Assembly (NCBI GenBank): GCA_003313425.1
Contig: NHZP01000054.1
Location: forward strand, 62,001-126,000
Direction: 5' to 3'
DNA length: 64,000 bases
Origin: Pseudopyrenochaeta lycopersici
Taxonomy: Eukaryota > Ascomycota > Dothideomycetes > Pleosporales > Pseudopyrenochaetaceae
The notes beneath the pieces are model-generated. The model was not told the origin of the DNA and did no database searches. It saw nothing but the letters and a program-made list of their open reading frames with translations. The position numbers were made by a program, and so were the translations under genes. This document shows, piece by piece, positions 1 to 64,000 of this stretch; position 1 is the stretch's first letter, and every line of letters begins with the position of its first letter.

Positions 1-1185
1 GGTCGCATGCTGTAGCGCAACGTCCATGTCCGCCAGGCCCACCATCGCGGTCCAACCCGCTGCGAGGCGATCACGCTGATCGGGGTCGGGTGCCGCGCTA
101 GTACTTGTGCGTCCCCCGTGGCTGACTAGTACGTGCTGGGCACTGACCCAAAAACCACGCTGGCACGTCGAACAGCTTACGAACACAGCATCGGGACGGT
201 TGGGCGCGGGACGATCGGACATAGCACGGACACGCCGAATTGATGTACGCAAAGAGACGCCAACGTTTCTCAAGGGCAGCACCTCTCCCTTACAGTCGCT
301 TGCACTTGCAGCTTCCGGTTTTTGCATGCCGCTCAACTTTCATCCCACGCTTACCCTAGACTCGCTTAGTTTCGGCTTTGCTAAGGCCAGCCGAGTACTG
401 TAGTTTGGTTGGCTTAGATCGCTGGCTGCTGACAAACGTTAAAGCTTTTTGGGAAAGGCTGTTATTAGGCGAGACAGGGCTGGCGTGGGATGAAAGATTT
501 GTTGCTTGCAAGAACCGGAAACTGGAAGTGCAAGCGACTGTAGTACAGCCGTTAGCGAATGCAGCTTCACCCTTGAACGCAGCTGCAACACTGTTTCCGC
601 CAGCATGCGTACAGGGGTCTGTAGCCCCACCTGCTCTATCTGGTAAGGTGTCTCGCCTCTCCAAAATCGCGCTCGGTGACTGAATAGACAGTTTCGGTCC
701 CTTCCTACGGAATCGCTTACCAACGTAGTAGACTACCTCTTACAGTAATGGTTTTCCCTGCGTGGCGAGGACCCTTATATAGCAAGAACCCAGGTAATCG
801 TGCTTTCTATTGAGACAATGTGGACAATCATCTAGGAACGTAGATGATCTCGGGATTACTGTACTGTACGTTAAGATCTCTCAACTTTATCTATACGCCA
901 TATTTTCAGCTTGCCAGTAGCCTCCTCTATAGCTTCCGCACATGAATCAAGTTTCTGAAGCAAGTTTTGACGTCCTTGCTTGTAGCCTCTCGTCACAACA
1001 CGCTACACAGTCTGTGGATGCCCATAACTCACGCCGCTAATAGCGTAGTTACCGTAGGAGTGCTGGAAGATTCGATGTGGCAAAGAAGCGTCATATATAT
1101 ACATGTGCATCTCCGTCCCTCCATGACTGCCGATCTTTTAAAATAAGAGATAAGAGGGGCAAGTGTGGCATTTAGACGATAAATA
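1..1185. other. no gene recognised
   Basis: I see no convincing coding region here. The short open frames of about 100 codons on both strands overlap one another and come from an imperfect inverted repeat (293-540). A small hairpin with 8-nt arms sits near 826-848. The stretch upstream of 293 is GC-rich and unrecognised. The remainder is probably the downstream flank of the receptor gene that ends at 1186, plus decayed repeat. Confidence 0.5.
293..540. repeat. imperfect inverted repeat, arms of about 72 bp
   Basis: Positions 293-365 and the reverse complement of 469-540 align along their length, sharing blocks such as CAGTCGCTTGCACTT, TTCCGG and CTTTCATCCCACGC. The spacer is about 100 bp. 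It looks like an old fold-back element or a remnant of a TIR element. No transposase is associated with it. Confidence 0.65.
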
Positions 1186-4100
1186 TCACTGGAAGCGACA
1201 TATCCAAACCTTTCCAGACCCTGTACCTAGACCAACACATCTTCCTGACACGGCTGAGCACACAGGTCTATACTCTGTTGGGAGCCACACCAGATTTTGG
1301 GCAATATCAGAAATCCAGGCGCTATCTGCGCTAAGCGTTGGCTCCTGACAGACAGGTAGCTTTCGTTTTATCACTGTTTTACCAGAGTGTAGCGACGTAA
1401 GAATAGAGATGAGACCAGCTGAGCTGAGCTGACCGGTATTATGGCCCTTGAGCGTGTGCAGACACGCCCCGCTGCTCGCATCCCACATCTTGACGGTGCC
1501 GTCGTCCGACGCCGACGCCAGCTGGGCCGAGTCGTGCGAGAAGGCCACTGACCTGACCCTATCGCTATGGCCCTTGAGCGTGTGCAGACACGCCCCGCTG
1601 CTCGCATCCCACATCTTGACGGTCCTATCGTCCGACGCCGACGCCAGCTGGGCCGAGTCGTGCGAGAAGGCCACTGACCTGACCGAGCTGCTATGGCCCT
1701 TGAGCGTGTGCAGACACGCCCCGCTGCTCGCATCCCACATCTTGACGGTGTTGTCGCTCGACCCCGACGCCAGCTGGGCCGAGTCGTGCGAGAAGGCCAC
1801 TGAGTTGACACAGCTGCTATGGCCCTCGAGCGTCTGCAGACACGCCCCGCTGCTCGCATCCCAGATCTTGACGGTGTTGTCGTCCGACCCCGACGCCAGC
1901 AGGGCCGAGTCGTGCGAGAAGGCCACCGAGATGACCGCATTACTATGGCCCTCGAGCGTGTGCAGACACGCCCCGCTGCTCGCATCCCAGATCTTGACGG
2001 TGTAGTCGTACGACGCCGACGCCAGCAGGGCCGAGTCGTGCGAGAAGGCCACTGAGTTGACCCAGCTGCTATGGCCCTCGAGCGTGTGCAGGCACGCCCC
2101 GCTGCTCGCATCCCAGATCTTGACGGTGTTGTCCCACGACGCCGACGCCAGCTGGGCCGAGTCGTGCGAGAAGGCCACTGAGCTGACAGCATAACTATGG
2201 CCCTCGAGTGTCTGCAGGCACGCGCTCCAGCTGTCGTCCATAGCGGGTAGAACCGTGATGTTATCTGGCTCTTCATGCTGAAAAAGCCTCCTTACTAAAC
2301 TCTCCCTTGGACTGAACAGCAACGCAGATACATATGCCTGCAGCGCGCTGGCCTCAATAGCTCTCTTGTGATACATAGCGAAGCGATGCGCATCCTTGAC
2401 CAGCTTAGCAAATGCGCTTGTGTCTTCTCTTCCCTAGCATCTGTTAGCCTAACAGTTTCTGCGACTATACCAATCAGTGAACACACTTGCGTCAGCGACC
2501 AGAGCTTCCCTATAGAGACAAGACCTTTCGACACGCTCTCGCACAGACTGAGAGCTTCTAGCCAGTAGAGAAACTTCTCCCGCAGAAACAGATCAACAAT
2601 ACCTCCATCCTGCAGTACATCTTCAGACCTCACTGAAGACGTGAGATTCGAGTCGCATAAATGATCGACCCAGTACTCGCATGCATATGCCATCTGCCCG
2701 AGAATGCTGTCCTCAACCCGCCTTGCCAGCTCCTTCGTCTGCGCTCCTGGCCTCTCTAAGCCGCACACGTCTCTTCGCAGCGAGCTGCGCATAGCATTGA
2801 GTAGGCGATAGGTCACCCGCCCGTGCTCCTCTGCTACTGCGCCACCGAACGCATGCCGCCCGTTACCTGATGCGAGATAGTCCTTGGCAGAGAGGTGGAT
2901 GAAGGATACAGTGTCTTGGCGGACGGTAAGAAAGGAGCCGCAGTAACTCACTAGGTCAGCCACTGTCTGCGGGTGATCAAACTGGTCGCTCGGGAGGCTA
3001 GCTAATACAACGAGTTCTCTCAAACGCAGGGGCCGGAAGGCGACAGTGACTGCTCGGAGAACATCTTTGCAGTACTCTGCTGTCCTGACGTCGTCCTGCC
3101 CTGAGATCTGTCCCATCATCCGGTTGTACAACGGGTCTAGTCCGCGTGGCATCGCCTGCAGCACCTCCCGGGTGCGGAAGAGCGGCACACACTCTATCTC
3201 TTTGCACACGAGCGACACCCACAGAAACGTGCCTTCGGCTTTGTCGCGCAGCAGCTGCTGTACCTCTGTTTGCAACCTAGCTTCATACTTCTTTACAGTC
3301 GCCAAGCGCTGCACTTTAAAGTCGATGAACGCAGCCACCGCTCTCGATACCTGGTGTGCGCTAACTTCAAGGCTGACCTTGACGCCGGCCGAGTCTGGCT
3401 GCAGATACTGCTCAATCTCCGGCAGGTTGCGGCTTGTTACTAGCCACTTGACCCTTGACCGACGTGCAAGGCTGTCGTCAGTGATAATACGGAGAAGAGC
3501 AGGCAGGCCAGTTGTGCACTCGTCGAGGGCGTCGACCAGCAGGTATGTCATTGGTAGAGTCGGGTCGTGGAGTACGTCTGAAAGTATCTCTCGCAGCGCG
3601 TAGATGGCGTTGTGTCCTTCGAAAAGCTTGCTTCCCACAGCCTCGTACCGTTTCTGTACATGTCGTATGAGCTGCGACTCCTGCACAACAAGCACGTAGA
3701 TGAGGCCACGAAGGACTGACACTGCGTTGTTAAGCTCTGGCCGTGTGCTCTGGCAGAAGAAGTAGGTCACCAGGCATGGCTGAGAGTTTAGCTTCATTCT
3801 CTTCGACATTGTCCTTGACGACAGCCTAGCCTTGGGTCCTTGCGACAGCTCAGCGATCAGACCCATTGTCATCATGGTCTTGCCTTTGCCTGGGTCGCCT
3901 CGGATCCACAGCAGCCGCGACTCGCCCTGCGTCCTCCACCGCTGGAAGCTGGCTTCGTCCAGTATCCAGGCATAACAGTCTCCGAGCAGCCGGTCCTTGT
4001 CGCCTTCGATCCGCGCCCGGTCTTCGCGCGGGTCGGTGACTCGCAGGTCACGGAGACATCGGTTGCCGTCTGGTCCGCCAGACCTGTCGGGAAAGTGTAT

Positions 4101-4190
4101 ATCGCCATGGATGTTGCCAAGGATGGCGATCGCGTTGCCGTCAATTGTGTTGCCGTCGTACGTTGTGGTATGGCCATGTGGAGACTGCAT
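1186..4190 (-). CDS. NACHT-WD40 NOD-like receptor (HET-E/HNWD type)
   Basis: This is a STAND-class receptor of 983 aa. Exon 1 is 4190-2487 and exon 2 is 2433-1186. The 53-bp intron has donor GTGTGT, branch GCTAAC and acceptor CTAG, and joins the two frames in phase 0. Residues 11-26 hold a spaced motif Y-x-G-N-x3-G-x6-G-N. The linker typical of this family (LRVTDPREDRARIE) follows. The NACHT domain has Walker A GDPGKGKT at 98-105 and Walker B LLVDALDEC. After a helical winged-helix-like region come six near-identical 42-aa WD40 repeats, a degenerate seventh and the usual C-terminal cap. In this family the WD repeats are the sensor and NACHT drives oligomerisation, which triggers cell death in heterokaryon incompatibility or defence. 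There is no N-terminal effector domain; that domain is encoded by the divergent neighbour at 4512. The frame is intact, so the gene is probably functional. Confidence 0.9.
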
Positions 4191-4511
4191 TCCGTGCGGC
4201 TTGCCCCTCCTTTATTGAGCGCGGGCCAGGGACTGCTCTGTGTAGCCGTCGGAAGCAAGCGGGCGTCCTACCATGAGTGCAGGACTTCAATATCCATGAG
4301 CGACCTCTTCGAACTTGTAGTTGAATATTAGTTGGCTGGCAAATGGGAAGCGATGAGGCGCGGTTTGATGCACTCATGCTGCCAAGTCTCCAGCTGAGAA
4401 GTAGACACTAAACTTCGTCACGCTACCTTCAGCCACAGCTACACATACACGACCAAACAGAACAACACGCTCTACAACTCCTGGGCAGAAAACTAGGACG
4501 ATTGGCCCAAC
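4191..4511. promoter_or_regulatory. shared divergent promoter region of the receptor/effector pair
   Basis: These 321 bp separate the start codons of two head-to-head genes: the NLR (minus, start 4190) and the SesA-like protein (plus, start 4512). No other gene lies between them, so both are presumably transcribed from this interval. I see no clear TATA box. Co-regulation is inferred from the arrangement alone. Confidence 0.5.
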
Positions 4512-5416
4512 ATGTCAGGATTGGTGTGTTCAAGAAACCATCTTTACTATCCGCAAAAACCTGACAGAATATGCTAGGAGGTGATTGGCGGCACAGCTGC
4601 TGTCTCTCAGCTGCTCGGTCAGGCGATTACCATCGTTCAAAAGATACAGGATGCAAGAGCAAAAGTGCACGGCGCGTCAGATCGCCTGGATGGCTACCAA
4701 GGCCAGCTGGACAATTTACTTAGTTCACTGCGACTTGTGCAAAACGAACCCGAGCTACAAACACCGTCAATTGAGAAGCTGATTCAGGAGATAATCAATC
4801 TGGCAAAGGAGTTGCAACGCCAGCTGGATGTCTTTGCCGCTCAGCTGGCAAAGAGCAAAACCAAACAGTACACGCATGCATTCATCAGTGGTGATAGAGA
4901 CGAGAGGGAGCTTGAGAGTGCCCTGACTCGACTGGACCGGGCAAAAGCAGACCTTACCGCACTGATCGTCACAGCGCAAGTCGGACTGAGCGGGTCCATG
5001 CGCGCCGGCTTCACAGCTGCTCTAGCAGTAGTCCAGCGAGTTGACAGAAACGTGCAAAAGGTCCTTGGCGAGAGGCTTTCCATTGCTGCTCAGCTCGAAG
5101 GCCGACGCTTGGGCGAAGGAGGTACTGTACCGTGGCACGATGGTACTCGCTTATGCTGACTGTATAAGGCAGTGGTACGGTACCTCTTACAGCTGAAGAC
5201 GTAAGAGCGCTGGATCTCCTAGATAGAGTGTCGTGGATCGACAACGAAGCGTTCGACGACGCGGATATGTTCAACACAGATCTCGTCGAGCGGCAGATCC
5301 ACGCACCTACAGAAAGGGTATACCAGGGCAACAGGGCGCATGGGAGGAGTACGGTTCTTCAGGGTAATGCGGATGCGGCAGGAATAGCGGCAATCCTGCA
5401 AGCAAAACGGCGGTGA
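4512..5416 (+). CDS. SesA/HeLo-like N-terminal domain protein, candidate effector partner of the NLR
   Basis: The reconstructed protein has 259 aa and three exons: 4512-4523, 4578-5121 and 5193-5416. Intron 1 (donor GTGTGT, branch CTGACA, acceptor CTAG) adds the start MSGL in front of EVIGG, the usual opening of fungal STAND N-terminal domains. Intron 2 (71 bp) has donor GTACTG, branch GCTGAC and acceptor TTACAG. The first 180 or so residues are helical and amphipathic (LLGQAITIVQKIQD, LIQEIINLAKELQ), as in SesA/HeLo-like death-inducing domains. The C-terminus carries Y-x-G-N-x3-G-x6-G-N at residues 229-244, the same spacing as the receptor N-terminus. In known pairs such as NWD2/HET-S, a matching motif lets the receptor template the effector into an amyloid. 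That role here is inference; the domain family call is fairly firm. Confidence 0.8.
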
Positions 5417-5669
5417 TAGAGCCAATGGAGTTACTGTTCGACTGCGTACACCGGTTGCCAGCACTTGTTGCGAGAGACCTCTTGAATCGAAATGGCCTGT
5501 TATAAGTTTGAATTGTGATCCATTATCTCCTCCGTCCGTTCGTCCACTACTCTCCTGATTTTATGCTGTTACTCCATTAATGCCCGTTTGGCGAGTGTCC
5601 AAATCGATCGTCTGCGCGCATTTCGTGATCGAGGAAGGGATGAGTAAACGACATCAATGTCGAGGTCAC
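5417..5669. other. short gap without a gene
   Basis: This is the 3' flank of the SesA-like gene, meeting the decayed 3' part of the next pseudogene. Weak traces of the NB-ARC relic may continue to about 5590. Nothing else is recognisable. Confidence 0.4.
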
Positions 5670-6690
5670 GGCCGTAGTAATAGCAAGCGGCAGGCCGTCT
5701 AGTTTGCGCGCCAGTCTGTGAGTGTCAAGGTCTTGGTGTTGTGTCAGCATCACTCACAATGAAGCACAAAGTATTGCCTACCAGCACTCAACTCGATACG
5801 CCTTGACAATCGTACTGTACTGTAAGAGTATTTCCAGATTGTGCTCGCTGTTCTGCAGCTGCTCCACCGCGACAGGATGACCAACTTGCAGCTGAGATGA
5901 CTGCGTCATAACCAGCACTGCCCCGTGACGTGCTTCAGGAAAGAACGGCCGGACGTCAAGTGTCTGCTTCGTTATGCCCTGACAGCTTCGGCGTGTCGTG
6001 GTTGTCGAAGATGGCCAACCATCGGTCGTTCCCAGCGCTACTCAGTCACCGCTTAACCGCTTCCACCGCCGCCAACATCGCTGACTTCATAAACAGCCTT
6101 TAGATGCACGAGCGACGAATGCTCGCGAAAGATGTGGCCTGCCGCTGCCGCATCGCTTTGCTTCAACAAAGTTTTGCTTTACTGTTGACCCAGAACACAG
6201 CCGAATTCGCTTTCCTATGTCGCTCCGCGTACGCCAGCGCTAGCTGCGTCTTGCCCATCCCAGCCAAGTCGTGCACCACGACGGTTTTACGAGAGCCGTT
6301 GTGCTGAAGACCTTTGTGGATCGCAATGAGCTCCTCCATCCGACCGTCGAGGTGCTCTACGTGCGATACTTCCAGCACGCTGAACTGGACGTCAAACGAC
6401 CCGATGGGCTCGATGGAGCGAAATACAGACAGCTTGTTACCACTGCTATCTCTCCTGCCTGCTGTAAGTCCAGCCCTACGTACCCGCGTGCACCCTGCCC
6501 TCCATGTCCCACTGTCGGCCGATCGCATCGCCCGCACGCGCAGCCATCATCTGTCCACGTCTTCTCGCAGTGTCCGTTCAGGCCATGGACCGCGACGATG
6601 CTGGGATTGACTGCGTCAGTCAAGTAAGAAACGGTATGGCTACAAGGCGGAGCGTACTCGATGATCGGATCGATGCCTTCCCGCACTCCC
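5670..6690 (-). pseudogene. relic of a SesB-hydrolase/NB-ARC receptor
   Basis: On the minus strand three blocks of a second NLR class remain in the correct order. Block 1 (about 6690-6580) is SesB-like alpha/beta hydrolase start, with PSIVAVHGLNGH and KTWTDD. Block 2 (about 6420-6165) is NB-ARC with MEELIAIHKGL, the P-loop GMGKTQLALAYAERHR and FWVNSK. Block 3 (about 6060-5670) has RWLAIFDNHDTPKL-like and LARKLDGLPLAITTA-like segments. They lie in different frames with several stops, and most of the hydrolase domain between blocks 1 and 2 is missing. No repeat domain is left. It is clearly non-functional. The truncated Tc1 copy lies against its 5' end. The relic shows that this locus held more than one receptor. 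Confidence 0.75.
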
Positions 6691-6699
6691 TGCAAGCCT

Positions 6700-7714
6700 T
6701 GCAGAACTGCACCAACTGCTTGTGCTGACGGTGAGGGTGCAGATTGTTATATTGTGGATAGAATTTGTACATGCGCTTCTTCAGGTACCACCAGAGGTGC
6801 TCAATTGGGTTGAGATCAGGTGAGTATGCTGGCCATTTGATGGTGGTGATGTGGTGCTCGCGCAGGAACTCACGCGTTGCTGCAGCTGTGTGTATGCGCG
6901 CGTTATGCTGCATAAAAAGCTGAGAACGGCGCCAAGATGGTAGAAGCCCTTTGGTCAAGGCCTTAATGTAACTTTTGGCGGAGTACCCATACTTTGGAGC
7001 ATCGAAATCACGCTCCATTATGACTAGAGGACTTCTCCGGGCACACCCACGTTCATCCAACCATATTGAATCCCACACCATTTGTGACACCCCTTTACTG
7101 CAGCTATAGGTTTGGAGCATTATTGTCTTCCATTTCTCTTGTGAATTTCGAAAAACCCACTCTTAGTTTTGCCCTGAGCCCTTCTGAACTAAGCATTCGT
7201 CAGAGAACTTGAGCGTGCGCCGATGCCATGGGAATTGAGAGTACTCCTTGCAGAACTTGAGGCGCCTCAACGCATCCCCGCGATGGAGGTTAGGACGCTT
7301 TTTACAAGGAGATTTAGTGAGGCCTTGTCTTTTGAGGTATCGGGATAGTGTGCTATAGCTGGGCGGCTTTGAAGAGGTGCCATCTGGATTCATAACCACT
7401 GCCACTTCAGCTAGCTCTATATACTCAATTTTTGGCTGCGCACGTGCTTTGCGATAGATGATCTTCTTTTGATGAAGCGATAGTATAGGTGGTCGGCCGC
7501 TACGAGGTTTATCTGCAGTTGTGCCTGTTTGGTGATATTTCTTCCTGAGGTCGCGTATAGCGCGTTCACTCCGGCCACACGCGTCAGCAACTTGAGCAAC
7601 CGTAGAACCACCATGCAGCATCCCAATAATTTGATCTCGCTGCTGGACTGTTAAATTAGGGCCTCTGCGCGTATTTTGGTCTATTTCTTGTAAAATTTGG
7701 CGTTGTGGTGGCAT
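6700..7714 (-). pseudogene. Tc1/mariner transposase, inactivated
   Basis: A single frame from the ATG at 7714 encodes an N-terminal helix-turn-helix pair (QQRDQIIGMLHGGSTVAQVA, then a KPRSGRPP linker) and a DDE domain. It is interrupted by one TAA at 7163-7165, just after FSDECLVQKGSG. The second catalytic Asp expected in the QDNA motif is His (MQHNARIHTA, with Asn kept). The third acidic residue is kept in YSPDLNPIEHLWW. The C-terminal tail after YPQYNN does not match the family, and the sequence passes into the SesB relic near 6690-6745. Nonsense codon, active-site change and a lost end together mean a dead copy. Confidence 0.85.
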
Positions 7715-7800
7715 AGTTATGATACTTAAAAGTTGAGAAGGAGATGTTGTGAGGGAACGCGTCGCGCTAGTGCGGCGGAAACTTTTGCGGGGTCACTGTA
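6700..7800 (-). mobile_element. truncated Tc1-like DNA transposon
   Basis: The transposase relic occupies 6700-7714. The 5' terminus is probably at 7800: read on the minus strand the sequence starts TACAGTGACCCCGC, and the TA followed by CAGTG is typical of Tc1-like ends. I could not find a matching inverted end near 6600-6750, so the distal TIR seems lost. Confidence 0.6.
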
Positions 7801-7834
7801 CTTCGTGCTTGTTACGGTTATATGTCACTTATAG
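7801..7834. repeat. left copy of an inverted repeat flanking the HET-ankyrin locus
   Basis: This 34-bp stretch (core GTTACGGTTATATGTCACT) reappears in reverse complement at 12412-12445 with about three mismatches. The pair brackets the MITE and the HET-ankyrin gene, about 4.6 kb apart. It may be a pair of element ends or an old inverted duplication. Confidence 0.6.
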
Positions 7835-7956
7835 GTAGGGCTATGTAAACGCCAGCTCTAGACCCCGCTTGCATAGTTTTCCTTGAGAGTCGAGTATGAA
7901 ATCTGGCAAGCTAGTGCCCTTTCGGCTTAATGCCTTGTGGAGTAGAACTAACGTGG

Positions 7957-8365
7957 CTCACTGCGTAGCGAGACACACGGTGTGGCGAGACGCCTCGCAG
8001 ATCGGACCTTCGGACCCACCCTACCACATGTGCACAGAGCCATGTCTGGCACATATTAAATCTTCTAATAGTATTCTACAAATCTATAAGCCTCCGATAG
8101 TAGATAGCTCTAATCCTACCTATGCTAGACTAGATGGAAGGGTGTCGCTTTCGATCGGCGAAACTCCCGGGATTCACGTCCTTGTCTTAAATCGACCTGA
8201 TACACTAAGCCCTATAGATAATATATCGGATACTGGCTTGCTCAAGGACTAACAACTGCAGAAGCAGAGCGCGCTCATGAGAAGTAAATACTGCTGATGT
8301 GAAGCGACCCCGAAGGTCCGAAGGGAAAAGTGTCTCGTTACACCGTGCGTCTCGCTACGCAGTAG
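7957..8365. repeat. MITE-like element with about 60-bp terminal inverted repeats
   Basis: The ends 7957-8017 and 8306-8365 are inverted copies sharing ACTGCGTAGCGAGAC, CACGGTGT and TCGGACCTTCGG. The 290-bp AT-richer interior has no credible gene. The right end finishes 7 bp from the stop codon of the HET-ankyrin gene at 8372. Related single ends occur at 35508-35552 and 61473-61511. Confidence 0.7.
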
Positions 8366-8371
8366 GCGACG

Positions 8372-11300
8372 TTACTCATACTTATCCCCAGCCCCATCAT
8401 TGTCCCCGTCCTCATCCTTATCGAATTGCAGTAGCCAGACCACGACTTCATGCCCGTTCTGCTTTGCCCACCATAGCGGCGTCTGGCCTCTCAGGTTATC
8501 CTTTGCTTCGATATTGGCGCCCTTCTCGAGCAGCAGCCCGACTACAGATTCGTGCCCGTTCACCGCTGCTATTAAGAGCGGCGTCTGGCCTATCAAGTTA
8601 TCCTTTGCTTCGATGTTGGCGCCCTTCTCGAGCAGCAGCCCGACTACAGCTTCGTGCCCGTTCGCTGCTGCTATTAAGAGCGGCGTCTGGCCTATTAAGT
8701 TATCCTTTGCTTCGATGTTGGCGCCCTTCTCAAGCAGCAGCCCGACTACAGCTTCGTGCCCGTTGTCTGCTGCTCCCCAGAGTGGTGTAATTGCCCACGA
8801 CTCCTTACTCTTTACCTCGATGTCAGCACCCTTTTCGAGCAGCAGCCCAACTACAGCTTCATGCCCGTTCTGCGCTGCTACAAAGAGTGGTGTAATTGCC
8901 CACGACTCCTTACTCTTTACCTCGATGTCAGCACCCTTCTCAAGCAGCAGCCCAACTACAGCTTCGTGCCCGTTCGCCGCTGCTACAAAGAGCGGCGTCT
9001 GGCCTTTCAAGTTATCCTTTGCTTCGATGTTGGCGCCCTTCTCGAGCAGCAGCCCGACTACAGCTTCATGCCCGTTCTGCGCTGCTATTAAGAGCGGCGT
9101 CTGGCCTATTAAGTTATCCTTTGCTTCGATGTTGGCGCCCTTCTCGAGCAGCAGCCCGACTACAGCTTCGTGCCCGTTCTCTGCTGCTCGCCAGAGTGGT
9201 GTAGTTGCCCACAACTCCTTACTCTTTACCTCGATGTTAGCACCCTTCTCGAGCAGCAGCCCGACTACAGCTTCGTGCCCGTTGTGCGCTGCTACAAAGA
9301 GCGGCGTCTGGCCTATCAAGTTATCCTTTGCTTCGATGTTGGCGCCCTTCTCGAGCAGCAGCCCGACTACAGCTTCGTGCCCGTTCGCCGCTGCTCGCCA
9401 GAGTGGTGTAATTGCCGACGAGTCCTTACTCTTTACCTCGATGTCAGCACCCTTCTCAAGCAGCAGCCTGACTACAGCTTCATGCCCGTTCGCCGCTGCT
9501 ACAAAGAGTGGTGTAGTTGCCCACAAGTCCTTACTCTTTACCTCGATGTCAGCACCCTTCTCGAGCAGCAGCCTAACTACAGCTTCGTGCCCGTTCTGCG
9601 CTGCTCCCCAGAGTGGTGTAGTTGCCCACGAGTCCTTACTCTTTACCTCGATGTCAGCGCCCTTTTCGAGCAGCAGCCCAACTACAGCTTCGTGCCCGTT
9701 CTGCGCTGCTCGCCAGAGTGGTGTAATTGCCGACGAGTCCTTACTCTTTACCTCGATGTCAGCGCCCTTTTCGAGCAGCAGCCTAGCTACAACTCCGTGC
9801 CCGTTCTTGGCAGCCCACAATAGCGGCGTCTGACCCTCCTTGTCCTCCGCCTCGACATCGGCGCCCTTCTCGAGCAACAGCTTGACGATGGTTATGAACT
9901 CGTTTCGGGCGGCCCATGAGAACGGTGTCCGACGTCCGCTGCCGTTCAACTCGATATTGGCTCCGTTCTCAAGAAGAAGCGTAGCGGCAGCCTCATACCC
10001 ATTTACAGTGGCCCACCATAGCGGCGTCCAACCATCATTATCATTCCATTCAGTATTAGCTCCTCTCCTAAAAAGCAGCTCGATTACGGTATTGTGCCCA
10101 TTCCAAGCGGCCCACCACAGCGGTGTCCGACCGCCGTTATCTGCCGACTCGATATAAATCCCCTTGTGCTCTCCTTCGGCGCCATACGACAGAGGCATCC
10201 GGCCTTCATGAAACAGCCGACCGTCCTTGCCCTTCGCCTTGATGTCTGAGGTCCTCTCGAGAAGCAAGTTAACGACGGCCTCATGCCCATTCTTGGCAGC
10301 CCACAATAGCGGCGTCTGACCCTCCTTGTCCCTCGCCTCAGTGTCTGCGCCCTTCTCGAGCAGAAGGTTAACGATGGCCTCATAACCATTCCTGGCAGCC
10401 CAGAATAGCGGTGTCTGACTCCCCTTGTCCCTCGCCTCGGTGTCAGCCCCCTTTTTGAGCAGCAGCTTGACGATAGCTCTGTGCCCGTTCATGGCGGCCA
10501 ACAATAGCGACGTCCGACCATCCTTATCCTTCGTCTCGTTATTAGCGCCCCTTTCGAGTAGTAGCTTAACGACGGGTTCGTGACCGTTCCTAGTGGCATA
10601 GAACAGTGGCGTCTGGTGATAATTATCCATTGCGTTGACGTCGACTTTGCCTGACTTAAGCAGCAGCTGAACAACGGCATCGTGCCCATTCTGCACCGCC
10701 CACCACAGCAGCGTCCGCCCGTCCTTATCCTTCAAGTCAGCATCAACGTCGCTTCGAGCTAGTAGTATCTTGGCAACCGCCTCATGGCCCCCCCTTATCG
10801 CGTGCGATAATGCCGTCCGTCCATGTTCGTCCTTCAGGTCGGCCTCAACGTCGCTTCGTGTCAACAGCAACCATACAACGTCCTCTACTCCTTTTTCCGC
10901 AGCACGTAACAGTGCCATAGGTTCCCCGAACTCCATCAAATTCGTTAGCGCATCATTGAGGTAGATCTCCCCTGGAGCGATGCTGTTGCATTGCTTGAGG
11001 TCTTTTGATTTGCGCATACGTGACCTGTGCCCTGTTTGGATCCACATTCTTCTTATAGGATATTGCGACGGTCTGTAGTTTTTTAGATCAAGCCGTTCGA
11101 ATTCTTCACTTTGAACTCTCTCAAATCGTTCCATTGTTAAAAATAAATCTCTCACGTAGATGGCGATCAACTTATCTTCCCTACCAATTTCTTTACAATG
11201 AAGGATCGCGACTCCTAGTCCCCGATGGCCTCTGCCTATAAAACGAAGTTCCAAATGGATCCCTTTGCTGCTCACAGTGAAAGAGCTGTTAGAGGTATCA

Positions 11301-12106
11301 AAAGGATTGAATTGGACGATGTTGTAGGAGCCGATGAATGAGGCCGGAGAGGTTGCCAGAAGTCCGCCGGGATCATCAGGAGATCTCCATGCGAAGAGAC
11401 TGTGGTCGTCCGAGATCTTCATAATTTCCTCCTGTAGTCTAATAAAGGCAGATTCTCTTTCTCCGTAGAGCAGCGGCATGTTGATACCAAAGATGCCCAT
11501 TAAACAATAAGCGAGGTCCTCGATTCTCGATGTTTCTCTCTTTGCAGCCCATGACATTCTTTGTGCGATGCTAAACGTTTCAAGGTCGTCTTCTCCTGAC
11601 AGGATACTTCCAGGTATGCCAGTACGGTTGGATACAATTTGTCGAAGATCTGCCTTGGTTCCCAGTTCTTTCCAGTTCTCATCAAAAAATACTACCATTG
11701 ATGGAGCGATTAGCTCTTGAAGGGTCCATCCTCTAGTAAACCACCGGCTATCCGAGAATTGTTTTGACGGTACGTCAGCAAGATACGCGTAGCATACCTC
11801 AGCTTCTTGGTACCAATGATACATTGAGTTTATCGCTTCGGAGAGCTCCGCGCTGCTGGTTTTATCAATGCAACAGGTGTCCACCCAGAAATATTGCAGA
11901 CCGTCTTGAGCAGCTTGTTTGCCGCAGAGGGCCAACTTGCGATAGCCCTTCTTGCTCTTGCCTTTGCCTTCTATTAAGTCTCTGAATGTAACTTCCTCAT
12001 TGTCTGATCCCCAGGTGTGCGAAAGAATTGCATACCGCCGTACGTTGCCGCCTACGTATTCAACAAGGCTGAACTCGCCCTCGCCACAGAGCTCCAAAAG
12101 ACGCAT
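8372..12106 (-). CDS. HET domain-ankyrin repeat protein (HET-D/E-like NLR-related)
   Basis: This single-exon gene encodes 1244 aa from the ATG at 12106 (MRLLELCG). A frame 24 codons longer exists upstream, but the downstream ATG matches the family start. The HET domain follows at once: YAILSHTWG, FWVDTCCIDK, WYQEAEVCYAYLADV, WFTRGWTLQELIAP. A middle region has the conserved RIEDLAYCLMGIFGINMPLLYGE. From about residue 415 to the end there are about 25 ankyrin repeats. The last 15 or so are nearly identical and use two alternating linkers, one with EVKSK and one with EAKDNL. HET proteins execute fungal incompatibility cell death; the ankyrin array is the likely recognition part. The frame is intact. 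The stop codon lies 7 bp from a MITE end. Long antisense open frames here are a by-product of the repeats. Confidence 0.92.
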   Translation of the reverse strand: MRLLELCGEGEFSLVEYVGGNVRRYAILSHTWGSDNEEVTFRDLIEGKGKSKKGYRKLALCGKQAAQDGLQYFWVDTCCIDKTSSAELSEAINSMYHWYQEAEVCYAYLADVPSKQFSDSRWFTRGWTLQELIAPSMVVFFDENWKELGTKADLRQIVSNRTGIPGSILSGEDDLETFSIAQRMSWAAKRETSRIEDLAYCLMGIFGINMPLLYGERESAFIRLQEEIMKISDDHSLFAWRSPDDPGGLLATSPASFIGSYNIVQFNPFDTSNSSFTVSSKGIHLELRFIGRGHRGLGVAILHCKEIGREDKLIAIYVRDLFLTMERFERVQSEEFERLDLKNYRPSQYPIRRMWIQTGHRSRMRKSKDLKQCNSIAPGEIYLNDALTNLMEFGEPMALLRAAEKGVEDVVWLLLTRSDVEADLKDEHGRTALSHAIRGGHEAVAKILLARSDVDADLKDKDGRTLLWWAVQNGHDAVVQLLLKSGKVDVNAMDNYHQTPLFYATRNGHEPVVKLLLERGANNETKDKDGRTSLLLAAMNGHRAIVKLLLKKGADTEARDKGSQTPLFWAARNGYEAIVNLLLEKGADTEARDKEGQTPLLWAAKNGHEAVVNLLLERTSDIKAKGKDGRLFHEGRMPLSYGAEGEHKGIYIESADNGGRTPLWWAAWNGHNTVIELLFRRGANTEWNDNDGWTPLWWATVNGYEAAATLLLENGANIELNGSGRRTPFSWAARNEFITIVKLLLEKGADVEAEDKEGQTPLLWAAKNGHGVVARLLLEKGADIEVKSKDSSAITPLWRAAQNGHEAVVGLLLEKGADIEVKSKDSWATTPLWGAAQNGHEAVVRLLLEKGADIEVKSKDLWATTPLFVAAANGHEAVVRLLLEKGADIEVKSKDSSAITPLWRAAANGHEAVVGLLLEKGANIEAKDNLIGQTPLFVAAHNGHEAVVGLLLEKGANIEVKSKELWATTPLWRAAENGHEAVVGLLLEKGANIEAKDNLIGQTPLLIAAQNGHEAVVGLLLEKGANIEAKDNLKGQTPLFVAAANGHEAVVGLLLEKGADIEVKSKESWAITPLFVAAQNGHEAVVGLLLEKGADIEVKSKESWAITPLWGAADNGHEAVVGLLLEKGANIEAKDNLIGQTPLLIAAANGHEAVVGLLLEKGANIEAKDNLIGQTPLLIAAVNGHESVVGLLLEKGANIEAKDNLRGQTPLWWAKQNGHEVVVWLLQFDKDEDGDNDGAGDKYE

Positions 12107-12411
12107 GAGAAATGTAGTGTTGTGCGGGTTCAGCAGAGGAATAATTGAATAACTGTGGGGAATAATTGTACAATTCAAGCAGTCAAAGAACTGCGCCGGT
12201 GACAGTCACATAGATGATGGAGAGCAGTGTAGGTTGACGAGCTGAGGATGATGGCCACTGCAGAGTGGCTAAGCTTGAACGTAGCTGAGTCCACGTGATT
12301 AATAGGCGACTTTTGAACATCATTGACGAATGTGATTCGATACTGACTGTTGCCACCACACAATGTGCAAAGTAATGTAAATGCTGAAGAGGATGAATTC
12401 AAATATGCTTA

Positions 12412-12445
12412 TGAGTGACATATAACCGTAACGAGCACGGAGTAG
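12412..12445. repeat. right copy of the inverted repeat flanking the HET-ankyrin locus
   Basis: This is the reverse complement of 7801-7834 at about 90% identity (core AGTGACATATAACCGTAAC). See the entry for the left copy. Confidence 0.6.
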
Positions 12446-12462
12446 TATATTATGTCGCCACC

Positions 12463-12535
12463 ACGAGCAGGGAGGACGGCCGACCCGCTCCGACCATAGG
12501 GTTGTCCTGGAGGCGTTGGAATTTTTGCGTGTACT
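12463..12535. repeat. dispersed repeat, copy 1 of 4
   Basis: A degenerate sequence with core GGCCGACCCGCTCC, then CTGGAGGCGTTGGAATTTTT. Related copies lie at 15497-15555, 17707-17785 and 33150-33212. No coding capacity. It could be the end of a larger DNA transposon not present here. Confidence 0.55.
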
Positions 12536-13031
12536 GTAACGTTAAATGAAGAACGTCCTTAAGCATTAAGACGCTTTAGCAACAACCAAATAAAATCATA
12601 AGTGGATCTAAATTTAACCAGGTGCCCGCTACAGGATCCACTAATTACGGGGAACCAAAAATGGGCCCCGCAGCTAGGCGCAATAGGCATGTAACAACTC
12701 TGAAGCGAGGGGAAGCGCATTCGTAACGCACCACAACGATTCAACGAAAAGCGTGCTCTCTCAACCATATCAAATGCTGCTGCCCTAGGATATCTAAGCC
12801 CTCGTTTGCCTACTGAAGAATAGATTTCATGCGAGAGCAGAGCCCTCGATATATCCTTATACTACGATCCTGTTACATATTTCGCAATTCAGACATCGCA
12901 TATGAACATGCACCGGCGCTAGCCACAGATGAAAGATACAGGAAGCTTACGCTCCGCCGATTGACTTGCAGGCATCCAAGCGACAAGATTTGGGACAAAA
13001 ACAAGCGTACAATGCATCTCAAGATTGGTGC

Positions 13032-14200
13032 CTAAGAGTTGAAGTCATCTATTGAAAAATCATCAAGAGTCGTCTCGATTTGGTTGATAAGAGAAGTGAT
13101 GTGAGGGATTGATGAGCAGGTGGCAGAAAACGAAAGGCAGGGTGAGTCTTCTATATGTGCAATACTGGAGACTATGTTCTCGAAACTATATCCGAGAAAA
13201 GGAGGTTGCGGTCGTGGAGAGTGTAGTCCTCGAGGTACTAACTCTTTGGCGAGCGTACCATACCGTAAAGCGTTACATTCATCGTTGCATTGGGTTCGGT
13301 CGAATAGTAGGTCCTCCAAAAGGCGTCCAAGACCTAAAAAGAGTTTTTCGATGGTGGCAGACCTTTGCTGATTGAGATTGTCTGATCGAGTTAACGCTAT
13401 TCCTTAGGGCAAAAACGTGGTTCCTTACCCTCGACAAGCCCCCGAATCGGTAGGCCAAGTGTATTGATTGGACCTGTGGCTTGGCGTAACGCCGTGCGAC
13501 TTACAGCCTTGAACATGCTTGCTTTGTTGAAGACGAGAGAGACGCAGAGCCATTGAATAAGCGCTTTCGAATAAGTTCCTGGAACATCGCCTTTCATCTG
13601 CTCAATCCACTGGTTCGCAAATGGTTCCATGGCCTCATGGCATTGAAGATAGTCCACTAGAACCGCGATCTTCGTGAGTGTACTGAGCTCAACGGATGAA
13701 GGGAGCCGACGGAACCGACCGTGAATAGTGTTCATGATGAGTAACATAGTGTCGGGATCCTGTCCACTCATATCGACTTCCACGCGGCCTTCGGATCGAA
13801 GGGTATGGCCCTCTCCCAGCTCACCTCCTAAGCTACGCTTAAAATATGCCGATGCTAGCATCAGATGTTTCGACGAAACCCGTATCCGAACGAGCGTGTT
13901 ATCGGAATCTAGAGCTTGCGATTCCTCTTCAGCTCGGGCAGCGCATTCAAGTGGTAGAGGTGGTTCTGGTTCTGGTGCTGACTCCGACGTTGGTTCCACC
14001 GTGAAAAACCCGAAGGGTGTTTCTCTGCGTCCCTTTTTCTTCTTCTTTCCTTTCAAATCTGGCGTGACACGGCGTCTATACCCTAAATTGGATGGCGGAG
14101 AGGGTTTGTCGAATTTCTGTTCTCCATGCGAGGCTCCCTCTTCTTGACATAGGAGTAAGTCGACATCTCCATCTGGGTCAATGGAATGGAATGAGGCCAT
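13032..14200 (-). CDS. BTB/POZ-like domain protein
   Basis: This encodes 373 aa in two exons, 14200-13429 and 13381-13032. The 47-bp intron has donor GTAAGG and acceptor GATCAG; splicing (phase 1) joins LVE to DNLNQQRS without a shift. The N-terminal 100 residues are low-complexity and basic (KGKKKKKGRR), possibly nuclear. The central part is BTB-like: LVRIRVSSKHLMLASAYFKR, DPDTMLLIMNTIHGRFRRLP and LTKIAVLVDYLQCHEA. The C-terminal exon has the family tail CNDECNALRYGTLAKEL and PPFLGYSFENI. This multigene family is common in Pleosporales. Its function is unknown; BTB domains generally mediate protein-protein contacts. The frame is intact. Confidence 0.85.
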
Positions 14201-14584
14201 GAATGAAACTGAACTGAAGTGACCGCGACGATGAAGGAGAAGTTGTAAAACGATAAGACGACACGTATGGGAAACGCGCTACTCTGGCTTGACTGATATG
14301 GTTCTTAGGCGTGTCAGGCGCTAGGTCGTTCCCATCGGCGGGGTCGGTTTCAGTGGCGCTATGCCAAGGCGTTCAGCACGTGCGCCTAGAGAGCCGCCTT
14401 AGCACTTTTGCAAATGGCTGCCGGATAAGAAAATAAGCATCGGTGGAAATATCGAGACACTCGATATTGCCACCCACTAACGTAAACACGTAGCGAGTCG
14501 CGCCCCTAAGCGAGTCGCGCGCCCCATCAACTTTCTCAACCCATCCCACTTCAATCCAGAATAGTTCCACAACCAACAATCAGA

Positions 14585-15490
14585 ATGCCTTCAAACGAGA
14601 GTGACATTCAGCTTGCAATCGCGGCAATACAAGCCAATCAAATACAGGGCAATAAACCTGCTGCTAGAATCTTTGACGTCCCTGAAACTACGTTGCGCGA
14701 CCGACACGCCGGCAAGCCCGCCCGACGCGATTGCGCCCCCAACTCAAAGAAGTTTACTGGGCTAGAAGAGGAGGTAGTTGTTAGATATATATTGGATCTA
14801 GATTTACGTGGATTTTCGCCCAACCTGGCTACTGTACGTGATATGGCTGATACTTTACTGGGGCTGCGTGGGGCTGGACGGGTTGGACGGGACTGGCCAA
14901 AGAACTTTGTCAAGCGTACAGACAGTCTTAAGACAAGTTTTAATCGAGCATATGACCGGCAAAGAGCCTTGTGTGAGGATCCAGAGGTAATTAGGGCCTG
15001 GTTTACGCGGGTGGAAGAGACAAAGGCTAAGTACGGCATCCTAGATGAGGACGTGTACAACTTTGACGAAGCTGGCTTTATGATGGGCAAGATCACGACT
15101 CAACTTGTCGTAACTAGGTCTGAGAGGAGGTGTAGAGCAAAGACAATCCAGCCAGGCAACCGTGAATGGGTTACGTTAATCCAGGGAATCAACGCAGCTG
15201 GATGGGCAATCCCGCCGTTCCTAATCTACGCAGCCAAGTATCACTTGTCTGCCTGGTACGAGGAAGATGATCTCCCACTTAACTGGGCAGTTGGAGTTAG
15301 TGATAATGGCTGGACAAACAATAACTTAGGGGTTCACTGGCTAGAGCACTTCAACCGGCATACAAAGACCCGCGTGGTTGGTGCACGTAGGCTGCTTATC
15401 TTTGATGGCCATGAGAGCCACCACTCAGCCCAATTTGAAGAGATGTGTAAAAAGAACAACATTTACACTCTGTGTTTGCCAGCCCATTCA
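14585..15490 (+). pseudogene. Fot1/pogo family transposase, truncated
   Basis: The start at 14585 (MPSNESDIQLAIAAIQ) gives a psq-type helix-turn-helix (ARIFDVPETTLRDR), a CENP-B-like DNA-binding region (RDWPKNFVKR) and the DDE_1 catalytic domain. The first Asp is in YNFDEAGFMMG and the second in LLIFDGHESH. The family motif carrying the third acidic residue should follow LCLPAHS, but the sequence switches there to a dispersed repeat (15497 on). The frame stays open by chance to 15670. Loss of the third catalytic residue makes this copy inactive. No frameshift is seen in the preserved part, so the damage may be fairly recent. Confidence 0.85.
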
Positions 15491-15496
15491 GGAAGA

Positions 15497-15555
15497 GTGG
15501 CCGACTCACTCCGGTCATATCCTTGCGCTGGAGGCGTTGGATATTTTGGTGCGCG
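15497..15555. repeat. dispersed repeat, copy 2 of 4, inside the Fot1 transposase
   Basis: This matches 12463-12535 (shared blocks GGCCGACYC, CTCCG and CTGGAGGCGTTGGA). It replaces the conserved third-aspartate region of the Fot1 ORF, marking the break point of the transposase. Confidence 0.6.
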
Positions 15556-15920
15556 GATGAAGAGGAATCAGGACAAGGTGTTGTCGGCTCAAGATAGAGT
15601 AATACGTTCATTGGTAGGTTGCAGCTGTGATCTCCAGCAAGGTTTCCATGGCGGAGCAGAGCTAAGGTAAGGTCTCTAACTACTGTACCCAGTAGCAAGA
15701 TCTACGGACCAGAAAAGCTCCACAACGGGAACTAAAGCAGCGGCCACCGTTCTGGCTTGGTTGTGTTGCGGCACCACTAGCCACACTTGCGTCAGAGCCT
15801 TGGCGGGCTGTGGCACTGTCGCTGAGTCAACCAAAGCGGCCAAAGCGGCCCGGCTCCTAACCACGATCAGTCTGCGCGACAGCCACTGTGCAACTCCACG
15901 ATGCCGTGCAACATACTGCT

Positions 15921-16703
15921 ATGTCTTCGTCGCAAACCCGTCAAACGCCACGTCAACACGTCACGCCGCCTTCGAGCTTCAAAGCCCCGCCGACCGACAA
16001 GCCTTTCGCACCGGTCCACCAAGTGATCGCGCTGTTTGAAACCATACAAGCCGGAGGGCATACGGAGCAGGAGCCGTGGACTGAGTCCCAGCTTGTACCA
16101 GGAGAGTACGAGGAGATAGAGTGTCGGCTGCGTCACGACCGGACGCTGTGGGGATACGTGAAAGACAAGATACGGTGCGTGTGCAGGAAAAATGACAGAT
16201 GGCTGCTAACAACGGAGCTCGGCAGGTATGATTACGACGGAGAAAACCATCGAATTATCGTTCGAATGCCCACGGCCGTACACGAACTGTTTATTGCTCG
16301 CGTTGAGGATGCCATATTCAGTCAGCTGAAATCGATACGCGAAGGATTGGGTGACGCGGCAGCGTTCGCCCAAAAAGTGAATCCAGCTCGTTCGACCGAA
16401 ATATACTTCCCAATCGAAAACAAACCAACCGCTACAAAGTCGAAACACGAGCCGGATGCCTCTTTCTGGCATGACGATGCACAATATCCCGGTGTCATCA
16501 TCGAAGTCGCATACTCGCAGAAGAAGAAGAGGTTGGATCGGTTAGCCGAAGACTATCTTCTCGACTCAGACGCGAGTGTACAAGCTGTTGTGGGCCTAGA
16601 CATCGAATACGGCAGTAAGGAGTCGCGCAAGGCAACCTTGTCGGTGTGGCGCTCTAAACTCCACACCGCTGATGGAGACGAATTACGAGTACCAGGCTCC
16701 TGA
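15921..16703 (+). CDS. PD-(D/E)XK nuclease-like fold protein of a fungal-specific family
   Basis: This encodes 260 aa from the first ATG (MSSSQTRQTPRQHV); upstream in-frame sequence has only a GTG. The core is a restriction-endonuclease-like fold: YDYDGENHRIIVRMPTAVHE, then EPDASFWHDD with the Asp, then YPGVIIEVAYSQ, where the last catalytic position is not Lys. Next come the RLAEDYLLDSD helix and VVGLDIEYGS. Large families of this kind occur in Dothideomycetes; the function is unknown and nuclease activity unproven. The protein stops after LRVPGS, apparently short of the family C-terminus, so it may be 3'-truncated or carry an unrecognised intron. Its neighbours are transposon remnants. Confidence 0.65.
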   Translation: MSSSQTRQTPRQHVTPPSSFKAPPTDKPFAPVHQVIALFETIQAGGHTEQEPWTESQLVPGEYEEIECRLRHDRTLWGYVKDKIRCVCRKNDRWLLTTELGRYDYDGENHRIIVRMPTAVHELFIARVEDAIFSQLKSIREGLGDAAAFAQKVNPARSTEIYFPIENKPTATKSKHEPDASFWHDDAQYPGVIIEVAYSQKKKRLDRLAEDYLLDSDASVQAVVGLDIEYGSKESRKATLSVWRSKLHTADGDELRVPGS

Positions 16704-16962
16704 CGCCATGGCGGATAAGAGCACCATCACCATCAAGGCTGCAATCTTGTTCGCATGCCCTGCAGCCTGTGCTGCCCGCACACTCCTCCCGACATCCAAC
16801 TCCGCCTTCATCCCCGCATAACCAGCCAGCCTCGCCTGTCCGCCTCGCATATCCTGAAAGCGCTCTCGTAGTCCATTTCCATGGGCACTATAACCTAAGC
16901 GATGTCGACTGGTCTATGATCTTGCCTATCCAGTGTCCATTAATAACCCCAAATCCGACCTC

Positions 16963-17475
16963 ATGCCTCGGACCTTATACATACTTCAGCGAGAGCCCGG
17001 GTTCACGAGCGAAGTGTCGGGAGAAATCCTCGGCGTATTCTCCGATGCCGATAAAGCCACGACTGAAGCTCAAAAGCGCGCCGGCTTCAGGCCCAAGTAT
17101 CCGGGCTATCATGGACTAAACGAGTACCGAGTCAGGACAGATATATCGGGCGGCAAGGTTAAGATCATTCAAAAAGAGATACGGGGAGAGGATATTGTCA
17201 CAGTGGGCGGGATGAATGAGACCATATATTTAGCACTGGAACAATGCTCCAACTATATGCTTGAAATCGAGGCTTTCGCTGATACAGGAAAAGCTTGGGA
17301 AGTGTGTCTTAAGTTTCAGAAGGAACGTGGCGGCGCAAATTGGAAGGATGAGAAGCGATGGGTTGATAAGAATGGTTTTCGGCACGCGAAGGCAAGGTAT
17401 GGAGATAAGCTCGAGATATTCAATGACTGGCATCACTGGTATGTCCAGGGTTTCAGAACAGATGACCTAATGTAA
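16963..17475 (+). CDS. hypothetical protein, 170 aa
   Basis: An intact frame starts at ATG 16963 (MPRTLYILQREPGFTSE). The protein has no signal peptide or membrane segment. It is rich in Lys and Glu, with aromatic residues near the end (WHHWYVQGF). I do not recognise a domain. It lies 260 bp downstream of the nuclease-like gene on the same strand, with no overlap. Composition and length argue for a real gene, but there is no homology evidence. Confidence 0.55.
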   Translation: MPRTLYILQREPGFTSEVSGEILGVFSDADKATTEAQKRAGFRPKYPGYHGLNEYRVRTDISGGKVKIIQKEIRGEDIVTVGGMNETIYLALEQCSNYMLEIEAFADTGKAWEVCLKFQKERGGANWKDEKRWVDKNGFRHAKARYGDKLEIFNDWHHWYVQGFRTDDLM

Positions 17476-18875
17476 GGTAAATGAATGAGCAAAGGAATGG
17501 TCAAGGCTTGTTCCAGGAAATATATGGTTGTTGTCGAATATTTCGTAGAGTCGGACAATGCTAGCATTCAATGTGCGCATTACCATCAAGTTAGAATCGC
17601 TTCCGTCTCTGGACAGCTAAAGTCTAACTTATATTCGACCTGGTGCGAAATAACCTTTCGCTACGATACAAGCCCACAAGATCATGACTGATATCTAACG
17701 GTAATCAAATTGGCTCTGTTGCCACGGCTAGCGGGGAGGGCGGCCGGCCCCCTCCAGTCACAACCTTGTGCGGAAGGCGATAGTTTTTCACCAGTGTGGA
17801 AACACACCAACGTTCGCCAAATAGTGCAGGGCAATTGTTGAATGTGTGGGCCACAGCTAATGCAGGTCAATGCCAAGAGTCTGGAGGAGGCTCATCAACC
17901 TTGGCCAGAACGGATCCAGGGTGTTGGATCCTTGTTGCTCTGCTAGAAAACACATCGAAAGCTCCACACAACAAGACTGCAGGCAGGCTGCCAATTCCGA
18001 CCACGGGTATTAGAAGAACTTTGGCAAATCTGTTTAAGGAACGTATCCAAAAGCGATCGCTCCGAGCGTGAAGCTCAGGGTATCAACCACAAAAATGCAG
18101 TCATGTGCAAAGTGAACGATGCATGGAGAACTACTAGCCCTACACCGCACTCGACTCCTGATGTCAACCTTCGTCTACCAGCCTTCTTCTCTTATTTGCA
18201 CCTACTGCGTCTCCATTCTCGCTAGAAGGTGTCATAGGCGGTGCAAACCTCACTCCTCCACTTGCCGAAGCACTGACAACACTGGCACTCCTTGTCCGCG
18301 CCGAGCTAGAATCGCTTGCCCCACATGCGTCTTGTTGTAAGTAGCGCATCCAGTTCTCTTAATGTTGCCGAATGAATTATCTCCATCCTGTACTGCACTG
18401 CACCATGCTGATCCAACTCGCGCCAATGTAGCGGTGGTGGCATCAAGTGCTAAATCGTCCTCATTGCTATTCGATGTTGTTTATGAACACGCCTAATCGA
18501 ATCGCGAAGGTTCAGCCACTTTGCGCTGCCCCACCTACGGAGTTTATAGTAATAAATTAGCCACATCTTAGACCTACAAAACGCTGATATTCTTCAGAAC
18601 TATTTTCTCTCCGTATACTTACAGCGTGCTTCTATACATCTTATCTACCTCGGCTAGCTTGCCCTAATTTATGTAGAAAAGGTCTGGGGTTGTGTAAGAA
18701 TCGAGTGCCTGGTAGCAGGCACAGGAGGAACCCCGGGTGCCAAGACATTAGCCAAGAGGCCTGACGTTTTGCTTTCCCTATCTGCGCGGGGAACGGCACA
18801 CTCCTAGTAGTTCCGCACTCTATTGTTTACAAGACTGAAAGCCCAAACTAGGCCTGATTTGCGCTAGAAGAGACG
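17476..18875. other. gene-free interval
   Basis: It contains a dispersed repeat copy (17707-17785) and otherwise unrecognised sequence. Open frames at 17796-18071 and 18119-18340 are low-complexity and lack family features. The last 200 bp probably include the promoter of the HET gene that starts at 18876. Confidence 0.5.
17707..17785. repeat. dispersed repeat, copy 3 of 4
   Basis: A degenerate match to 12463-12535 (GTTGCCAC, GGGAGGGCGGCCGGCCC, GGAAGGCGATAGTTTTT). Confidence 0.45.
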
Positions 18876-20333
18876 ATGGATCCGATATGGGCTGTGACAT
18901 GGGCTGCAATATACCATCAAGTGGTGAAGAGTATCCCGTACTGCTATTCTTCGCTTCCACCAGGAAGTGACAACATTCGCTTGTTTCGCCTAATTCCAAA
19001 CAAAAATGAGGCCGCCATTATCAAATGCGAACTCCTCGACTACTCCCTAGAACCAGGCAAAGGCACTCACCTGTACGAAGCGTTATCCTACGTATGGGGC
19101 AATCCAAATGAGATTGTGCCTATCTTTATAGACGATCATATCTTGCCTATCACGACAAGCCTCCACGCCGCGCTATTACGCCTTCGGAGTCGCGATATCG
19201 CACGAACCGTCTGGGTAGATGCTGTTTGCATCAATCAAGAAAACGAGCGAGAGAAAGAGCAACAGATTCAGCTTATGGCGAAGATCTATAGTCAGGCAAA
19301 CCGTGTGGTTATTTGGCTTGGAGTGGCGGCGGACAATAGCGACCAAGCGCTCGAAGAGATACGCGTTGTTGGAAGCAAGAAAGCTACAAATTCTTCAACC
19401 AACGAAACGATCCGGCCAGCAGTTCTCGCGCTGTTTCAGCGACCGTGGTTTCGGCGCATTTGGGTAAGGAACAGACGCTCGACAACATGCGCAGAAATTA
19501 CTAAAAAGTTGATTTAGGTACTCCAAGAGGTTGCCGCTGCTCGAAATGTCCTAGTTATGTGTGGTCCCACGGAAATTGATGGATACGCCTTCTGCTTAGG
19601 TGTGGACTTATTAAAGGAGTTCTACGAAGCACCCGCAGATTTGCAGAGTTTGATCCGTTCAGTAATCTACCTAATAAGGGGAGCAATCTTCAGGCCTAAT
19701 TATGTAATGGGTAGGCCGGGTAGGATTTCTCAAGATATATGCCCATTAGGTGAACTGGTAGATATGTACCATACCCACAAGGCTACTAAGCGCCACGATA
19801 AGGTGTATGCCTTGCTTGGCATGAGCTCTGATGATCTTAGCAAAGCTAACCTGTTGCCCGACTATCGAGTTCCATGGAAGGAACTCTTGCAGCGATTAGC
19901 TAAGTTTCTTCTCACTGAAAGGATATCTGTGGAGACTTGGAGTAATAAGGAAATTGCAGCAATCAAGAGCAAGGGCTGTATTCTTGGTAAAGTGTCCTCA
20001 GTGCTTAGAGATCCTGCTTTAGATGATAGGCAGGGCGTGGATATCATTTTCAAGAACATATCGGGGCAACTGGGATATATGGGAATGCAGCGCTGGACTC
20101 TTCGGCCCTCGGCAAAATCCATCCGGGATGGAGACCTCATCTGCCTTCTTCAAGGGGCTTCAAATCCTGCGATCATCAGATTATGTAGGGATCATTTTTC
20201 CATTATCATGATTGCAGCCACTCCTTTGGAGAACATACGAATAGAGGAAGGATATATCGAGTGGTCAAAACTCTTGCAATCGGTAAAACTATTCACCCGC
20301 GATTTTCTACTCGTCTGGAACTTTGCAGCATGA
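18876..20333 (+). CDS. HET domain protein
   Basis: This encodes 467 aa in two exons, 18876-19463 and 19518-20333. The 54-bp intron has donor GTAAGG, branch TACTAA and acceptor TTTAG; splicing joins RIW to VLQEVAAA in phase 0. HET motifs: YEALSYVWGNPNE, TVWVDAVCINQENEREKEQQIQLMAKIYSQA, VVIWLG and FQRPWFRRIWVLQEV. The second half has MYHTHKATKRHDKVYALLGMSSDD, the conserved post-HET block. No ankyrin or WD repeats are attached. The family acts in vegetative incompatibility cell death; the partner of this gene is unknown. A perfect palindrome lies 43 bp after the stop. The frame is intact. Confidence 0.9.
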
Positions 20334-20820
20334 GAGCTGAAGAGATGCAGTGGTCACATTGCTGATGCCCAAAAATGCCAAGAAAATTTCAGACATCATG
20401 TCTGAAATTTTCTTGGCTGTCCACCTCGCTAATGCATGCAAGCGTGCGCTGTGACCGTCCGGCCCTGCAATCACGAAAATGCGCTAGCGATGGCTAGTTC
20501 GTATGTTGCGGCACATCGCAAAGCACGCCAACCTTTTCGGCCAGAAGCACTGCTCCGGCAGAGATGGAGCCTACGAAAAGCATGGGACTGGTTGAGCTTT
20601 ACTCTCGGACTGACAGGGTGAGGGCTGTTTCATACCTGCATCCGCGTTTGCCTTTTGCTTCGTTCTTCCCATGTCATCCATCTGTGTCGGTATGCATCGA
20701 CAAGCTGAACACCTCAAACACGCAGATACCTGCATTCAGAAACAACGAGTTTCGGCCCTAGATACAGAAAGACGATAGTCGCATAGAGAAGATTGTCAAG
20801 CACAGTGGTCTAGAACGATA
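20334..20820. other. intergenic region downstream of the HET gene
   Basis: Apart from the palindrome at 20377-20417, nothing is recognisable. Short frames at 20436-20621 and 20564-20761 lack support. Confidence 0.45.
20377..20417. repeat. perfect 41-bp palindrome (19-bp arms, 3-nt loop)
   Basis: The arm GCCAAGAAAATTTCAGACA is followed by TCA and then its exact reverse complement. It lies 43 bp downstream of the HET gene stop codon, so it may sit in the 3' UTR and form a very stable RNA hairpin. It may equally be a tiny MITE remnant. Confidence 0.85.
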
Positions 20821-21090
20821 ATGACCCAAAACTCCAGTGACTCAACCTTATATTGCGAATCGAGCGATTTGGAAGGGACTGCATCGCGAACAACGATATC
20901 ATGCGGATCGACTTCTCTCAAATGCAGCTCCAATCAAACTGCGGAAGAATCTCGTACACATGGTTCATCTTCTGCCAACGCTACGCTTTCAGGGCTCCAA
21001 GAATATTCGGATCCTAGCCTAGCTTCAGCGGCGATAAAACGGAAGGCTTTTGACTCACCAACTCAGGAGGGTCTAGCGAAGAAGCAGTAG
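20821..21090 (+). CDS. small Ser/Thr-rich hypothetical protein, part of a duplicated sequence
   Basis: An intact 89-aa frame (MTQNSSDSTLYCESSDLEG), hydrophilic and disordered, ends in KKQ. Its second half (20933-21065) is copied at 62087-62219 with about 95% identity and no indels, and the same reading frame is open in both places. That suggests the frame is or was coding. No domain is recognised. It could also be a gene fragment. Confidence 0.35.
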   Translation: MTQNSSDSTLYCESSDLEGTASRTTISCGSTSLKCSSNQTAEESRTHGSSSANATLSGLQEYSDPSLASAAIKRKAFDSPTQEGLAKKQ

Positions 21091-22388
21091 TTTGTTCCAT
21101 ATGGACTGATCGCTGATATTACGGTTACAGCGCTTACGCAGCCTCTATCCTTAGGCAATAACAGTAGGCCTGAGCGGGCGGGGCTTTTGGCAGAGGACCT
21201 TGGTGATGATTCATTGCGCAGAAGCGATGGATGGAAGGGAAGAAAATTACACTCTCAGTACTCCTACTACAATCGGAAGGATTTCCGCGGTTGAATCATG
21301 CAAACCACATTTACCTTTTAGAATAAGCTGCCAGCGAGGATGCGCAGGGGTTCTCAATGCGTCAGTCAGGGCATTTGCCTGCTAAGTGCTCCCCAGGTAT
21401 TCCCTGCCTGCATTCTGCTTCGTCATCCCTGGCCTTTTGTCGTATACAATCCATCGCTTTGCCGCCTTTCTCTGCCCTCAACCGGACAGGAATTTGGCTC
21501 AAGAGCACACGCGAGGAGAAAGAAACCAGCGTGAGTCCTAGGGGGCTGCCAGCCCTTACCAACCCCGGGCGCAGAATGTTCCAACGCGGAACCCAAACCG
21601 TGCCAGGGCAATCGACCAGAGAACGGAAGTGTGGTAATAGCCTGTCGAGGCTGCGTTAGAGGCGCTAGCGTTCAAATGTCTCCATGCCTTCCGCCGCTGA
21701 TGCAAGCATAACTTAACGAATACTCTTTAGCCAAAAAGAGGGTCGCTGATGATGCTGTCCTGCCTACTTCGTCTTGCAGACACACACAGTTTCGGAGACG
21801 TAAACCGGTGACGAATCTGACTGCTAAATGGCTTATGCAGGCATACATGCACCTCCAGCTGTGTCATGAGGTTCAAAGAACAGTTTAAAGATTCACTCGA
21901 GAAACTCCAAAAGCACCCGTTACTAGTATTCGTCTATATGCGCCACAAATCAAATAAAAATAACGTACACAATTCAACTGCATGGAAATAGAGTTCCTCT
22001 ATGGTCCTAAGCCATGCGAGTGGCTGGATGCGGGACAACACCCAAGAAGGTGCATCCGTCAAGGGGTTTGCTAAGTGGCTTCATAGAGGCACACTCTTGG
22101 ACCATGCTCTCGGGCTAAGCAACGGCTGGACCCAGGCTCTTCGATACATGCAACTCGCCAAACTTTCACCTTCCCGGACGAATCGCGCTGATGCATCCCC
22201 AATCCGCGCCGCCCCTGGACAATCGAAGCCGAGCCTCGGTGGCAAAAAGAGGCAAATGAGGCGATACAGATAGGAAGGCAAACACCTAAAATTACCTTGA
22301 AGCACGTTGCATCCACAGTACAAAGGCTCAGTATCTTCCGTTTGATATCTACCTCCATTCATGCTGTTTGTCAACAAGAAGCTTTAAG
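21091..22388. other. gene-free interval
   Basis: Several short overlapping frames on both strands at 21200-21660 and 22000-22380 show no domain, consistent start or splice logic. I see no repeat with internal structure. Confidence 0.45.
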
Positions 22389-23294
22389 ATGGCTCCACTT
22401 AACGAAGAGGCTGGAGAAAAGCTTGTGGAACAGCTCTCTTCTCTTATTTCTTACAAACAAGCAACAACCACTTGGTCCATAAGCAGCGTACTGCTGCTGT
22501 TGATCTGCGTAGGGCTTCTACTCTGGAGAGTATGGACAAAGTAGGCCAGAAATTTGATTGAAACTGTACATTGCTAACCTTTCCTCAGGTCAACTACAGG
22601 AGTGGCGCTTCAGCTTGAATGCATCTCCGAGCTTCTCAGAGCCAACCAACCACCGTCGCGTCAACCTCCCCCTCCACCGCCGGTGTTCGATTCAGCTCCC
22701 CCTCCACGTTCACCTCCACCGTCTCCACAAACGCTGTTGGAGGTAAAACATGCTGTCAATTTCGGCGATCTGAGTTTGGATCAAAGCGGTAGAATTAAAC
22801 TTACCCCATTCCAATGGGCTTTGTTCCATGAAGGTGAAGCTCCCTTTTACTTTGGGTTGCGAGACCCTGACGGTTCTTATCGCCTGGCGCTGTTCGACTT
22901 TGCAGGTATGGTTGGTCTGTCGGCTCGAAAGAAGAATAGCGGAGTCGCTATATTATCTAGGTGGCTTCTGCCTCAACTGCAATCCTTAGCGACTCCAAAC
23001 AAGGAGACAAGTGCAGTCCGATATCGTGGGGAACAATTAGTTGGGTTGCTTCACCAGGAGGTCATTTTCTCTCAAGAAGGCGTAGAAAAGCAAGGCATAT
23101 TTGAAGGGGGCGAATCAAAGGGAGGTACAACTGATGGGTATCTGTTGCTGAGGATTAGTGGAGCAGATTTGTGGGACGTTAAGGTACCATGGTCGTCTTT
23201 TTCGGACGGGTCAGCCAGCATGAGGCACAAGGATGCTAAGGGGGGATCTGTACTGCCTCTTGACTGCACGGCTCAAGAAGAGAAATCGACGTAG
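22389..23294 (+). CDS. single-pass membrane protein with proline-rich linker, unknown function
   Basis: The reconstructed protein has 285 aa in two exons, 22389-22540 and 22589-23294. The 48-bp intron has donor GTAGGC, branch TTGCTAAC and acceptor CCTCAG; phase 2 splicing restores K-S-T-T-G. Exon 1 gives MAPLNEEAGEKLVEQLSSL and a hydrophobic segment ISSVLLLLICVGLLLW at about residues 30-46, probably a signal anchor. A proline-rich stretch (PPPPPPVFDSAPPPRSPPP) leads to a globular part with repeated FxLRDPDGSYRLALFDFAG-like beta strands. I do not recognise the domain. Exon 1 is too short to be seen without splicing, but the branch site and frame match make it convincing. Confidence 0.65.
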
Positions 23295-24307
23295 GCTGCC
23301 CTTTTCCAGTTTGAAGTGATCCAACATCGTTCTGCTGGAGTTGTTACGTTGTTAGGATTCAACATCCTCTCTTTCATACTTATAGCGTTCCAAATACTAC
23401 CTGCCTTCTGGAACTGTCAAAACTTGGGGGGTGTAAGAGTTGTCCCATTAATCAAGCTGGGCCTGAGACTAAGTAATGACGCTAATTAGTCATGTAGCCA
23501 AGGTCACATGACCACTGCCTTCATCGCCCATCTTGACAGGAACATGTGGCAAATATCATTTCTCCCTACTCTGATACGTTCTCGGTTCGTGAGATTGGGA
23601 CACTCGGTCAAAGCCGAAGCGACAACGTCAGAACTTGATGACGCCCATGAAGATTTGGCCGAATCGGGGTGGTGGGGTTAGGATTGATTCAAGAGATTGA
23701 GAAGCGCTTCAATAGTCACCTGCAATGAAGATTGCGTATGACTGCAGGTTGCGAGTGAAGGCTGCGCATTTACGAGCAGCCGCACGTTGCATAATAAGAT
23801 GTTTTCTTCCAACATGCTTATTCTCACATTTTAGCCTTTGCCTTCTGTGCAACATGCTTGCGACTTAGTTCTTTAGGTCTCTATTTGCCATTGGATTATT
23901 TTGAATGAGCTCACCTAGTTGTGTTTCACAGGCAATACCTCCCAAGTGATGCACCATTCTTTGCACGAACTGTCTCTCATTATCGGTGTCGTGAGTGTCG
24001 TAATTTATGGACGTCATTAGACCCGATATGCTGGTATATCAGTATTAGCTTCCCACGCCTCAGACAGCCTTCAGGGGAACTAACCTTCATCCTTCCATCC
24101 CAAAGTAGTTCGATCGGCCAAGCTATCGCTTGGCTCTACCCTATATAAACCCGGCGCTTACAGTCTCCCAAGTACATCACAATACGCCGTACATCTACTC
24201 TGCCTGCTAAGAACCGCTGTGCGATAAGTACTAATAGGTTCGCTTGTCGATTGCTCGATTTTCCACACGGTGGACGAGAGTTCCGTCTACTAGCACCCAG
24301 CCCCATC
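23295..24307. other. gene-free interval with promoter of the next gene
   Basis: No coding region is supported. A TATA-like box lies at 24142-24148, about 160 bp before the start codon at 24308. A pyrimidine-rich leader precedes the ATG. Confidence 0.5.
24142..24148 (+). promoter_or_regulatory. TATA-like box of the Zn2Cys6 regulator gene
   Basis: TATATAA at 24142-24148 lies 160 bp upstream of the start codon of the Zn2Cys6 gene, a plausible distance for a fungal core promoter with a 100-bp leader. Confidence 0.5.
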
Positions 24308-26222
24308 ATGGCTTCCCTTACTAGCACTACCCAGCGCTCATGCGACAGGTGTGTATGCTTACGCCATTCCCACTAACATAATCGCTCACATTACCTCCCG
24401 CAGCTGCCGCCGACGAAAGACAAAATGCATCAACAATGGCACCAATCCGTGCACAAAGTGCGCTTCCGCTGGTCTTGCATGCACATACAATGCCACCCGA
24501 CTGAAACCAGGACCAAAAGGGACCCGAGGCAAAGTGATCTTTGAGCTCCACGAAAACCAACGGAACGCCCAGCTCGGTGCAGTATTCTCTCCAGAACCGG
24601 GGATCGACAGAGGTACACTTTCTTCGGCATGTACACGCACACCCGGCCTATTACCTCCAGCGCTCGTCCAGAGCTGCTTGGAGTTCTTTTTCGCTAATGT
24701 ATATCCTTCACAGCCTGTGCTTCACGAACCGAGAGCACAAGAAGCCGTCGTGAATATGGAACGTTCCACGGAAGCTTACTGCATGATCGTGGCGCTGTGT
24801 GCGTACGTTATGATAGGAGCCAACATGAAGGCGTCGCCAAGCGTGCTGTCGCGGCCTTGGATGGCCCAGAAGTCGAACGTAAGCGTTGGGCATGTTCTTC
24901 TCGAAGAGTCAATTCGAGTACGGAAAGGCTACGATTATCGTGAAAGTCCCACACACTACACGGTTCTTACATCGTGGTTTTACTGTGGCAGCTACTTTGG
25001 ATTGGCAAAGGAGAACACAGCTTGGTCCTATTTACGGGAAGCCATAACGCAAGCGCAACTCCTTGGAATGCACGATGAGGAAACCTACAAGCACGATCCC
25101 CTTGACATCTCTCGGAACCGGGTTCTGTACTGGCTTCTCTTCATGGCGGAAAGGTATGGGTTCTGTACTGTCTTTCGACATATTAATTTCTTGACCATTT
25201 CAGCTCACATGTATTGCAGGACATATGCTCTTCACAAGCGCCGCCCAGTCTCGCTCTTCCAAATCGTTGATCCACCTTCCTTGGACGAGGTGCCATCCGA
25301 TAGACCCGTTTCGATGGGACTCGAACTTCTCATCAACTTGTACAAAACCATTGACGATAGTTTTATTAACCTCTGGAGCGGAGTCCATTCGTATGTAGAT
25401 CCAACTCAATTAGCACAGTTGCAAACGCAGCTTTCTGAAGCGATTCCAACATATCTGGAATGCACAGAAGCCCAGGCTGTCGAGATCCGCGTCACTCAGC
25501 AATGGCTACGGGCGATGATTTGGCAACAATGTCTGTATCAAGGACTAGGAAGCGGCGTGCCGAGTGACAGCTCAATGACTTTGAATTACCCTATTCAGAT
25601 CTCAAGGGACTTGCTTGCAATGACCGACTATTTTTCACAACCAGCTATGGAAGTGCACGGTGCTGGACTGGTGAGTACTATGAAAGCGTATTCTTCAACT
25701 CCAAACTCCTGTTAGGTTCCTCATGCAAAGCACTCGGATTCCTACCCATTTCAACCCAAATCCTGTTGCATCGCGTAGTCGCATGGGCCCACTCTAGCAG
25801 CGTCTATCTCTGATGATCGCTCCCTTCTTGCCCCTGCACACTTACCTAGTAAGGCCATACTGGAGGCGGAAATTGATCTAATATTACCGCAGATCGAAAA
25901 GCTGTTCGACGTCGCTTGTTGTCTTATTGATGTCGTTGCTTGCACATCTTCTCTACCAGATGCATCCACCCTTGGCTCTCACGACTTGATTTATTGCTTC
26001 CTGACCCTGATCTCCACGCTTTGCGGTGGTGAGTCTCGGTATCTACCACGACTTGTTACCAAACTCTCACAGGCCTTACCCAGCTTTGCCTTAACGAACC
26101 CCATGCCAACGATCGGCCTGAATGGCCTTCCAACAGTTTATTTGAGCATAGACAACGGTTTCTCCGCGCTGCCCCCTCTGTTCCCATCATCCTATCCATC
26201 TACTGAGTTAGGAGAAGATTGA
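24308..26222 (+). CDS. Zn2Cys6 transcription factor, MalR/AmyR/SUC1-like
   Basis: The reconstructed protein has 523 aa and four exons: 24308-24348, 24404-25153, 25220-25670 and 25893-26222. Splicing intron 1 (donor GTGTGT, acceptor CGCAG) completes a zinc cluster C12-x2-C-x6-C-x7-C-x2-C-x6-C40, followed by a basic linker. The middle part is the fungal transcription factor homology region: FFANVYPSQPVLHEP, YLREAITQAQLLGMHDEETY, NRVLYWLLFMAER. The C-terminal exon has IEKLFDVACCLIDVVAC and LISTLCGGESRYLPRL, as in maltose/starch/sucrose utilisation activators. Intron 3 is long (222 bp) and contains another open stretch (see findings). The protein is nuclear and likely a carbohydrate-use activator, but no sugar-metabolism gene is adjacent. 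No frame damage if the long intron is accepted. Confidence 0.8.
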
Positions 26223-26651
26223 AGGGGCATTGTGAGGAGATAGGAGAGAGCAAGAGGCATGAGCCGAGCTAAGATGCGACGGATATCAAGAGTCGTCTTG
26301 TCCTAGCCACTCGAATCAGCTCTGAGCGTAGCATTCCCAATATCATCTGGCATCAAGGTAGTTAGGACAATGGACTATCTGATTTACTTCTTGTTTACAG
26401 CTGGTAAGTGCTGACTATCGGCTGGCCCGATGTCGGGAGTTTATTGAATTTTAGATCAAAAGAAGCTGCATACCGTGTTAAGACGTGATCTGCCCAATGG
26501 ACGTGAGACTGAGTCGGAGGAACGCCATTGCCCACTGAAGGCACGAAGATGGGTTGTTGGACCAAATTCCGCCCGCAAGTAGTCGCCGCAAAGCTGGGAC
26601 CTTCGTCCGTTAGCTGCACTATCCAACCAACACTGGCCCTTGTCTTGCCTT
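26223..26651. other. intergenic region
   Basis: This lies between convergent genes (Zn2Cys6 regulator, plus; C2H2 gene, minus). A 74-codon frame at 26395-26619 on the minus strand is not linked to the C2H2 gene by an obvious splice site. Confidence 0.4.
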
Positions 26652-27264
26652 CTAGCGTCGAAGGCGCTTCTCCAGCCGCTGAATTAACCTCTTCTCCGTC
26701 GCTCCAAGAATCGCACTGAGCTCCGCCAGAGTCATCTTGTCATTCCTCCCAGGTCGGCCACCCCTCTCTACGTGTGTCCAATAATGATCTCGCAGATTGC
26801 CTTCGCGTGAGAAGGCTCTACAACATGACGACACCTTGCATGAGTATTTTTTTTTCGTTCCCATGCACGGTCATCACGTGTCTTCGAAGATGTTCGGGAC
26901 GAGCAAACGGTTGTTGGCATATACTGCTGCCAGTACCGGCCGATCGGGTATATGGACAAACGTAGAAACGAGTGTTTGGCTGGCTGACGATGTCGAGATC
27001 GAGAGGCTGAGCACTCCAGGGCTCGATGTCGGAGTACTGGAGCTGCAAGCTGCTATCCGAATGTTGAATGGGGAACTGGACTGTCCCGGGGTATGGCGGG
27101 GTTGTGATTCCCCCCTGGGAGGATACTGTGCACCCAGGGCCAGCTACCGGACTCGCTGACAGATCCATTATGCATTGATGGAAATTGAAGGCGCGTGGTG
27201 CGAGTTGGCCCTGTTCCATGATCGCCGGGCCTGATTTTCCGTATAGTCTCCCGCGATGAGGCAC
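26652..27264 (-). pseudogene. C2H2 zinc finger protein, frameshifted in an A9 run
   Basis: A first frame from the ATG at 27264 (MPHRGRLYGKS) runs to a zinc finger ending FARPEHLRRHVMTVHGNEKK. The second finger (SCKVSSCCRAFSREGNLRDHYWTH) and the family tail GGRPGRNDKMTLAELSAIL continue in another frame to 26652. The two frames meet at a run of nine A (minus strand, about 26847-26855); eight A would keep the frame. No splice sites fit. Either the allele is a pseudogene or the run is a sequencing error. If repaired, the product would be a small nuclear DNA-binding protein of about 200 aa with paired C2H2 fingers, a family common in Dothideomycetes. Two intact fingers argue that loss, if real, is recent. 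Confidence 0.7.
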
Positions 27265-27318
27265 GATAAGACTGAGCGTACAGCGCTGATAGCCACCGCC
27301 ATTCCTCGAGAAGAATTG

Positions 27319-27328
27319 CTTATATAGG
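27319..27328 (-). promoter_or_regulatory. TATA-like box of the C2H2 gene
   Basis: Read on the minus strand the sequence is CCTATATAAG. It lies about 55 bp upstream of the first ATG at 27264. Confidence 0.45.
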
Positions 27329-28496
27329 CGGAGAGCGTCAATGCATAGGTCTCACACCCGTTCCACACCACCCAAACGTTCATGTCACGCTATCAAGCCG
27401 CACTTGAACCGCCCGTGGCTGCTGGCCAGAGGCACGGTTGCAGGCTGTGAAGTACTAGAAATCACGCTGAGGTGCTCAACAGTCGTGGCGATGCGTTGAT
27501 TGGATGGATGCAGACTTTGTCTCTACCGGGCATAATACTGTGTGTCAGCCTCTTTGTGACTTCGTGGTTAGCATCGCGTGAATAGTGCGATGGGCTAGCA
27601 CTCACGCTGGCAGGGACCCACCGTCCCTCTGAAACGGACGAAGTCTAGAGTCGCGAAATACCACGGTGGTTTTCAACACTTATTTCGGGAAGCAACGCGA
27701 TACATACAGTACAGTAAGATGGCCGTATCTTCATTGCCTCCGCTCGAGCCCCACTTGCGAACACGTACTGTACTGTACAGTACAGTTCAGTAGCAATGTC
27801 GATGTCTCCTTTCGTACATCAGTTCGCTCAGTCGTTCTGATGCTTCAGTCGCTCAACATGCTAGCATACGGGTTGGGCGTCGGCACCCAGCCAGTGTGAT
27901 CGGTAGCGCGATGACGTCTAGTCAGGCTTAATGTTACATACTCGCTTTCCCATGTTTTGTTGTTTTTCGGCACAACCCACGGGCGCAATCCAGTGGAGGC
28001 AATTCCTCGACAGGCGCCATCTGCCGGCATTGCAACTTATGACCAACCCTGCCGAGGCGACAATTGAACGCATGGCTATGCCATGCTGATCCTAGCGCGA
28101 CTCAAGTACTTGGGCCCTGTGACAGGCATTAACCACGAGTTCCTAGGTTCCGACGCACCGACGTGTTTGCGCATGGGTAATAATCGCCGGCTGTTCCTCG
28201 CTTGCCGTGCCTCTTACGTGTCTCGCTTGCTGATCCTCATTCCCCCACGTTTTGTCAAGATAATTGCAGTGCTCCAGTCGCTCCTGTGACTTGAGGAGCG
28301 TCCCGCCATCTGGCCTGGTTATTCGACGGACTTGCTCTTTCTGTGGCTCTCAGATCACAATCTCCGCTTGTGCCATATCACCAGATGCACAACAACTTCA
28401 CAACGACACTCGCCCAACACAGCATTGCCACTGAAGGAGGAAAAGTCATAGTTTGGGATTCGAGTGTAGATGAAAGAAGTCTCTAACGCATGCTGC
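27329..28496. other. gene-free interval
   Basis: No coding region is supported. A self-complementary TACTGTACTGTACAGTACAG run lies at about 27766-27787. Short frames at 27666-27899 and 28083-28289 are unsupported. Confidence 0.45.
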
Positions 28497-29766
28497 TCAA
28501 CGCGGGACTGACCACAACAGCGTCTCTATGATGTGGGTAGACACTTCGTGCGCATTCTGCCGGTCGGCGATGTCGAGAGCCGCGGCGCCGCACTTTACTT
28601 CGCACGTGAGGAACGGGAAGTACATGTAGTAGGTAGCCATTAAATAGGACTGGTCGCCAGCGATGAAGTCACCAATGAAGGGGGAGAGCTTCTCGCGCTG
28701 CTCCTCTGAGAACGCCTCCCGTTTAAACCCGACCGAGTAGTCCGGCTGCGGACGGGTCCCAGTCAGGGGGATGGAGTTGTTCCAACCTTCGTTGACACTT
28801 TCGACTAAAATGTCTAGTGCGCTGGCGCCAAACGTAGCGAGTGTCTCGGCCGAAGGAACGATCAATCGAGCAATATCTTGAACGACTCTTGCTTCATTTC
28901 GGTCTTGTATATTTCGGCTCGTTCTTTTGAAAATGTCGTCTCGAAATAATGACTCAGTAGGGACCGTCTGCGGTTCTTGAAGCAAAGCGGAGTACATATC
29001 CTTACTCTTCTCTGTAATTCCCAAATCCGACTCATCCATGAAGCTTCCTTTAGTTTGAAGTAAAAGCTTGTAGCGTGAGTCGTGGTACGGTGCACTCTTC
29101 TCCTCCCGCGGCTTCTGATCGCTAGGCGTCGTAGAGCTAGCACAGAGAGATCCCTCCGATCGCTTACGCCGGAGGGAAGGCGTCGACCTCTTCCTTGGAA
29201 GCAGATGGTTCATCGTACCCTGCTTAAAGCATTCCTTAGGCCAAGTTCCCTCCTTCCTCCAATGATCAATAGGATCAATAGGCGTCTCAGTGCTGCCAAA
29301 TGGCGTCTCTGGATCAGCCGGTCTTGTAGCCGTGGTGTCCACGGATGCTCGCACTCTCTTCGGGAGCGGCTCGGCTGGAATGCCGGCAGACGAATTCTCA
29401 GCTTCGCGTGATCGTTTTCGCCCTCTAGGCTGCGGCGCAATGGACTGATCCTGTGAGCTTAGCTTGAGTTAGTAGAAAGAGGAGAACGCTATGACTTACC
29501 TTCTTCAGGACGACAGGCTCTTGCTGCTCCAAAGGCTCGCACGACGCAACGTTCAGTCGGGCGCTTCGACGGAGAGGTCTCCGCAGTTTGGCTTTGCTGA
29601 CACGTTGACGTTTCGCTATCATCGTGTTAGCGGGACGGAACTGTTGGAGAGCAGAGGAAGATGCACTTGGTCCTCCTCGCTCGAACTGTTTGCGCTGGCG
29701 CTTTTTGGGGGCTGACTTATCAAGGTGTGAGGCCATATCGATTTCTTCTCGCGGGGGTGGAAGCAT
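28497..29766 (-). CDS. DUF7924-like fungal protein
   Basis: Two exons, (29766)-29500 and 29450-28497, are joined by a 49-bp intron with donor GTAAGT and acceptor TCACAG in phase 0. The first ATG in the open frame is at 29766 (MLPPPREEIDMASH); ATG 29736 is an alternative, and a longer frame upstream lacks an ATG. The N-terminal half is basic and disordered (KKRQRKQF, RRSARLN, RGRKRSREAE), suggesting a nuclear location. The C-terminal half has the family core: LFRDDIFKRTSRNIQDRNEARVVQDIARLIVPSAE, RPQPDYSVGFKREAF, YFPFLTCEVKCGAAALDIADRQNAHE. The region resembles a nuclease-like fold (D..EVK), but activity is unproven. The protein stops soon after NAHEVSTHIIETLLW, earlier than usual, so the 3' end may be truncated or misread. 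Confidence 0.65.
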
Positions 29767-30311
29767 CTTTATACCATTGGCGCGTGTAGTTGCGACAACA
29801 TGGAAATACTGGTGACGCGAGGGCGATTGCGACGAGGAGATCTTGGCGTAGGATGCACTAAGCGCTTCAGGTGTAGTCGGTATGTGTGGTGGACTGGGCG
29901 CTCCATGAGTCACCACCCAAAGTGCGGCACAGCTTAGGCGATACTTGCCCTACCCACATCTCGAAGAACGACGCATAAGCAATGCCGCGAGAAGCACTCA
30001 GAAGGAGGGGAATCTGTACATGGCATTGTATAATGGTACTCGATCTTTCCAAGCCGCTGGTTCTGTACGTCAACAATTTGCGGAAAAAAGTGTTTCCTAA
30101 TGGTAGGAGATGGAGGGATCCGGACCCAACGCTGTACTCCGAAATGAAAGACATCCTCCGGGCAGCACATATCAACTTGAAAGAATCAGGGATATGAGTT
30201 GTGGCATTTTACAATATCAGTTCGATAGCAAAAAGGGTCACCACTAGCAATTAAGGTCTGAGGATCGCGGTTGCAAAGCTGAAGAAGCTATACAGAATGG
30301 TGCAGAAAAGT
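29767..30311. other. intergenic region
   Basis: A 72-codon frame at 29982-30197 on the plus strand, with a second ATG at 30033, is weakly protein-like (LYSEMKDILRAAHINLKESG). It has no recognised domain and I do not call it. Confidence 0.35.
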
Positions 30312-31298
30312 CTAGGTCTCCACCAGACTATCCGCCAGTATAGCTTTCAGCACATCTTCAGCACTCTTGAAATCTCCTGCCCAGCAGCCCTTGATCGCTC
30401 TCCCGAATTTCAGTTCCTCGACATCCGGAAATACTCTTAGTTCAAATCTTGCCGTAACCTCTTCATCTGAAAGGTCTACATACGGCTCGTGACCAGTCAT
30501 GATATAGTACATGACTGAACCGAACGCGAAAAGATCAGACTTTATATTGGGGGTATCCTGCCAGTTCCTCGGGAGGAAGAACCGTGTGCTCTCCATCGCC
30601 CCGCCGTCTAGGCTTCCGAATAACGATCCAGCAAAATCGCAGAGTTGGACGTCAAGCTCTTCGTCTAAGAGGAAATTGTTCGGGTGAATGTCGCAGTGGA
30701 TAACACCTCTCAAGTGAACAAATACAAGCGCCTCCGCTGCTTGCGTCGTCCACTTTTGCCGAAGTTGGAGAGAAATGGTATCGTGCTCGTGTTTCGACAT
30801 GTAACTACAGATATCGCCATTGAGAGCCTTTTGAAGAATGATTCCGTGTTCGTGTTTGCCCAGATACTTGACGATTCTTTTGTGCTGCCCCAGTGCTGAA
30901 AGAATAGAATGTTCGACATTGAGACTGTGAAGCGCATTACGGTCTTCCCTGTCGCGTGCGTATTTGAGCACAGTTCCATTTGTAAGGTGCCCTAAACGTG
31001 CTGTGTTTCCGCCGGAGAGGAAGTCTGTCACGCCAGGAGGATACCACGGCGCAATGTATCTGATCTCGACCATCGGATTGATCGGGTCAACGTGGTATTT
31101 GCCATTACCTGGCACCGATGTGCCATCAGCGTACGTGGCCATAGCTGTTTCGCTTTGTAGCAGCAAGAGGAAAAATAAGTTCATAAGCCGACGGAAAGTG
31201 AACAACATTGGCGTAGAAAAGTCGGCGTTTTCAGAAGGCAAGAAAGTCGCCGGTTCGGCTTTGAAGTTAGGGTGGCTCAGCCAAGCTCTCCCTTTCAT
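30312..31298 (-). CDS. protein kinase-like protein
   Basis: An intact 328-codon frame from the ATG at 31298; the family-like start is probably the internal ATG at residue 53 (MATYADGTSVPGNGKYHV, position 31142). An intermediate start at residue 31 would give a hydrophobic leader (MLFTFRRLMNLFFLLLL). Kinase features: beta-3 lysine at about residue 112 (TVLKYA), catalytic loop HCDIHPNNFLLD with Asp at about 203, metal-binding DFAG at about 221, and SDLFAFGSVMYYIMTG in the C-lobe. The glycine loop is weak and the APE motif is replaced by FFLPRNW. This small kinase-like family is expanded in Pleosporales; substrates are unknown. The catalytic residues are present, so activity is possible. Confidence 0.85.
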   Translation of the reverse strand: MKGRAWLSHPNFKAEPATFLPSENADFSTPMLFTFRRLMNLFFLLLLQSETAMATYADGTSVPGNGKYHVDPINPMVEIRYIAPWYPPGVTDFLSGGNTARLGHLTNGTVLKYARDREDRNALHSLNVEHSILSALGQHKRIVKYLGKHEHGIILQKALNGDICSYMSKHEHDTISLQLRQKWTTQAAEALVFVHLRGVIHCDIHPNNFLLDEELDVQLCDFAGSLFGSLDGGAMESTRFFLPRNWQDTPNIKSDLFAFGSVMYYIMTGHEPYVDLSDEEVTARFELRVFPDVEELKFGRAIKGCWAGDFKSAEDVLKAILADSLVET

Positions 31299-31737
31299 TG
31301 GATCACCAATGGAATTTCTTCGGAGGCGATGCTAGCGCCTCGTTAGCGCCGCAGATACAAGGATCAGCAGACGTGTTCTAGCCTATATATTTGGCGCCAA
31401 ACCACTGTCCCAGGGCAGTCGACTTTACGATAACGGATACCAACAATTTGGCAACGTTTGTGTCAGCGCAAAACACATTGTCACACAGATGAAGCAGAGA
31501 GTATGAGGGTTGGAGTCGAGTCTAAAATCTATTGGCTCCCAAACGAAGTGACAAGTGTTTATCTCTACAGACAAGACCATTCGCCGCACAGGCATTGAGA
31601 TGCATATATAAAGGAAGCGCTTTCTACCTGCTTTTCACTTCCATTCCTCACGATACGCACTCTCACCGCTCTATCTGATATTTGACTATCAAACGGCCGT
31701 CTATATCCCAGCATCAGCTCTCATTTCCCGCCCAAAT
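31299..31737. promoter_or_regulatory. divergent intergenic region with TATA box for the small Cys-rich gene
   Basis: TATATAAA at 31605-31612 lies 126 bp before the ATG at 31738 and is followed by a pyrimidine-rich leader (TCCATTCCTCACGATACGC). The left part holds the promoter of the kinase gene on the other strand. Confidence 0.5.
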
Positions 31738-31902
31738 ATGTGCGAACGTCACGTCATCACAACCGTTTATACATGCGGTCATACCAAACTCCAGTACTCC
31801 ATTGAACGCAGTGGAGGCTGTAACGGCGGTTGTACTACCGTACCCGATCGGCACATGGGATCTACTAAAGCTCGCCGTCCTTGCGATGCTTGTCTAGCAT
31901 AG
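31738..31902 (+). CDS. small Cys-rich protein, 54 aa
   Basis: ATG 31738 opens MCERHVITTVYTCGHTKLQY, then SGGCNGGC, and ends RRPCDACLA. Six cysteines and two C-x2/3-C pairs resemble small zinc-binding proteins seen across Dothideomycetes (start MC..., motif TYTCGH). There is no signal peptide. A good TATA box and a C/T-rich leader lie at the expected distance. The last exon could continue past a splice site near 31899, so the length is uncertain. I do not know its function. Confidence 0.45.
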   Translation: MCERHVITTVYTCGHTKLQYSIERSGGCNGGCTTVPDRHMGSTKARRPCDACLA

Positions 31903-32059
31903 AGATTGCAATACAAACTTGGTATGAATGATGCGTTGATGCCCCAGATGCCCCAAAATGCCTTTGCTAACACCACTCTTAGCAACTAATGCTATATGGG
32001 CGCAAGCTTGTAGTAGGTAGGAGGCTCGATTGCTCCTTGATTGGTATGGAGATGATCCA

Positions 32060-32300
32060 TGGGAAGGAACCTTTCCTCGGCGACCATGGTGCTCAGAATC
32101 TGCGGGGCACTTCTTGCTAGATGGAGGTGAAGGCCGGCGTTCCTTGGCTGGGTCCAGTGAGAGGCCGGTGATATCAGGTGCAGACTGGTCCCCAGCGGTA
32201 GCATTCGATGACTGATCAGAAGTCCTAAGGGTGCATCAGAATGCTACCTGTCACGCATATGACGCAGACTGTGGCTGGTGTGCACCTGAGCTTTAAGCAG
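32060..32300 (-). pseudogene. duplicated fragment of the gene at 63149
   Basis: The minus strand matches 63360-63620 at roughly 80-85%. It covers the end of exon 1, the whole intron region and the start of exon 2 of the edge gene (shared blocks ATCAGGTGCAGAC, CCCCAGCGGTAGCATT, CAGAAGTCCTAA, GGTGCTCAGAATCTGC). The intron is included, so this is a DNA-level duplication. The copy is cut on both sides and has indels. Confidence 0.7.
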
Positions 32301-32389
32301 GGTTGTATATAATCTGGCGGATTAAATAGATTAAATGTGAATCTGAATCTGAGTTTGATTATGATTCAGTGAATCATACCTCTCTACGA

Positions 32390-32638
32390 TTAGTTAGGTA
32401 TGTTCTCCAGAAGGTACAGCGCACCCTCTGAATTTAAATACTTGTGCAGCTTGCTAAAATCGGAATTATCATCTTCGCTAACACCAGCAGATGAGGTGTC
32501 AGCTGAAATGACCAGTTGTTGAGTCGCCAACTGTTCGGCGGCCGTATCCGTCTTCTCGCTCACATTGGCGCAGTGAGTTGAGCGCAAACCATACGCGCTC
32601 CTGGGGTTTTCGGGCTCCAGACGCTCCTCAATCATCAT
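32390..32638 (-). CDS. small acidic hypothetical protein, 82 aa
   Basis: An intact frame from the ATG at 32638 (MMIEERLEPENPRSAYGL) to 32390 ends DFSKLHKYLNSEGALYLLENIPN. It is hydrophilic and probably disordered, with an amphipathic end. Its tail is loosely similar to that of the 90-aa protein at 45736 (NLTRLSQYLATNG). Its start lies against an ankyrin remnant, so its promoter may have been replaced. Weak support. Confidence 0.35.
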   Translation of the reverse strand: MMIEERLEPENPRSAYGLRSTHCANVSEKTDTAAEQLATQQLVISADTSSAGVSEDDNSDFSKLHKYLNSEGALYLLENIPN

Positions 32639-32660
32639 TGGCGCGTTACGTGGCACGTTG

Positions 32661-32960
32661 AATTATAACGGACACGAAGCAGTGGTCAAGCTGCTGCTCG
32701 ACACAGGCAAGGTCGATGTCGACTCGGGGGGTCGGAGCGGGTGGACGCCGCTATCGTGGGCGGCAAAAAACGGACACGAGGCAGTGGTCAAGCTGCTGCT
32801 CGACACAGGCAAGGTCGACGTCGACTCGAAGGATCAGGACGGGCGGACGCCGCTATGGTGGGCGGCAGAGGAAGGACACGAAGCAGTAGTCAAGCTGCTG
32901 CAAACGCACCACTACATTCCTCGATGGACAAATTCTAGCTTATTTCCTATTCAAACGTAA
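32661..32960 (+). pseudogene. ankyrin repeat fragment
   Basis: Just over two ankyrin units (NGHEAVVKLLLDTGKVDVDS, GWTPLSWAAKNGHEAVVK, GRTPLWWAAEEGHEAVVKLL) lead into a short tail and a stop. No ATG or upstream repeats remain; the similarity starts abruptly at 32661. It looks like the 3' end of a HET- or NLR-type ankyrin gene, close to the N-terminal repeats of the gene at 8372 in style. The unit with TGKVDVDS is repeated almost exactly. Confidence 0.75.
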
Positions 32961-33149
32961 CCATACACTGTTTCACTTCCGTTCTGCTCTATACCAGTTA
33001 AACAAGAGGTACTTATCTCAGTACAGTGTTCAATATATCGCGTCGGTTAAGTTTATATCGTTCAGATCGTATACTTAGACTTTCGCAAAACACGAGATAA
33101 GAAAAACACACTGTGTGCTTACAAGAGTAAGACTACCAAGGGTTACCAC

Positions 33150-33212
33150 TAGTTGCAGAGGCGATGGCCGACCCGCTCCGGCCACACCCTTGCCGTGAAC
33201 GTCTGATATGCG
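33150..33212. repeat. dispersed repeat, copy 4 of 4
   Basis: It shares GATGGCCGACCCGCTCCGGCCA and a following CCCTTGC with copies at 12463 and 15497. Confidence 0.5.
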
Positions 33213-33325
33213 ATCAGCAGGTCTCATAGTTGGCTTCTGAACTGGAGCAGGTGCGTTGATAACAGAATGTACATAGCTGGCGCATCGTAACGGCCCATAC
33301 CCATAGGGTGCATGGCCATAATAGA

Positions 33326-33348
33326 ACACACACGCACACACACACACG
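33326..33348. repeat. (CA)n microsatellite
   Basis: An interrupted run of CA dinucleotides (ACACACACGCACACACACAC). Confidence 0.9.
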
Positions 33349-35507
33349 CCGTGAACGTCTAGAATGGATGGCGCTGGGAAGAAAACCGCTTATGTCCCTT
33401 ACATGTCAAACTAAAGCACATCTCTACAACCCTAAAGACTGCAACGCTCACGTAGTGAGCTGTTTGTTATTTGACCATACGATAGCTGTATCACCAAAAC
33501 ATATCGAGCCCTTCCACCTTCGTATGCACTTCCAACGACGGCGTTCCACCAGCGACGCTCAACCCACTTGCCGAAGCGTAGGCGCCAATTTCCAGGGCCA
33601 CAGCACTCCGCCTCATCTTATACCCCTTTTGTGTCATCGTATTCCCCCAACGAGCTGAGATTAGATCTCGGCTGCTGCTTGGTCTAGGAATCGGCTCGAG
33701 TGGGCTTGAGACATGGGCACATGGTGAGCCTAATTAGGTCTTTCGTTCGGTTAACGGAGGGAACAACAGTGGGTTTCGGGGCTTGAGGGCGAGGAAGCTA
33801 TCGAGATCATCGTGCGTTGGACCGCATCTCAATGTGCGTTAGGTTGACGCTTCGACGCTGGAAACACGTTGGCTGGCTGACAAGCGCCGTGGCCGTGCGC
33901 ATCTTGGCACTGCTCCCAATCCCAAGCCGGATTTAATCATAAACGGGCAATGTTATGTCAGCTTTGACAAGAATTGCTCTGATTGGAGGGTTTTTAACGA
34001 AAGTACTGCTCTGGTGGCGATCGCGCATGAATCCGCGCATAGATCAGCCCTCACGGCTAATCATGGCTCCTAAGTGTTTCTATTGGATCCCTAGACGTAT
34101 ACAAAAGCTGCGCATGTGTTGCGATAGATGGAAATGATGGTGGTGGCTCTGTCTTGGGGGAGGTTCGTTATTGCTATGAAGAAGGTCTCCTCGCGGATCG
34201 GAAGGGCAAGCGACTATGCGACTGTAATTTTTGTACAGATGCACGTCGATAGGTTCAGGGGTCATCTTAGTATGTAGGTTAAGAGGAATTTCAGATTATT
34301 AACGCGCGTACAGATTTTTGTATTGCTGCAAAGTCTAAGTACCTACAATTTTGTCCGTTACGGCGGTTGTTCCGTTACGAAGGGATGCACGTTATACTAC
34401 CTGCAAGGCGTAACTTATAGAGTCGATGTTACTCTTTAAATCCTCCGACAGAGACGCCACGCTCCCACACCATTCCTTCATCAAGTGTTGCTAACCACCA
34501 AATCTGGCTAGCTAGTCAATGCCGCTGACCAGTAATGAGCGGCTGATAGCGCACTGCGCTGGGAATTGTGCTGGCAGCAATGTACGCGATTAAGGTATGG
34601 GCCAGTTTACGATCGACATCGTCAAGTGTGATGACGTCACCTTGCCCACTGACTGGTGGAACACGTTATTTGGCAGCTTTGAATCGTGTTCCTTTTTCGT
34701 GGACTTTTAAATTTAAGTTTTATGAACCATATTTTTATTCTATCTTTACTTTTTAGTATCTTCTAAATTGTTTTCGTTTAATCAATGGGGTTGATTTTCC
34801 TGAGTAGATTACAAGATATGAAGCCACAGCCTCTGGTTGGTTGCCTACTGTTGACGTGGGCAGCTTCCATCCTAGTTACTTCCAATAAACTCCAGAGCAC
34901 CGAACGGCATAATTTTGCGATTGCGAAGGTCTGATGCTTGTTGGCGTCTGAATCCTGCGGTGTTTTAAAATAGACTGGCCTTCATAAGGGCACCTTTCGA
35001 TTTGGGCTCCTCTGGTTTTCTGGGCTGTTCTATTTTTATGTTACCTATGTATAGCATCTTCTCTGGGGCTCAGAACAGGTCCCAAAACATCAAACCCATT
35101 GTGCAAGCACTGGACTGAACGTGCTCCACTGATTTCAACGGCAACATGTTGAAAGGGTTGCCAGGTCTCCTTGACTCTCCACAGTGCGCGACTAAGAGTA
35201 TATGTACAAAGGCGTGGGCGACAAACGTATCGAGGAGGGACCTAAAACGCCAAGAAGCCAAAACGGCGTGCGAAGAGGTTTAGGTGCGAAAAGGAGAGAA
35301 AGGCCAATTACTCAGTTCGCACTTGAGAGTCTCAGAAACGCCGAGTCTCAAGAACTTACACACGAGGGTCGATCACCCCAGCCTATGGCGAACGAACATC
35401 AAACCACGGCAGACCAAGAAGTCGTCAGAAATCCCACCCAGTCTGGCACGGGTTTCAGCAGCTAATAATAGCAACTCAATATCTGCCTCAGGTAAGATAC
35501 TAATATC

Positions 35508-35552
35508 CCTCACTGCGTAGCGAGACACACTGTGTGGCGAGACAAATGAGGG
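35508..35552. repeat. solo MITE end
   Basis: CCCTCACTGCGTAGCGAGAC matches the terminal repeat of the element at 7957-8365. It is bounded by CCCTCA and TGAGGG, so it may be an internally deleted minimal copy. Confidence 0.6.
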
Positions 35553-35826
35553 GTACTTTGACTTTCAGCAACCGGAAAGCTCATGCGCACAACAAATATT
35601 ACTATAATTCTACGAAAATAATCTGCTGTAGCTAATTCTGAATGTCTATAATCTACTTTGCCTAAAAATTACGTTCGCATCGTCGCCTTCGCGCCTAATT
35701 TGTACGGCGCCTTATGTCGTAGCATAACAGGCTTCCCTCCTCGTAGCATTGCAGAGCACCAGACCACAAGCTGCACCCTCACGCATGATGATTGGTCAAG
35801 AGATATCGGCACCTTTCTACCGTTCC

Positions 35827-36032
35827 CCACACGCCTGTGGTCAGTTTGACAGTGCACCACCCGCCTGTGGTTAATTTAACAGGACACCACACGCTTGTGA
35901 TTAATTTAACAAGACACCACACGCCTGTGGTTAATTTAACAGGACACCACACGCCTGTGGTTAGTTCGGCAGCGCACCACATCAACGTGGTTCGTTTCGC
36001 AGGACCTCGACCACGCATTACGGCCCGTGGTC
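35827..36032. repeat. 30-bp hairpin minisatellite, about six units
   Basis: The consensus unit is CCACACGCCTGTGG plus TTAATTTAACAGGACA. Each unit contains the hairpin CCACA-CGCC-TGTGG. The period of 30 keeps reading frames open on both strands (10-aa repeat HHTPVVNLTG). The last units degrade but keep the CCAC...GTGG pairing. A related array lies at 44609-44972. Confidence 0.8.
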
Positions 36033-36317
36033 AGCATCGAACAAGCCACTGAGCGTAGCTAGAGTAGGGCGGATGATGGCCGGCCGTACTGAACAACACA
36101 AACAGTACTAGTAACAGAGCCTTTAATTGGATGGAAGGGTTTAACTTGATTTCAAAGGCAAGTGCTAATAACAGCGCTCAGCTAATGTGCCTAACCTCCG
36201 GTTCCCGCCGAGATATGCCCGATGTCATCATTCCCTTCAGAAACAATTAATGGTGGCTCTCGATGGCGCGTCAAACCAAAAATCAACTTTGAGTGTGCTC
36301 ACCCAATAAATTCTGCT

Positions 36318-36690
36318 TTAGGAGCTTGCTGAATGGCCGCAAGTAGGGCATGCCCCGCCTGAAATGCCCTTACCCCCACAAGTTTCACAAGGAGACGACA
36401 TAGAATTTTCGTTTCGTATGCAGAGCGATAAGACTTCGAAATAGGGGGGTTCAAAAAGTCGCGTTCGAGGGATGTGGTAATAGTTCAAGTGCAAGAACAG
36501 CAAACGGACCACAACACAATTTATACCTCCGTGGTGTTTTCTTGGTGGGGCTGTCTGCAACAATGATTGGACTGGGTGCAACTTATCAACTGACAGGTCA
36601 AACTCTGTTAGCGGCACTAAGGTAACTTAATCTGTTTGAGCCGGATTAATAATTAGCCGACAGCCATGGCCCATTCCCAATTACCATCCC
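36318..36690. other. original upstream region of the C2H2 gene at 42739
   Basis: Before the LINE inserted, this stretch must have adjoined 42702 and probably held promoter sequence of the C2H2 gene. A 27-codon minus-strand frame (36401-36318) with CETCGGKG and CPTCG pairs is too short to call. Confidence 0.4.
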
Positions 36691-36692
36691 CC

Positions 36693-36703
36693 GGAACCAC
36701 TTG
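36693..36703. repeat. left target-site duplication of the LINE
   Basis: GGAACCACTTG is repeated exactly at 42702-42712 on the other side of the element. With the preceding CC the match is 13 bp, but those two bases may belong to the LINE tail. Confidence 0.9.
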
Positions 36704-36832
36704 GAAAAACACCACACACAGCGAGAACTTGATTCTTGGAATTCAGTCCTAGTTTCGTGCTCAAACGGTCGCTCTTGACGCCAATTGACTAGCCAGCACC
36801 CAGCCGCAGCAGCCCACTGCGCCTGACGTGCC

Positions 36833-38515
36833 ATGGCGACACCGTGGCCTCAGCAGCCCGCATGGCCAACACCATTCCGCGAGCACGCTACCCGCCTCAG
36901 CACCTACCTTCAGGACGCGCTGACCTGTATCGACCGCACGCAAAGCCAACCCGTGCCGGCAGACCTCGTCAAAGTCATTATCCATGGCACGCTGACATTC
37001 ATATTGAAAGTGCAACACGCCCCTGACCTCAACACGGTGTGCGACGCGCTTAGCATCCTGCAAACTGAAGCAAAGGCGACCTCGGACAACACTGCGCGAA
37101 TGCTCGATGCTGTCAAGCACGAGCTCAAGACCGAAATGAAGAACACCACCGACACCGTCCACGCCATCGCGGCAAACGTACAACTGAACATGAAAGCTGG
37201 AGAGGATGCAAAGACAGCCGCCAAGGAGGCGGTAGAGGTAGGTAAGGCCAATCTAGAGATGGCAAGACGAATCAAAAACGCAGGACCGCAGACAGGTGGC
37301 GCGCTCAGCTATGCTGCGATGGCAGCGAGGGGTGCAACACTAGCAGGTACACCGAATACACAAGTTCCTAGAATGCCTTCCATGCAGACGCAGCGTGAAG
37401 TAGTAGTGACCATCAGAGACCCTAACACAGTGCAAAGCCTGCGGGCAATGAACCCACGCAACCTCAACGCGCATGTTGAGCGCGCCATCGCGCAGAGCGG
37501 AAACGAGAACATAGCCAGCATCAAGGTGCTCTCTTCGAACCAACTGAAAAGCGGTGACCTTAGCATCAAGACAGCTACCAGCATTGAGATAGAAGCACTA
37601 AAGCAATTCGCAGACGACTGGGTCCACCGCATCGGCAACAGAGCCACCATTCGGATCACAACCTACGGTATCATTGCCCACGGTATGCGCACAAGCACAA
37701 TAGACATAGACCGGTTCGAGGAAACAAGAGACCAGCTGCTACTAAACAACAAACCGTTCATCCCGCAGGCAGAGATCAAGTACATAGGATGGCTTACGCG
37801 AAACGCGCCTACCAAGGCCACGACTAGCATCGTTATCGAGTTCAGCAAACCAGAGGACGCCAACAAGATAATTGACGAGGGTCTGATCTGGCAGGGCGAG
37901 GTCTTTCAGTGTGAGCGATACGAGCGGCAGTGCCGAGTGAAGCAGTGCTTCAAGTGCCAACACTATGGTCACATAGGAACCCAGTGCAAGGCAACAATCG
38001 CATGTGGCTACTGCGCGCAAGAGCACGAGAGCCGCGACTGCCCGTCAAAACTAGATCGAGCCGTACCCAGGAAGTGCGCCATCTGCCGAGGCGAGCACGA
38101 AGCGTGGAGCTACCAGTGCCCCACCAGGAAAGAGGAGAGACTAAAAGCGAGGGCGGCATATGATGTGCGGCCATACTACCATCCAGTAACGGAGAAAGGA
38201 AGGACGATCCCACCAGAGGAACCGGTCACCAGCATCCGAAGGAATAGACTCACGCAAGCCGCTGCATCGACGCAGCCAGCACCGATTACCAGGAACCGAT
38301 CGCAGACTGAACGAGGACGGAAGAGGACAAATGCCGGAACCACCGAAGACCCAGCAGAGCAACAAACCCAGTCGACGCAACCAAGCGGCAGCCAAAGACC
38401 ACAGAGGCACATCATACCTACCCGGAGAGCCATGGAAGCCACCGGTAACAACACCCAACAGCCACAAGGCGGCAATAGCCAGCACATGGAAATCGATTCC
38501 GAGGACGCAGCATGA
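36833..38515 (+). CDS. LINE ORF1, gag-like RNA-binding protein
   Basis: This encodes 560 aa starting MATPWPQQPAWPTPFREHA. The N-terminal half is helical (a probable coiled coil with KHELKTEMKNTTDTVHAIA). Three zinc knuckles follow at the C-terminal side: CFKCQHYGHIGTQC (C-x2-C-x4-H-x4-C), CGYCAQEHESRDC and CAICRGEHEAWSYQC. The tail is basic and Gln-rich. ORF1 proteins of this class bind the element RNA and form the ribonucleoprotein used in target-primed reverse transcription. The stop codon overlaps the ORF2 start as ATGA, which points to reinitiation or coupled translation of ORF2. Confidence 0.93.
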   Translation: MATPWPQQPAWPTPFREHATRLSTYLQDALTCIDRTQSQPVPADLVKVIIHGTLTFILKVQHAPDLNTVCDALSILQTEAKATSDNTARMLDAVKHELKTEMKNTTDTVHAIAANVQLNMKAGEDAKTAAKEAVEVGKANLEMARRIKNAGPQTGGALSYAAMAARGATLAGTPNTQVPRMPSMQTQREVVVTIRDPNTVQSLRAMNPRNLNAHVERAIAQSGNENIASIKVLSSNQLKSGDLSIKTATSIEIEALKQFADDWVHRIGNRATIRITTYGIIAHGMRTSTIDIDRFEETRDQLLLNNKPFIPQAEIKYIGWLTRNAPTKATTSIVIEFSKPEDANKIIDEGLIWQGEVFQCERYERQCRVKQCFKCQHYGHIGTQCKATIACGYCAQEHESRDCPSKLDRAVPRKCAICRGEHEAWSYQCPTRKEERLKARAAYDVRPYYHPVTEKGRTIPPEEPVTSIRRNRLTQAAASTQPAPITRNRSQTERGRKRTNAGTTEDPAEQQTQSTQPSGSQRPQRHIIPTRRAMEATGNNTQQPQGGNSQHMEIDSEDAA

Positions 38516-41500
38516 ATAAACACAACAGACTGAACATACTACAGTACAACGTACGCAAATCGAGGGATATGGTTATGGCATCGCTACTACGCGACCCACA
38601 GATCCACGAATTCGACATCATCGCCATCCAAGAGCCGTGGACAAATCCGTACACAGCGACAACACACCACCCAGCCAAGGATAGATTCCACCTTTGCTAC
38701 CCAACAGGAGATGCGGAAGGTGCAGCCAGGGTCTGTTTCTTTATCAACAAGAGGCTGGATCAGACAAAGTGGCGCTTCGAGGAGCAAACAAGAGATATCT
38801 GCTCCATAGTGATAGAACCCAATAATGAAGGACAAGAAGAACGACGACTCGTGGTCCACAACGTCTACAACCTGCCCAGAACCAGGAGAAACAGAAGAAG
38901 CACGATACCTAAAGCACGCGAGGCACTGGATAGACACCAGACAGCCGAACAGATACTGCTGGGCGACTTCAACCTGCACCATCCTTTGTGGGAAGGGCTG
39001 AACAAAGGAGAGACTGACCCAGAGGCAGAAGACCTGATAGATATCATAGGAGATTTTGCACTACATAGCACTCTCCCGCCGGGCACGGTCACGTTCGAAG
39101 AACGCCGGACACGGTCCGCAATCGACCTCTGCTACGTCACGACAGGGCTCATCGACAGAGTCATCAAAAGCGAGGTAGACAGAAACCTGGACCACGACTC
39201 AGACCATCTACCCATCAGCACAGCGCTCGATTTAAGAATACAACAGCTCGAGAAGAAGTCACGGAAAGCATGGAAGCGGCTAGACGAGAATGCGTACATG
39301 AAAGCGCTGAGGCAGTCCCTTCCTGCACTCCGAAGACCTCTCACGAAGACAGCCCTCGACACATACACTGGTGGAGTAGCCGCCGCCATCCAAGACGCAA
39401 TCAGCAAGGCAGTGCCGGAAACATACCCCTCCTGTTACTCACGAGAGGGATGGACAGAGGAATGCGCAGCGGTGCTCGCGGAGACAAAACGGCTGAAGAG
39501 AGCACACAGCCGACTCCATACAGAAGAGACATGGGAAGCATACCGCACCTCGAGGAATCACAAAGCAAGGACAGTTCGCAAAGCACTGCGCAATACGCAC
39601 CGAGAGCGTATAGAGAGGGCTGCAGAGTCACCGGAATCGTTTTGGAAGCTGGCAAAGTGGGCGAGAACAAGACACAATCAGTCGGCCAGGACGACACCGG
39701 CCATACGTCACCCAGATACACAGCAGGAGCTGACCGAGCCTGCAGACAAGGCAGAACTGTTCCGGGACGTTTTCTTTCCGACGCCGCCCGAAGCAGATCT
39801 GGAAGACATACGGAATGCTGAATACAGCAGCCAGATCGAAATGCCCCCAATCGAGGAGAAAGAGGTCCGGACTGCCATCCGAGCGGCATCGCCGCTCAAG
39901 GCCCCAGGTCCGGATGGCATCACGAACAAGGCGCTGCAGACCGGCGTCGACCTGATCGCAGCTCACCTCACGAGGATCTTCAACCAGAGTCTGAAGCTAG
40001 GATACTGCCCAAGCGCCTTTCGGGAATCCATCACAGCAGTCCTTCGCAAACCAGATAAAGCCAACTACGCGATCCCCAAGGCATACCGTCCGATAGCACT
40101 GCTCAACACCATTGGCAAGATCATGGATGCTGTAATCGCCCGAAGGCTCAGCTACCTAGTAGAAACGCACCACGTGCTTCCACCACAACACATGGGCGGA
40201 AGGAAGCACCGATCCACCGAACACGCACTGCACGCCGTCACTGCGAGGATCTACGATAGATGGAACCAGGGAACTGCTGGCCAGGTGGCCAGCCTCCTGC
40301 TACTGGACGTGTCTGGCGCTTTCGACAACGTATCCCACAAACGCCTCTTGCACAACCTGCGAAAGCGAAAGGTCGATGAGAAAATAGTCCGATGGATAGC
40401 GAGCTTCTTAAGCGATAGACATACGCACATAATGGTCGATGGGTTCAAGTCTGAACCATATGCAATTAATACCGGCATTCCTCAAGGCTCGCCGCTCTCT
40501 CCCATGCTTTACCTCTTTTACAATGCGGACCTGATCGAGCTGTGCAGCGAAGCAACAGACGCGATGTCGACAGGATATATCGATGATGTCGCCATCCTCG
40601 CGTGGGCCAACACCACGGAACGGACGTGCCAGGCACTGAGCACGATACTGGAGAAAGCACAGCGATGGGCCTGCACACATGCATCGGTCTTCGCGCCAGA
40701 CAAGTTTCAGCTGACACACTTCACAAGGACGCTCAAGAGCATTGATACAGACGCTTCCATCCGAACCGAATGGGGCGAGATCAAACCGTCAAAAACATGC
40801 AAGTACCTCGGGGTAACCATGGACGCCAGGCTGAATTGGAGGGACCACGTGGAGACCATCAAGCAGAAAGTGACACGCACAGTACACACACTGAGCAGCT
40901 TGGGAAATTCCACCTGGGGCGTCCGACTACAGGACATGCGCAAATTGTACGAGGCTATCGCGATCCCGCAGATGATGTACGCTTGCTCGATCTGGTCCAA
41001 CGCAAATCTGCACGACAGGACCCGCACGTATACACACAAGACAATAGACGCTTTGCGCAGCATCCAAGCAAGAGCAGCCAGAAGCATGAGCGGAGCATAC
41101 AAAGCCACATCGACGGCAGCTCTGAACGTCGAGGCCTTCCTACTCCCCGTTGAACAGCAGGTCTGGAGACACAACGCAGACACCATCACTCGACTGTCCT
41201 CTAGCCGGGAGATTGCGAAGACCGCGGGTTTCGAACTAAGCGAGTATGGACCCGTAGTTGCAAAGAACAACCGCAGGCCGCGCATGAGCCCCTGGCAGAG
41301 AGTCTGCGAGGAACTGAGAAGCAAGCAAGTACGCGATCTCGACAAACAAGAGCCTATTCCACCATTCATCACGCCGCCATGGCGACGAGGGCCGCAGACA
41401 TATATCGATGGCGACGCCGACAAGGCCCGTGATCGTCACAACCGAGAATGCGCAACGGGCAAGAGCCTCAGCATCTACACAGACGGTAGCGGCATCGACG

Positions 41501-42411
41501 GCGAGATCGGCTCGGCAGCGGTGTGCCCACTCACGCAACAAACACGATCTGTGCATATGGGCTCGGACACAGTGTCAACAGTGTATGCAGCAGAGCTGCA
41601 GGGCATCAGTTTAGCACTGCAAATCGCGAAGGGGTATGTAGACGAAACCGGCGCACGCAAAGACATAGCCATATACACGGATAACCAGGCTGCCATATGG
41701 TCTATCACCAAGGCGGAGGGACGATCAGGCGCATACATCCTGGCAGACATCGCACAACAAGTCCAGGAACTCCAGGACAAGGGAAGATCTGTGACGGTTA
41801 GATGGGTGCCAGCCCACGTAGGCATCCCAGGAAATGAAGCCGCCGACCAGGCCGCCAAGGAGGCCACCGGTTGGAGGGAGAATGGACGCAGAGCGCAACC
41901 AGCAGATCCGCCTCCCCAGCTGTACCCACTCAGGACAACGCTCAGAAGATGGTGCAAGACTCAAGCGGAGCGACAATGGATAAGGGCATGGAGGGAAGAC
42001 AAGAAGGGCCGCGCGACGTACAGACACACGCCGACGCCTACTAAGAAAGTACTGCAGCTCCACGAGAGGCTCAGCAAGAAGGAAAGCGCGTTGCTGGTGC
42101 AGCTGCGAACCGAGATGATCGGTCTCAACGACTTCCTCTTCAAACGACAGGTTCCGGACATCACTAGCCCCGGCTGCAGCTGTGGAGAGAGACGACAGAC
42201 CGTCGCCCACGTCCTGCTCCGCTGCAGCAAGTATAAGGACCTCCGGAACCGCATCTTCGCCAACCTTTCCGGACGCCACAGCCTTAGGACGATCCTGAGC
42301 AAGCCACAGCTAGCCACTAAAGCCATCGAGTATATGGAACAAACGCAGATCCTTGGGCAAAGGGGGATCAGAGATATGCAGACGACGTCGAGCACTGGGG
42401 GGAGACTGTAG
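38512..42411 (+). CDS. LINE ORF2: endonuclease, reverse transcriptase, RNase H
   Basis: This encodes 1299 aa. The N-terminal 230 residues are an exonuclease-endonuclease-phosphatase type nicking domain (NILQYNVRKSRD, IIAIQEPW, GDFNLHHPLW, DSDHLPI). The reverse transcriptase spans about 450-760: SPLKAPGPDGI, AYRPIALLNTIGKIMD, LLLDVSGAFDNV, GIPQGSPLSPMLY and the catalytic YIDD at 689-692. RNase H is at about 980-1115 (SIYTDGSG, AELQGISLAL, YTDNQAAIW, GNEAADQAAKEAT). A CCHC-type zinc motif (CSCGERRQTVAHVLLRC) closes the protein. All catalytic motifs are intact. The product makes the nick, copies the RNA at the target and removes the RNA strand. Confidence 0.96.
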   Translation: MNKHNRLNILQYNVRKSRDMVMASLLRDPQIHEFDIIAIQEPWTNPYTATTHHPAKDRFHLCYPTGDAEGAARVCFFINKRLDQTKWRFEEQTRDICSIVIEPNNEGQEERRLVVHNVYNLPRTRRNRRSTIPKAREALDRHQTAEQILLGDFNLHHPLWEGLNKGETDPEAEDLIDIIGDFALHSTLPPGTVTFEERRTRSAIDLCYVTTGLIDRVIKSEVDRNLDHDSDHLPISTALDLRIQQLEKKSRKAWKRLDENAYMKALRQSLPALRRPLTKTALDTYTGGVAAAIQDAISKAVPETYPSCYSREGWTEECAAVLAETKRLKRAHSRLHTEETWEAYRTSRNHKARTVRKALRNTHRERIERAAESPESFWKLAKWARTRHNQSARTTPAIRHPDTQQELTEPADKAELFRDVFFPTPPEADLEDIRNAEYSSQIEMPPIEEKEVRTAIRAASPLKAPGPDGITNKALQTGVDLIAAHLTRIFNQSLKLGYCPSAFRESITAVLRKPDKANYAIPKAYRPIALLNTIGKIMDAVIARRLSYLVETHHVLPPQHMGGRKHRSTEHALHAVTARIYDRWNQGTAGQVASLLLLDVSGAFDNVSHKRLLHNLRKRKVDEKIVRWIASFLSDRHTHIMVDGFKSEPYAINTGIPQGSPLSPMLYLFYNADLIELCSEATDAMSTGYIDDVAILAWANTTERTCQALSTILEKAQRWACTHASVFAPDKFQLTHFTRTLKSIDTDASIRTEWGEIKPSKTCKYLGVTMDARLNWRDHVETIKQKVTRTVHTLSSLGNSTWGVRLQDMRKLYEAIAIPQMMYACSIWSNANLHDRTRTYTHKTIDALRSIQARAARSMSGAYKATSTAALNVEAFLLPVEQQVWRHNADTITRLSSSREIAKTAGFELSEYGPVVAKNNRRPRMSPWQRVCEELRSKQVRDLDKQEPIPPFITPPWRRGPQTYIDGDADKARDRHNRECATGKSLSIYTDGSGIDGEIGSAAVCPLTQQTRSVHMGSDTVSTVYAAELQGISLALQIAKGYVDETGARKDIAIYTDNQAAIWSITKAEGRSGAYILADIAQQVQELQDKGRSVTVRWVPAHVGIPGNEAADQAAKEATGWRENGRRAQPADPPPQLYPLRTTLRRWCKTQAERQWIRAWREDKKGRATYRHTPTPTKKVLQLHERLSKKESALLVQLRTEMIGLNDFLFKRQVPDITSPGCSCGERRQTVAHVLLRCSKYKDLRNRIFANLSGRHSLRTILSKPQLATKAIEYMEQTQILGQRGIRDMQTTSSTGGRL

Positions 42412-42677
42412 GTACAGTGGACGCGACAGACGAGGCAAGGAACCTCTACGAGCCTAGAAATACGGTATTCAGTTAGTAGAACCGCTATCAAGATGAGGTG
42501 GGGACCAAATTGTAGATAGTGGTTGAGTGAAAACGACAGGTGTCGGGGACAGCTGGTCCTCATAGATAGGATAAAGTGGGGCGGCGCGGACGTTGATCCG
42601 CGCCGCGTCGGCTGTCTGCCACGCCTGCCACACCGGGCATAGCTGCGCAGCACGCGGCTGAAACCGAGTAGGAATAA

Positions 42678-42712
42678 ATCCAATCCAATCCAATCCAATC
42701 CGGAACCACTTG
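42678..42712. repeat. LINE tail and right target-site duplication
   Basis: AATCC is repeated four times, ending at 42701, followed by GGAACCACTTG (42702-42712), identical to 36693-36703. Tandem short-repeat tails are typical of I/Tad1-type elements. Confidence 0.9.
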
Positions 42713-42738
42713 CCTACTACCTTCGACGGGTATTAAAC

Positions 42739-43716
42739 ATGTCAAGAACATCCACTCGATGTAGCTGTAATGCATCCTATCAAAATAGTGAATCATTAGA
42801 CAAACATCTTGAAGAAATCCGGGTTAGTGTCTGGGAGCTCATTGTTAGCGAAAACTAACAATCTGTAGACACGGAAAGACTTGCTCTCCTCTCTCCTCAA
42901 GCAGTGCCATAACCATTCAAGGATAGAATTGAGACCGATAGCTCGAAATACCTATTGTCCACATAATGATTGCGCCGCCCGAGCGCCATTTGCCACCGGG
43001 CAGAAACTCCGACGACACTTCGAGCAGCGTGAGTTCTTGCCGTGGGCTATGCACAATGGCAACTAAGTAGCAACTCAACCACAGACTTCACTTGCGATGA
43101 AGTATGCGTGCATTGCTTCCGAAGATTCACAATATTATCCAAATTCAGAAGACACGCCGAAGAATTACATCCTATGAAGCTGCAAACAAACGGAACAGAT
43201 AGGAAAGCAAGATACATGATACAAACATGCGACGAACTAGGACGCGCTGCCGAAAGCGAGCTACATGCTCTTGCAGAAGACAGAGGCCTCTTATTAGAAG
43301 CTGATGATGGACAGTCGAGGGGTAGGAAGAGAGATTGGGATGAGGCATGTCTGGATCTCGAGGCCGAAACTAAGAGAGCAGCAAGAATTCATGGACAAAT
43401 CCCGGATGGGTCTCAACAAATTAGTAATATCGGTTCTTTCATTGCCAGATACTCATTCACTAACAGTAATCCAGATGCTATTTCGTCAATGCCCGCGCAG
43501 CCCGCTAACACATACATGGTGACTTCCGAAGTGACAGGATTCGAGGTGGAGTCGACTATAGTAGACGGCTTCAGTGGCGGTTCAATGGTCTTTCCGAGTG
43601 CCGTGATGGGGATGGGTGATATTTTTGACGCTCCTCTCCTACATCAGCTCAGCTATCCACTACACGGGGCGATAGCGGATCAACCGGGCCTATTCCAAGC
43701 TGCTGGTCAGACTTGA
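42739..43716 (+). CDS. C2H2-type zinc finger protein
   Basis: The reconstructed protein has 291 aa in three exons: 42739-42822, 42869-43028 and 43085-43716. Intron 1 (46 bp, donor GTTAGT, acceptor CTGTAG) is in phase 0. Intron 2 (56 bp, donor GTGAGT, acceptor CCACAG) in phase 1 joins FEQ to HFTCDE. Three finger-like units: CSCNASYQNSESLDKH, CPHNDCAARAPFATGQKLRRH and CVHCFRRFTILSKFRRHAEELH. The rest is hydrophilic, with a GRAESELHAL helix and a basic RGRKRDWDEA patch. It probably binds nucleic acid in the nucleus; targets are unknown. The frame is intact, but the LINE ends 26 bp before the ATG once the target duplication is discounted, cutting the gene from its former promoter. Confidence 0.75.
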
Positions 43717-43941
43717 GATTGAGAAATTCACCCCAATGGTAGGACTCTCCATATCGATAGCCTTCTGCCTAAACTCCTGCGAATTTGGAACCCTTATTTT
43801 AGGCCAAGGGGCGACTACTTCATCGGTGGCGAATATAAATGTGCATGCGTAGCCGGTTATAGTCTCAGCGTAGAGTCGCGCGTCGCGGACTACCCTAATG
43901 ATACGTTAGAGCACGTAGCTGCATCGTATATTTAGAAATGC
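43717..43941. other. short intergenic region
   Basis: This lies between convergent genes. Nothing is recognised. Confidence 0.4.
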
Positions 43942-44475
43942 TCACAAGCCTCCATCTGGAAATTCTTTCGTGATAGCTTCACAACCCACTTCGTCAAGTG
44001 CTGTCTTGTGTGTCTCGTGTAATTGCCGTATACCATTGACTGTTGGAAGATTGTGTTTGTGCGACCCTCTGTAATAATGAACTTGCGAGCCTTTTGCCCA
44101 CTGCTGCACTACAACAACACGCAAACCGGCTTCCGGTCCCCCTTTTCTGAAGGACTCAATATGTCCCGGAAAGGCAGTGTATCGCAGCAAATGTCCAAGG
44201 CTACACTTCCTAAGGAGTGACTCAAGGATGGATTTGATGCGCTGACAGTTGTTAGCTGTAGATGATCCATATCCACGTGTATTTTAGTGAAACTTTACCT
44301 TGTCGCCAAGGATGTTGTTTTTACAATAGTCAAGGCCATACATCGACAAGAAAGCGAAGCGGTTCTGCTCCATCTCCGAGACCAGTTCACCAACTGAGGT
44401 GTCTTCTAAATCCACGAATCCATCCTCGTTGATGGACTTCACAGCAGCGTCCAGCGAAAACGCCGTTGATATCAT
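43942..44475 (-). CDS. small dioxygenase-like hypothetical protein
   Basis: The reconstructed protein has 158 aa in two exons, 44475-44299 and 44241-43942. The 57-bp intron has donor GTAAAG, branch CTAAC and acceptor GTCAG; phase 0 joins GDK to RIKSIL. The start MISTAFSLDAAVKSINEDGFVDLEDTS resembles the opening of fungal phytanoyl-CoA dioxygenase-like proteins, and VVVVQQWAKGSQVHYYRGSHKHNLP resembles their later GSH block. The iron-binding H-x-D segment is not seen and the protein is about half the usual length, so this may be a reduced or non-catalytic form. The family call is tentative. A perfect 182-bp tandem duplication lies 134 bp upstream. Confidence 0.5.
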
Positions 44476-44608
44476 AAATGAGATGATATTGTGGCCAGAT
44501 TGTGTACTGATCTGATTATTTGTAGCCGGATGTCCGTTCCAAAATTTTCGAGGGGTTTGCAAGCTGCAAGCGGGGCAGGTGAGCGGGGCAGGTGATTGAC
44601 TACGCCAC

Positions 44609-44972
44609 ATATCGATGACGCCCAATGACCCGTGACCAATGCGAATGTGGCTGGAGAATTATTCTGTGGTTCCGTGTCAACAAAACCACAGATTGACTAC
44701 ATTGATCACTACTCTGTGATCTTATGCCATGCTGACCACAACTTCGTGGTGTTATGCCAAATTAACCACAGCTATGTAATTCCATGCCAAATATCGATGA
44801 CGCCCAATGACCCGTGACCAATGCGAATGTGGCTGGAGAATTATTCTGTGGTTCCGTGTCAACAAAACCACAGATTGACTACATTGATCACTACTCTGTG
44901 ATCTTATGCCATGCTGACCACAACTTCGTGGTGTTATGCCAAATTAACCACAGCTATGTAATTCCATGCCAA
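44609..44972. repeat. perfect 182-bp tandem duplication carrying hairpin minisatellite units
   Basis: 44609-44790 and 44791-44972 appear identical. Inside each unit are about 30-bp subrepeats with CCAC...GTGG or GATCAC...GTGATC hairpins separated by TTATGCCA. The core AAATTAACCACAG matches, in reverse complement, the minisatellite at 35827-36032. The duplicated block lies in the 5' region of the minus-strand gene at 44475. Confidence 0.9.
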
Positions 44973-45735
44973 AGTTACCTAAGCTTCGCACTTCTTCTCC
45001 GACATTAGCACACGTCATGCACGGCTCAAGCCAGGTACCCCTAGGACCAAGGGTACTTTCTGCCTATCAGCCTTCAGATGCGTATGCATTAAGCTTTGGC
45101 ATGTAAAGCAAAAGGGCCGGATAGTAACAAAATACGATGGGATCTCTTTCTGATCGACCTACAAAACACTCCCAGCTTTGGCTTGGCCACGCCTCCGGAG
45201 CATTCGCCATGCATGACCTTAGTATACGGAAATACCGATGAAGTGATACTGATCCATATGCACCTTCATGGATGTGGCAACTCCTTGCAGTCAACGCCGA
45301 GAGCCACCATTCGGTCTGCAAGCCTCTCTGCAACACATCAACCTTATGCGGGGTACGAACTGCTCAGCGACAATTATCACGCATTGATGCAAGGTAGGGG
45401 ACATCACATCGGTTAGCACGCCTCGGGTTCTTCGCAAATGCCCATCAACCTGTACTCAAAAGGTATAAGAAGAGCTGTTCAACCCCCGGGAACGATATAA
45501 ATGGGTGTAACAATTCACTATCACGCCTTTCCTATTAACTCAGTCATCCAAAGCACTCGTATAAAGCATTGCCTGTTAGCACTTCCTGCATGTGCCCTAG
45601 GGATAACTGAAGTTTTTCTCCGCTGAAGGTTAGAGCAAGTAGCCCCCTTTCCGAGACGATATACTCATGTTTCCATAGGAACCATCTAGAACGTTTCTCT
45701 GCACTTCATCGGCATTTCCAACATCGCTGCCTATT
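44973..45735. other. gene-free interval
   Basis: No supported coding region. Frames at 45067-45336 and 45096-45416 overlap antisense and lack domains. The last 200 bp probably contain the promoter of the gene at 45736 (GATATAAATGGG near 45495). Confidence 0.45.
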
Positions 45736-46008
45736 ATGGTGAGCGGTCAATCAAATTCTTCCAACGCCTCAGGAACTGCTGCCCTAACGGGCCAAGGGAA
45801 CAATGATTCCATGACCAATACCGGAGGAGTTAGTAGTGCCAATCGCCAAGCCGAGGGCAACACTGCCAATGACACTTCGGATAGGCCCCTAGTGGCCGCT
45901 ACGGATTCTTTGCAGGTGACAGGCCCCTCTGAAAGACAAGATGTAAATCTCACACGGTTATCTCAATACCTTGCAACGAACGGAAATGCTAGTGGTTCGA
46001 ATAGTTAA
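45736..46008 (+). CDS. small Asn/Ser/Gly-rich hypothetical protein, 90 aa
   Basis: An intact frame from the ATG at 45736 (MVSGQSNSSNASGTAAL) ends NLTRLSQYLATNGNASGSNS. It is low-complexity and disordered, with no signal peptide. Codon use and a clean ATG context after a C/T-rich leader support a gene. No domain is recognised. The short amphipathic tail is loosely like that of the protein at 32390. Confidence 0.45.
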   Translation: MVSGQSNSSNASGTAALTGQGNNDSMTNTGGVSSANRQAEGNTANDTSDRPLVAATDSLQVTGPSERQDVNLTRLSQYLATNGNASGSNS

Positions 46009-46317
46009 CTATCCGGAATGTTTGAAGCATTGTTTCTGTTGTTATGCCGATGCAACCGCCGAGTTACTTGTCTACTGGGAAGATCGTTTTTCCGCGTAGT
46101 TTTAGCTGACGTAATGTAACACGCCTACCCCTCTATATCCAAAGTTCTCGGTAAACCTAAATCGAATGAAACACCATTTTAAAGAGCTTGGCCAAATCTA
46201 TATGCCATGTTGGTTGGTTTGGTTACTATTTAAAAGCCTCCGACGTCGTCCTACTTTGACATTTGCCTACTGATCCCCAATCCCAATACAAGCCAGAGAA
46301 CTTCGTTGAACTCCACC
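46009..46317. other. promoter interval of the next gene
   Basis: A TATTTAAAAG box near 46226 lies about 90 bp before the ATG at 46318. Nothing else was seen. Confidence 0.4.
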
Positions 46318-46984
46318 ATGGCCTTGTATGCAATTCTGACTGCACCACCAAGTGTACAAAAGCTTGTCTCTAAGGTTACTCCGGACCTAGGGACTGTTTC
46401 GTATCTAGAAGGCATCAAGAAGGTACCTACAAGCGAAAATGGCTTTTTGCTATTCAGATTCACATGGGTAAATGACTTCAATGATCTAACTAATGAAGTT
46501 ATTGAGACGATGGTACGCATGTAGAATACTAATATCATAAGAACAATAACTAATATGCGTAAAGACACCCGGTGTGCAGCGCATGATAGCCACTATGGCA
46601 GGTGCGAAGATTAAGAAGGCAAGACCACCAGCGATAGGTTTCCTGGTCAAAGGCAAGTTCCGGACACCAAGGAATGAAGCAGCCATTCTTTACCCTCTTC
46701 CAATACCTATCGATACATTCAAGAATACCCTCAAAGTTCTTGCAAGTCGCCAGATATCCGATGACCTCAAAGAACTTCTTCAGTTCCTGCAAATTCCGGA
46801 CGACGCTCGCAATGAAGCAACCCTTCAACTATACAATTTTCCGAATGCGGGGAACGGCTGCGAAGCGAAATTGCTTCCTGAAGAAGTCGCTTTAGTGCTT
46901 GAAGATGCCCAGTTCGAAATGGTGCCGCTCTGGATTCCTTTTCTCATAATACCAATGTCCACCTTCAAAGAGCATGGAGACTAA
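46318..46984 (+). CDS. hypothetical protein, 204 aa
   Basis: Two exons, 46318-46512 and 46565-46984, are joined by a 52-bp intron with donor GTACGC, branch ACTAAT and acceptor GTAAAG in phase 0. The protein starts MALYAILTAPPSVQKLVSKV and ends LWIPFLIIPMSTFKEHGD. It is soluble, with alternating beta-like and helical stretches (ISDDLKELLQFLQIPDDARN). I recognise no domain. Clean splice signals and a TATA box support it as a real lineage-specific gene. Confidence 0.6.
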
Positions 46985-47031
46985 ATTCAATCGATACTTG
47001 GGTTTATTGCCGGGGTGTGAGGACAATGTAA

Positions 47032-48713
47032 CTACAAGTATGTCCCGAACCGGTCGAGGTTCAGTAACATCTGCTCATCCTCCTCGAAATCTATTTCCCC
47101 TATAGATACAACTGCGGACGGCGGCTGATTCGCGTCAAAGTACATTCGTTCTGGTCCCTCGATGAGCCTATGCGGGCTGGAACTACAGCGCTCTGATACA
47201 TCGCGTGATACATCGCGCGGCTCCTGGCTATCGATGTGGTCCGGGGTGTGGTCTGGGGGCGCGTTAACAATGAGTCTCTGCAACAGACTGACTATTCCCC
47301 CCAGATCGTCCTGGGTTGAATCCGCAGCGGCGGTCTTAGAGGTAGTGCAAATGTCCCCATCTGGTCTGGTTTCCGTGAACGAATTATCCTGTCCCTCGCA
47401 GATTTCTGGCAATTAGTTAGCCATAAACCAAACTCAAGTCTCATGCTAGAGACAAGACTCACCGTCATCATGTGTCACCCTCCGCCTCTTACGAGCCCGC
47501 GGCGGAGATTCGATTCTTAGTAACGAGTCCATTCTCCTCCAGGCAGCATAAGCCCACTCATTAAACGTTTCATGGCGAAGCCGCGTCCCCAAAGCTTCGT
47601 TAATTTGACCAAGACTATCCATCTAATTAGCAACATACCCGCTAAAGAGTAATCACTCTTACCTGCATCTGTCGCCGAGTATGATCTTGATCAAGAATGG
47701 TATGTAAAAGGGAAGATCGGCCTGCAGCTCTCTCTTGGGCGGTTCGCAAACAACGACTTCACTCGTAAATTTCTCCGTTCCTTGGCATTGTGCGAATTTT
47801 CTATAGGAGTGTATAGACAGACCACCTATTAATTAGTTTAGCTGTTGTTCGCGATAACAGTACTGAGAAACACACAGAGGACGAATATCTCGGGGCCCCT
47901 GTGCTTCAGGCCTTTCTCGTACAGCTCATCCATACGCCTGACCGCCCATAGCGCCCCAGTTCGAAGCCGCGACAGATACGTATTTCCTGATGTGCACTCT
48001 TTCCCCTGTTGGTCAGTCAGGAACTTTTTCATATGACCATCCACTGCCTCTACATCGGATCCAGTCCGGAGGGCAACAACGGCAAGGCAGACGAACAGCA
48101 GCGTACTGTAGTGAGCTATCTGTGTCGCGTAAGCCTTATGTGCTCCCAGTGCATGTGTGGATCCACCGTATTGTTCAAGGAGATCAAGAATGCTTGCTTC
48201 GTCGCTTGGTGCATCGCCGATCATTAAAGAGCGTACTTGCGGAGAACGACATGTGAGAAGACAGAACGTGTGGATGACCGCTTCCGGTTTGTGAAGGTGG
48301 GTTTGTTTTCTCTTGGCTGACCAACTGTCTTCATCTTTTGGTACTTGACTTAAAAACCCATCTATCTGATCTCTCCACCGGTGGATGGATGGCTTAGTGG
48401 CTTTTTTGACTTTTTTGACTTTTTTGGCTTTTTTGGCCTGAGACTCTGGGGTTTCAAATTGAAAAATAGGGCTTCTAAGCAGTTGCTGCATCAATGGCTG
48501 GCCCTGAACAACTCGCGCTGTTGATGGTTGGCTCTGAATAGGTTGCCGTGTCGAAGGCTGCCTGGGGATAGGCACCGTGTGTTGATGTCCATATTGTTGA
48601 TGCAAATGCGATACTTGCGCCTGTAATTGATAGACAAGATTCTCCAAATATCTAGAATAGTCGACTAGGCTTCCCTTGAAATCCCCAATACGCTGTTCTC
48701 TTGTGTGAGCCAT
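47032..48713 (-). CDS. hypothetical protein with lysine-rich linker, four exons
   Basis: The reconstructed protein has 508 aa. Exons are 48713-47876, 47825-47663, 47614-47463 and 47405-47032. The introns are 50, 48 and 57 bp, with donors GTGTGT, GTAAGA and GTGAGT and acceptors TAATAG, GGATAG and TGCCAG; all phases agree. The start MAHTREQRIGDFKGSLVDYS leads to a probable coiled coil (YLENLVYQLQAQVSHLHQQY), a Gln/Pro-rich part, a lysine-rich linker (KKAKKVKKVKKATKPS) and a helical domain with RTGALWAVRRMDELYEKGLKHRGPEI. Exon 3 ends in a basic RARKRRRVTHDD and exon 4 is acidic. The nuclear-type signals suggest a nuclear protein. No domain is recognised. The donor of intron 1 is my best choice among alternatives. 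Confidence 0.6.
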
Positions 48714-48766
48714 CTGCGGAGGAAAGGCGAAAGCAGAAGAATTCTGTGGGGTAACAAGAAGTGCCA

Positions 48767-48823
48767 ACGCTAAACCATTGTTTTGACGGCCCCTCGAGGG
48801 GCCGTCAAAATTTGGTTTAGCGT
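48767..48823. repeat. 57-bp near-perfect palindrome
   Basis: ACGCTAAACCA and TTTTGACGGCCCC are mirrored around a central TCGA by GGGGCCGTCAAAA and TGGTTTAGCGT; only the 2-3 bases between the blocks differ. It lies 54 bp upstream of the ATG of the gene at 48713 (minus strand), probably in its 5' UTR or promoter. Confidence 0.85.
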
Positions 48824-49328
48824 ACGAACAACACTATTGGGTCTAGTACGTTACCACGATGATTCGCCACAGAGACATGGTTGGTTCCTCCTGCTCACCT
48901 GGAAGTTTTGGACGGCTCGCCCAACTCTACTGCCCCCTGTGTCAATTTTGCGGGCTGTCTTTCCTAAGAAAGCCAATTGGGTTCTTCCCCGCAAGTTTGC
49001 AAGCTGGCGATATGCCATTGCGGCAATAAGATTCTGACCAAAGTCTTGACCCAGGTCTGTTTTAGTGGGCATCCAGCTTGCTGGGGTGCTTGCCTTCCTG
49101 CAGATGCATGCCGTGCGTGTACGATCGGCGAGAACCGCTTAAACGCCGCTTTCAGCGATGTTGTGCCAGAATTCCTAGGTTCAACAAAGATCATGATGTG
49201 CCAATTTACTGTTCTACTTCCAACTCTATGCAGTATCTCTGCTGAATCTCACCGCAGTTCTCGCCCCTGCAGAGCCTCATCAAGCCTGGTCTGTCAAGCC
49301 CAGCTAGATGATTAGGATAAAGGTCTAG
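48824..49328. other. intergenic region
   Basis: Open frames at 48783-49037 and 48977-49315 overlap antisense frames and show no domain. Nothing else was recognised. Confidence 0.4.
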
Positions 49329-50132
49329 ATGTGTACGATTACCTCTCATGATTCTGCACCACCCATCATGCGGCTACCCTTAGAGACACTACGTGATGCA
49401 GCCATCGTAGTTTATGTCTTAGTTTTTCTGTCCCAGTGGATACAACAATGCTCCCAGTCTAAGAAGAAAAGAGCCCGAGAACCTCCTACTCCCACGCGGA
49501 TCCCTGTTCAGCCAAAGTCAGACAAGATTTCCTTCCGAAACAGCACGGAAGAGCCTTATAATCCAAGCATAGGCGTTAGCGAAAAGCTGTGGAGCATCCT
49601 TAATGGTGACAATGCAACCGACATCGTTCACACCCCTGACAAGCGGCCACTCGGAACAACAGCCGTGCTCGCTACCCTTTACCTGCGTAATAAATTCAAT
49701 AGCGATCACGTCAGAACCGTCCAGGAGTTGCAGAAAGAAACAAAAAAGATTGCCGGTGGCTGTTTGGCTGAAATGTGTGGAGAGAAGCGGCACCTGTTCA
49801 GACCTGATACCGTGCGAAGCCTCCAATTGACCAGCAACTTAGACGAAGAATTGGGGTACGAAATGGATGGCAAGGACTGCACGGGGATCCTTCACACTTT
49901 CGAAGAGGAGGTTCTTCTCACTGGAGAACACAAGTATACGCTTACGATACAACCACTTCATGAACTCACAGCTGGTCTTCCACTCATTAAGCTTCCCTTG
50001 ACATCACGAAAATGGTTCGCAGGCTCCTGTGGGATAAAATTCAAGCAGGATATCGCCAAATACAAGCTTGAAAATGTAGCAGCTGAAGCTGGGAACCGTC
50101 TTGCAAGTCGGGAAGGGGCTGGTAGTTGCTAG
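49329..50132 (+). CDS. hypothetical membrane-anchored protein, 267 aa
   Basis: An intact frame starts at 49329 (MCTITSHDSAPPIM); a second ATG 13 residues later is an alternative. A hydrophobic segment (DAAIVVYVLVFLSQWI, about residues 23-38) is followed by a basic KKKRAREPP stretch, fitting a signal anchor. The soluble part has mixed structure (KLWSILNGDN, LATLYLRNKFNSDHVRTVQELQKETKKIAGG). I recognise no domain. No intron is needed. Confidence 0.55.
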   Translation: MCTITSHDSAPPIMRLPLETLRDAAIVVYVLVFLSQWIQQCSQSKKKRAREPPTPTRIPVQPKSDKISFRNSTEEPYNPSIGVSEKLWSILNGDNATDIVHTPDKRPLGTTAVLATLYLRNKFNSDHVRTVQELQKETKKIAGGCLAEMCGEKRHLFRPDTVRSLQLTSNLDEELGYEMDGKDCTGILHTFEEEVLLTGEHKYTLTIQPLHELTAGLPLIKLPLTSRKWFAGSCGIKFKQDIAKYKLENVAAEAGNRLASREGAGSC

Positions 50133-50435
50133 ATAGTAGAGTAATCCCAATGAACTGGCATCATTTCTCTGGATCCCTAGCATGGATTCGTTCCTTGAAC
50201 GCCTTCCCCAAACATTCGCTTGATTGCTCAGCACCAAAGCTAATGGTGGCCGCGCTAAGGAAGACGCGCACTTTGCGCCACCCAAGCCCCTAAATCCTGA
50301 TCCAGACGATGCCAAAAATGCAGGGTTCTTCTCTGGTACATATGCACCCCCACAGCGAGGCTAGGACGTCCTTCGTCCTTCATTTTTGCCTTACCGCTCT
50401 TCACCAGTTGCCTTCCTGCACGAAACGACAATAGC
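50133..50435. other. intergenic region, promoter of the regulator gene
   Basis: No coding region is supported. The stretch ends at the ATG at 50436. Confidence 0.4.
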
Positions 50436-53082
50436 ATGGCCCAATCTTTCGAACTCGCGTACCCGACCAACTTGAATAATCAGAGTGGTGGCCCACCTCC
50501 AGAACCACACCCTCTGCCGTCATATGGCCAAGTAGTTGGGTTCCCGCAGAATACATTGCCGCCACTTCGGTTCAATGGCGAACCCGTTCCCTGTGCGCCA
50601 ACTCCTGATCCAGGCCCAGGAAGTCAATCAAGGAAAGTGCATGTCAGCTCTGCCGAGATAACAATTTCGATTGCCATTACATGGATGTCCCACCACAGAA
50701 GTATGTAACACATTCTCACCAATCAAAAGTATGCTAAGGCTTCGTAGGCAAGACAGAGGCATGAGGAAGATGCAAGAGACCGTCGACGGTATGAGCGGAG
50801 TTTTGAGCAACGTCTTTGAGATGCTCGAGAGGGTACTACTATTGGTTCCTTCTGGAGAGCCAAATACGTCGACTCCAATTAAGCGAGAAGGTATGCTGGT
50901 TGTGGCCCCAGGGCCAGCAACATCTGTCGATAGCGTAAGAAGCGACTACAGCGGCACCGACGGCTCGAACGAGAATGTTGGCCTTCAGAGTGATCATACC
51001 ACGCCAGCCCACATGCTATTGGAAGAGTGGTCATCAATGCTTCCTTTTATTGTGGGTGTTGATTATTTGAATAACCTCAAAGAAAAAAACCAGAAGGTTT
51101 CCGACTATGCCATGCAGGTTGAGCAGAATCGAGGGCTTCTCCGTATCTGGGGCGCAGGAGAAGAACCTGGAAGCCCAGAAGGCAGCACCTATTCTAATGT
51201 CTCTTCTCCAGCACCCGGAAAAGAGGATCATCCACCATCGGATAAGTCTAACTCAAGCCCAATAAACGGCAGTTCATACCAAGAGTCCACAAGATTCGAG
51301 GGCGGCTTGGCTCCGGACGGAAGACCCAACTTCGATACCCAAGTTCTTTGGCAGCTGCGCGATTCTTACATGCAGAACATGCACAGCCTCCACCCTTTCT
51401 TAGACCCCAGAGAGATCCACAGAATGATCGAGGAATTTAGTGAACAGGCCAACGCTATGCCCATCCCCGGCCGTCCTGGCATCAAGAGGGGACGATCAAC
51501 TAGCCACTTCGGCGAGCCGTGCTTCCCAGGAGGCGCAATTGAGCGGTCCCTTCAGAATGCCATTGTACTTCTTATCCTCGCACTTGGAAAGGTGTGTTCT
51601 TATAAGGGCAAAGTTCTACCCGCACCTCAAAACGATTCGAGCGCTACCGCAAAGCGTGTACGGGGCTACACTGGAGACTTTCCACGCCACAACGCTAGCG
51701 TCGACAATGAATCTTCGGAAGATCGACCTCGTAACATCGAAATTCTTCCGGGCATGGCCTATTTTGCCTATGCTACGGACATCCTTGGGTATCAGCATGG
51801 TGGTAACACAGCCGCACACGCGCAAGCCATGGTCCTGGCTACTTTATACTTAAGCCAGTATAGTCGAGTCTTGGAGAGCTGGAGTTGGATCGTGGGCGCT
51901 TGCCGTGTTACTGAAGTCTTGATTAGACCGTAAGCTCAGCTGCTTTTCTCATATTAGACCGCATTTGATAACTTTGGACAGGGACTATAACAAACTTCGC
52001 CGCAAGACCTATCCGGACATTAAGGCATCGCTGTCCTCTTCAGAGCGATATAGGCTAAACTTGATTATGCGCATCTACTGGACATGTATGCAGCTGGAAT
52101 CGTTGGTTGCCTCATTTCCGTACAGCCACCGTCTACTAACCGTCAACTCTTAGGGACATTCGAGCCGAATTAGCTACCCTGCCAGCAAGCAGCGCATCTA
52201 GATACCAGAATGATATCATGTATCCAGAAGACTTCGAAGAAGGAGAAGAAACTTCTATGATGATGATATATTCCAGCCAAATCTGGCTTCGAGTGATTCT
52301 TAATGAGTGGCATAATGCTTTGTATGGTAGTAGTAAGTACTAATAGGTTAGTTTTGCGTGCTATGCTAACACAGCTTAGGCGGGCACAAGAGCTTCGATG
52401 CAAGGAATCTCAAAGAGGTTGCCGAATATGCAAGATGCCATGTGGATGTGCTGGAAAGTTGGAGAAAGTTGTTATCGCTGGAGTTGGCATGGAATGACGA
52501 AGATCCCCCTGCGACAAACCTCAACATCGCCCGACTACGCGCTAAATACTACGGAGGACTCTACATGATCCTACGACCATACTTGAGGATTGCGATACAT
52601 ACCTTTGACTCGTTGTCTCAGCAGAACTCACGAGCAGCTACCGCGGATCTGGCGGAAGATCAGCGACAAGTCATTGAAATTGCCTGCCAATGCATAGACG
52701 CCGCGATTCGGAGTACGATCGCTTTTGATCGTGTTGGTGCCGATCCGGACAGTTCCTACGAGGAATTCAAGAGCACTCGGACAGAACGACTCGTCGTTAC
52801 TAATATTTTCGGCACACTTCACGCGTAAGTACCTAGTTGCGGCTTTTGTACGAGCTAATCGTCTGCAGACAATTCGGGAATATAATGGTCCTCATTGCGG
52901 TGGCCAGATCCCCACTTCGTAAATACTTGCCTTCAGGCACGAAGCTGACCAAGTCAAACCTCGCCGCGCTCTTCGTACGGACAATCGGTGTACTTTCTGA
53001 AGGTGCGCCCAACTCACCGATCCTGAAGATGGACCTCGAAATCCTTGACAATGTCTGGCGACAGCAGAATCTATCCTGGTAG
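50436..53082 (+). pseudogene. fungal Zn2Cys6-type transcription factor with damaged zinc cluster
   Basis: Exons: 50436-50700, 50739-51929, 51982-52101, 52154-52332, 52380-52824 and 52869-53082. The last four introns (52, 52, 47 and 44 bp) have good signals (for example branch CTACTAAC) and agree in phase. The body is the fungal regulator homology domain: FDTQVLWQLRDSYMQNMHSLHPFLDPREIH, AIVLLILALGKVC, WSWIVGACRVTEVLIRPDYNKLRRKTYPD, SSSERYRLNLIMRIYWTCMQLESDIRAEL. Before it, the frame from ATG 50436 (MAQSFELAYPTNLNNQ) reads past QSRK into nonsense, whereas a shifted frame at 50638-50700 encodes CQLCRDNNFDCHYMDVPPQK, the second half (C-x2-C-x6-C) of a zinc cluster. The first half (C-x2-C-x6-C) is absent. 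A deletion with frame loss is the simplest reading, leaving the regulator without DNA binding. A sequencing or assembly error cannot be excluded. Confidence 0.65.
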
Positions 53083-54180
53083 AGTCATCACCTACTAAGC
53101 GAAGCATTCTACTAGAGCCAAGTATATCTCCACACAAATTGCACAGTCAAAGTATCTGTGTGGCTGATCTGGACGCCTCTATTGTAATTACTTATAACCT
53201 TTGCTGTTACCGTCTTCCTTTTCGTTGTCCATTGTGTCCTCATGTAAATATCTCCTTTTTAATATCAGTGCAGCCGTTACCACCACGCATGAGTTCAACT
53301 ATCACCTGATCCAACTGCGGGTAGCAACATAGGGCTGGCAAGCAGCCGGCTACAGCTCCTGGCGCTTCTTATCTAGATCAATCATACAAAAGCTTGCGAA
53401 GAGGAAGAGTGCTAGACAGCGCCGGCAAACGCCTCGCCGCTGGTGAAATGTCATAGCTTGTCGTCTAAACTTACTCACTATTTCGTGCCAGGCTTTCCCT
53501 TCTTACCTAACGTCAGATCTGTGCGCTGGCTACTCCGTCGGAGGATGGAAGCCTGTGATCCCGCATTAGCCTGACGTACTAGCTGCGAAGAAGCATATGA
53601 AACTTCTCGTGAATGATCATGCTTATCCGGTTATTCTTAACCCCTCTCCCTCCCCGGTTCCCAACGCTCTGGCATATTTATTGGACGTGCATTAAACCTG
53701 CACCAAACCACTAGTCACCTTTGTAAACAGCTTAATTGTAAATCAAATACTGATTCTTGTAATTGGATTGCTGTACAATCCCTACAGCAACGCCTAAGCT
53801 ATTTTGATATCACAGATCTGCAGGACAAATGCGTTCTGTTGACTATTCGGAGCGAAGCCCCGGGCCTATTCATATCCTTCGTTGGCTTTGCTCCACTTCT
53901 AGGTGCGGGATTTCCGAGGGCTAGAATGGGAACAGGTAAGGACCCTCATCGCTAGTCTTCTTGATTCGTCAGATCAATGTCCGTGTTTTGAGACATAGGC
54001 TAAGATGTGTTAGCAAAGGTGCATGAAGGTAGCGAGTGGCTTGACACGTGTCGTGCTTTCTTCGTCTGCCATTTCATCACCGCTTCTTTCGTTTTCATAG
54101 CTGTCAGTTGCTGATATAAAGCATGGTCTGGTACCGCATCAAATGGCCCATATTCCATCAAACGCACACATAACCCAACC
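53083..54180. other. gene-free interval
   Basis: No supported coding region over 1.1 kb. The right end holds a TATA-like GATATAAA box at 54112-54119, about 62 bp before the ATG at 54181. Confidence 0.45.
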
Positions 54181-54702
54181 ATGGCGCCTCAATCTCCTCT
54201 TTTCATTCAAGTTCTGCCGCAGAGTTCTGAGACACAAGAAGAATTTTCGGCTAGAGCTGCTGCGGGTATGCTCACCAAAGATGATTTTAAATATTTCATG
54301 GTCTTTTTGTACCGTGGAGAGACTCCTAGTGTTTTAGAAGACCTCAAACCTACCTCTATTAGCGAAATCAAACCTACCCCCGAACGTGATGGTAGACACC
54401 TAGTTTACTCTTTCAGCGACGATGATGCAAAAACTATCCGTAAGCGCTGGTACAGCGAAGAGGAGTTAGGTATGTATAGTGTAGGACATAGTTATTCAAT
54501 CATTCTCAACGAAACAGAGCGTCACCGTCGGACTCGTCTTGCTGTATTCGAAGAGGAGAAAAAGGCTGCGAAGGACGTCGAAAAAGCATACCAGGACGTC
54601 ATTCGGGTCATGAACACTCAAAACGCGGAAGTACATCACTCTCAGGGCAAATGGGCGATCCTGCCCGTGGCTTTCGTGGCTTTTTGGTGGATGTTTATGT
54701 AG
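54181..54702 (+). CDS. hypothetical tail-anchored protein, 173 aa
   Basis: A single-exon frame starts at the ATG at 54181 (MAPQSPLFIQVLPQSSETQEEF). The soluble part is charged, with a long helix (RLAVFEEEKKAAKDVEKAYQDVIRVMNTQ), probably coiled coil. The last 16 residues (WAILPVAFVAFWWMFM) are a strong C-terminal membrane segment, so the protein is likely tail-anchored with its bulk in the cytosol. No domain is recognised. A TATA-like box lies 62 bp upstream of the ATG. Confidence 0.6.
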   Translation: MAPQSPLFIQVLPQSSETQEEFSARAAAGMLTKDDFKYFMVFLYRGETPSVLEDLKPTSISEIKPTPERDGRHLVYSFSDDDAKTIRKRWYSEEELGMYSVGHSYSIILNETERHRRTRLAVFEEEKKAAKDVEKAYQDVIRVMNTQNAEVHHSQGKWAILPVAFVAFWWMFM

Positions 54703-55416
54703 GCAAAGTTACAGTCTTCTGTATTCGCATTGCGGACAGATATATGTAGCTACTTCAAGGCAACCGTCGTCGTTATTGTCTATGTCTTCATTTGCAAAAT
54801 GCTTCTGCGCCATTATGCTAAAAGAGATGCCGTTATGCAGTCTGCACACTCTAGAGGTTGCCACTCTATGAAATTTTTCTGCATGACTTCATAAAAAAGG
54901 ATCCCCTTACTGTATGAAATTGGGCGAGGGTCAAAGCCCTGTCGGGCTGGAGGACTATTGTGCATTTGTTAAGATCTCGGGCACTTTAATCAAATCCGGC
55001 TTCGAGCCGTATGCTGTCATTCCTGCTCGTTTATCATTGCATTTTTCGTAGCGAATTATAACGTCACATCGCATGAAGAGATATCTTTCGAGTAATTGAC
55101 AACTATTGCGGGAGTATCTTTCAAAGACCTATAAGAGCGTCGAGTGCACGTAACTACGGCACTTATATCGCATCATTACTTTGATATGTGTGATTATACT
55201 CAAGTTCAGTACAAGTGCTCTCATTTGCGTTTTGTTGTGCGCGCATGGTGTACGAAGTATCAAGAGACTCATAAACGATGTCCTGCAAACGTTGTTCCTA
55301 TGTAAGAATAGTCCTGTAGAATATTCTGTGTCACTGACATATTGGCAGAGAATATCGATTAGATGAGAACTGCAGCCATTGTAAAGGAAGATGGTAACTT
55401 ATTCCGAAGTCCAGCC
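54703..55416. other. gene-free interval
   Basis: AT-rich spacer between convergent genes. The 61-codon frame at 55181-55366 has no support. Confidence 0.4.
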
Positions 55417-55777
55417 CTAGGTCGCTTCTAATGTTGGCGGATAGATGTAAAGCAGGCCTAGAACGACGCCGCCGCAAGCGAAGTATGTGATCTGCAGACG
55501 CTTTCTCGTAGCTATGACAGAAGGACTCACTTACGCTGTCCAATGCACTGCCATATAGTTCAAGCGCAGCCCAGGTGGACGATTCGGAGCGGTAAATTGG
55601 CAGTTGGACTGGCTGGAGAAGAGGCGGGTTCTGAGATATTGGTTCTGGTAGACGAGATTTGGATCCCCATAAGAGGCGCAATTCCGCTGGAGTGAGGTGA
55701 TTGGTTGAGTGGATGGAGCGGATGCTCACGCGCGAGGTGAATATCGCTGGCGCCAATCTTCTATGATACACGAACAT
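55417..55777 (-). CDS. small protein with mitochondrial-like leader and C-terminal membrane segment
   Basis: The reconstructed protein has 105 aa in two exons, 55777-55535 and 55491-55417. The 43-bp intron has donor GTAAGT and acceptor CTGCAG in phase 0. Reading through the intron would give 148 aa without a membrane segment; splicing gives the tail TYFACGGVVLGLLYIYPP, a good transmembrane helix. The N-terminus (MFVYHRRLAPAIFTSRVSIRSIH) is rich in Arg, Ser and Ala without acids, like a mitochondrial presequence. It may be an inner-membrane protein, but I recognise no family. Confidence 0.6.
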
Positions 55778-56268
55778 ATCGAAAATTCGACGCCCTGAGT
55801 CTGTAGATCAATGTCAACATAGATGGATAAGAGGTATGAAGCAAAAGAAGTAACTTAGAATGAATCAATACTGACTTAATCCGTTATTCTTCTTTGCTCT
55901 TATATAAACTCAGTTATGCGGTGTAGTACTCGAAAGCCGCCGGGATTCAATGGGGAAGCTATCGTCTTGTGTGGTCAGCCTATCCATCCACCATATCCCC
56001 CGCAGACTGAAGCCCGTATTGGGTGGGCTGATCGCCTGCACCTTGGACCCGCTTGTAGTTTCGCATGTTTGTTAGGAGCATTTCAGGGTAGACTTTGGTT
56101 GGCTATATAGCCGCCACGCATAGTGCTAAATTAGCTCCATCTTCGGTGACTTTTTTACCCTGCCGTCCTTCGTCCACCCGCGGCGGAGGCGGTCTTATAC
56201 GGGCACATGAAACACAACGAACAAAGTAAGTTAGTGCATCTTATGTTACCCATTACCGAATTAATTAC
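55778..56268. other. intergenic region
   Basis: Nothing convincing. The 64-codon frame at 55916-56110 lacks support. Confidence 0.4.
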
Positions 56269-57227
56269 CTAGGAGACGGTTTGAGGCCGTGAAGTCGACC
56301 GAGAGCTCGACCGATCACGGCGCCTGACTTCAAGGAGGAAGAGGAACTCATGACCGTCAAGCAATTCTCCGAGAGGCCAATCCAGCCCATCTCGCACCCA
56401 CGCAAGTGCCTCAAGTGGTTCGGTGTAATCAACGAAAAAGTTGGTATATACCGACGAAACAACTCCGTTTGTCTCCCCACTATCAAAGAGACTACCACGT
56501 AGATCGGCGTCTTTGACATAACCGATTGAAGGTGCTTTCATGACAGCTGCCGCATGTTTGCGAATGAAGTCAAGGCGCACAGTGCCGATACCATCTATGA
56601 CAAACTTAGTACTGATTCATAGTGTATGAACTAAAGTATGCACTTACTTCCGAACGCCTTTGCGGCTGCCAAACACGCAGCGGGGTGAGAACTCATAAGG
56701 CCGTAAAGTTCATCGTCATCCTGCCTAATTTGATTCAACAGACTGACTGCAATTCCACGCTCCCGAAAATCGCGATGGACAACCAACTAAGTGACCCAAC
56801 ACACGGTTTTACCATTATAGGTCCATCGACAGGTAAACACATTACCGGCAAGACGATCTTCAATGGTAACTCTAGCGTAAGAGCAGGCGGCACCCTGGGG
56901 TAGATACTGTGCTCGAAGCCGGTCTTTGCTGAGTCTCACACGACTCCCTATCATTACCATCAGTAGACGAATGCAGAACAACTCAACCCGGCTGGATTTC
57001 GCGGCATCTTTGCCCCAGATACCGTAGTTCTCATTGAACAACTGTGACGCTTCCACCAACATATCGTCGGTGAGTTCGCCTCCATCAAACTTTTCAAACA
57101 GTTGCTTTGACATGTTTAGCCTCCTTCGGGTCCTTGAGCTAGGCGACTTGTCGATGTATCGTACGGTTGGTTCTTCGTTAAACTCGACTGCTTTACGATG
57201 CGAAGGATGAGAGGTAGGCGCAACCAT
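56269..57227 (-). pseudogene. GNAT-family N-acetyltransferase-like gene with premature stop
   Basis: The frame from the ATG at 57227 (MVAPTSHPSHRKAV) encodes the start of a fungal GNAT-like family: SKQLFEKFDGGELT, LSKDRLRAQYLP, VFTCRWTYNGKTVCWVT. It then meets TAG at about 56787-56789. The same frame continues with LVVHRDFRERGIAVSLLNQIR, the acetyl-CoA loop region (R-x-x-G-I/A), to an intron at 56595-56647 (donor GTAAGT, acceptor CATAG) and a last exon with FFVDYTEPLEALAWVRDGLDWPLGELLDGHE. Relatives would have Gln at the stop position (CAG to TAG), so a single C-to-T change kills the gene. Everything else is intact. Acyl transfer from acetyl-CoA is the family activity; the substrate is unknown. 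Confidence 0.75.
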
Positions 57228-58350
57228 ATGAGAATACTGGAGGTGTCAGGTATATATAAGCCAACTCCAAGCTACTAGCTCACTCGCTTCGGGTTGAGGG
57301 TTGAGGGCTGGGGTTCGAAAGTGTCTGTTGGAACTCTGATAGAGGGGCCGATATTCGCTTAGCCGAAAAGAGCTGTCTGGCCTGCCTGTAATCATCTCCT
57401 TTCTTGCCCTTCATGCCAGTCCCAATGAGGAGCATGAAGTCTTCAAGGTCTTTAGTGCACTCTAATCTCGCATCTGGACGAGCTATCTTGAACCTTTAAA
57501 GATTAGCTCCGCTGAGGTCATGGCATAACGAGTGACACGGAACTTACAGTCCCCAGCGACGACCCTGCCTGATCTTGTTGGCTTTGTACTGCTTGCTAGA
57601 GTCGTCTGCTATAGTTTTGTTTTTGACCTTCGATGGATCCATAGCTGCGATAGTTGCGCTGCTGCGTGCAAGAAACTCTTGCTCACGTATAGTCAGTGTC
57701 ACAGCCATTGTGATAGTGAAGCACTGAGTGTAAAGTGAATCCCTCCGTATGGGGAAATGTCATCCAGGAAGAGGAAGAAGAGAGAATCAGATGTACCAGT
57801 CACGCAAGCAAGAGCGAACTAGCTTGACTATAAACACTCCATAGGAGGCCTTGCCATAACATCCGGAATACCGCCTTTTTACGGAGCGTAGCCAACAGGA
57901 ACTATCATCCATTGGGTGCTGCAGTGTAAATTCTTGCCAGGCTTGCGAGAGGTCTGATCGGTTGCTACACTTTACAAAGATGACTTGTGTCCTTGTCTCT
58001 CCAGCAGGTTAAGAGGGCGTGACCAGGACCGAATAACACTTCAGAGATTGTCCAGACACGCACCCACCTCTTCAGCCGAGTAGTCGGATCAATCGGATGG
58101 CGTCTGATGTCTGTAGCAGAGTCGACAGACAGATTTGGGCCTTCTGGTCTTTTCAAACCGGGAATAACAGTAATAACTCGTGATGCACCTCTAATCATGT
58201 CGCTGATGACGTAAATTAAGTCTATAAAGAAGTCCGCAGCTTGAAATGTTCGAAGGATTTAATTAAGTTCGTAGTTACTCTCAACATACATTCCTCATCA
58301 ATAACTCGCTTTTCACTGTGGAAAAAGTTACTTACCGGGTGTACGAGAGC
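57228..58350. other. gene-free interval
   Basis: A TATA-like stretch (TATATATA, about 57251-57258) serves the GNAT gene. A minus-strand frame at 57965-58198 is open but has no domain or splice partner I can support. Confidence 0.4.
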
Positions 58351-58878
58351 TTAGCTAGAAGAGCCTTTCTCAATATAGCTCCTTAATTTTTTCATCGCAT
58401 GACCCAGAGATTCGACGTCAATTTCGGTATGTTTACGCTTCAAATTCTGTCCTTCAAACTCCGTGGGAATGTCTTCATGCTCAGAAGCTGGTCTTTTCCT
58501 ACTCGCTCGTGGGAACCTCTCTTCCTCTGATGATGATTCAAGCTCAAACCCGTAGCGTTGACGCTTCACCGCATCCCGATCATGCCTAGAAGCTGATCTT
58601 TTCTTACTTGCTCGTAAGATCCTCTCTCCCTCTGCGACAGATATGTCGTTAAACTTCTAATATTAGTGGAATTGAAATGTAGCACTCGATTTCATGTACT
58701 ATACCTTATGCTCCAGTAACAAAGACAGGTCAGCGGCATCGCTCATGATAGTCTTGAGATGGGATTTGGCCAATTCAAAAAAATGCTCATCTGACAGAGG
58801 CTGACCGGCCCAATCCCCTTTCCCATGAAACTTTCGCTCTCGGTGAGCAGCGTACTCGTCGGAAGCCTTCTCCGTCAT
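58351..58878 (-). CDS. hypothetical Lys/Arg/Glu-rich protein, two or more exons
   Basis: Exons 58878-58705 and 58656-58351 are joined by a 48-bp intron with donor GTATAG, branch CTAATA and acceptor ATTAG in phase 0, giving 159 aa from ATG 58878 (MTEKASDEYAAHRERKFHGK). The same frame is open upstream to a possible acceptor at 58987 (giving QAHPEIIWDCLRNVASVS), so earlier exons are likely. A helix (FFELAKSHLKTIMSDAADLSLLLEHK) is followed by a charged, disordered tail with two related blocks, RILRASKKRSASRHD and RFPRASRKRPASEHE. The basic blocks suggest a nuclear protein. No domain is recognised. Confidence 0.55.
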
Positions 58879-58986
58879 TTTGACACTCAAATTGAATTGT
58901 ATGCTTACTGAAGCAACGTTTCGCAAACAATCCCATATTATTTCTGGATGCGCCTGACACTCCGTAGAACCAGTAATGCTCGCGTC

Positions 58987-60376
58987 CTGAATCTAATTTG
59001 AGAGAGACTTAAGTCGTTGAGAAGGGGGGCAAGAAGAGGTTTTGAGAAAGAGACTGCTCACTAATTAACCCACGTGTTACAAGAATCCTCATAGAGTCCC
59101 ACTACTGGGCACAGGGTTGCAAATAGGTCTATTTTTGAACTCCTGCTTGTTTATATTTGAGGGCAAGGTTTCGACCTTAGGGAGCCTTGATGCTGGTCAT
59201 CACGCCAGCAAGGGAAGGGTTGTGCTAGTGAGCACACTAAAACTCACGCTGGCAGCGATTCTAGGTGATGGTAGCATTAGAACTTACGTGCACATGTCGG
59301 GAACATTTGCCTCGCGCTCAGCTTGTGTCTCCGCATCAGGGCCCAATAGCGGGTTGGCTGATACTCTAGAGAGCGGCAAATCGCAAGTTCTGCAGGAGGT
59401 CGCAGTCTCAGCTCTCTCTTACTTGCCCTTCCAGTTGTTTCATAATCTTACTCAAAACTACACCCTGTTAACCACAACTAATTAAGATTATTTTCTTGCA
59501 GCTTATCTGATCAAAGTCATCATTTTTGTGTGCATGTTGAAGCAGCTACGGTAATCATATCAGAGCATGAGCCGAAGCAATGGAGACACCGGGGCCTCTT
59601 CGTCTAGTTATATCATTTCAACACATATTGCATCTATGCTAAGTACAGAAATCGGCATTGGAGCTCAACTCAGTCTGTTTCTCTCTTCCTTTCCACCGCC
59701 TGTTGAGAAACGCGCACCGACATCGAGCTTTCGATAGTCGACCGAACCGAAGCCAATCTTTCTGGACTGCCGTACTTGCCGTTACCCGGGCTAGATGAGC
59801 GGAAGCCAGGGCGACATGACCGAGATGCTGCCCTGTGTTGGTCACACAACAGCATGGGTATCCTAGTACGGCAAGGGTAAGAATCCAAAAGGAAAATCAG
59901 ATCCGCTGACTAGCCGGTTTCACCATGAACAAATGCTATAGTGTGACGAGTGCTAGGACGAAATACTGAACTTCAGCTAGGAAATCATGGTAGATGCCAT
60001 CTTGTGGTGAGGTGCAGACAGCGCATAGGTGACGCCTTCAAAGCACTTAAACCAAATCCAAGACAGTGATGTTCTCAGGTCTATTTTAAGAATAGGCTTA
60101 ATTTAGAATTAGCAGAGATGCAAATCAGGTACCCACATGGATAGAAGGCTGTTTAGTGCATACACTGCGCAGAACAGTGAACCATTTTCGGATACCACAG
60201 GTTTCGACATCACGCGGACACTTCCATCATCCTCTACCCCTGTCGAGTTTGTCACACCGCGTCCCAACATATAGGGTGCCGGTGGCTAATATTCTAGCCT
60301 CACTATATCTCTACCTCCCACGTCTTGATTCTTTTAGACTGCTACTCCCGCTATAATCTTCAGCACGAGACCAACA
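58987..60376. other. gene-free interval
   Basis: It may contain upstream exons of the minus-strand gene ending at 58351. The frame at 59117-59485 (plus) is hydrophobic and unsupported. No repeat was recognised. Confidence 0.4.
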
Positions 60377-61038
60377 ATGGCCGTACTGAACTACGACAAC
60401 CCCGAAGAATACTCAATGCCTCTGGAGGATTACTTTCTGTTCCCGACGAACAACACGTCATGTTATTGTCTCCACGAAAACTGGCAGTGCTTCATGTGTT
60501 CGACGACGAACTTTGTAAACCCAACAATCCTCGATGGGGCGCCAAACGACGGCATTTTCGCATACCCAACCGCGGGTCAGGTGCAGGCAGCATTAGCTTA
60601 CGACAACGCATCATGTGATTATCCTAACCAGTTACAGCCAGCTACCGACCACTGGTATCCTGTATCTCAGCCTGCATTGGAAGCACAGGCAACAGAAACG
60701 CAGCCATGTGACTGCGGAAAAGTACAAGATCTCGAGAAGCGAATAGAAAGTCTGGAAAAGCTCCTGGCATGTCACAAAGAAGCAGAGTAGGGTGACCCTG
60801 ACTACGAACCGCTTTTCTGGTTTCTGACAATGGAGTAGACATGTTACAAACTTCCGGGAATATGCAGAGCAGATCCAAGAGTGGTCAGCAGCGTTCATGG
60901 AGAAAGCAGAAGCCTTAGCTGAAGAAGTAAGAGCAGCTGCCAAGACCAGCACTGGGGTCTGAGCACCTTTGGCATTTTAATTAGCTCAAGAAACTGAGGG
61001 AGTTGGAACGGGAGGCGTCCGAGCTATTCCTTGCATAG
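60377..61038 (+). CDS. hypothetical protein with C-terminal coiled coil
   Basis: The reconstructed protein has 183 aa in three exons: 60377-60786, 60839-60926 and 60985-61038. Intron 1 (52 bp) has donor GTAGGG, branch CTGAC and acceptor GAGTAG. Intron 2 (58 bp) has donor GTAAGA and acceptor AATTAG. The protein opens MAVLNYDNPEEYSMPLEDYF, has a Cys-rich patch (CYCLHENWQCFMC) and closes with heptad-like sequence (CGKVQDLEKRIESLEKLLAC, EYAEQIQEWSAAFMEKAEAL, LKKLRELEREASELFLA). Both introns extend the coiled coil in frame, which supports them. Without intron 2 the frame stops at 60962. Function unknown. Confidence 0.6.
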
Positions 61039-62059
61039 CGAACGGAAGCAGAGATCCCTCTGAGAACAAACTCGGCGTGTTGCCGGAAAAGGCTGTTGTT
61101 GCGCTTTCAGAGAGTGAATCCGACGACCATCCGTACCACGAAGTCGTGGCGGGGGGCTTTGGATCCACCAAGGACGCATTCGATTTCGCAGCCTTCCAAG
61201 TCACCTGTCTCCACGTGCTCTTGCCATGTGTCAATCGGCGCTCTTCGTAAAGGGATTGGAGTATGCATGTTGGAGCGACGTATGGCGAAGGGTAGCTCCA
61301 GGGGATTATCCGCTCCTGTTCTCCCATTCAGCTTTGCTCTAAGATACTGTACAGTCACATGAATAAAGTTTCTTCCGCCAAGTTTTTTCCCACCAAACTA
61401 CACCAAAAAGTTATTAATTATAAGATAACCCTAACTTCTTAGATTTTTAATAAATTATATTAAAATTAACATCCCTCACTACGTAGCGAGAATCACTCCG
61501 TAACGAGAAAAATTACAGGTACTTAGAATTCAAAGCAAGAGGGACTCTAACCACGTCCGAATATTTATGTTGCGTTACTCAGGTCGTGTGCAGGAGCTCC
61601 TCCTCAACCTCCTGACAGCTATTACTAGAAAATTGCATTCCTCCCCATAATTTACCACTAGCTCTGAAATATTGACTGGCGGAAGTGGAGTAATATATGT
61701 CGCTGCCCATGTTGCTGTAGACAACGCTGCGGGAGGGAAAGGTTTAAGCGTGAGCCCTTGTGCAAATATATAGGCCGTATTTGGCTCTTTTCGAGGTGTC
61801 CGGAATGAGAACTTCTCTTTAACAGCCTAGTCATGAAGGGCGCGGCGGAGGTCGGGCCAGCAGGTGTACTCCGTACCATCAAGAGGCAGAACGAGCTCAT
61901 CCATGGCGAGGAGGGGGGAAGGTGATCGTCGCGTCGCGTCAGTGCAGCAGAGGTCCGGGTATATTATTCTTTAATTTTAGTTGCAGGGTATAGAATTCTT
62001 TTCTTTCGAAATGCAGGGTATATAATTCTTTAACCCCTAATCTTGTTAACTCTGTTTTA
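61039..62059. other. AT-rich gene-free interval with a MITE end and short direct repeats
   Basis: AT-rich at 61380-61470. A MITE-like end lies at 61473-61511. Two direct repeats of TGCAGGGTATA[G/T]AATTCTTT start near 61982 and 62012. Antisense frames at 60986-61358 overlap the coiled-coil gene and I reject them. Confidence 0.5.
61473..61511. repeat. solo MITE end
   Basis: CCCTCACTACGTAGCGAGAA, then CTCCGTAACGAGAA, is a diverged copy of the terminal repeat at 7957-8017 and 35508-35552. Confidence 0.5.
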
Positions 62060-62394
62060 CCTACGAACCCATCGTATCAAACTGGGATCAAACTGCGGAA
62101 CAATCTCGTACACATGGTTCATCTTCTGCCAACGCTACGCTTTCAGGGCTCCAAGAATATTCGGATCCTGGCCCAGCTTCAGCGGCGATAGAACGAAAAG
62201 CTTCTGACTCACCAACTCACATCGCCGCCTTTAATTGCAGCCCTTTCAAACTTTTGGGCCCAATTGAAAACAGTGTGGCTGGAAGAATCATTTTTGAGAT
62301 GAGTGGTGTAACGCGGTATAACGTATCCTTCGACAGTACATTCCTGCTTGGCACCAGTCTTGACAGAGGAATGGCTCTCGACTTCCAGAAATAA
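62060..62394 (+). pseudogene. gene fragment sharing a 133-bp duplication with 20933-21065
   Basis: An open frame without an ATG runs from 62060 to the stop at 62392. Its first part (62087-62219) matches 20933-21065 at about 95% with no gap (protein block SRTHGSSSANATLSGLQEYS). The rest (LLGPIENSVAGRIIFEMSGVTRYNVSFDSTFLLGTSLDRG) is absent from the other copy. The lack of a start and the sharp duplication edge suggest a partial gene or an internal exon of an unresolved gene. Confidence 0.4.
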
Positions 62395-63148
62395 GAGCTG
62401 TCTAACACAACTTTACGGCCACTTCCCCCCTCCCTTCGATTTCAGTCTGTCTTGCTCTAGCTTTCGCACACTGCTCCCCATATCGAATGCAACTCTCTGC
62501 TCCCAACAAGACGTGCGGGTGAGCAATGAAAGGGAAGGGCAAATACATGCAAGGTCGCTGAACGAATCGGCCCGCAGCATGCTCGACAAGTGGTGCGTAA
62601 TGACCGTAGCGCGTGATGGGGAAGGAAGGTTTCGTCTGCTCAGCACGAGAAATAAGCGATGGCGCTCCGCGGTGGGCTGCGGATCTTGTGTGTCAAGGAG
62701 GCAAAGACGCGGCAACAGGAGGATCTGGCACGGCCTTGCGTGCTGACGCGGAGGCGTGCATAGCTGCAGGCCTCACACACCACTTGATTTGCCTGCTTTT
62801 TGCCTTTTTTAGTGGGCGTCACTGAGCCGCATATAATCGATGTAATACCCCACTTGAACCACACCCAACTGTTCAATTTTCAGCCTTTGAGTTCTCTTTT
62901 GCACGTCAAACAGGTTATTTTCACTTTTGACGGGTTGTTTCGCGCGCGAGAAGCTGTTTCCGGTTTCCGGCGAGGCCAGTTCAGCGCAAACATAGGCCAG
63001 TCGGTCCCCAATTTGAAATCGGTATCTATTGGGTCGCATGTATTACATTGCGTGGCGACGAGCAAATAGTCAATATTGCTCGTAAATCACAGAAGACGAC
63101 AGCAAAAATACGACAGAAACAGCTACACTTCAGTCCAATAGTCTCAGA
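62395..63148. other. intergenic region
   Basis: Overlapping frames on both strands at 62348-62876 have no domain. The right end is the promoter side of the gene at 63149. Confidence 0.4.
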
Positions 63149-64000
63149 ATGACTTCCGGGGATATCGTCCACTCCAAATTTGCCAACGCACTAAGAACAC
63201 AGAAGGGCGATTATCCACTTACTAGCGCCTGGCAATGTCCGTACTCTGGCCACCATGGAAGGATATTCCAGAGCATTGACCAGCTCTTTGATCACGTAAA
63301 AGCTGAGCATAGTTCAGAGATTGCTGGAATAGAGCCACGTCAAGCCCGAGCGGAAATAAAGGAGGCTGCCTTGAAGCTCAGGTGAGCATCAGCCACAGCC
63401 TGCGTTATCTGCATGTCAAGGTAGCATTCTGACGCGCCATTAGGACTTCTGATCGGTCTTCCAATGCTACCGCTGGGGACTGGTCTGCACCTGATATTAC
63501 TGGTCTCTCACTGGGTCTAGGCAAAGAACGCCAACCTTCTCCTCCATCCGGCAAAAAGCGCCCGGCAGATTCTGAGCACCATAGCCGCCGAGGAAAGGCT
63601 CCCTCTCATGTAGAAGTGGCCGATGCGGATTTTTCAAGACAGATTTCCTACACAATCCCATCAGACCGGACGAGGCCGAAGTCACAGGACCCTCACCTCT
63701 TTGACCCAAAACAGGCCAGTAAAGGTACCTCCTCCCCTTACCAATCAACGCCAGAGCCTCAAAGTGAGCATTCTGTCGAAGCTACGAAGGGTACTCACTT
63801 CCAGCGACCACAGTCTCAGTCCCCTGCTCGCCAAGGACCTCACCGGGCAGCTCACAAACCACAGTATCCTTCGCGTCAACCAGGACTTACTGATTTGCAA
63901 AGATATGATCCTCGTTATCCTGGATTATTGCTCCAGCCAGACAGCCGCCCGATATCTCAAGAGCAGCTTGCATCCGAAGTGAAGTCCATTTACGCTGGCC
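63149..64000 (+). CDS. C2H2-like/disordered hypothetical protein, 3' end outside the window
   Basis: Exon 1 is 63149-63381 and exon 2 runs from 63444 past the window edge. The 62-bp intron has donor GTGAGC and acceptor CATTAG; phase 2 splicing gives KLRTSDRSS. The protein starts MTSGDIVHSKFANALRTQKG and has a single finger-like unit (CPYSGHHGRIFQSIDQLFDHVKAEH). A long low-complexity part rich in Ser, Pro, Gln and Arg follows (SPPSGKKRPADSEHHSRRGK). At least 260 residues are present. The family is recurrent in Pleosporales. A partial inverted copy, intron included, lies at 32060-32300. Confidence 0.65.

Follow-up and report, generated by a model that had tools for sequence, protein, structure and literature searches.

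A divergent NACHT-WD40 receptor and SesA-like effector gene pair in Pseudopyrenochaeta lycopersici is a putative amyloid-signaling module with a candidate new motif class

A head-to-head gene pair of Pseudopyrenochaeta lycopersici likely constitutes a two-gene amyloid-signaling immune module that would work in the manner of NWD2/HET-S, through amyloid formation and cell death, using a HET-s-like motif of a new class found in Pleosporales. The pair lies in a stretch of 64,000 nt (hereafter the window, whose coordinates are used throughout) comprising positions 62,001 to 126,000 of the forward strand of contig NHZP01000054.1 (assembly GCA_003313425.1), and consists of a minus-strand NACHT-WD40 receptor of 983 amino acids and, on the plus strand, a SesA-like helical protein of 267 amino acids. 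From sequence reading and the splicing model, a divergent intergenic stretch of 321 bp (4191–4511) separates the two start codons. The initial annotation of this DNA described adjacent divergent genes with a related motif at the N-terminus of the receptor and the C-terminus of the effector, and this arrangement is what can be read in the window.

The receptor gene (1186–4190, minus strand), modeled from splicing, open reading frames and domain matches, starts with the ATG at 4190 and contains 2 exons (4190–2487 and 2433–1186), between which a 53-bp intron (2434–2486, minus strand; GTGTGT...CTAAC...TAG, identified by the splicing model and direct reading) links the NACHT and WD40 frames. Because this intron, with its CTAAC branch-like site, joins the 2 frames in phase, we ruled out that the receptor gene is broken. 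As in fungal NACHT-WD40 NLRs of the STAND type, a NACHT-type NTPase is followed by WD40 repeats: the NTPase core (NPHP3_N/NACHT, residues 73–254; 3429–3974, minus strand) matched Pfam PF24883 with an E-value of 4.1e-30, and 6 stretches matching PF00400, together with WD40-type models spanning residues 643–901, place the repeats at about residues 643–901 (1435–2211, minus strand). The N-terminal motif, r0 (YDGNTIDGNAIAILGN, 4113–4160, minus strand; splicing model and pattern-free receptor alignment), is followed by IHGDIHF. Domain matches and splicing model agree with the earlier view that this receptor has no effector domain and carries the motif at residues 11–26.

The effector gene (4512–5416, plus strand; splicing model and collinear homologues) has 3 exons, the number proposed initially, at 4512–4523, 4578–5121, and 5169–5416, and in the splicing model both genes give intact frames. 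An alternative effector of 259 amino acids using the acceptor at 5193 was rejected because 10 tailed homologues are collinear with the acceptor at 5169. The C-terminal motif of the effector is real and corresponds to residues 237–252 (YQGNRAHGRSTVLQGN); its former placement at residues 229–244 is consistent with the 5193 acceptor and the 259-amino acid model. The SesA-like helical domain occupies about residues 7–178 (4584–5099, plus strand) and scored below the Pfam gathering threshold for the SesA domain PF17107 (20.5 versus 26.3 bits), as did the homologue P0001 (16.9 bits). Searching PDB sequences with an effector-domain profile found neither MLKL nor HeLo, the full-length effector model gave no Foldseek match at an E-value of 0.001, and no HeLo structure was among the Foldseek matches listed. 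The structural match to the MLKL executioner domain and the plant Rx coiled-coil falls within helical-bundle noise, with unrelated bundles scoring alike, and MLKL and Rx were not found by sequence at E-values up to 1.

The effector was initially credited with one copy of the motif, and family-level comparison instead reveals 2 repeats. A diverged copy, r1 (about residues 205–223, RVSWIDNEAFDDADMFNTD; 5225–5281, plus strand), sits 29 residues upstream of r2 (residues 234–252, ERVYQGNRAHGRSTVLQGN; 5312–5368, plus strand), which contains the C-terminal motif. Assignment of r1 is based on the family-level repeat, in-register covariation, and AF2 strands, and that of r2 on a receptor-motif profile match, conservation in 71 tails, and AF2 strands. 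The r1 repeat is not detectable from the window protein alone; the 29-residue offset was found in the 12 effectors measured, the tailless P0009 and P0065 having been left out, and in a diverged orphan effector paralogue. Finding r1 thus yields a layout with r0 on the receptor and r1 and r2 on the effector, as in NWD2/HET-S. In the covariation set of 71 of the 76 tails (5 with truncated or divergent ends were dropped), the top co-varying of 3160 column pairs is an in-register r1/r2 position, at which charges are opposite in 58/71 tails. P0229 is the sole row with alike charges at this pair. The tree-based charge-swap test, which also omitted P0229, had too few supported branches. As for covariation of receptor with effector, position 16 was N in both partners in 4/4 linked contigs versus 3/12 others (Fisher p 0.019); this result was set aside because 3 of the 4 receptor motifs are nearly identical.

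Six of 16 positions are identical between r0 and the effector motif of the window, which confirms the 6 anchors listed by the initial annotation and corrects its count of 7. With 5000 shuffles of the single pair, p was 0.07 by identity and 0.001 by BLOSUM score, and on sequence grounds we would not call this likeness remarkable by itself. Receptor-motif profiles were applied to 12 of 70 effector matches and the window effector, with the best of 13,000 composition-preserving shuffled effectors as yardstick. The C-terminal motif of the window effector scored 14.2 bits with the S-T-form profile (51 receptor motifs; best shuffle 8.3) and 11.3 bits with the all-motif profile (81 motifs; best shuffle 8.8), but only 8.6 bits with the A-form profile (27 motifs; best shuffle 9.5). 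The receptor motif of the window is itself of the A form, not the S-T form. In the reverse profile, built from effector rows, 3 of 11 rows were out of register. Receptor and effector motifs are thus clearly similar at the family level, though not in every comparison. In homologous pairs, receptor and effector both conserve the motif, whereas the exact 6-anchor string is less well conserved than had been implied, occurring in 46 of the 120 receptors listed and in 10/76 effector tails; Y-x-x-N-x-A-x-G-x-[S/A]-x4-G is the better common core.

The receptor set comprised the 120 listed of 583 matches, and 90 receptor motifs (81 distinct) were chosen from it by a pattern demanding Y/H and G. For this reason, only the pattern-free alignment counts for r0 conservation. 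It covers the window receptor and 113 of the 120 listed, the other 7 having fewer than 25 residues before the anchor, and r0 is conserved in it, with the glycine aligned to HRAM position 19 present in 109/114 rows. Both halves of the pair are conserved in related fungi, and at least 20 of 49 effector-side contigs also carry receptor matches among the 120 of 583 receptors listed. A second divergent receptor/effector pair, whose adjacency was read directly (C42), is present elsewhere in the genome, and a diverged form of the motif occurs on the orphan effector paralogue.

AF2 modeling (effector alignment A3 with 50 of 70 matches; tail alignment A5 with 55 of 64 tails) places the effector motif, which occupies its own exon, beyond a low-confidence linker. 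In the tail model, r1 and r2 are predicted to form 2 beta rungs in one chain, with block pLDDT values of 88 and 89. According to these predictions, the C-terminal stretch is not part of the SesA fold. Compared with PDB structures, the predicted tail ranked nearest to the HELLF amyloid (6eka, rank 1, E-value 1.7) and the HET-s amyloid (2rnm, rank 2, E-value 2.3). Sequence searches of the PDB queried with the tails, the motifs, and the C32 tail yielded no amyloid protein.

Among known classes, HRAM is the nearest in layout. PMC4518210 describes 2 effector C-terminal repeats of about 21 residues and one on the N-terminus of the neighboring NLR, a loop of 6–18 residues, an invariant G at position 19, hydrophobic residues at positions 5, 8, 10, 16, and 18, and r1/r2 charge complementarity at positions 4, 6, 7, and 11–13; HELLF is an HRAM family member according to PMC7889193. 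Like HRAM and NWD2/HET-S, the present family has r0 on the N-terminus of a NACHT-WD40 receptor and 2 C-terminal repeats on an adjacent small helical effector. For a repeat of 21 residues, the inter-repeat loop would comprise 8. The predicted fold is near HELLF and HET-s, and, as in NWD2/HET-S, r0 is poor in charges while r1 and r2 are charge-complementary. When positions are mapped by anchoring on G19, a register of our choosing, several differences from HRAM appear: charge complementarity falls at position 9 (and 2), which depends on that register; G is at position 19 in 5/71 r1, though in 70/71 r2; the hydrophobic position 8 is N in 68/71 r1 and 61/71 r2; either N or Q occupies position 18 in 69/71 r1 and 71/71 r2; and the R/K preference at position 15 is not seen in r1 or r2 of the 71 tails. 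Other classes share the general design. The sigma system (sesA/sesB/het-eN of Nectria haematococca) and the Fusarium GDQN NLR/SesA pair also have SesA-type effectors, in the former beside an NLR with a common terminal motif, and PP (HELLP/SBP/PNT1) is a short amyloid motif of a receptor and its effector, whereas PUASM has a PNP_UDP effector. However, none of 121 receptors (those listed and that of the window) and none of 76 tails contained the sigma strings GxGxQFN or GGTQNINT (sigma is 3 repeats of GxGxQFNxx/GGTQNINT in PMC3321046), the Q-centered pseudopalindrome of PP (FxGx(x)NxGLQLxGxNxGxL, sought with a loosened pattern and the core NxGxQxGxN), the PUASM pattern FxGxGxQxxGxGxF, or the first part of GDQN (NxxxGxQYxxxGxGDQNxVSxxxxQxN). 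Pfam/NCBIfam scans of the receptor and effector termini gave no match, including to PF11558 and PF17106, nor did Pfam scans of 3 further effector tails; PF17106 gave 15 matches in the genome of this fungus, none over the cut-off. None of 6 letter strings of this motif family was found in the library of papers searched. The motif therefore most likely differs enough from HRAM, PP, sigma, PUASM, and GDQN to represent a new class, as judged by text patterns and descriptions, and the initial suggestion of a new or divergent class fits these tests, with 5 published patterns unmatched and the HRAM-defining sequence features not found.

The alternative that the family is a known class at a distance, either a far-diverged HRAM (Q is accepted in strand 3 of HRAM4 and HRAM5) or a numbered motif (such as NLR34, NLR40, or PF01048_015), is possible, though we hold it to be rather doubtful. 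The 2 repeats, short loop, r0 on a neighboring receptor, charge complementarity, and HET-s-like predicted fold would all suit HRAM, in which, according to PMC4518210, HRAM4 has Q at position 18 and many members are less than 10–15% identical to the HET-s repeats; here, Q directly precedes the conserved G of r2 in 43/71 tails. Against this stand the N at position 8, the lack of G19 in most r1, and the absent R/K preference at position 15, as well as the termini and further tails without a Pfam match and the letter strings not found in the papers searched.

Two other explanations dispense with amyloid propagation. The tail could be a stable two-rung beta-solenoid onto which r0 docks one-to-one as a third rung, which would account for the confident folding of 2 rungs within one chain and for r0 being a single rung-length motif. 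We think this improbable: amyloid fibrils hold the first 2 ranks among solved structures, known templating systems have the same r0/r1/r2 layout, and a two-rung solenoid exposes an open edge on each face, so that further stacking would be expected. Still less probable is that the motif has no signaling role, r0 being a conserved linker before NACHT that the tail resembles through G- and N-rich composition or an old fusion. The fused receptor P0162, in which the motif lies between PNP_UDP and NACHT, the single-pair p of 0.07 by identity, and the A-form profile falling under its best shuffle would agree with a linker, but the S-T-form and all-motif profiles exceed composition-preserving shuffles, r1 and r2 co-vary in register, receptor and effector genes are linked, and Y lies at residues 7–12 in 76/90 of the pattern-found motifs (among the 120 receptors listed).

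In the preferred reading of a templated amyloid module, ligand binding by the WD40 repeats would cause the receptor to oligomerize via NACHT, and the clustered r0 motifs would nucleate a beta-solenoid. This would template r1 and r2 of the neighboring effector, whose helical domain may then attack membranes and kill the cell. A further-reaching version, in which these proteins form a separate Pleosporales amyloid-signaling family that reached the two-rung HET-s beta-solenoid without descent from HRAM and in which the motif is a portable module (SesA-like effectors, the PNP_UDP-NACHT fusion, and the orphan paralogue), seems unlikely. Few named motif classes underlie fungal amyloid signaling. If the present family is indeed an additional one, its natural charge-swapped variants would provide many ready-made r0/r1/r2 sets for testing prion-like cross-talk versus privacy, and the family would also reveal to what extent sequences may diverge while retaining, or arriving anew at, a HET-s-like fold.

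In the 62.7-Mb genome that holds contig NHZP01000054.1, the receptor gene runs on the minus strand of the window from the ATG at 4190 to 1186, and a 53-bp intron (2486–2434) joins its two open frames into a protein of 983 amino acids. A stop closes the frame 21 bases upstream of this ATG, indicating that it is the receptor start, barring an upstream exon. A domain scan detected WD40 repeats and an NACHT-type NTPase (NPHP3_N, residues 73–254, E 4.1e-30), with no effector domain ahead of the NTPase, in agreement with the initial annotation. By eye, the WD40 repeats at 1435–2211 (minus strand) are near-identical to one another, which resembles NLR genes with concerted repeat evolution. The effector gene (4512–5416, plus strand) starts 321 bp from the receptor gene and has three exons encoding 267 amino acids; once spliced, both genes are intact, as had been proposed. 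The N-terminal part of the effector gave a weak SesA match under the cut-off (E 5.5e-4). Ten tailed relatives align with the effector across the second exon joint, including P0006 and P0008, in which part of the N-terminus is missing. Species or genus names are available for nine effector homologues, and the 5 of these that were checked (Macroventuria, Lojkania, Byssothecium, Decorospora, and Lindgomyces) are all Pleosporales, which makes a pleosporalean host very likely.

The motif shared by the receptor N-terminus (r0, residues 11–26) and the effector tail (r2, residues 237–252) shows six identities in the window pair, which on their own (shuffle p 0.07; 0.001 by BLOSUM score) are weak evidence for a motif. 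Sequence comparison beyond this single pair indicates that the motif is real and settles the matter at the level of the family. A search for receptors with a related N-terminus (first 110 residues) gave 583 matches, 120 of them listed, and 113 of these 120 were aligned with the window receptor without imposing a pattern (114 rows). In this alignment Y11 (105/114), N14 (104/114), G18 (97/114), and G25 (109/114) are kept, and A is the most frequent letter at residue 16 (84/114). The most frequent receptor form is YxGNRADGDSTNIYGNVYGD, the window receptor has a rarer form (NTIDGNAIAILGNIHGD), and the tail consensus of the effectors is ERxYxGNKAHGRSTVxQGxADAA. Receptor-motif profiles were then scored on 13 effectors, with 13,000 shuffled versions for comparison. 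Built from 51 motifs, the S-T-form profile gave 14.2 bits on the window effector (best shuffle 8.3), with the match falling exactly on the C-terminal motif, and 6 of the 11 tailed effectors scored above the best shuffle. The profile of all 81 motifs scored 11.3 on the window effector (best shuffle 8.8), and that of the A form (27 motifs, the window's own form) scored 8.6, short of the 9.5 reached by its best shuffle. With the reverse profile, in which 3 of the 11 effector rows were out of register, 69 receptors gave a match, 65 of them with the best place inside residues 1–110; the window receptor gave none.

A scan of r2 along 184 offsets on its upstream side in 11 effectors singled out one place, at a distance of 29 residues (score 13.7; runner-up 2.2), and the receptor motifs matched this place second best (z 3.9), after r2 (z 6.8) and ahead of the next (2.5). 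The corresponding stretch of the window effector (r1, residues 205–223, KVSWIDNEAFDDADMFNTD) is diverged and cannot be recognised from that protein by itself (the best self-match is at offset 22, p 0.35). Its reading as a second repeat is supported by covariation, AlphaFold2 strands, and a paralogue. A tail search gave 64 proteins of 50–115 amino acids, taken for last exons called as genes, and 71 of 76 tails were usable for covariation. Among 3160 column pairs, the top corrected mutual information joined position 7 of r1 and position 7 of r2 (6.1 SD), where charges are opposite in 58/71 tails (48 acid/base, 10 base/acid) and alike in 1/71; in the other 12/71 one or both residues are uncharged. 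On a tree of 70 rows this charge swap involves four class changes, with only one contrast lying on well-supported branches, so the evidence is the mutual-information ranking and not a phylogenetic p-value. AlphaFold2 without templates gave homologue P0001 nearly the same strand pattern at 205–223 and 234–253 (mean pLDDT 64.7), and the pattern appeared twice again when the tail was modelled by itself (mean 73.2, with blocks of 88 and 89 inside the two repeats); a two-rung solenoid is thereby predicted. The distant paralogue, on another contig of the genome (C32, L043; 1392–2382, minus strand), is 27% identical to the effector and has a doubled motif (NCARNQALQIN and NVAEDQAVQIN) likewise 29 residues apart (p 0.002). 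Its pattern, NxAxxQA[LV]QIN, is clearer than in the effector itself, and a third copy (KDNAVQINGSVADKI) lies in a separate small upstream frame (ORF 3416–3691, minus strand). This paralogue is an orphan, with no NACHT frame seen by eye within approximately 10 kb on either side (ORFs of at least 120–150 amino acids).

Receptors and effectors also occur together in genomes. When contigs were paired by equal size, there were 49 distinct contigs of 3 kb or longer on the effector side, and 20 of them reappeared among those of the 120 listed receptors (583 matches in all); offsetting the sizes by 1–200 in either direction left a mean of 0.17 and a maximum of 2 shared. In Plenodomus the locus tags of the two genes differ by two (NX059_012303 and 012301) and in Alternaria sp. 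MG1 by 14; in Didymella keratinophila they are widely separated although contig sizes agree, so linkage does not always mean adjacency. The divergent order itself was observed in two pairs only, that of the window and one on contig C42 of the same genome (r0 YAGNTIDGNAIAILGN, r2 YRGTKAHGRSTVLQGN). The parts of the system, their pairing, and their conservation are what the sequences show. A further receptor on C42 (L042; 8330–10000, plus strand), approximately 4 kb from the effector, has the commoner r0 form (ANNRADGDSSNIYGNVYGD). Three contig sizes (53077, 43924, and 9701) likewise go with two receptors and one effector, so one effector may serve several receptors.

Three other receptors (P0162, P0173, and P0177) carry a PNP_UDP phosphorylase domain as an N-terminal fusion. 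The motif is complete in P0162, where it lies between this domain and NACHT, and shortened in the other two; these are possible traces of effector–receptor gene fusion. Contig C36 (L044; 2791–4140, plus strand) carries a receptor fragment that shares 89% identity with the window receptor (residues 197–277); it has no N-terminal part in frame, and its different start suggests truncation or rearrangement. Near the window pair, 8372–12205 (minus strand) holds a second incompatibility-type gene, whose 1277-amino acid frame encodes a large protein that is HET-domain-like and contains many ankyrin-like repeats (domains by eye). An NB-ARC P-loop-like fragment recognized by eye at 6163–6546 (minus strand, VVVHDLAGMGKTQLALAYAERH) is apparently a remnant of another NLR. 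Transposase-like frames at 6620–7792 (minus strand) and 14510–15670 (plus strand), by eye Tc1/mariner-like and pogo-like, lie close to these incompatibility-type genes.

The initial proposal that the motif may belong to a new or divergent class fits the comparisons made. None of 121 receptors and none of 76 tails contains the PP, sigma, PUASM, or GDQN strings. Against the HRAM definition in PMC4518210, the system has architecture, loop length, and charge complementarity in common, but differs in its N at position 8, in the lack of glycine 19 from most r1, and in showing no basic preference at 15. Its r0 is low in charge (13% versus 29% and 27%), as that paper likewise reports for HRAM r0. Because the HRAM architecture is present and the sequence signature is not, the system would work like an HRAM system and is not filed under HRAM1–5. 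New classes are still emerging, such as GDQN with SesA effectors (PMC12261475). Six letter strings of the motif family had no match in open-licence papers, and no description of the motif was found in the available sections of the open-licence literature (including PMC3321046, PMC7889193, PMC12881547, and PMC12258605), where motifs are often figure-only. The class is apparently unnamed, as judged against the HRAM, PP, sigma, PUASM, and GDQN classes; PMC9815663 catalogues further, numbered motifs.

NWD2/HET-S (PMC5485727) is the model for the mechanism that we consider most likely. A ligand sensed by the WD40 repeats would cause the receptor to oligomerise, and the r0 motifs thus assembled would nucleate a β-solenoid. 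This would template r1–r2 of the effector, which would switch on the helical domain and kill the cell; amyloid templating and cell death are what we infer by analogy. The computational case that this is a two-component, HET-s-like amyloid-signalling locus is strong.
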